IMG/VR virus record: IMGVR_UViG_3300046028_005109
Location: 1 to 21,480 of that record
DNA: 21,480 nt
Source: a virus
Strand: one strand, 5' to 3'
A program made the translations under genes and the position numbers. The notes beneath the pieces are model-generated. The model did not search any database. It worked only from the letters and a program-made list of their open reading frames with translations, and was not told the DNA's origin. Each line of letters opens with the position of its first letter. Positions within the stretch are counted from its first letter, which is position 1. Shown here piece after piece: positions 1-21,480 of this stretch.

Positions 1-1
1 C

Positions 2-103
2 ATGAAAGACTGGGCCGTAGATTCATTGCAGCGGCCCTTCTTGTTGGGCTTGTGGTCTGGTGCGTCCGTGTTTTTATTGAGGTGGTTTTATGAACTGGAG
101 TGA
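2..103 (+). CDS. Small single-span membrane protein (possibly the C-terminal end of a longer gene)
   Basis: An ATG at position 2 opens 33 codons ending in TGA. The peptide has a charged start (MKDWAVDSLQRP), then a hydrophobic stretch (FLLGLWSGASVFLLRWFY) that would make one membrane span, then an acidic end. It overlaps the next gene by 14 bases and directly precedes a lysis cassette, so a holin-like or lysis-accessory role is possible but unproven. The window starts one base upstream, so neither a ribosome site nor a further N-terminal extension can be judged. It could be the tail of a larger upstream protein. Confidence 0.4.
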   Translation: MKDWAVDSLQRPFLLGLWSGASVFLLRWFYELE

Positions 104-359
104 TGCACTTAAAGCGGTCATCCCCATTGTGGTTATGTCATTGGCATGGCTGCTGGGGCAGGTCAATTCTTTTTCTGAGCGGCTGACCAAGATTGAAGGT
201 CAGATGCCTGCGCTGATCACCAAGGAAGGCGTGCCCACGGACAGCCCAATCTCTGCCGAGCGCCGCGCCATGGCGAAAGAGCAGTTGATGTCACATATCA
301 ACGAGTTGCAAGTCAAAGTCAGGCTCCTCGAAGAGCGTGAAAAACTAGGGAAGAAATAA
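90..359 (+). CDS. Membrane-anchored coiled-coil protein of the lysis cassette
   Basis: This 89-residue protein has one N-terminal membrane segment at about residues 8-24 (VIPIVVMSLAWLLGQV). A hydrophilic, charged and probably helical domain follows, with a heptad-like end (ELQVKVRLLEEREKLG). The layout, a short anchor plus a periplasmic or cytoplasmic coiled coil next to an endolysin, fits an inner-membrane spanin or a small holin-associated protein. No lipobox partner was found embedded in another frame, so a two-component spanin is not shown. Its stop and the endolysin start share bases (TAATG), which implies translational coupling. Function is inferred from position only. Confidence 0.7.
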   Translation: MNWSDALKAVIPIVVMSLAWLLGQVNSFSERLTKIEGQMPALITKEGVPTDSPISAERRAMAKEQLMSHINELQVKVRLLEEREKLGKK

Positions 360-874
360 TGGCACAGTTTGAACCTGCTTTTGAGCTCATGATGATCGAC
401 GAGGGCGGCTACGTCCTCCACGATGTTCCCGGCGACACCGGGGGCATGACCTACGCTGGCATTGCTCGGAACAAAAACCCGCAGTGGCCCGGATGGGCGC
501 TGGTGGACAAGAAAGAGCTTGGCGGGGCTTTGACGCCTATGGTGCGTGAGTTCTATCGTGCGGAGTTTTGGGACAAGATGCGCGGCAACGAGATCAACAA
601 TCAAGACGTAGCCAACACCATCTTCAACTTTGGTGTAAACGCTGGCATGGGCATGGCCGTGAAGCTGGCGCAGCTTGTGGTCGGTGCAACCCCTGACGGC
701 GGTATCGGTGCCAAGACGGTAGAGCGCTTAAACCTGATACCCGATGGTCAACGGTTCAAGGAGCAGTACGCCTTAGCCAAGATCGCCCGGTACGTTGAGA
801 TTTGCAACAAGAACCCAGTTCAGGTTAAGTTCTTAAAGGGCTGGTTGAACCGCACACTGAAGGGACTGAAATGA
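359..874 (+). CDS. Endolysin, glycoside hydrolase family 108 (N-acetylmuramidase-like)
   Basis: This 171-aa protein has the GH108 signature near its N terminus. EGGY sits at residues 15-18, with Glu15 the expected catalytic acid, followed by DTGGMTYAGI at about 26-35, the D-x-G-G-x-T-x-x-G pattern of this family. The middle part (FYRAEFWDKMRG, then IFNFGVNAGMG) and the C-terminal part match the peptidoglycan-binding type 3 region usually joined to GH108. Family members cleave the glycan backbone of peptidoglycan to release progeny. No signal peptide is seen, so export should depend on the holin encoded immediately downstream, with which it overlaps by ATGA. Confidence 0.93.
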   Translation: MAQFEPAFELMMIDEGGYVLHDVPGDTGGMTYAGIARNKNPQWPGWALVDKKELGGALTPMVREFYRAEFWDKMRGNEINNQDVANTIFNFGVNAGMGMAVKLAQLVVGATPDGGIGAKTVERLNLIPDGQRFKEQYALAKIARYVEICNKNPVQVKFLKGWLNRTLKGLK

Positions 875-1308
875 ACTTACTTGGCGTTGGATCAATTATT
901 GAAGCGGTTGGCAAAGTTGCCGACGACCTGATCACCACCGACAAAGAGCGCCTGCAAATGGCCCTCGAAGACCGCAAGCTCGACATCGAAACCGCCAAAG
1001 TGGCCCAAGCGGGCGACCTGGCACAGATCGAGGTCAACAAGGTTGAGGCGGCAAGCTCAAGCATCTTCGTGGCAGGCTGGCGGCCCGCCATCGGCTGGGT
1101 CGGCGTGGCGGCCATGGTCTATCAGTTCCTTGCCTACCCGCTGCTGCAGTGGGGCTGGGCGTGGGGGCAGGGCGCAGGCCTTGTGCCCACCGACCTGCAG
1201 CCACCCCCAGCTGTGGATGCTGAACAGCTGTGGGTCATCCTGACCGGCATTCTGGGCATCGCAGGCATGCGCAGCATCGAAAAGACCAAAGGCGTGGCCG
1301 CCAAGTAA
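871..1308 (+). CDS. 3TM-type holin (GTA_holin_3TM-like)
   Basis: This 145-aa protein has an amphipathic, charged N-terminal half (about residues 15-60) followed by hydrophobic segments at about 64-95 and 119-133. The run GWRPAIGW at residues 69-76 matches the W-R-P-x-I-G-W element typical of the 3TM holin family, also found in gene transfer agents. The family forms membrane lesions that let the endolysin reach the wall. The gene overlaps the endolysin by four bases, and its stop closes the lysis cassette. The family call is from remembered motif and membrane pattern; the exact number of spans is not certain. Confidence 0.85.
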   Translation: MNLLGVGSIIEAVGKVADDLITTDKERLQMALEDRKLDIETAKVAQAGDLAQIEVNKVEAASSSIFVAGWRPAIGWVGVAAMVYQFLAYPLLQWGWAWGQGAGLVPTDLQPPPAVDAEQLWVILTGILGIAGMRSIEKTKGVAAK

Positions 1309-1325
1309 CCCGACGGTTTGCCGCC

Positions 1326-1355
1326 TTGCCGATGACCATGAATTGCAGCGATAAT
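1326..1355 (+). promoter_or_regulatory. Candidate promoter ahead of the tail gene block
   Basis: The 97-base gap between holin and adaptor contains TTGCCG (1326-1331), an 18-base spacer, and GATAAT (1350-1355), which match the sigma70 -35 and -10 hexamers at 4/6 and 5/6. Initiation near 1362 would leave a leader of about 44 bases before the adaptor start. A ribosome site GGAG sits at 1397-1400, five bases before the ATG. The promoter is inferred from hexamer match only; read-through from the lysis genes is equally possible because no terminator is visible in the gap. Confidence 0.33.
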
Positions 1356-1405
1356 CCAACCACCAGGCGCTCGCTGCATCAGCGGCTCATACCAACGGAG
1401 AGTTT

Positions 1406-2038
1406 ATGAGCTACACGATGACTTACAACAGCCTGCTTGAGGACGTTCGACGTTACCTTGAGCGAGGCTTCACAGCCGAGAGCGATCAAATCGTCTACGA
1501 GCAACTGCCTCGTCTGATCACGCTTGGCGAGCGGCGCATTTCCCGAGAGTTGAAGATTCAAGGCTTCATCCGGGCGGTTCAGACGCCCCTGCAAATTGGC
1601 GTTGCCACCTACCGCAAGCCCGACCGCTGGCGCGACACCATCAGCATGACGCTTGACGGGCAGCCCATTTTTGCCCGGTCGTATGAGTATTGCCGCAGCT
1701 ACTGGCCCAATGAGGCCGTGACGGCTGTGCCGCAGTTTTATGCCGACTACGACTACAACCACTGGCTGATCACCCCAACGCCTGTTGCTGCGCAGACGCT
1801 GGAGGTCATGTACTATGAGCAGCCACGTTTTCTTGGCGACGATTTTCAGACCAATTGGGTCACCGAATATGCGCCCGATCTTTTGCTGTACGCGACGCTT
1901 CTTGAGGCGACACCGTTCCTCAAAAAGGACGAGCGCATCGGCACTTGGCAGCAGATGTACGACAGGGCCGCTCAGGCTATCAGCGGCGAGGACATGAAAC
2001 GGATCATGGACCGCAGCGCCCAACGGAGTGAAGCATGA
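1406..2038 (+). CDS. Head-tail adaptor protein, SU10/gp4-type
   Basis: The gene encodes 210 residues with a long helical N-terminal half (SLLEDVRRYLERG, then LPRLITLGERRISRELKI). A central beta portion carries PDRWRDTISM, and the segment LLLYATLLEATPFLKKDERI leads into a helical C terminus. This order and these motifs are typical of the adaptor ring that docks onto the portal in SU10-like and other short-tailed phages. It begins with a clear GGAG site. Its stop overlaps the start of the next gene by ATGA. The portal itself is not in the window. An alternative label would be generic phage head-tail connector. Confidence 0.8.
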   Translation: MSYTMTYNSLLEDVRRYLERGFTAESDQIVYEQLPRLITLGERRISRELKIQGFIRAVQTPLQIGVATYRKPDRWRDTISMTLDGQPIFARSYEYCRSYWPNEAVTAVPQFYADYDYNHWLITPTPVAAQTLEVMYYEQPRFLGDDFQTNWVTEYAPDLLLYATLLEATPFLKKDERIGTWQQMYDRAAQAISGEDMKRIMDRSAQRSEA

Positions 2039-3234
2039 CCACATACACCGATGTTTTTGGCGGTGCCAACATCTACCCCAGCGAGGTCGATTACAGCGCC
2101 CTGGCCCTGGCCGTCAACACCACGCTGAGTTGGCCAGAAGAAACAAGTACCAGCACAAATCTGGCCACCAAGATCATGGACGTCACCCCGGCGTCCTCTG
2201 GTCTGTCGGTGACGCTGCCTGCGGCCAACAAAACAGGCCCCGGCCAGACCATCCTGTTTAACAACAAGGGTGCTCAAACATTCACGGTCAGGCGCGCTGA
2301 TGGCGTGCAGGTTGCGAGCATCCCCTCGGGCACGTTGTGGCAGGTTTACCTGACCGACAACAGCACGGTCGCTGGCATCTGGAATGTGCTGCAGTACGGC
2401 GCATCGATCTCCCAGGCCAACGCATCGGCTTTGGCCGGTACCGGCATTGTGGCCGTGGGCACGCTGCTTTCGCAGTCGGTGCCAATCACCACTTTCAACA
2501 GCAGCTACACGGCGGGCATCAACGACAGAGCCCGGATGTTTGTGTGGAACGGCGCTGCAGGTACGCTGACATTGCCAACGGCCACGGATGTTGGTAACAA
2601 TTGGTTTTGCTACCTGCGAAATTCCGGGTCAGGCGCTGTGGTGGCTGACCCCACCGGAACAATTTTGATTGATGGCTCGGCCACGCTGTCGTTTCAGCCT
2701 GGCGAGTCAGCCATCATCGCCACCGACGGTCTGGCGTTCTACACCATTGGCTTTGGCCGGTCTGCAACCTTTGCATTTGATTACACCTCGATTGATGTCT
2801 CGGGCACAGGCAATTACACGCTGACGGGTACCGAGCTGAACCGCATCGCCTACGGTTTCACTGGCGCTTTGACGGGCAACCGCACAATCATTGTGCCCAC
2901 CACGGTGCAGCAGTATTGGGTCAACAACGAGACAACCGGAGCGTTCAGCTTCACGGTCAAAACATCGGCTGGCGCTGGTGTCTCTGTGGCAGCCGGGACA
3001 CGCGCCATCTTGTATTGCAACGGCACCAACGTGGTCAACGCCGACACGGCGGGCCTGTCTGCTCCGATCTCAATTGGCAACGGCGGCACGGGCGCAACAA
3101 CCGCAGGCTCAGCCCGGATCAACTTGGGGGCCACGTCCACGGGCGATGCCTTGTTTACAGCAGCCAGCCAAGCCGCTGCTTATGCCGCGCTGGGCATTGC
3201 GCCCGCTGGCGTTGTTGTTGGCGGGGCATTCTGA
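2035..3234 (+). CDS. Tail fibre-like virion protein
   Basis: The product is 399 aa, rich in Gly, Ala, Thr, Ser and Asn, with few charged residues and an alternating beta-type pattern throughout, as in trimeric fibres. Near the C terminus is NGGTGATTAGSARINLGA, a string very common in phage tail fibre shafts, followed by only about 35 more residues (ending in ALGIAPAGVVVGGAF). Two internal stretches look alike in arrangement (AGTLTLPTATDVGNNWFCYL and GNRTIIVPTTVQQYWVNN), suggesting repeated beta domains. There is no obvious receptor-binding tip, signal peptide or chaperone gene beside it. It lies between the adaptor and nozzle genes and overlaps both (ATGA before, TGATG after). Confidence 0.75.
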   Translation: MTTYTDVFGGANIYPSEVDYSALALAVNTTLSWPEETSTSTNLATKIMDVTPASSGLSVTLPAANKTGPGQTILFNNKGAQTFTVRRADGVQVASIPSGTLWQVYLTDNSTVAGIWNVLQYGASISQANASALAGTGIVAVGTLLSQSVPITTFNSSYTAGINDRARMFVWNGAAGTLTLPTATDVGNNWFCYLRNSGSGAVVADPTGTILIDGSATLSFQPGESAIIATDGLAFYTIGFGRSATFAFDYTSIDVSGTGNYTLTGTELNRIAYGFTGALTGNRTIIVPTTVQQYWVNNETTGAFSFTVKTSAGAGVSVAAGTRAILYCNGTNVVNADTAGLSAPISIGNGGTGATTAGSARINLGATSTGDALFTAASQAAAYAALGIAPAGVVVGGAF

Positions 3235-4754
3235 TGCCAACGCAAGTCCTCAGATCGCAGCCTGGCATCAAACGCGACGGCACCAAGTTTGACGGCGACT
3301 TCTACGTTGACGGTCAGTGGGTTCGGTTCCAACGTGGCCTGCCTCGCAAAATTGGCGGCTACCGTTCGATTTCAAAATACCTCACGCAAATTTCACGCGG
3401 CTTCAACAGCTTCACGCAGCAGCTGCTTCAGTATTGCCACAGCGGCGGGGCCAGCACGTTGGAGCGATTCACCATCGACGCCAACAAAAATTCGAGCGTG
3501 ATTTCAAGCCGGACCCCATCCACTTTGGTGGCCTCCGATCAGAATCGATGGATGTTTCAGTCGGTCTACGACAGCTCGACCACTTACAACGCATTGCTGG
3601 CGCACGTGGCCCCCAATGGGGCATGCCTGTGCAACGATGAAGGCGGTCAGATTTTCCACGGGGATATTTTGGGGACCGCTGCTTTGACAGAGGTCACGCT
3701 GCCTGCAGGGGCTAACGCCACGGGCGGCATTGTGGCGCTGCACCCTTACCTGTTTTATTACGGCACCGCAGGCATCATTGGCTGGTCTATTGCCGGTGAG
3801 CCCACCGATCTGACGGGAGCCGGGTCCGGAATTGCCCGTGTGTGGGGTCAAAAGATCATCAAGGGCATGCCCCTTCGAGCTGGCTCAGGCTCTGCGCCTG
3901 CAGGCATCTTTTGGGCTTACGATGCAGTGATTCGGGCCACGTTTACCGGTGGCCCGACCGTTTTTCAATTCGATGTGATCGCCACCGACACATCGATCAT
4001 GTCGGCAGACTCTGTGGTCGATTACGACGGCGTTTTTTATTGGGCCGGTGTTGATCGGTTCATGATGTTTAACGGCGTGGTGCGCGACGTGCCAAACCAG
4101 ATGAACATCAACTATTTCTTGGATGGGCTCAACTCGCGGGAGCACAGCAAGGTTTTTGCTTTCAAGGTGCCACGCTTTGGTGAAATCTGGTGGTGCTACC
4201 CCAAGGGCAACGCCACCGAATGCACGCACGCCGTGATCTACAACGTGCGAGAAAACACGTGGTACGACACGGCCCTGCCCGCTTCTGGCCGATCTGCTGG
4301 GGGCTACAACAACGCCTTCATGTCGCCTATTTTGGTGGAGGCCATCCCGTCGCCTAGCACCTTCCGCACTTGGGTGCATGAGCAGGGCGTGGACCAAATC
4401 GACGGCACGCTGGCAACCCCAATCCAGTCTTATTTCGAGACTGCCGATTTGTCGTCAATTGTCCAGGGCCAAGACGGCTATCTCCGAATCTCGACCATCG
4501 AGCCTGATTTTGTGCAAAAAGGCCCAATGACGGTGCAGGTCACGGGCAGGGCCAACGCCCGAGCGCCCGAGGTTGTCGGGTCCACATTCACCTTCCCAGA
4601 TCAAGCCACGCAGCCGTTTGAGCAGATCGTGATGCTCAAGGAACAGCGTCGCGAGTTGCGTGTGCGATTTGAGTCCAACGCGCTTTATGGCGACTACCAG
4701 ATGGGCCAGATCATTGGTCACTTGGAACCCGGCGACAGGACGGTGCTGGGATGA
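3234..4754 (+). CDS. Tail nozzle-like virion structural protein
   Basis: The ATG at 3234 was chosen because it overlaps the preceding stop (TGATG). The frame stays open further upstream, but that part reads antisense-quality sequence inside the fibre gene. The 506-aa product starts QPGIKRDGTKFDGDFYVDGQ followed by WVRFQRGLPRKIGGY. It continues as many short aromatic-rich beta repeats (for example VVDYDGVFYWAGVDRFMMFNG), which suggests a beta-propeller. Its place after adaptor genes is that of the tail nozzle or stopper in short-tailed phages (P22 gp10/SU10 nozzle-like). The structural role is well supported by context; the precise nozzle assignment is inference. Confidence 0.68.
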   Translation: MPTQVLRSQPGIKRDGTKFDGDFYVDGQWVRFQRGLPRKIGGYRSISKYLTQISRGFNSFTQQLLQYCHSGGASTLERFTIDANKNSSVISSRTPSTLVASDQNRWMFQSVYDSSTTYNALLAHVAPNGACLCNDEGGQIFHGDILGTAALTEVTLPAGANATGGIVALHPYLFYYGTAGIIGWSIAGEPTDLTGAGSGIARVWGQKIIKGMPLRAGSGSAPAGIFWAYDAVIRATFTGGPTVFQFDVIATDTSIMSADSVVDYDGVFYWAGVDRFMMFNGVVRDVPNQMNINYFLDGLNSREHSKVFAFKVPRFGEIWWCYPKGNATECTHAVIYNVRENTWYDTALPASGRSAGGYNNAFMSPILVEAIPSPSTFRTWVHEQGVDQIDGTLATPIQSYFETADLSSIVQGQDGYLRISTIEPDFVQKGPMTVQVTGRANARAPEVVGSTFTFPDQATQPFEQIVMLKEQRRELRVRFESNALYGDYQMGQIIGHLEPGDRTVLG

Positions 4755-4978
4755 TGCTCACTATGCCGACCAATATGGACCTGATCGATTGGGCGTCGCA
4801 GGTGGCGCTTGACATGGACCCGTATGGCGCAATTGGCAAACTTGACAACCCCGATCTTTGGCAAGATTGGGGCATGCAGTTTTTGAACAACACCACGATT
4901 GGCCGGAATCTTCCGATTCCTTACCAATTCACAGACTGGAAAGAATGGGCCGAGAGGCTTGTTGGAGCACTGACATGA
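4751..4978 (+). CDS. Small conserved-type phage protein between nozzle and ejection genes
   Basis: This is a 75-aa acidic, Trp-rich protein with three spaced motifs of similar flavour: LIDWASQVALDM, DLWQDWGMQFL and FTDWKEWAERLV. Similar short Trp-rich proteins are remembered at this position in several podovirus structural blocks, but no function is known to me. It overlaps the upstream stop (ATGATG context) and the downstream start (ATGA), so it is translationally coupled on both sides. It may be a minor virion or assembly component. An alternative start at the second Met changes it by one residue. Confidence 0.75.
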   Translation: MMLTMPTNMDLIDWASQVALDMDPYGAIGKLDNPDLWQDWGMQFLNNTTIGRNLPIPYQFTDWKEWAERLVGALT

Positions 4979-6807
4979 ATGATGACTTGATGCAACAAAT
5001 GCAGTCAAATCCGGAACTTCAGTCGGCGGTCGATGAGATCGCCGCTGAGCTTTCCGCTGACCCGGATGTGAATCTGCAGGCGATTGACAAGCTGATCAAC
5101 GCCTTTGAGTTCACGCTGCAAAATCCCGAGGCCTATGCGGACATGCGCGGCTCTGCAATTGCCAGCGGCGTCATGGACCCCGAGGACATCCCAGAGCAGT
5201 TTGACCCGGCCTTTCTGGCCACGGCTTTGCTGGCGCTCAAGATCGTCAAGCAGCGCATGGCCACCCCACAGCAAGCGCCCCGAGCGTTCGCCAGGGGCGG
5301 CTTGAATGCCATCGCCAATGCGGGCCGTCGGGGCGATTCACGCCTGGCGCACATCACCCCGTTTGAGGACCGCCTGCTGCGCGCCCACGGGGGCTCTGGC
5401 TCGATCAACCCAAGCACGGGGCTGCCCGAATATGGCCTTGGCAGCAGCTTGAAAAAGGCCTTCAAATCAATTGCACCGATCTTGCCGATCGTGCTGTCAT
5501 TTGTTGCGCCCGGCTTGGGTACTGCAATTGGCACAGCTTTGGGCGCAAGCGGTACGGCGGCAGCCATGCTGGGCGGCGCTGTGATTGGCGGCGTCAGCTC
5601 TGGCCTGAGCGGCGGCAACATTTTGCAGGGCGCGGTCATGGGAGGTATGGGCAGCGGCCTTGGCAGCGCCGTGGGGGGCGCAGCCAACTCGGCGCTTGGC
5701 TTGGGCTTGGGCGAAGCTGGGCAGGCCGTGCTGGGCAGCGGACTGGTCGGTGGTGTGACGGGCGCGGCCACGGGGCAGGGATTTGCCAAGGGTGCCATGC
5801 AGGGCGCTGTCGGCCAGATGGTCGGCGGGCAAATGGGCCAGATTGGCGGCGATGCGTTTAAGGCGGGCGGCCAGCAGTTTGGCAGCATGATGGCCTCGGG
5901 CTACGACCCCAAGGCCTCACTGACCGGGGCTGTGTTGGCGGGCCTGACAACGAACATCGGCAACAGGATCAAGCCATCGGAGGCCGCGACAAGCGGCACA
6001 GGGGCACGCTTTGGTGGCGGCGAGACGGGCCTGACAGCGCCCGAAATGACCATGCAGCCAATCCCGGACGCCGGTTTGCAGACCACGGACTTCATGACCG
6101 GCCAAGTGGGCTTCCGAGGCCCAACGGACTTTAAAGGAAACTACGACCTCACAAGCGGTGCTCCCGTGGCCCCTTTGGGCTACGGTGGCCAAGACATAAG
6201 CACAGGCATCACGCCTCCTGCGGCAGCCCCAGCACCGGCCCAAGCCCAAAGCGGCCTAAATTGGGGCAAGGCAGCCGCTGCGGCATTGCCATTGACCAGC
6301 ATGCTGAGCGCGGCAAAAACGCCCGAACAGGTGAAAAATTCGCTTTCCCCAGAGCAGCAGGCCTATTTCAACAAGCCGCTGCAGTTGTGGGACTGGAGCA
6401 AAATCACGGCCGACGCCTCGGCAGCCGGGCAGCCGCTGGGCTCGTATGTGGCCTACAACTGGAACAAGATGGACGACTACCTCAAGCCTGGGGAAGAGCC
6501 CGTCAAGAAGGCTCGCGGCGGGGCCATGCCGGGCCGTCAAGGGGCTTTGAGTCAGATGGCATACCTTGCCCAAGGCGGCGGCTCTGGGCGCGACGACACT
6601 ATCGACGCCAAGCTTTCTGACGGAGAATATGTCATGGACGCGGAGACCGTTGCTCTGATTGGCGACGGATCGACAAAAGAAGGCGCAAAACGCTTTGACA
6701 AAATGCGCGAGCAAATCAGATCGCACAAGGGCAAGGCGCTGGCCAAAGGCAAGTTCAGCCCCAACGCCAAGTCCCCACTGTCGTACATCAAGGAGTACAT
6801 GAAATGA
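4975..6807 (+). CDS. Internal/ejection-type virion protein, Gly/Ala-rich
   Basis: The start at 4975 is set by the ATGA overlap with the preceding gene, giving 610 aa. The N-terminal part (residues 1-130) is acidic and helical. Residues about 150-330 are extremely Gly/Ala-rich with small hydrophobic residues (ALGASGTAAAMLGGAVIGG), a membrane-active type of sequence. A Pro/Ala linker follows near 420-435. The C-terminal region carries GGGSGRDDTIDAKLSDGEYV and DAETVALIGDGS, a string found in many phage structural modules beside ejection proteins. I infer that it leaves the capsid or helps form a channel during DNA entry. No lytic transglycosylase motif is visible. Confidence 0.72.
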   Translation: MNDDLMQQMQSNPELQSAVDEIAAELSADPDVNLQAIDKLINAFEFTLQNPEAYADMRGSAIASGVMDPEDIPEQFDPAFLATALLALKIVKQRMATPQQAPRAFARGGLNAIANAGRRGDSRLAHITPFEDRLLRAHGGSGSINPSTGLPEYGLGSSLKKAFKSIAPILPIVLSFVAPGLGTAIGTALGASGTAAAMLGGAVIGGVSSGLSGGNILQGAVMGGMGSGLGSAVGGAANSALGLGLGEAGQAVLGSGLVGGVTGAATGQGFAKGAMQGAVGQMVGGQMGQIGGDAFKAGGQQFGSMMASGYDPKASLTGAVLAGLTTNIGNRIKPSEAATSGTGARFGGGETGLTAPEMTMQPIPDAGLQTTDFMTGQVGFRGPTDFKGNYDLTSGAPVAPLGYGGQDISTGITPPAAAPAPAQAQSGLNWGKAAAAALPLTSMLSAAKTPEQVKNSLSPEQQAYFNKPLQLWDWSKITADASAAGQPLGSYVAYNWNKMDDYLKPGEEPVKKARGGAMPGRQGALSQMAYLAQGGGSGRDDTIDAKLSDGEYVMDAETVALIGDGSTKEGAKRFDKMREQIRSHKGKALAKGKFSPNAKSPLSYIKEYMK

Positions 6808-7976
6808 GCCTTTTTACAGGAACCCCTGCAACGTCTTACACGACGTCGTCGACTGAAACTCCGAAATGGATGCAGGACGCGATTTTCAGCCAAATTCAGT
6901 CTGCTGCAAACGTGGCAAACATGCCCTACGAGGGCTATTCTGGAAATCGCGTGGCTGGCCTCACGCCCTATCAAGAGCAGGCCTACAAAAAGACCGCCGA
7001 GGACGTTGGCTCTTGGATTCCTTCGATGAACCAGGCCATGACGCAGACCGGGGCGCTGACCTCCGGCATGGGCGCGTCGCAGGCGGCGTCGCCCTACATT
7101 CAGCAGGCAGCCCAAGCCAACCCGCTGGGGGCTGCGCAGGGTTATCTGCAAAAAGGGCTAGATGCTGGCGGGTTGCAGGCGGCGGCACCATTCCTGCAGC
7201 AGGCTGGCCGCTCTTCGGTACCGTACATCCAAGACTTCATGAACCCGTACACGCAAAACGTGACGGATCAGATTGCCAAACTTGGCGCTCGGAACCTGAG
7301 TGAAAACCTGCTGCCCAGTGTGTCGGACTCCTTCATCAAGGCCGGTCAGTTTGGCGGCACGCGCATGGGCGAGTTTGGCTCGCGGGCTTTGCGCGACACG
7401 CAGGATTCCATCCTTGGCCAGCAATCAACAGCCCTGCAGCAAGGGTACGGCCAAGCCCTTGGTGCGGCGCAAAATGAAGCCACGCGCTTGGGCCAGCTTG
7501 CATCGACAGCCGGGAACTTGGGGCAGCAGCAACAGCAGGCCTACCTTACAGCCGCCCAGCAGACGGGCTCACTCACTGCACAGCAGGCGCAACAGTTGGC
7601 AGCCCTTGGACAAATGTCGGGTCAGCTTGCATCGACGGACATCAACCGGCAGCTCTCGGCCCAACAGCAGCTTGGCGCGCTCACGCAGGCATCGCAGTCG
7701 CTCAACGCTCAAGACCGCGCTGCGCTCGAAGCGTCCGGCTCAGCGTACCAAAGCCAGCAGCAGCGAGAAATTGACTCGGCGCGACAAAGCTTTGCCGAGC
7801 AGCAAGCCTACCCGCGTCAGACGCTGGACTGGCTGTCCACGCAAATTCGCGGCATGGCCCCGATCACGCCACAATCCACCACACAGACTGGCACGGCAAA
7901 CACGGGCCTGTCGCCGCTGTCGCAGTTGGCGGCAGCCGGGTCCGCTGCGGCAGGCCTTTACAAACTCACTCAGTAA
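6804..7976 (+). CDS. Gln/Ala-rich internal virion (ejection) protein
   Basis: This is a 390-aa protein. The N-terminal region has GLTPYQEQAY near residue 52 and, around residues 145-185, FMNPYTQNVTDQIAKLGARN followed by KAGQFGGTRMGEFGSRAL. This pair of elements is recognisable from memory in many phage structural proteins of unknown function. From about 205 to 335 the sequence is Gln/Ala-rich and helical (QQQQQAYLTAAQQTGSL), likely a long coiled coil. It is coupled to the previous gene by ATGA and followed by a similar helical protein. DNA-injection or internal core function is inferred from composition and location. Confidence 0.72.
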   Translation: MSLFTGTPATSYTTSSTETPKWMQDAIFSQIQSAANVANMPYEGYSGNRVAGLTPYQEQAYKKTAEDVGSWIPSMNQAMTQTGALTSGMGASQAASPYIQQAAQANPLGAAQGYLQKGLDAGGLQAAAPFLQQAGRSSVPYIQDFMNPYTQNVTDQIAKLGARNLSENLLPSVSDSFIKAGQFGGTRMGEFGSRALRDTQDSILGQQSTALQQGYGQALGAAQNEATRLGQLASTAGNLGQQQQQAYLTAAQQTGSLTAQQAQQLAALGQMSGQLASTDINRQLSAQQQLGALTQASQSLNAQDRAALEASGSAYQSQQQREIDSARQSFAEQQAYPRQTLDWLSTQIRGMAPITPQSTTQTGTANTGLSPLSQLAAAGSAAAGLYKLTQ

Positions 7977-7994
7977 ATTTCAGGAGCACCGCAC

Positions 7995-9281
7995 ATGGCC
8001 TCTTTGCAAGACATGGCTGGCAGCTACGGGCTGCTGAGCTACCCCGGCTCCAAGATGTACCCGACTGGCGTTCAGGCAACACCGGTGCCAGATCGGGCTC
8101 CGATGGCTGCGGCCATGCCTGTGGCTCCGGCTGTCGAAGACCGCTCGCAGCAGTTGCTGTCCTTGCTCCAGAAATACCAAGGCAGCGCCGAGAGCCCATA
8201 TCAGGCAGAGCTGGCCGAGGCGCGTAAAGCGGCATCAACTGAAACAGCGGCATTCCAAAAAATGCTACAAAGCGCCGTTGACGGGCAAACGGAAAGCGCC
8301 CCATCGAAGGCCGAGATGTATTTCCGCTTGGCCGCTGCATTTGGCACGCCAGGCAAAACGGGCAACTTCTTTGAAAACTTGGGCGCGGCGGGCAACGTCA
8401 TGGCTCAGCAGCAAAAAGAAGAGCGCGAGGCGAAAAAGGCCAGCGCGGCCAGCAGGTTGCAACTTGGGCTGGAGGGCCAGAAGATGCGCATGGCCGGGGC
8501 CAAAGAAGACCTGTCCACGTTGCGCACACTCGCGGGCGAAGAAATGAAGGACAAGCGCGCTATTGCATCCAAGCTGCTTGATGACTACGTGAAGTCCGGA
8601 CAGCCTCAGTCGAGCGCAGGCAAGCAGGCGCTGGACGAGGGCTTGAAGCCCGGCACGCCCGAGTATCAAAAGCGCGTGAGCCAGATTGCCGAGTTGGGTG
8701 TCGAAAAGCAGATGATGCAGATCCAGGCAGCTTTGTCGGGCATCAGCACACAGCAAGCAAATCTGGGTCTGGCGCAAGCAAATCAAGGACTGGCTCAGCA
8801 AAAATTCGAACTTCAGAAAGAGCAGGCCACCAAACTCAGCGCACCAGAAATGAAGCTCAAGACCGAGACGGAGGACTTGGTTGCGCAAACCGAGTCGGCC
8901 TATTCCAACCTGAAAAGAGCCCTTGAGCTGAATCCGAAAACATTTGACGCCTCACTGATTGACACCGCTCAGCGCAAGGTCCTTGAAGCTGCTGGAAGCA
9001 AAGACCCCAAGGTGGTCAACACGCGCGAAATGGAAAACATGCTGGAGAAAGCGGCCTTATCACAACTCAAGGCCACATTCCCGGGTGCCATTTCCAACGA
9101 CGAGCGTCAGGCCCTGTTGGCAACACAGGGCTTGGCTGCCAAGAGCGTTGAGGAGCGCGGAAAGATCATGAGCAATGCGGCCCAAGCGTTGAAGTCCGTT
9201 TACTCGCGCAACAAGAAGCGCCTCAACGAGATCAACCAGGGCGCATACCGAACAACAACCATGCCTGGGGAGAGCGAATAA
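7995..9281 (+). CDS. Helical internal virion protein
   Basis: This 428-aa product has a good ribosome site (CAGGAGCACC) upstream. After a Pro/Ala-rich start (residues 25-50) come long Lys/Glu/Gln/Ala helices: QQQKEEREAKKASAASRLQL around 136-155 and repeated ANLGLAQANQGLAQQKFELQ around 255-275. Together these suggest an extended coiled coil or a capsid inner-core protein. It sits between two other candidate ejection proteins, and its stop shares bases with the next start (TAATGG). No enzymatic motif is visible. Its function is inferred from context alone. Confidence 0.72.
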   Translation: MASLQDMAGSYGLLSYPGSKMYPTGVQATPVPDRAPMAAAMPVAPAVEDRSQQLLSLLQKYQGSAESPYQAELAEARKAASTETAAFQKMLQSAVDGQTESAPSKAEMYFRLAAAFGTPGKTGNFFENLGAAGNVMAQQQKEEREAKKASAASRLQLGLEGQKMRMAGAKEDLSTLRTLAGEEMKDKRAIASKLLDDYVKSGQPQSSAGKQALDEGLKPGTPEYQKRVSQIAELGVEKQMMQIQAALSGISTQQANLGLAQANQGLAQQKFELQKEQATKLSAPEMKLKTETEDLVAQTESAYSNLKRALELNPKTFDASLIDTAQRKVLEAAGSKDPKVVNTREMENMLEKAALSQLKATFPGAISNDERQALLATQGLAAKSVEERGKIMSNAAQALKSVYSRNKKRLNEINQGAYRTTTMPGESE

Positions 9282-11266
9282 TGGCCGACCGCATGACTGG
9301 CGCTGCACGGGCGTTTCTGGGCCAAGGCCTGGGTATGGGCTGGGGCGATGAGGCCGAGGCTTGGTTGCGCTCCAAGCTTGGTGGCGAAAGCTACGAGCCC
9401 GGCTTGAAAAAAATCCGCCAAGAGTATGCGCAATACGCGCAGCAAAACCCGGTCACATCCACCGCCTTGGAATTTGGCGGCGGCATGGCCCCGGCTGTGG
9501 GCATGATGTTGATGCCTGGTGCGCAGGCAGCAGGGGCCGCGCAGGCCGCTCGTTCAACGGGTGGGGCTCTTGCCCGTTTGGCAGGCCTTGGCGCGGCCAC
9601 AGGCGCTGTGTCGGGCGCTGGCTCGGCAACCGAGGGTGACCGTGCAAGCGGGGCTGTTACGGGCGGCACAATTGGCGGGGTGTTGGGCGCTGGCATCCCT
9701 GTGGCGATGCGCGGCGCATCGGGCGCTGGCTCTTGGCTGCGCGACCGCTTGGCCCCCAGCGAGGCGGTGATTGCCTCTCGGGCAGGTGAGAAGCTTTCCG
9801 GGGCCATGAAGGAGTCAAACCTGACGCCCCAGCAGATCGAGCAGATGATGGTCCGTGATCGCGCCATGGGCGTGCCCAGCACCGTGGCCAACGTGGACTA
9901 TGCCCTCGCCGATTTGGCCGAGGCTGTTGCGCAACGCACCGGCAAGGGCACGCGCAAGGTGGAAAAAACACTCAGCCAGCAAAAGGCCGGGTCACGCGAG
10001 CGCACGTACCAACAGGTGGCCAAAGGCCTGCAGCCTGGCGATTACTACACCGACGAGGCCAAGCTGGTGCAGGACCTGCGCAGCAAGGCCGGGACCATGT
10101 ACGACGAGGCTTATGCATGGGGCGATGTGGATGACCCGCGCATCGTTGAGGCGCTGAAGAACCCGCAGTTCCAGTCGTTTTTTGCCAAGGCCCGCAGCAT
10201 TGCCGACACAGAGGCTCAGGCTGCCAAGCTGCGCGGCGAGGACCCCAGCCGATTTGCGCTGCCCGAGATTTACAAGCCCACCGGCAAGTTCACTGAAAGC
10301 GGCGCGGAAATCCTGGAGCTGACCAAGCTGCCCGACGTGCGGACGCTGGACTACATCAAGCGCGGAATTGACGCCAGCATTGAGTCCGGGTTCCGTGGCC
10401 AAGGCATGTCCACAGCAGAGGCAAGCGCCCTGCGCGGCTTGCGCAAGGAATTTGTGAACGCCATCGACGAGAACGTCCCCGCCTACCGTGCCGCCCGACA
10501 GGAGTACGCTGGCGACATGGAGGTGATCGACGCCATGCGAGCGGGCCTGTCTGACTTTGGCAAGCTCGACAGCGAGCAAGTGGTCAAGATGGTGGCAGGC
10601 ATGGGCAAGGCCGAGAAGGAGGCCTTTCGCACAGGCGTTGCGCGGAGTCTTTACGGCAAGGTCATGGACCCATCGACAAACTTCAACGCTGCAAGCCGCA
10701 TCATCAACTCGCCTGAAACCGTCTCCAAGTTGCAGCCGCTGTTTGACGATCCGGCCCACTTCCGTTTGTTCCAGACAGCCCTGGAGCGCGAGGCGCAGTT
10801 GTTTCAGCAAGCCAACAAGATTTTGGGCGGCTCGCAAACGGCAAAACGCGGTGCCATGCGTGAGGCTTTGGACGAAGGCCCAGGCGTTGGCGAGGCCGTG
10901 GCCAACGCGGTCACTGGCGGCTTCTGGCCGTCTTTGACCAGCATGGCAGCCCGGGTGGCACGCAGCTCGACGCTCAGCCCCCAGGTGGCCGACAAGCTCT
11001 CCGACATGCTGATGGCCAAGAACCCCAGCGAGGTTGCTGCAGTGGTGAAGTTCTTGGAGCAGTACGAGAAGGGCTTGGCACCCAAGGCCGTGCGCTCAAC
11101 AGCCACAGAGCGCGGGGCGGTGATGGGCGGTGCCACATCAATATTCCCGGCCCCGATGGTGGAGCAGGCTGAGCAGACCCGGACAAACATTGACGCGGAC
11201 ATTGAGGCTGCACCTGCAGCAACCTTGCCTCAGATTGAGCTTGATCTGATGGACGATCTCAAATGA
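9281..11266 (+). CDS. Large internal virion/DNA-injection protein
   Basis: The last gene of the rightward structural block encodes 661 aa. It starts with FLGQGLGMGWGDEAEAWLRS and KKIRQEYAQYAQQNP. Similar openings are remembered in large proteins encoded at the end of podovirus ejection modules. A small-residue hydrophobic stretch follows (about residues 68-150, Gly/Ala/Val/Met-rich), and then a long helical region to about 600. The final 40 residues are acidic. I see no lysozyme, transglycosylase or peptidase signature, so an enzymatic role is not claimed. It is followed within 30 bases by a strong terminator, marking the operon end. Confidence 0.72.
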   Translation: MADRMTGAARAFLGQGLGMGWGDEAEAWLRSKLGGESYEPGLKKIRQEYAQYAQQNPVTSTALEFGGGMAPAVGMMLMPGAQAAGAAQAARSTGGALARLAGLGAATGAVSGAGSATEGDRASGAVTGGTIGGVLGAGIPVAMRGASGAGSWLRDRLAPSEAVIASRAGEKLSGAMKESNLTPQQIEQMMVRDRAMGVPSTVANVDYALADLAEAVAQRTGKGTRKVEKTLSQQKAGSRERTYQQVAKGLQPGDYYTDEAKLVQDLRSKAGTMYDEAYAWGDVDDPRIVEALKNPQFQSFFAKARSIADTEAQAAKLRGEDPSRFALPEIYKPTGKFTESGAEILELTKLPDVRTLDYIKRGIDASIESGFRGQGMSTAEASALRGLRKEFVNAIDENVPAYRAARQEYAGDMEVIDAMRAGLSDFGKLDSEQVVKMVAGMGKAEKEAFRTGVARSLYGKVMDPSTNFNAASRIINSPETVSKLQPLFDDPAHFRLFQTALEREAQLFQQANKILGGSQTAKRGAMREALDEGPGVGEAVANAVTGGFWPSLTSMAARVARSSTLSPQVADKLSDMLMAKNPSEVAAVVKFLEQYEKGLAPKAVRSTATERGAVMGGATSIFPAPMVEQAEQTRTNIDADIEAAPAATLPQIELDLMDDLK

Positions 11267-11292
11267 GCAGTTGTTGAGCACTCGAAGCCTTA

Positions 11293-11319
11293 CCCCGCCC
11301 TAACCAGGCGGGGTTTTTT
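11293..11319 (+). terminator. Rho-independent terminator of the structural operon
   Basis: CCCCGCC (11293-11299) pairs perfectly with GGCGGGG (11307-11313) across a 7-base loop, and six T residues follow (11314-11319). In the opposite direction the hairpin is not followed by T residues, so it should stop rightward transcription only. It separates the rightward virion genes from the convergent leftward operon. Confidence 0.92.
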
Positions 11320-11491
11320 ATTGGTCGAACGCGACCTTGTTGCGGGTGTCCAAAATGATGCGCAGGTGCTCAGCGGCTGCCGCCTGGCCGTCCAGCTCGG
11401 CGCGTTTGATTGCGTCTTGAAGCTCCTGGGCCGAGCGCGTCCAGTGCAGGCCAGGCCCCAAAATGGCGCGGATGTAAGTCCAGGGGCTCAA
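11318..11491 (-). CDS. Small hypothetical protein with TTG start, last gene of the leftward operon
   Basis: A 57-codon frame begins at TTG (11491-11489), which overlaps the upstream stop as TTGA, and ends at TAA (11320-11318) inside the T tract of the facing terminator. The peptide (MSPWTYIRAILGPGLHWTRS at the start, then AQELQDAIKRAELDG and AEHLRIILDTRNKVAFDQ) is a plausible soluble helical protein, with none of the Arg/Ser/Pro excess of random frames here. No ATG or GTG is available in this frame after the previous stop codon. The coupling is the main support; function is unknown. Confidence 0.5.
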   Translation of the reverse strand: MSPWTYIRAILGPGLHWTRSAQELQDAIKRAELDGQAAAAEHLRIILDTRNKVAFDQ

Positions 11492-11679
11492 TGAGAATGG
11501 CTCACAATAAATTCCAGCACAGTCCCTGGCGGCATGCTGTTTCCTTTTATTGCGTCCTCAAGGCGCGTCACCACGCCAGAAATCGTTTTTTCCAGCCGCT
11601 CATTGCGCGCCCTCAACAAACGGTTCTCGCGGTCAAGCTCGGCGACCAGCATGTCCAGGTTTTGCTCTTCGGGTGTCAT
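11488..11679 (-). CDS. Short coiled-coil protein
   Basis: The 63 residues begin with a charged Leu-heptad helix (NLDMLVAELDRENRLLRARN, then ERLEKTISGVVTRLEDAIKG) covering residues 7-45, which strongly suggests a dimeric coiled coil. A short tail (VLEFIVSHSH) follows. The start overlaps the previous stop (ATGA). No DNA-binding or catalytic motif is visible. It may be a small regulatory or scaffolding partner; function is unknown. Confidence 0.7.
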   Translation of the reverse strand: MTPEEQNLDMLVAELDRENRLLRARNERLEKTISGVVTRLEDAIKGNSMPPGTVLEFIVSHSH

Positions 11680-12197
11680 AGGTCCATCACCTCAACGTCG
11701 TGCGGCTGTTTTTTCCCAACCAGTATTTCATGGATGCGCCGCTCGGTTTCCCGGTGCGCTTTGATCATGGTCCTGGCTGGCAAGGCTTCGAGCAGGTCGC
11801 CGTAATCGGCCAGCACGCTGCGCACGGCCTGGATGCCTGAGCCATCCAACCGGATGTTGCCGCCCGCCCTGTGTCGCTTGCCAGCCATGGCCATGGCTGT
11901 CACCGCGTCGGGAAGAAGGCCAGAGGCATCGGTGATTTCAACGGGGTCGCCGTCGCAATCAAGCCACGGGCTGTTGTTGACCAGCGTCTCCATGATGTTG
12001 ACCGCGTCGCTGACCACGCGCCAGTCGTCCGTGGTGGGCGCTGGGGCCTTCTCCATGGCCTCAAGGCCTTGGTGCATGCGCGTGAGCTGGTGCCTGCGCA
12101 GGTGCTCTTGCAGCGGCTGCGTCGGGCTGGCCATTAAAACATCCATCAGGTTGTAGTGGTAGATGTGGATGGGCTTGGAGGGTTTGCGTTTTTTCAT
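11676..12197 (-). CDS. Hypothetical phage protein (173 aa)
   Basis: The start is the ATG at 12197, which overlaps the DUF7220-like gene stop (ATGA); the frame is open upstream but that part lies inside the neighbour. The basic N terminus (MKKRKPSKPIHIYHYN) is followed by a helical region. Residues near 60-120 include DDWRVVSDAVNIMETLVNNS and GLLPDAVTAMAMAGKRHRAG, and the C-terminal helix is ARTMIKAHRETERRIHEILV. I remember similar sequences in phage genomes without an assigned role. No enzymatic signature is visible, and nothing suggests membrane insertion. Confidence 0.78.
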   Translation of the reverse strand: MKKRKPSKPIHIYHYNLMDVLMASPTQPLQEHLRRHQLTRMHQGLEAMEKAPAPTTDDWRVVSDAVNIMETLVNNSPWLDCDGDPVEITDASGLLPDAVTAMAMAGKRHRAGGNIRLDGSGIQAVRSVLADYGDLLEALPARTMIKAHRETERRIHEILVGKKQPHDVEVMDL

Positions 12198-12436
12198 TTC
12201 ATGCCTGCAAGTTTCTGTGCGGCTCTGTGCAGCCGTGCGTTGAACCAGCGCCTGATCGCATAGCTGCGCACCAGGCTGATGATGGTGAACCAAGCCCCAA
12301 TGGCCAGGTTATCCGACAGCGGCAGGTGAATGCCAAACATCGGGAAGATTGCAAGCTGGCTGGCCAGCGCCACACCGTAGCCAATCACCACGTTGAACAC
12401 GGACTCAATCAGCGATGCGGTGCGGGACTGGTTCAT
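12194..12436 (-). CDS. Two-span membrane protein, DUF7220-like
   Basis: The ATG at 12436, overlapping the HTH gene stop, gives 80 aa starting MNQSRTASLIESVFNVVIGY. Two hydrophobic segments (about 14-33 and 43-57) are separated by a short loop (GIHLPLSDN), and the C-terminal end is strongly basic (RSYAIRRWFNARLHRAAQ), as expected for a small inner-membrane protein with cytosolic basic ends. This pattern matches a widespread phage protein family I recall as DUF7220, of unknown function. The family label is from memory; the membrane topology is directly visible. Confidence 0.8.
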   Translation of the reverse strand: MNQSRTASLIESVFNVVIGYGVALASQLAIFPMFGIHLPLSDNLAIGAWFTIISLVRSYAIRRWFNARLHRAAQKLAGMK

Positions 12437-12648
12437 TTCACAGTCTCTTTGGGTGTCTTGGCGTCCTCGAACATCCAATCCTCGACGTCTTGCAGCCGGT
12501 ACCGGACCGGGCTTTTCGACTGGCCACCCAACTTTAAAAACTTGGGGCCGTGGTTTTTGAGCCGCCAGTTTTCCAGCGTGCCCACCGTGATCTGCAGCAG
12601 ATCAGACACTTGCTGCGGCGTGAGCAGCTGGTTTTCAAACTTCTCCAT
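12433..12648 (-). CDS. AlpA/excisionase-like helix-turn-helix protein
   Basis: This 71-aa protein carries a helix-turn-helix at about residues 10-31 (TPQQVSDLLQITVGTLENWR), a turn-wing segment (GPKFLKLGG, then PVRYRLQDVEDWM) and a short charged tail. This is the HTH_17/MerR-type fold of AlpA regulators and phage excisionases. It probably binds DNA as a regulator or directionality factor. No integrase is present in the window, so excision is not supported locally. The ribosome site GGAG lies six bases before the ATG, and an 8-bp hairpin ends only five bases upstream of it. Confidence 0.88.
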   Translation of the reverse strand: MEKFENQLLTPQQVSDLLQITVGTLENWRLKNHGPKFLKLGGQSKSPVRYRLQDVEDWMFEDAKTPKETVK

Positions 12649-12663
12649 GTGGCTCTCCAGGTG

Positions 12664-12683
12664 GGGCCACCCAAAGGTGGCCC
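12664..12683 (-). other. Stable RNA stem-loop just upstream of the HTH gene ribosome site
   Basis: GGGCCACC and GGTGGCCC form a perfect 8-bp stem with a four-base loop. It lies between the stop of the 69-aa gene and the Shine-Dalgarno of the HTH gene. No T tract follows in either direction, so it is not a classical terminator. It could set mRNA ends, stabilise the upstream message or influence initiation of the HTH gene. Confidence 0.75.
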
Positions 12684-12690
12684 GGGGTTA

Positions 12691-12900
12691 TCAAACGGCT
12701 TCTGTGGCAGGTGCGGCGGCTGGCTGATCCGGCGCGGCTTGCACTTGAGCGGCTGCTTGCGCGGCCTGCACTTGGGCCGTGGCTTGCTTTTCCAAGTTGT
12801 TCAGGAACACCCAAGCGTTCGACTTAGTTGGCAGGTCGCCCAACACGGAGCGGATGAAGTTGTACTCGTCAGGGGTCAATTCAAATTTCAAGATTTGCAT
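12691..12900 (-). CDS. Small protein with Ala/Gln/Pro-rich tail
   Basis: The 69-aa protein has a folded-looking N-terminal half (MQILKFELTPDEYNFIRSVL, then SNAWVFLNNLEKQAT) and a low-complexity tail with a short repeat (QVQAAQAA, QVQAAPDQ, PAAAPATEAV). The opening resembles small phage proteins in which a beta strand and helix end in TPDE-NFI motifs, but I cannot name the family. The ATG at 12900 follows the YfdQ-like gene closely. Longer in-frame starts run inside that neighbour and were rejected. Confidence 0.72.
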   Translation of the reverse strand: MQILKFELTPDEYNFIRSVLGDLPTKSNAWVFLNNLEKQATAQVQAAQAAAQVQAAPDQPAAAPATEAV

Positions 12901-12907
12901 GGTTTTC

Positions 12908-13717
12908 TCACTTAGGTTGGTATGTGCCCAAAAGCACGGGGGTGGTTTTAACGGTTGAGCGGACCAAATCGGCCAGCTCGTTTGCCATTTCCTCTTCGTG
13001 TTGCTCCAGATTCTGGACACGCAGAGTGATGGTTGGTTTTTCGTTGCCGGTGCGAATGCCAAGGCGCAGCACAAACAAGCGCGATGCCAGGCCGTGGTAA
13101 GGCACGGTTTCGAAGTAAATCAAGGTCGGCAGCGGCTCAGTGCTGGTGGCCTGGACGCTTTCAAATGCGCTGCGGCTGGCTGCATGCTGCTTCTCGGTGT
13201 TCTCCATCTTGCGCATGGCCTCAATGGTGACCTTGCGAACGGCGGCAATTGCCTTAGGGGGCGAGATGTTGCCCTCGTCGTTAAAGCAGGACACCATGCT
13301 GGGCCAGTCCTCCAAGAACTCGGCGATGGTTTGCTGGCTGTGTGCCTGGCCACCAGACACCGTAAGCATGGCCTGGAATGCGGCCGTGCGGCGGGCATCA
13401 AGCACAGCCAGGTTGTCGGCTTGGCCCGGCTCGTCGGGTATGCCGAGGTTCAGGACCGCAGTGGCCGACATAGCGGCTGCGTTGACAAAAACCGTGGCAC
13501 CAGTCTCTGCATGCAAATCCACGTAGGCGGCAAAGTCAAAAAGCGCGTTTGTCTTCATCACGCCGATGGCGCGGCGGCGAAATGTCTGGTGTTTTTCCAG
13601 GTCGTGCAGCCGGAAGTTTTCTGGCAGCGCGGTCACAAAAGATGAGCTGATATTGCCGTTTGCGGCGGTGATGGCCTCTGACTGTTGCAGGGCCTCGATG
13701 GCGTCTTTGTCGATCAT
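12908..13717 (-). CDS. yfdQ: DUF2303 (YfdQ-like) phage protein
   Basis: The 269-aa protein begins MIDKDAIEALQQSEAITAAN and contains FVTALPENFRLHDLEKHQ, RRRAIGVMKT and DFAAYVDLHA. These are the opening features of the DUF2303 family, whose best known member is YfdQ of an E. coli cryptic prophage, of similar length. The biochemical role of the family is unknown; it is often found near recombination genes in phage early regions, as here with RecT and YqaJ. A good ribosome site (AAGGAGCACCAC) precedes the ATG. The symbol is used by similarity and does not imply a known activity. Confidence 0.85.
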   Translation of the reverse strand: MIDKDAIEALQQSEAITAANGNISSSFVTALPENFRLHDLEKHQTFRRRAIGVMKTNALFDFAAYVDLHAETGATVFVNAAAMSATAVLNLGIPDEPGQADNLAVLDARRTAAFQAMLTVSGGQAHSQQTIAEFLEDWPSMVSCFNDEGNISPPKAIAAVRKVTIEAMRKMENTEKQHAASRSAFESVQATSTEPLPTLIYFETVPYHGLASRLFVLRLGIRTGNEKPTITLRVQNLEQHEEEMANELADLVRSTVKTTPVLLGTYQPK

Positions 13718-13740
13718 GTGGTGCTCCTTAAAACAGACGC

Positions 13741-14097
13741 TTAAACCAGCTCGCCCTGCTTGCCCATCAGCGATGGCTGAGCGAGCGAGAGAGCGCCGTA
13801 CTTGCCAACGTGCAGGACGGTGGCGCGTTTTTCTTCTTCACCAGACTTGCCGTCCAGCGTTGGTTTGACAAACTTGAGCGTGTGCTCGCAGCGCACCTGG
13901 CCGGTACCAGGAATCTGGGAAAAGGACAGTTTGATGTTGACCTCGCCAACCTTGTCGTGGTCGGTGCAGGCAGCGGCCACCTGGGACAGGGCAATCGAGA
14001 GCTTGCGCTCAAAGATGCCGCCGTCCAGGTCGGTGAAGAACTCGGACACGTCGGTTGCGGCTGCAACGCTGATGGGGGATGGTTTGTTGTCGCTCAT
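13741..14097 (-). CDS. Hypothetical phage protein next to YfdQ
   Basis: This is a 118-aa soluble protein. DLDGGIFERKLSIALSQVAA lies at residues 24-43, followed by beta-type strands (VGEVNIKLSFSQIPGTGQVR, then CEHTLKFVKPTLDGKS) and a C-terminal part ending LSLAQPSLMGKQGELV. Proteins with this order (a DLDGG-F helix, then strands with a K-P-T motif) are remembered beside DUF2303 proteins in several phages, suggesting a conserved pair. Ribosome site CAGGAGCCCACC is clear. No catalytic motif is visible. Function is unknown. Confidence 0.82.
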   Translation of the reverse strand: MSDNKPSPISVAAATDVSEFFTDLDGGIFERKLSIALSQVAAACTDHDKVGEVNIKLSFSQIPGTGQVRCEHTLKFVKPTLDGKSGEEEKRATVLHVGKYGALSLAQPSLMGKQGELV

Positions 14098-14111
14098 GGT
14101 GGGCTCCTGGT

Positions 14112-14333
14112 TTAGATGGCGTCAGCGTTGTCGTTGTTGGCAACGCGCTCGATGGGCACACCGGCCTCGACGAAATCGCCGACGTCAGCAGTGCTGGGGT
14201 TCTCAATCGAAAAGCGGTCCTTGACCAAGTGGCGCAGGACTTGGGCCTTGCTGCCAGCGCGCACAAGACGAATCTTGTCGTCTTGCGTGCCGTCGTTGCC
14301 AAGCTCTTTGATGAGGTAAATACGGTATTCCAT
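14112..14333 (-). CDS. Small hypothetical protein
   Basis: The 73 residues begin MEYRIYLIKE, with a probable beta strand. A DDKIRLVRAGSKAQVLRHLV segment follows, a strand-helix resembling a small alpha/beta fold, and the protein ends in an acidic, Asn-rich tail (VANNDNADAI). Ribosome site CAGGAGCCCCAC is strong and 14 bases separate it from the next gene in the operon. It probably belongs to the recT-yfdQ block; no function can be assigned. Confidence 0.75.
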   Translation of the reverse strand: MEYRIYLIKELGNDGTQDDKIRLVRAGSKAQVLRHLVKDRFSIENPSTADVGDFVEAGVPIERVANNDNADAI

Positions 14334-14378
14334 GTGGGGCTCCTGGGGTTAAAAATGGGGTGGGCCTACTCGCTGCGT

Positions 14379-14421
14379 CTGTGGCGGCATCCTTGCGGGA
14401 TGATCTTTCTGGCTTCCACAG
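14379..14421 (-). other. Nested inverted repeats in the gap after recT
   Basis: The 109-base gap between recT and the next leftward gene holds outer arms CTGTGG (14379-14384) and CCACAG (14416-14421). An inner 5-bp hairpin, CATCC (14388-14392) and GGATG (14398-14402), lies within. No T tract follows, so termination is not implied. It may be an RNA processing or stability element, or chance. Confidence 0.35.
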
Positions 14422-14442
14422 CATCCGCTTTCGGCCCAAAAA

Positions 14443-15315
14443 TCAAATGGGGCTGTCGTGCTCTTCGGTCTGGTTTGCCGATTGCTGGCCAGCCGTATTG
14501 GTGGTTGGCATATCAATCACACCGTCTTTATCGCTCGGCGAATCGTGCCAGTGCTGCTCATCGGCTGGCGCTGGGGCCTGTTCGGCGACCTTTTGCAGTC
14601 GGCTGGGGCGCTTGCTTGCCGACGGCGCTTCAGGGGTTTGTGCGGCCTCTGGCGCGGCCTGCTCGGGCATGAACAGCTCATCGTCCTCTTTGATCATGCC
14701 GTCGATATCGGTGGACAGCGGCAGGCGCTTGCTGTGGCGGCGCACCACGGTCTTCTTGGCCATCTCGGCAAAGTCGGTCTGCCAGGGGCCGGAGTTGCCC
14801 GAGCGGCTGCGGGCGCGGATGGCGTTGACGTCCTCAACGCTCATCACCTCGCGGGACTTTTCGCCGTCCTTCATGGTCACGATGGAATACACCGCAATCA
14901 GCTTGCCCCGGTTGGCCAGCGCCGGTTTGTGCGTGATGTGCTCCTCGTCGCCCAGGCAGAAGTCGAAGGCGTCGTTTTCGTAGACCGCCTGGACGCTCCA
15001 TGTGCTGATCTCGCCCGAGTTGCGCACCAGCTTCATGATGCCAGCGACCATCGGCATGAACTGCGCTTGGTTCTTGAAGGTGACGATGGCACCCTCGCGG
15101 CCGTCGGGCAGCAAGCCCATCTGGCTGGCCCGCATGGCCGACGCAAACAGCGTGCGGCGGTCGGCATCCAGCAGGGCCGGGGTCATTTGAACAGCGGTCA
15201 TCACCACGCGCACAAATCGCGCAGCATCAACGTGCTTTGGAAGGGCTGCCGCAAACTGCGGCGTCATGGCGGTCAGCTGGTTGCGGACCTGGTCGACAAC
15301 GGTTACTTGGGTCAT
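14443..15315 (-). CDS. recT: RecT-family single-strand annealing protein
   Basis: The 290-aa protein has the RecT core in residues 1-205: a helical start (VVDQVRNQLTAMTPQFAAAL), RFVRVVMTAVQ, then SQMGLLPDGREGAIV, FMPMVAGIMKLVRNSGE and EMAKKTVVRRHSKRLPLS. The last run is the basic end typical of the family. Residues 215-290 are an acidic, Ala/Pro-rich tail likely to bind SSB-type partners. Family members anneal complementary single strands made by a partner exonuclease, here the YqaJ gene next to it. Ribosome site CAGGAGAAAAA lies just before the ATG. The assignment is strong. Confidence 0.95.
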   Translation of the reverse strand: MTQVTVVDQVRNQLTAMTPQFAAALPKHVDAARFVRVVMTAVQMTPALLDADRRTLFASAMRASQMGLLPDGREGAIVTFKNQAQFMPMVAGIMKLVRNSGEISTWSVQAVYENDAFDFCLGDEEHITHKPALANRGKLIAVYSIVTMKDGEKSREVMSVEDVNAIRARSRSGNSGPWQTDFAEMAKKTVVRRHSKRLPLSTDIDGMIKEDDELFMPEQAAPEAAQTPEAPSASKRPSRLQKVAEQAPAPADEQHWHDSPSDKDGVIDMPTTNTAGQQSANQTEEHDSPI

Positions 15316-15355
15316 TTTTTCTCCTGATCTCCGGCCAATTCAGCCAGATTAAAAC

Positions 15356-15370
15356 CCGGTAGCCGACCGG
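15356..15370 (-). other. Short hairpin between the YqaJ gene and recT
   Basis: On the minus strand CCGGT and ACCGG form a 5-bp stem with a CGGCT loop, followed by GTTTTAAT. It resembles a very weak intrinsic terminator or attenuator inside the 88-base gap. The stem is short, so partial read-through into recT is expected. Confidence 0.28.
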
Positions 15371-15403
15371 TGGCGGTGTTGTGAATTCCCAATCAGTGTA
15401 CCA

Positions 15404-16357
15404 TCACTTCGTGGGCTTACGTGGGTTAATTCGTAAATTTCTGAAGCCTTTTCGCCCGCCGTAAGAGGTCCCCACCATGTTGGCGGTGATCAGCGTTGGC
15501 GGCGTTTCAGCCTGCATGGCGGCGCTTACCGTCCAGGCCCCGGTGAGCACCTTCTCGGCGTCTGCGATGTGCTTGAAAATCTCAGCCTTGGCCACGTCCT
15601 TGTCCTCGCCCGCATTCTTCTCGGCGGCTGCGGCGACCTTGTAGCGTTCGATCAGATCGACCAGCACATCGTCGCTGCTGGCGTCCAGCACCTTGCCTGG
15701 CTTGGCGTACTGGTTGAGCCGAATGAGCACCTCGGCGTCGCCTGGCATCACCGGGTCCGGCTCAAGGCCCGCGTCCACCGTGCGCCAGAAGTCGGCCACC
15801 TTGGCTTTGATCGCGGCGATCACCTCCTCGTCGCGCAGGCGCTCAATCACTACGCCCCGGTTGCCGCCGATGAACGCGCCGATGAATGCGCGTTTGAAAC
15901 CGGAGACGCCCATCTGGTGCTGCACCTGCATTTCGATGTGCTCGGGCGCTTCGATGCTGCTGTCGTCGTGCTCGATCCAGCCGTCGCGGAAGGCGAGGTA
16001 ATCCACGTTCTTGATCTCCAGATGCACCGGCTCGCCAAGGTTGGTGATCACGAAGTCAAACGAGCTGCCCATGCGCAGATCTGGGTCGCGCAAGTATTCC
16101 TTCATGGGCCGGATTTCCCAGCCCTGCTCCTCGGCGATGCCGTGCGCAATCGCGGCCTCCAGGCGGTTGCCCCAGGCCATGCGGTCGTTGGTCTTGAACT
16201 CGGGCACGTCGCCTGTGCGCTTGCGGTGCCAGAGGTCGAAGTGTGTGATGTAAGGGCTCATGCCAAACAGCGCCGCAGACTCGGTGCTGGTGACGTCCTT
16301 CTTGCGCAGCTCCAGCCATTGCTCTTGGCTGGCCGTGACGATGATTTCAGTTGCCAT
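15404..16357 (-). CDS. YqaJ-family phage recombination exonuclease
   Basis: The ATG at 16357 is preferred because it has an AGAGGAAC ribosome site; an upstream in-frame start lies inside the neighbour gene. The 317-aa protein shows the PD-(D/E)XK nuclease order of lambda exonuclease/YqaJ: WLELRKKDVTSTESAALFGM at 14-33, AWGNRLEAAIA with Glu67, MGSSFDF with Asp101, and HLEIKN with Glu114 and Lys116. These should bind metal and degrade one strand of duplex DNA from ends, giving substrate to RecT. Residues about 235-290 form a charged helical region. Together with RecT it forms a Red-type recombination pair. Confidence 0.93.
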   Translation of the reverse strand: MATEIIVTASQEQWLELRKKDVTSTESAALFGMSPYITHFDLWHRKRTGDVPEFKTNDRMAWGNRLEAAIAHGIAEEQGWEIRPMKEYLRDPDLRMGSSFDFVITNLGEPVHLEIKNVDYLAFRDGWIEHDDSSIEAPEHIEMQVQHQMGVSGFKRAFIGAFIGGNRGVVIERLRDEEVIAAIKAKVADFWRTVDAGLEPDPVMPGDAEVLIRLNQYAKPGKVLDASSDDVLVDLIERYKVAAAAEKNAGEDKDVAKAEIFKHIADAEKVLTGAWTVSAAMQAETPPTLITANMVGTSYGGRKGFRNLRINPRKPTK

Positions 16358-16571
16358 GGTGTTCCTCTGTTTGTGGGAGTCCGAAAATTGCAATGCCAGC
16401 CGTGTCGGGAAACCGCGCGCCGTGCGCGGCCACCAAGTTGGCGTCGATCACCTCGTTGAAGCCATCAGCCGGGGAAATCCAATAACCCTGCTCGCCGTCG
16501 TCCTGCGTGGCATGCACGATGCCCACCAGGCCTTTGCCGCTGCTAAACCACATTACGTTGTGGACTTTCAT
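16347..16571 (-). CDS. Small hypothetical protein upstream of the exonuclease
   Basis: The 74 residues are rich in small beta-type segments (MKVHNVMWFSSGKGLVGIVH, then EQGYWISPADGFNEVIDANL) and end in a His-rich tail (TEEHHGN). A strong AGGAGCG ribosome site precedes the ATG. Its 3' end overlaps the exonuclease start by 11 bases, so the two are probably coupled. The W-x-S-P and G-x-A-I-F-G-L patterns suggest a compact beta fold, perhaps a small modulator, but no family is recognised. Confidence 0.72.
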   Translation of the reverse strand: MKVHNVMWFSSGKGLVGIVHATQDDGEQGYWISPADGFNEVIDANLVAAHGARFPDTAGIAIFGLPQTEEHHGN

Positions 16572-16619
16572 TTAGTCGCTCCTTTCAGCTTCCGTTAAAT
16601 TCGCCGGGAAATCCGGCAT
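16572..16619 (-). CDS. Possible 15-residue leader peptide
   Basis: ATG at 16619 opens the peptide MPDFPANLTEAERSD, whose TAA directly abuts the next ATG (TAAATG). Its first codons lie in a hairpin (GCCGG, five-base loop, CCGGC, flanked by TTAAAT/ATTTAA arms), and its last codons hold the ribosome site of the following gene. No clear ribosome site precedes it, so it may equally be untranslated leader. If real it would be a coupling or attenuation peptide. Confidence 0.25.
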   Translation of the reverse strand: MPDFPANLTEAERSD

Positions 16620-16624
16620 TTAAA

Positions 16625-16765
16625 TCACAAGACGATGTTCGCTCGCCAAACATAAACGTCAAGTCCGACGATCACAATTCCAGACAAAAATACAACAGCT
16701 TCAACGTAGTCAATCATCGGCCTGCGCCACGTTGGGATGGGCTTGGCTGGTCCTGTGTATTTCAT
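16625..16765 (-). CDS. 46-residue single-span membrane microprotein
   Basis: The ATG at 16765 has an excellent ribosome site (AAGGAGACGGC), favouring it over a longer in-frame start within the neighbouring gene. The peptide MKYTGPAKPIPTWRRPMIDY is followed by VEAVVFLSGIVIVGLDVYVW, one clear membrane span, and ends RANIVL. The arrangement predicts a cytosolic Pro/Arg-rich N terminus. The ATG overlaps the zinc microprotein stop (ATGA). Function is unknown; small phage membrane proteins often act on host envelope processes, which is only a possibility here. Confidence 0.72.
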   Translation of the reverse strand: MKYTGPAKPIPTWRRPMIDYVEAVVFLSGIVIVGLDVYVWRANIVL

Positions 16766-16896
16766 GCCGTCTCCTTGACCGGCTGTCGGCCTTGCAAAAA
16801 CAGGCCCCAGCACCTGGCGCAAATCCAGCGCTTGGGGGTCATCTGGACGCCACCCTCTGGAAAGCGCGGTCGGTTGCAGTCGTGGCAGTGGGTCAT
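16762..16896 (-). CDS. 44-residue zinc-ribbon-like microprotein
   Basis: ATG at 16896 to TGA at 16762 gives MTHCHDCNRPRFPEGGVQMT, then PKRWICARCWGLFLQGRQPV and KETA. Two CxxC pairs (Cys4/Cys7 and Cys26/Cys29) spaced as in zinc ribbons argue for a folded metal-binding protein. Both ends overlap neighbours as ATGA, which is strong support for coding at this small size. It may bind nucleic acid or a host protein. No family name is recognised. Confidence 0.7.
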   Translation of the reverse strand: MTHCHDCNRPRFPEGGVQMTPKRWICARCWGLFLQGRQPVKETA

Positions 16897-17045
16897 GGGG
16901 TCTCCAAAACGATGCGCTCCAGCACCTCCATGGAGCGAGTGAGGTCTTCGTGGATGTAGTCAGGCAGTCTTGCTGCTTGGCTCATGGCCCACGACTCCAG
17001 TGCGGACAGCAGTTTGATGGCCTGCAATGCTTCTTCTTTGGTCAT
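16893..17045 (-). CDS. 50-residue helical microprotein
   Basis: ATG at 17045 opens MTKEEALQAIKLLSALESWA, followed by MSQAARLPDYIHEDLTRSME and VLERIVLETP, apparently two amphipathic helices with a short Pro turn. It is coupled by ATGA on both sides. The opening resembles other short phage proteins remembered from early regions, without known function. There is no Cys, membrane segment or catalytic pattern. Confidence 0.68.
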   Translation of the reverse strand: MTKEEALQAIKLLSALESWAMSQAARLPDYIHEDLTRSMEVLERIVLETP

Positions 17046-17239
17046 GCCTTCACCTTTGGGATATCGCGCCATGTTCCGTTCGCGGGTTTAAAAATATCGC
17101 CGCACACCTCGTTGCCGTCCGGGTGCTCCCAAAACTGCTGGAGGATACTGACCGTGCGTGTGGTGGTGTACGTGGCGTGCTGCTCCACGACCTGTTGGCG
17201 CTCAACGAAGCGTAAGTGCAGGGTTGGAATTGGTGTCAT
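17042..17239 (-). CDS. Small hypothetical phage protein
   Basis: This is a 65-aa protein with a beta-rich pattern (LHLRFVERQQVVEQHATYTT, then TRTVSILQQFWEHPDGNEVC) and an end GTWRDIPKVKA. The elements LQQFWEHPDG and W-R-D-I-P resemble short phage proteins in which an aromatic strand is followed by a W-x-D-V/I-P motif. Start and stop both overlap neighbours (ATGA), placing it in the same tightly coupled run as the microproteins. Function is unknown. Confidence 0.75.
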   Translation of the reverse strand: MTPIPTLHLRFVERQQVVEQHATYTTTRTVSILQQFWEHPDGNEVCGDIFKPANGTWRDIPKVKA

Positions 17240-18381
17240 GCGTTCCCCCGTGCTGGAATGGCGGCAGCTCGGTTCTTGTAATCCTGCACAGGTGCTGCGG
17301 GTGGTGTGGCCGAAGCAATAAACGCCAAAGGCCTCCAGCCGTGGAAGTTTTCCACTCTGGCTGTCTTTGCTTTTGCATCAGTCAATCGACCATCTTTGTG
17401 CATCCATGCGTCAGCCACAGGCTCCTGCACAGGCTGCACAGGTGCTGCGGGTGGGGTTAGTTTCGCCAACAAATTCTTGTCAGTTTGAATTGCTTTGCAA
17501 ATGGCACGGACAATTTCTTTTTGTGAAACCGCCTTTTGTCCATTGCTTGATGCCAAATCCACGGCTCGATGCGCCACCACCATCAAGTGGCTGTGAAGGT
17601 CGCGGTGCAGTGCCACCGGATGCACAGGTGCTGGCTGTGCTGGCTGTGCTGCGGTGTAAAGCGCATCATATTTGGCATATAACTTGGCGACATCACGCAG
17701 TGCAGGCGTGTCGTAGTCTGGGTGAATGCCATCGCCTTCTTTCCAGTAACCAAGCGCTGCGGTGCTAATGCCAGCCGTCTGCAATCGGTACTGCTCAATG
17801 TCTTGCAGTACAGGCTCTTGCACAGGTGCTGGCTGTGCGGCAGGTGGTGTGGTGCTGTATTTGCGAATAGCCAAGCGCATGGAAGCAATGCCGTCGATAG
17901 TCCCGTCTGACTTTTCGACCCAACACTTTTGTAGGTCCATTTCGCTCGGCTCCTGCACAGTAGGTGCTGGCTGTGTGGGCGGGGTAGTGTAGAGCTTGGT
18001 TCCGACTGGCAGAGCTTTAAGATTTTTGAAGTCTTCTGCTGATACATGGAAACAGTTGAACTGTTCGGTTTTCAGCTTTGTCGCAACAGGCTCCTGCACA
18101 GTAGGTGCTGGCTGTGCCATCTGAAAAACCTTGATCACTTTGTCAAGCCCTAAATTCGCTTCTTTTGCTAAGGAAAGCAACTGCTTTGGTGAGATGTGTT
18201 CGGGCTGCACAGGTGCTGCAAGGGCTTGCTTGATGGCGGTGATCTCGTTGTCACGATTTTTTATCCAGCCAGCGTCTTGCTCCGGGTGTGCGCCATGAAA
18301 CGGATACTCTCCGTTGTACCCCTCCCCGCTTGCGTTAAAGCCCGCAAGGTAGGCGGCTTTCAGTGCTTCATCTTCGGTCAT
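17236..18381 (-). CDS. Modular mosaic protein with repeated QPAPVQEP linkers
   Basis: The start at 18381 follows a GAGGAG ribosome site and overlaps the upstream stop (ATGA). The 381-aa protein consists of short unrelated segments joined by near-identical linkers (QPAPVQEP, QPAPTVQEP, TPPAAPVQ). In order: a segment EDEALKAAYLAGFNASGEGY; HISPKQLLSLAKEANLGLDK; FHVSAEDFKNLKALPVGTKL; MDLQKCWVEKSDGTIDGIAS; IEQYRLQTAGISTAALGYWK leading to AKLYAKYDALYTAAQP; a helical segment with HSHLMVVAHRAVDLASS; and a final one with DAWMHKDGRLTDAKAKTARV. Several segments end in LYT-type strings before the linker. Proteins with comparable segments (for example PVGTKLYTTPP) are remembered from Burkholderiales phages, without assigned function. 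I see no catalytic motif and do not name a function. Confidence 0.85.
   Translation of the reverse strand: MTEDEALKAAYLAGFNASGEGYNGEYPFHGAHPEQDAGWIKNRDNEITAIKQALAAPVQPEHISPKQLLSLAKEANLGLDKVIKVFQMAQPAPTVQEPVATKLKTEQFNCFHVSAEDFKNLKALPVGTKLYTTPPTQPAPTVQEPSEMDLQKCWVEKSDGTIDGIASMRLAIRKYSTTPPAAQPAPVQEPVLQDIEQYRLQTAGISTAALGYWKEGDGIHPDYDTPALRDVAKLYAKYDALYTAAQPAQPAPVHPVALHRDLHSHLMVVAHRAVDLASSNGQKAVSQKEIVRAICKAIQTDKNLLAKLTPPAAPVQPVQEPVADAWMHKDGRLTDAKAKTARVENFHGWRPLAFIASATPPAAPVQDYKNRAAAIPARGNA
17285..18218 (-). repeat. Seven in-frame interspersed linker repeats inside the mosaic gene
   Basis: A core reading TGCACAGGTGCTG on the plus strand, often extended to TGCACAGGTGCTGGCTGTGC, starts at 17285, 17435, 17621, 17819, 17954, 18095 and 18206. 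The copies at 17954 and 18095 carry an extra TA-G triplet (an inserted Thr codon). The start-to-start distances are 150, 186, 198, 135, 141 and 111 bases, all divisible by three. The repeats encode the QPAPVQ linkers, so the array is coding, not CRISPR. Confidence 0.9.
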
Positions 18382-18485
18382 AAACAGCTCCTCAATGTCA
18401 GCAGCCCCAGCATCAGCACGATGAAGGCCACCAAGGCCCACACCAACTGCCCGTCAGCCGGGGTTGGTTTGTCTTCGTCTTTCAT
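18378..18485 (-). CDS. 35-residue single-span membrane microprotein
   Basis: ATG at 18485 opens MKDEDKPTPADGQLVWALVA, followed by FIVLMLGLLTLRSCL. An acidic cytosolic start leads into one strong membrane span with a basic/Cys end. Both ends overlap neighbours (ATGA), and a G-rich ribosome site precedes it. The run of seven G bases upstream lies in the neighbour's last codons. Such small proteins are easily missed; the hydrophobic segment and perfect coupling make it likely real. Function is unknown. Confidence 0.65.
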   Translation of the reverse strand: MKDEDKPTPADGQLVWALVAFIVLMLGLLTLRSCL

Positions 18486-18829
18486 GCATCCCCCCCGTCA
18501 TAAGTGATCGCTTGCAGTTTGCTGATGCGGTCAAGGATGGCGTTTTCGCGCATGTGGTTTTCTGCTCGGACTTTCTGCAGATGCGTGTTCAAGCCTTCCA
18601 GCTCTTTGGCGACCAACTCCTCACGAGGGTGAAACGTGACGGTGATGGTGGCGACGCCCACCTCAACCCAGCCCTCGGCGTCGCTCATGTCGTGATTGAT
18701 GTACGTCATCCCGCTGGCGGCTTCATCCAAATCGCCTTCTTTGACCAAATGCAGGATGTGTTCAACGTTGCGCCATTGACTGGTGGTCCAGACCTTTGTG
18801 GTGCCGGTGAATTTAATTGGTTCGCTCAT
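18482..18829 (-). CDS. Hypothetical protein (115 aa)
   Basis: This protein starts MSEPIKFTGTTKVWTTSQWR and carries a helix (NVEHILHLVKEGDLDEAASG), beta strands (GWVEVGVATITVTFHPREEL) and a C-terminal coiled-coil-like helix (EGLNTHLQKVRAENHMRENA). The layout is that of a small alpha/beta phage protein with a long oligomerising tail. Ribosome site AAGGAGAAAGC is strong, and it overlaps both neighbours by ATGA. No family is recognised. Confidence 0.8.
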   Translation of the reverse strand: MSEPIKFTGTTKVWTTSQWRNVEHILHLVKEGDLDEAASGMTYINHDMSDAEGWVEVGVATITVTFHPREELVAKELEGLNTHLQKVRAENHMRENAILDRISKLQAITYDGGDA

Positions 18830-19215
18830 GCTTTCTCCTTGGTTTCGGGTTTAAGTGCTTCATTCCAGCTCAGCGCGTCAACGCTGGCCATGTCGGTCCA
18901 TTTCAATGCGCGGGCGGCTGCCAGCGTGTAGGTGTCTTTCCAGGCCGTGCTTGCCTGGCTGTAAATGTTTTGAGCGCAGCCAATTGCCTTGCCCTCTGTT
19001 GCGGCCACCACGTTGTAGAGCCGCAGCCAATCGCCCGTCTCGCGGTGCTGGCCAAACACAGCCCACTTGGGCGTTGGTGCCTTTGGCCGCGTTTTTTGCT
19101 TGCCTGTGCCCCGGCAGCCAAAACACATGGTTCCGTGCTGCAGGTTGAAGCTGTAGCGGCCCGTACCGTTGCACCTGCTGCAGGTGTAGGCCTGGCGCAT
19201 CGCGGCGTGCGTCAT
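18826..19215 (-). CDS. Zinc protein with two DnaJ-type CxxCxGxG motifs
   Basis: The ATG at 19215 has a strong GGAGGAAAGC ribosome site; longer in-frame starts read through the neighbour. The 129-aa protein carries CSRCNGTG (residues 12-19) and CFGCRGTG (31-38), two CxxCxGxG motifs that form one zinc site of the DnaJ central domain. Residues 50-129 form a separate helical domain (WLRLYNVVAATEGKAIGCAQ, then AWKDTYTLAAARALKW). There is no J domain (no HPD), so it is not a co-chaperone of the usual type. It may be a protein- or nucleic-acid-binding adaptor; the zinc assignment is well supported, the role is not. Confidence 0.82.
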   Translation of the reverse strand: MTHAAMRQAYTCSRCNGTGRYSFNLQHGTMCFGCRGTGKQKTRPKAPTPKWAVFGQHRETGDWLRLYNVVAATEGKAIGCAQNIYSQASTAWKDTYTLAAARALKWTDMASVDALSWNEALKPETKEKA

Positions 19216-19466
19216 GCTTTCCTCCGCGCCTCGTAGGCCTCGCCAAGACTGCGCGCCGTGCGCATTGGAAACGGCAGCACCAGGCTGCTGATCTGGCCGT
19301 CGGGGACCGGTGCAGCCAGGCGCTTTTCCTGCCTGACCATCACCCAGCGGCTGCCAAGCTGGCGCACAGATCGAACCCAGGCCAGCATGTTGCGGCGCTG
19401 CGTGGCGCGGTCGGCGTGCCCCACGCACCAAAGGCGGCGGGCGGTTTTCAAAAGTTCGGTTTTCAT
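19212..19466 (-). CDS. Basic hypothetical protein
   Basis: The ATG at 19466 follows a GAGGAG ribosome site and overlaps the previous stop (ATGA), giving 84 aa. The protein is rich in Arg (ARRLWCVGHADRATQRRNML, then AWVRSVRQLGSRWVMVRQEK) and ends with PMRTARSLGEAYEARRKA. The high positive charge would suit binding to nucleic acid, but no domain is recognised. A longer in-frame extension lies inside the neighbouring gene and was rejected. Confidence 0.68.
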   Translation of the reverse strand: MKTELLKTARRLWCVGHADRATQRRNMLAWVRSVRQLGSRWVMVRQEKRLAAPVPDGQISSLVLPFPMRTARSLGEAYEARRKA

Positions 19467-19708
19467 GATTGCTCCTCGTGGTTGATCCAAGCGGCGTCCA
19501 GCTCGTCGGCTGCACCTTGGCGCTGCAATTGAGTGGCGTCCGGGTTTTTCAAAACCCGCAAAGCGTAGGCGATTGCCTCGTCCAGCGGCCAAGCCTGTGG
19601 CTCGCTGTCGCTGTCAGGGTGAGGCAGTGCCGGGTTGACCGTGAAGTGTTGCATGGGGGCTCCAAAATAACGCAGCGCTTGCTGCATGGTGGGGTGGACT
19701 TGGTTCAT
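19463..19708 (-). CDS. Small acidic hypothetical protein
   Basis: The 81 residues have an excellent AAGGAGCGCCTC ribosome site. The sequence starts MNQVHPTMQQALRYFGAPMQ, has a Pro/Asp/Ser-rich middle (LPHPDSDSEPQAW), and ends in helices (LDEAIAYALRVLKNPDATQL, then RQGAADELDAAWINHEEQS). It seems to consist of a flexible linker and one helical hairpin. No motif or family is recognised; its position after the methyltransferase-like gene implies early expression. Confidence 0.75.
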   Translation of the reverse strand: MNQVHPTMQQALRYFGAPMQHFTVNPALPHPDSDSEPQAWPLDEAIAYALRVLKNPDATQLQRQGAADELDAAWINHEEQS

Positions 19709-19726
19709 GAGGCGCTCCTTAAAAAG

Positions 19727-20320
19727 TTAAATGCTCCACTGACTGGCCATTGCCAAAGCAATACCTTCATAAGTCTTGCTGCGCAGCCGCCAACGGTCTT
19801 TACTTGGTGGCAGTTTGTTTTGACCGTTGTCGGTTTGGTTGTCCCAACGAGGTCTGCCATTTACAACACGCGGCTCAACAAAACTGGTTGGACGCAGGGG
19901 CGGCAGGTTTTTAAGCCATAAACAAGTTTTTTTGCTGGCGTCATGGCCAAACTGGTACGGCTGGATGATCTGGTCAGGTTTGCGGATGCGCGAGCTGATG
20001 ATGCTGACGGGATTTTCAATTGCGATGCGCTTAATTGGCGCATCCATAAATAGGCGTACAAAATCCAAGGCTTCCTCCGTCAGCTTTGGGTCTCGCAGGC
20101 CTCGGGTTGTCCAGTGCATTCCACTGACAGAGAGGTAGGTGCAAGGCGGGTGTGCAATCAGTAAGTCCCACTCTTGGTCCAACAGCTCGCGCACGTCACC
20201 TTGGTGGTGTGGGCCGGGGCGCTCGGCAGACAATAGATCGCACGACATGGCAAAGTGTCCGCGCGCAGAAAAAGCATCGCGTACAACACCGCTGGATTCG
20301 CAAGCAACAAGGACTCTCAT
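19727..20320 (-). CDS. Minimal C5-methyltransferase-like phage protein
   Basis: ATG at 20320 lies five bases after GGAG; a GTG two codons upstream is less likely. The 197-aa protein starts MRVLVACESSGVVRDAFSAR (the AdoMet-binding loop type), then SCDLL, HPPCTYLS with Cys60 in the PPC motif (motif IV), and IENP at 101-104 (motif VI). The C-terminal part has QYGFGHDASK-type residues (IIQPYQFGHDASKKTCLWLK) and GIALAMASQW. These fit the short methyltransferase-like proteins common in phages. At under 200 aa there is no room for the usual target-recognition domain, so cytosine methylation and specificity are unproven. Confidence 0.8.
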   Translation of the reverse strand: MRVLVACESSGVVRDAFSARGHFAMSCDLLSAERPGPHHQGDVRELLDQEWDLLIAHPPCTYLSVSGMHWTTRGLRDPKLTEEALDFVRLFMDAPIKRIAIENPVSIISSRIRKPDQIIQPYQFGHDASKKTCLWLKNLPPLRPTSFVEPRVVNGRPRWDNQTDNGQNKLPPSKDRWRLRSKTYEGIALAMASQWSI

Positions 20321-20322
20321 AA

Positions 20323-20481
20323 TCACTCCAAACCCATCATTTGGCGCGCAAACTTTGCAAGCAATGCACCTTGCTTTTGACTTGAAATTGCAGCGTCAAC
20401 AGTGCGATAAGTAATTTTTGTTCTGCGCGCATCCGCATAAAAAGCAGCAGCAGACTTTTGCGTGGTTATTGCATTTCTCAT
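20323..20481 (-). CDS. Small basic protein, first gene of the leftward operon
   Basis: The ATG at 20481 has a GGAG site six bases away and a plausible promoter 25 bases upstream. The alternative ATG at 20517 has no ribosome site and falls in that -10 region. The 52-aa peptide (MRNAITTQKSAAAFYADARR, then TKITYRTVDAAISSQKQGAL) is positively charged, helical and ends LLAKFARQMMGLE. Being first in the operon it may be a regulator or host-takeover peptide, but no family is recognised. Confidence 0.65.
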   Translation of the reverse strand: MRNAITTQKSAAAFYADARRTKITYRTVDAAISSQKQGALLAKFARQMMGLE

Positions 20482-20512
20482 TTCAATCTCCGGTTGGTGT
20501 TGCGATAACTCC

Positions 20513-20541
20513 ATCATGCTCAGGTTTTAAATGGGCTGCAA
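20513..20541 (-). promoter_or_regulatory. Candidate early leftward promoter
   Basis: On the minus strand TTGCAG (20541-20536), a 17-base spacer and CATGAT (20518-20513) form a moderate sigma70-like match (3/6 and 4/6). Initiation near 20506 would give a leader of about 25 bases before the ATG at 20481. It is the only such spacing seen upstream of the long leftward operon. Support is sequence match only. Confidence 0.33.
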
Positions 20542-20542
20542 G

Positions 20543-20562
20543 GGGTTTATGTGGGTTCATGC
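20543..20562 (+). repeat. Tandem 10-bp direct repeat, possible operator
   Basis: GGGTTTATGT (20543-20552) is followed at once by GGGTTCATGC (20553-20562), 8 of 10 bases identical and one helical turn apart. It lies between the divergent genes at 20481 and 20610, just upstream of the putative leftward -35. It could be the binding site of the adjacent Cro/YdaS-like protein. It may also be chance. Confidence 0.38.
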
Positions 20563-20595
20563 GAGATATTTTTATTGGAGTGTTGCTTTTTACGC

Positions 20596-20601
20596 TACAC
20601 T
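20596..20601 (+). promoter_or_regulatory. Candidate -10 element for a leaderless regulator mRNA
   Basis: TACACT (20596-20601) ends eight bases before the ATG at 20610, so initiation from it would start at or next to the start codon. The -35 is unclear (TTGGAG at 20575-20580 has a short 15-base spacer). No Shine-Dalgarno lies before the ATG. The same arrangement is known for the lambda repressor transcript from its maintenance promoter. Confidence 0.35.
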
Positions 20602-20609
20602 TCAAACCC

Positions 20610-20876
20610 ATGACCGCAGAAACCAAAGACCCCATCATCGAAACCCCCGCCGACAAGTGCATCGAGGCCTTTGGCGGGGTTCGCGCTCTGGCCCGAGCCC
20701 TCGAACGAAACCCCAGCTCCGTGGTCCGTTGGCGCAAGCCCAAGGACGAGGGCGGCAGCAGCGGGGCCGTGCCGTCTTCGCTGCAGGGGCGCATCCTGGC
20801 GCTGGCCCAAGAGCGCGGCCTTCCCCTGACTGCGGAGGATTTGATCTTGCGCACAGCTAAGGACTGGTCGCTGTAA
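20610..20876 (+). CDS. Cro/YdaS-like helix-turn-helix regulator
   Basis: The 88-aa protein has an HTH at about residues 17-41 (CIEAFGGVRALARALERNPS, then SVVRWRKP). The recognition helix ends in VVRWRK, and a basic/Ser linker and helical C-terminal region (GRILALAQERGLPLTAEDLI) follow. The pattern is that of Cro or YdaS-like repressors. It is transcribed away from the leftward operon, as expected for a switch gene. No ribosome site is seen and the upstream in-frame ATG at 20559 would add only hydrophobic residues, so the ATG at 20610 is preferred. Its operator targets are not known. Confidence 0.82.
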   Translation: MTAETKDPIIETPADKCIEAFGGVRALARALERNPSSVVRWRKPKDEGGSSGAVPSSLQGRILALAQERGLPLTAEDLILRTAKDWSL

Positions 20877-21067
20877 TGGTCGCCGACCGCATGCTTTTGT
20901 CGGTGATCTCCCCCACACGCTACGAGCTGCCCCGGGACATCGCCGCAAGAGTGGGCCTGCGCCGCGTCAACGCCTCGCTCGGTCGCCTGGTGCGATCTGG
21001 CCTCTTGGAGCGCGTGCCCGGGCCGACGTGTTTTTTGTACCGCTCGAAGCAGGCGAGGATTGCGTGA
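20876..21067 (+). CDS. Small winged-helix-like DNA-binding protein
   Basis: The start shares a base with the upstream stop (TAATG). The 63-aa protein has RYELPRDIAARVGLRRVNAS, a recognisable helix-turn-helix of the winged-helix type, then LGRLVRSGLLERVPGPTCFL, which fits the wing. It is basic at the ends. It is coupled to the helicase start (TGATG). It may act as a replication or transcription adaptor; no family name is given with confidence. Confidence 0.72.
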   Translation: MVADRMLLSVISPTRYELPRDIAARVGLRRVNASLGRLVRSGLLERVPGPTCFLYRSKQARIA

Positions 21068-21480
21068 TGGAAAACTTGCGCCCCAGACAACACAAGGCCG
21101 TCGAGGACATCACCTCGGCGTACAAGCGCGGCTACCGCGCGCCGGTGCTGATTGCCCCCACCGGTTTTGGCAAGACCCATGCAAGCGCCACGATCATTCG
21201 CCGCGCCCTGGCCAAAGGCAAGCGCGTCTGGTTCATCGCCCACCTCAAGGAAATCTTGACGGCCACCAGCCAGAAGCTCGAGGACGAAAAAATCCCGCAC
21301 GGCTGGATCGCGGCTGGGCAGGACGGCAATCGAAACCTGCCCGTGCAGGTGGCCATGGTCCAGACCTTGGTGCGCCGCTTGGACCGGTACCAGCCGCCCG
21401 ACCTGATCATCGTGGACGAGGCACACTTGGCCGTGGCCAACACTTACCAGCAGATTTTCGAGTGGGCTGGCGCTGGCCCA
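21067..21480 (+). CDS. SF2 DEAH helicase, N-terminal part (runs off the window)
   Basis: The gene starts at ATG 21067 and stays open for 138 codons to the window end. It has a Q-motif-like start (LRPRQHKAVEDI), Walker A APTGFGKT (residues 30-37), motif Ib-like VAMVQTLVRRL (95-105) and DEAH (117-120) in IIVDEAHLAVANT. These place it in helicase superfamily 2 (ResIII/DEAD-type). It probably unwinds nucleic acid in phage replication or recombination, fitting its place after two DNA-binding proteins. The C-terminal helicase domain lies beyond the window. Confidence 0.92.
   Translation, partial: MENLRPRQHKAVEDITSAYKRGYRAPVLIAPTGFGKTHASATIIRRALAKGKRVWFIAHLKEILTATSQKLEDEKIPHGWIAAGQDGNRNLPVQVAMVQTLVRRLDRYQPPDLIIVDEAHLAVANTYQQIFEWAGAGP

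Follow-up and report, generated by a model that had tools for sequence, protein, structure and literature searches.

Phage protein mosaicism is already known, as are the mosaic Ea22 and DUF551 proteins. Ea22 of lambdoid phages is encoded in the early region, near recombination genes, and is mosaic, with C-terminal domains that differ between phages (PMC7093339, PMC10834534). DUF551, present in one Ea22 variant, has been termed a portable domain (PMC10834534). Fragments common to otherwise unrelated phage proteins, and recent exchange between close genomes, were described for receptor-binding proteins, endolysins and replication proteins (Smug et al., 2023; PMC10684548); the word 'linker' is absent from that study. 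The lambda Red system recombines diverged phage DNA efficiently, and phage annealing proteins promote mosaicism (PMC2327257).

The gene analysed here is carried by a 21,480-nucleotide stretch of viral DNA (IMG/VR record IMGVR_UViG_3300046028_005109, hereafter 'the window') and consists of segments joined by linkers (hereafter 'cassette gene'). Genes of this kind belong to uncultured aquatic phages. Like Ea22, the cassette protein is mosaic, early-region and close to phage recombination genes. In Ea22, variation is concentrated in a single C-terminal domain, whereas cassette proteins vary in several serial segments; DNA-conserved joints are not reported for Ea22, and no coiled coil is shown for cassette proteins. 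Unlike the mosaicism of Smug et al., cassette genes have DNA-conserved joints and exchange serial mini-domains. A lambda Red-type system would be a plausible engine, the window encoding both RecT and YqaJ, but in that work the recombining partners were diverged whole genes, and the joints considered here are short, near-identical and inside one gene.

In exon shuffling, joints of the same phase let whole modules move without frame loss. The joints of cassette genes are likewise all in the same phase, but there are no introns and the joints are coding DNA. Integron cassettes also differ, as no integrase or attC-like sites were found with cassette genes. A search of open-access papers on intragenic conserved linkers in phages found nothing pertinent, and joints of this kind, conserved in their DNA inside a gene and coupled with an open pool of segments, appear undescribed.

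Organisation of the cassette gene

The cassette gene (17236-18381, minus strand) was defined from its open reading frame and translation: 381 codons (381 aa), with the ATG at 18381 and the TGA at 17238-17236. Its stop codon and the start codon of the next gene overlap (ATGA), which makes it part of an operon. Within the coding sequence are seven linkers, all in frame and composed of Pro, Ala, Val and Gln, with the general form (TTPPA)(AQ)PAP(T)VQ(EP).

All of the following features are on the minus strand. The N-terminal piece (18220-18381) ends in the constant block EITAIKQAL (AITAIKQA in the family) and has a relative in L143/L107 at 70% amino acid identity (L numbers denote loci). Linker 1 (AAPVQP, 18202-18219) precedes segment 1 (EHISPKQLLSLAKEANLGLDKVIKVFQM, 18118-18201), which recurs in L020/L043 behind a different N-terminus. 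Segment 2 (VATKLKTEQFNCF...LPVGTKLY, 17989-18087) lies between linker 2 (AQPAPTVQEP, 18088-18117) and linker 3 (TTPPTQPAPTVQEP, 17947-17988), and its end, PVGTKLYTTPP, is common to L053 and L066. Segment 3 (SEMDLQKCWVEKSDGTIDGIASMRLAIRKYS, 17854-17946) follows segment 2 in the window; in L015, where its DNA is 95% identical, it stands directly after the N-terminal piece. Linker 4 (TTPPAAQPAPVQEP, 17812-17853) is followed by segment 4 (VLQDIEQYRLQ...GYWKEGDGIHPDYDT...YDALYT, 17653-17811), copies of which, 81-91% identical in amino acids, were found in 12 loci in other contexts; it is also present in small proteins without linkers. Comparisons of segment 4 gave pS values of 0.25-0.77 against pN values of 0.02-0.08. 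No relative was found for segment 5 (VALHRDLHSHLMVVAHRAVDLA...LLAKL, 17458-17616), which is enclosed by linker 5 (AAQPAQPAPVHP, 17617-17652) and linker 6 (TPPAAPVQPVQEP, 17419-17457). Segment 6 (VADAWMHKDGRL...HGWRPLAFIAS, 17311-17418) is a variant of the VAW...PLY type described below. After linker 7 (ATPPAAPVQ, 17284-17310), the gene closes with a C-terminal tail (17239-17283) without the usual WVGLTDEE...EAKLKEKN end.

The codons GCA CCT GTG specify Ala-Pro-Val in 7/7 linkers, with CAG next in 5/7 and an extra ACT after CCT in linkers 2 and 3; GCA and CCT are minor codons in the source phage (0.18 and 0.17, respectively). The gene was recoded synonymously 20,000 times with the window's own codon usage: GCA CCT GTG in all seven linkers was matched by 0/20,000 recodings, and the A-P-V-Q DNA, identical in 10/21 linker pairs, was identical in at most 6 pairs after random recoding. 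Elsewhere in the window, the linker core was found at one site only (12093, 3 mismatches). The seven in-frame linkers of the initial annotation are therefore real and far beyond chance. Their description as 'near-identical' holds for the A-P-V-Q core and is slightly generous for the linker ends, which vary. As annotated, the segments between them show no mutual similarity.

A family of cassette genes in viral contigs

Tblastn searches of cultured phages gave no useful match to the window protein, and Pfam, PHROGs and NCBIfam gave nothing significant. Whole-protein homologues with a fixed segment order were found neither in cultured phages nor in 84,980 genomes, and a degenerate linker had zero matches in the 84,980 bacterial and archaeal genomes. 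Single segments were encoded by 13 further viral contigs (47-91% identity), each time in a different context. For the family scan, viral contigs were searched with four scaffold peptide stretches, allowing all synonymous codons, and repeats were removed. The scans recovered 159 cassette genes in 139 loci, with two or three genes per locus in 17 loci. Constant blocks were set by regular expressions; gene starts are uncertain and many of the contigs are fragments.

The common gene plan is MTKDEALDLALEALE - variable - AITAIKQA(L) - APVQEPVAW - variable - PLYTTPPAAQPAPVQEPVAW - variable - PLYTTPPAAQRQWVGLTDEE - variable - AIEAKLKEKN. Two features set the gene of the window apart, its unusual number of linkers and the lack of the common C-terminal piece. 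Across the family, the linker was found only in clusters, on one strand and confined to cassette genes; on this distribution, a genome-wide motif such as Chi was rejected. One gene (L044:7905-8405, plus strand) starts with about 50 residues that are nearly all Ala, Tyr and Val.

Two complete circular Manatee Spring phage records carry cassette genes with the same linker DNA (L203, MW202867.1, 2710-3294; L204, MW202484.1, 2838-3656). The family appears to have been overlooked so far: the genes are un-annotated in both complete records, and the window gene is covered by none of the models in Pfam, PHROGs and NCBIfam.

Conservation of the joints at the DNA level

The scans did not discriminate between synonymous codons, so the codons used in their matches give an unbiased view of DNA conservation. 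In the 31 linkers reading QPAPVQEPVAW, the first Pro was encoded by CCA in 31/31 and the second by CCT in 31/31, against background frequencies of 0.29 (CCA) and 0.24 (CCT) in other genes of the same contigs. Identity at 4-fold degenerate codons was compared between constant blocks and segments of the same gene pairs, with related sequences all at full weight: it was 0.931 in constant blocks versus 0.685 in segments for the 91 pairs with segment amino acid identity of 50-80%, and 0.950 versus 0.839 for the 70 pairs at 80-97%. The cassette interpretation had been set beforehand to fail if linker DNA proved no more conserved than segment DNA, and it withstood this comparison (0.93 versus 0.69).

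The constant gene ends (N1, N2 and END) are as conserved in their DNA as the linkers. The linkers thus belong to a broader group of constant joints that includes the N- and C-terminal blocks, and part of the conservation comes from a recent spread of the scaffold as a whole. Flanking DNA gave a detectable match in only 343/3160 locus pairs (first set of loci), so linker identity is not explained by shared ancestry of whole phages.

Segment order and exchange

Among 107 homologous internal segment pairs from different loci, 98 had neither neighbour in common, 8 had one and 1 had both; the ordinal position differed in 51/107. Segment order is therefore not fixed, in agreement with the initial annotation, and homologous fragments are present in otherwise unrelated proteins (98/107 pairs), as in phage domain mosaicism. 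The 607 segments formed 413 clusters, 339 with a single member, and the segment pool is accordingly open. Duplication of segments inside one gene, which had also been proposed, was seen in no family member.

Close relatives with different gene contents support the proposed swapping. In L048/L063, the flanks are 87-99% identical and inside the gene only 45 bp, the linker, is common, at 100% identity; the same pattern was found in L037/L049 and L050/L054, with shared linkers of 37 and 30 bp, respectively. L012/L013 differ only from the gene start to a linker and are 99.9% identical thereafter, and L020/L043 are 95.5% identical from a linker onward, with different modules upstream. The window's nearest relative, L032 (flanks 82-94% identical), has no segment in common with it. 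Two adjacent cassette genes of L032 have a stretch of 172 bp in common (98.8% identity), bounded by linkers.

Over all pairs, internal homology ended at constant blocks in 215/311 cases (69%), versus 25% by random placement, and about 31% of homology ends were inside segments. Homology blocks thus end in stretches identical in both parents, the pattern of strand-annealing or homologous recombination.

Segments as protein modules

Judged from their substitution patterns, the segments are real protein modules: pooled dN/dS was 0.20 (purifying selection), and some segment pairs are 97% identical although more than half of their synonymous sites differ (L068/L076, pS 0.57, pN 0.01). The commonest type, VAW...PLY, is predicted to be a beta-beta-alpha-beta mini-domain that folds alone (pLDDT 90.6), with its first and last strands adjoining the linkers; segment 4 was modelled as two helices at low confidence (pLDDT 66). 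A search for solved structures of the VAW module found none, and Foldseek gave no significant match in the PDB. The module's likeness to DUF551 is at most one of fold: the DUF551 protein of Klebsiella phage JD001 was among the Foldseek look-alikes (TMq 0.64, rmsd 1.3 over 41 columns, E 0.76). Among the matches listed for 85 members, DUF551 (PF04448) was not over the reporting threshold by sequence and Ead_Ea22 had no match at E 0.05. The resemblance to DUF551, a domain present in one Ea22 variant, suggests that cassette proteins may act in the manner of Ea22-type early proteins, with effector ends that can be exchanged.

Several genes contain pieces that resemble other proteins. A segment of L036:9101-10102 (minus strand), IGTIGHIGNGKATLTASI, is similar to the elongation factor Tu P-loop (NCBIfam E 6.5e-4; Pfam GTP_EFTU 0.0033) and is possibly a captured host fragment, going by this similarity. 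The start of the cassette gene L154:5038-5802 (plus strand) looks HNH/NUMOD4 endonuclease-like, and the gene aligns with an HNH-like ORF of L084; PF13392 was matched in 1/85 members (E 1.6e-16). The gene at L040:368-1087 (minus strand) starts with VTSKFLRHIACE and so has the same beginning as a protein of L087 that is primase-helicase-like (MTSKFLRHIACEHC), from which the start might have been borrowed. The N-terminus of a small standalone gene was also met as a cassette-gene piece. New segments may enter by illegitimate capture, for which the candidates are the HNH domain, a DnaJ-type zinc ribbon, the EF-Tu-like P-loop and the primase-like start.

Recombination genes, neighbours and host

The window encodes a RecT annealing protein (14443-15315, minus strand; PF03837, E 6.7e-44), the candidate recombinase of the source phage, and its partner, a YqaJ/RecE-like exonuclease (15404-16393, minus strand; PF09588, E 3.1e-20; phrog_434). 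RecT was found in 2/50 and ERF in 7/42 records, which are partly incomplete, so no single enzyme is general; RecT as a general partner of cassette genes was rejected (only 2/50 records). Reading of the sequences identified replication and recombination genes as neighbours (primase-helicase, DNA polymerase, SNF2 helicase, RusA, RuvC-like, HNH), and no common neighbour family was present in more than 20/139 loci.

Tyrosine integrases were found in 2/42 and serine recombinases in 0/42 records, which may be incomplete; no dedicated recombinase, as in an integron or shufflon, was thus seen. Reverse transcriptase, as in a diversity-generating retroelement, was over the cut-off in 0/42 records. With no linker match in the 84,980 bacterial and archaeal genomes and an integrase in only 2/42 of these possibly incomplete records, most cassette phages are probably not temperate, and an Ea22-like pro-lysogenic role is unlikely for most of them.

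The resemblance of the window's RecT to that of a Limnohabitans phage is a weak hint of a possible Burkholderiales host. No cassette gene was present in the stretch read of Limnohabitans phage DC33, the nearest isolate by RecT. The record of this phage (L082, PQ492659.1) says Inoviridae; given its length of 39 kb, its RecT and its terminase-like protein, it looks like a mislabelled tailed phage.

Probable assembly of cassette genes by recombination at conserved joints

From these sequence comparisons, we consider it likely that the cassette gene encodes a modular early-region protein and that homologous recombination rebuilds it at joints of conserved DNA. The protein would be a chain of 'beads', short mini-domains with Pro/Ala linkers between them, each joint being a DNA block of about 25-55 bp that is near-identical, synonymous sites included, across phages otherwise sharing little DNA. 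With all joints in the same frame, exchange or deletion of a bead would keep the frame open. Two cassette genes would meet during co-infection, which is our supposition, or within one phage carrying two or three of them, and exchange at a joint would need no more than the usual homologous or strand-annealing recombination, presumably catalysed by a phage annealing protein where present and otherwise by host recombination. The outcome would be an open bead pool under purifying selection, recombined into many proteins, and the product may be an early protein of variable, multi-domain make-up that acts on host targets. Illegitimate capture probably brings in new segments, and the joints would redistribute existing ones. 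The parts of this scheme that are supported directly are the DNA-level conservation of the joints, the recurrence of beads in new contexts, the swaps in close relatives and the ending of homology at joints.

Four other explanations were weighed against recombination at conserved joints. Plain phage mosaicism, in which a recently spread scaffold gains fragments by illegitimate recombination and the linkers are flexible spacers with no DNA-level role, agrees with the N1 and END blocks being conserved as much as the linkers and with gene fragments serving as segments or ends (the primase-like start of L040, HNH, the EF-Tu-like P-loop, the standalone-gene N-terminus). Illegitimate joins, however, would not place 69% of homology ends at constant blocks, nor leave an identical linker of 30-45 bp as the sole shared intragenic DNA in near-identical phages, and we regard this explanation as improbable. 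A binding site or RNA signal within the gene, with recombination as a by-product of its conservation, would likewise show conservation at synonymous sites, but the copy number varies and the core is limited to cassette genes and to one strand, which makes this account very unlikely.

Still smaller chances are given to the two remaining explanations. Site-specific recombination, by a recombinase that recognises the linker core and exchanges cassettes in the style of an integron or shufflon, could draw on the small dyad of the GCAC-CT-GTGC core and on the shortness and fixity of this most conserved part, from which conservation drops on both sides (in matches selected on that core). It is countered by the rarity of integrases, the lack of serine recombinases and of reverse transcriptases over the cut-off in the 42 records, the lack of a widespread neighbour family and the single orientation of all linker copies; the extra-ACT linker, moreover, breaks the spacing of the dyad and yet is present in several phages. 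The danger of assembly chimeras, in which assemblers would have joined pieces of different phages at short shared linkers so that the mosaics were not real genes, arises from the members being almost all metagenome contigs, with linkers of 45-57 bp near identity. We hold it to be small. The seven-linker gene of the window recurs with 100% identity in a second record (L002), several other genes with 2-6 linker motifs have identical copies in separate records (e.g. L030/L057, L063/L071, L019/L027/L038; L010/L086 and L015/L176 each represent a single contig and were excluded), and cassette genes are present in two complete circular records. In addition, one phage has a pair of linked segments that is found again in its adjacent genes, and a random join would not make homology resume on both sides (L012/L013).

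A stronger form of recombination at the joints is more tentative, and we think it rather less probable than not: the joints may be kept at synonymous sites because recombination as such is selected for. Phages would then maintain a dedicated prokaryotic version of exon shuffling, in which an open, shared stock of mini-domains keeps yielding new multi-domain early proteins. If recombination at the joints is right as the basic explanation, phages could build new multi-domain proteins fast and with the frame intact, and the family would offer naturally occurring mini-domains and linkers that can be combined in any order. The long-standing question of whether short homology at module borders drives phage mosaicism would then become testable inside one small gene.
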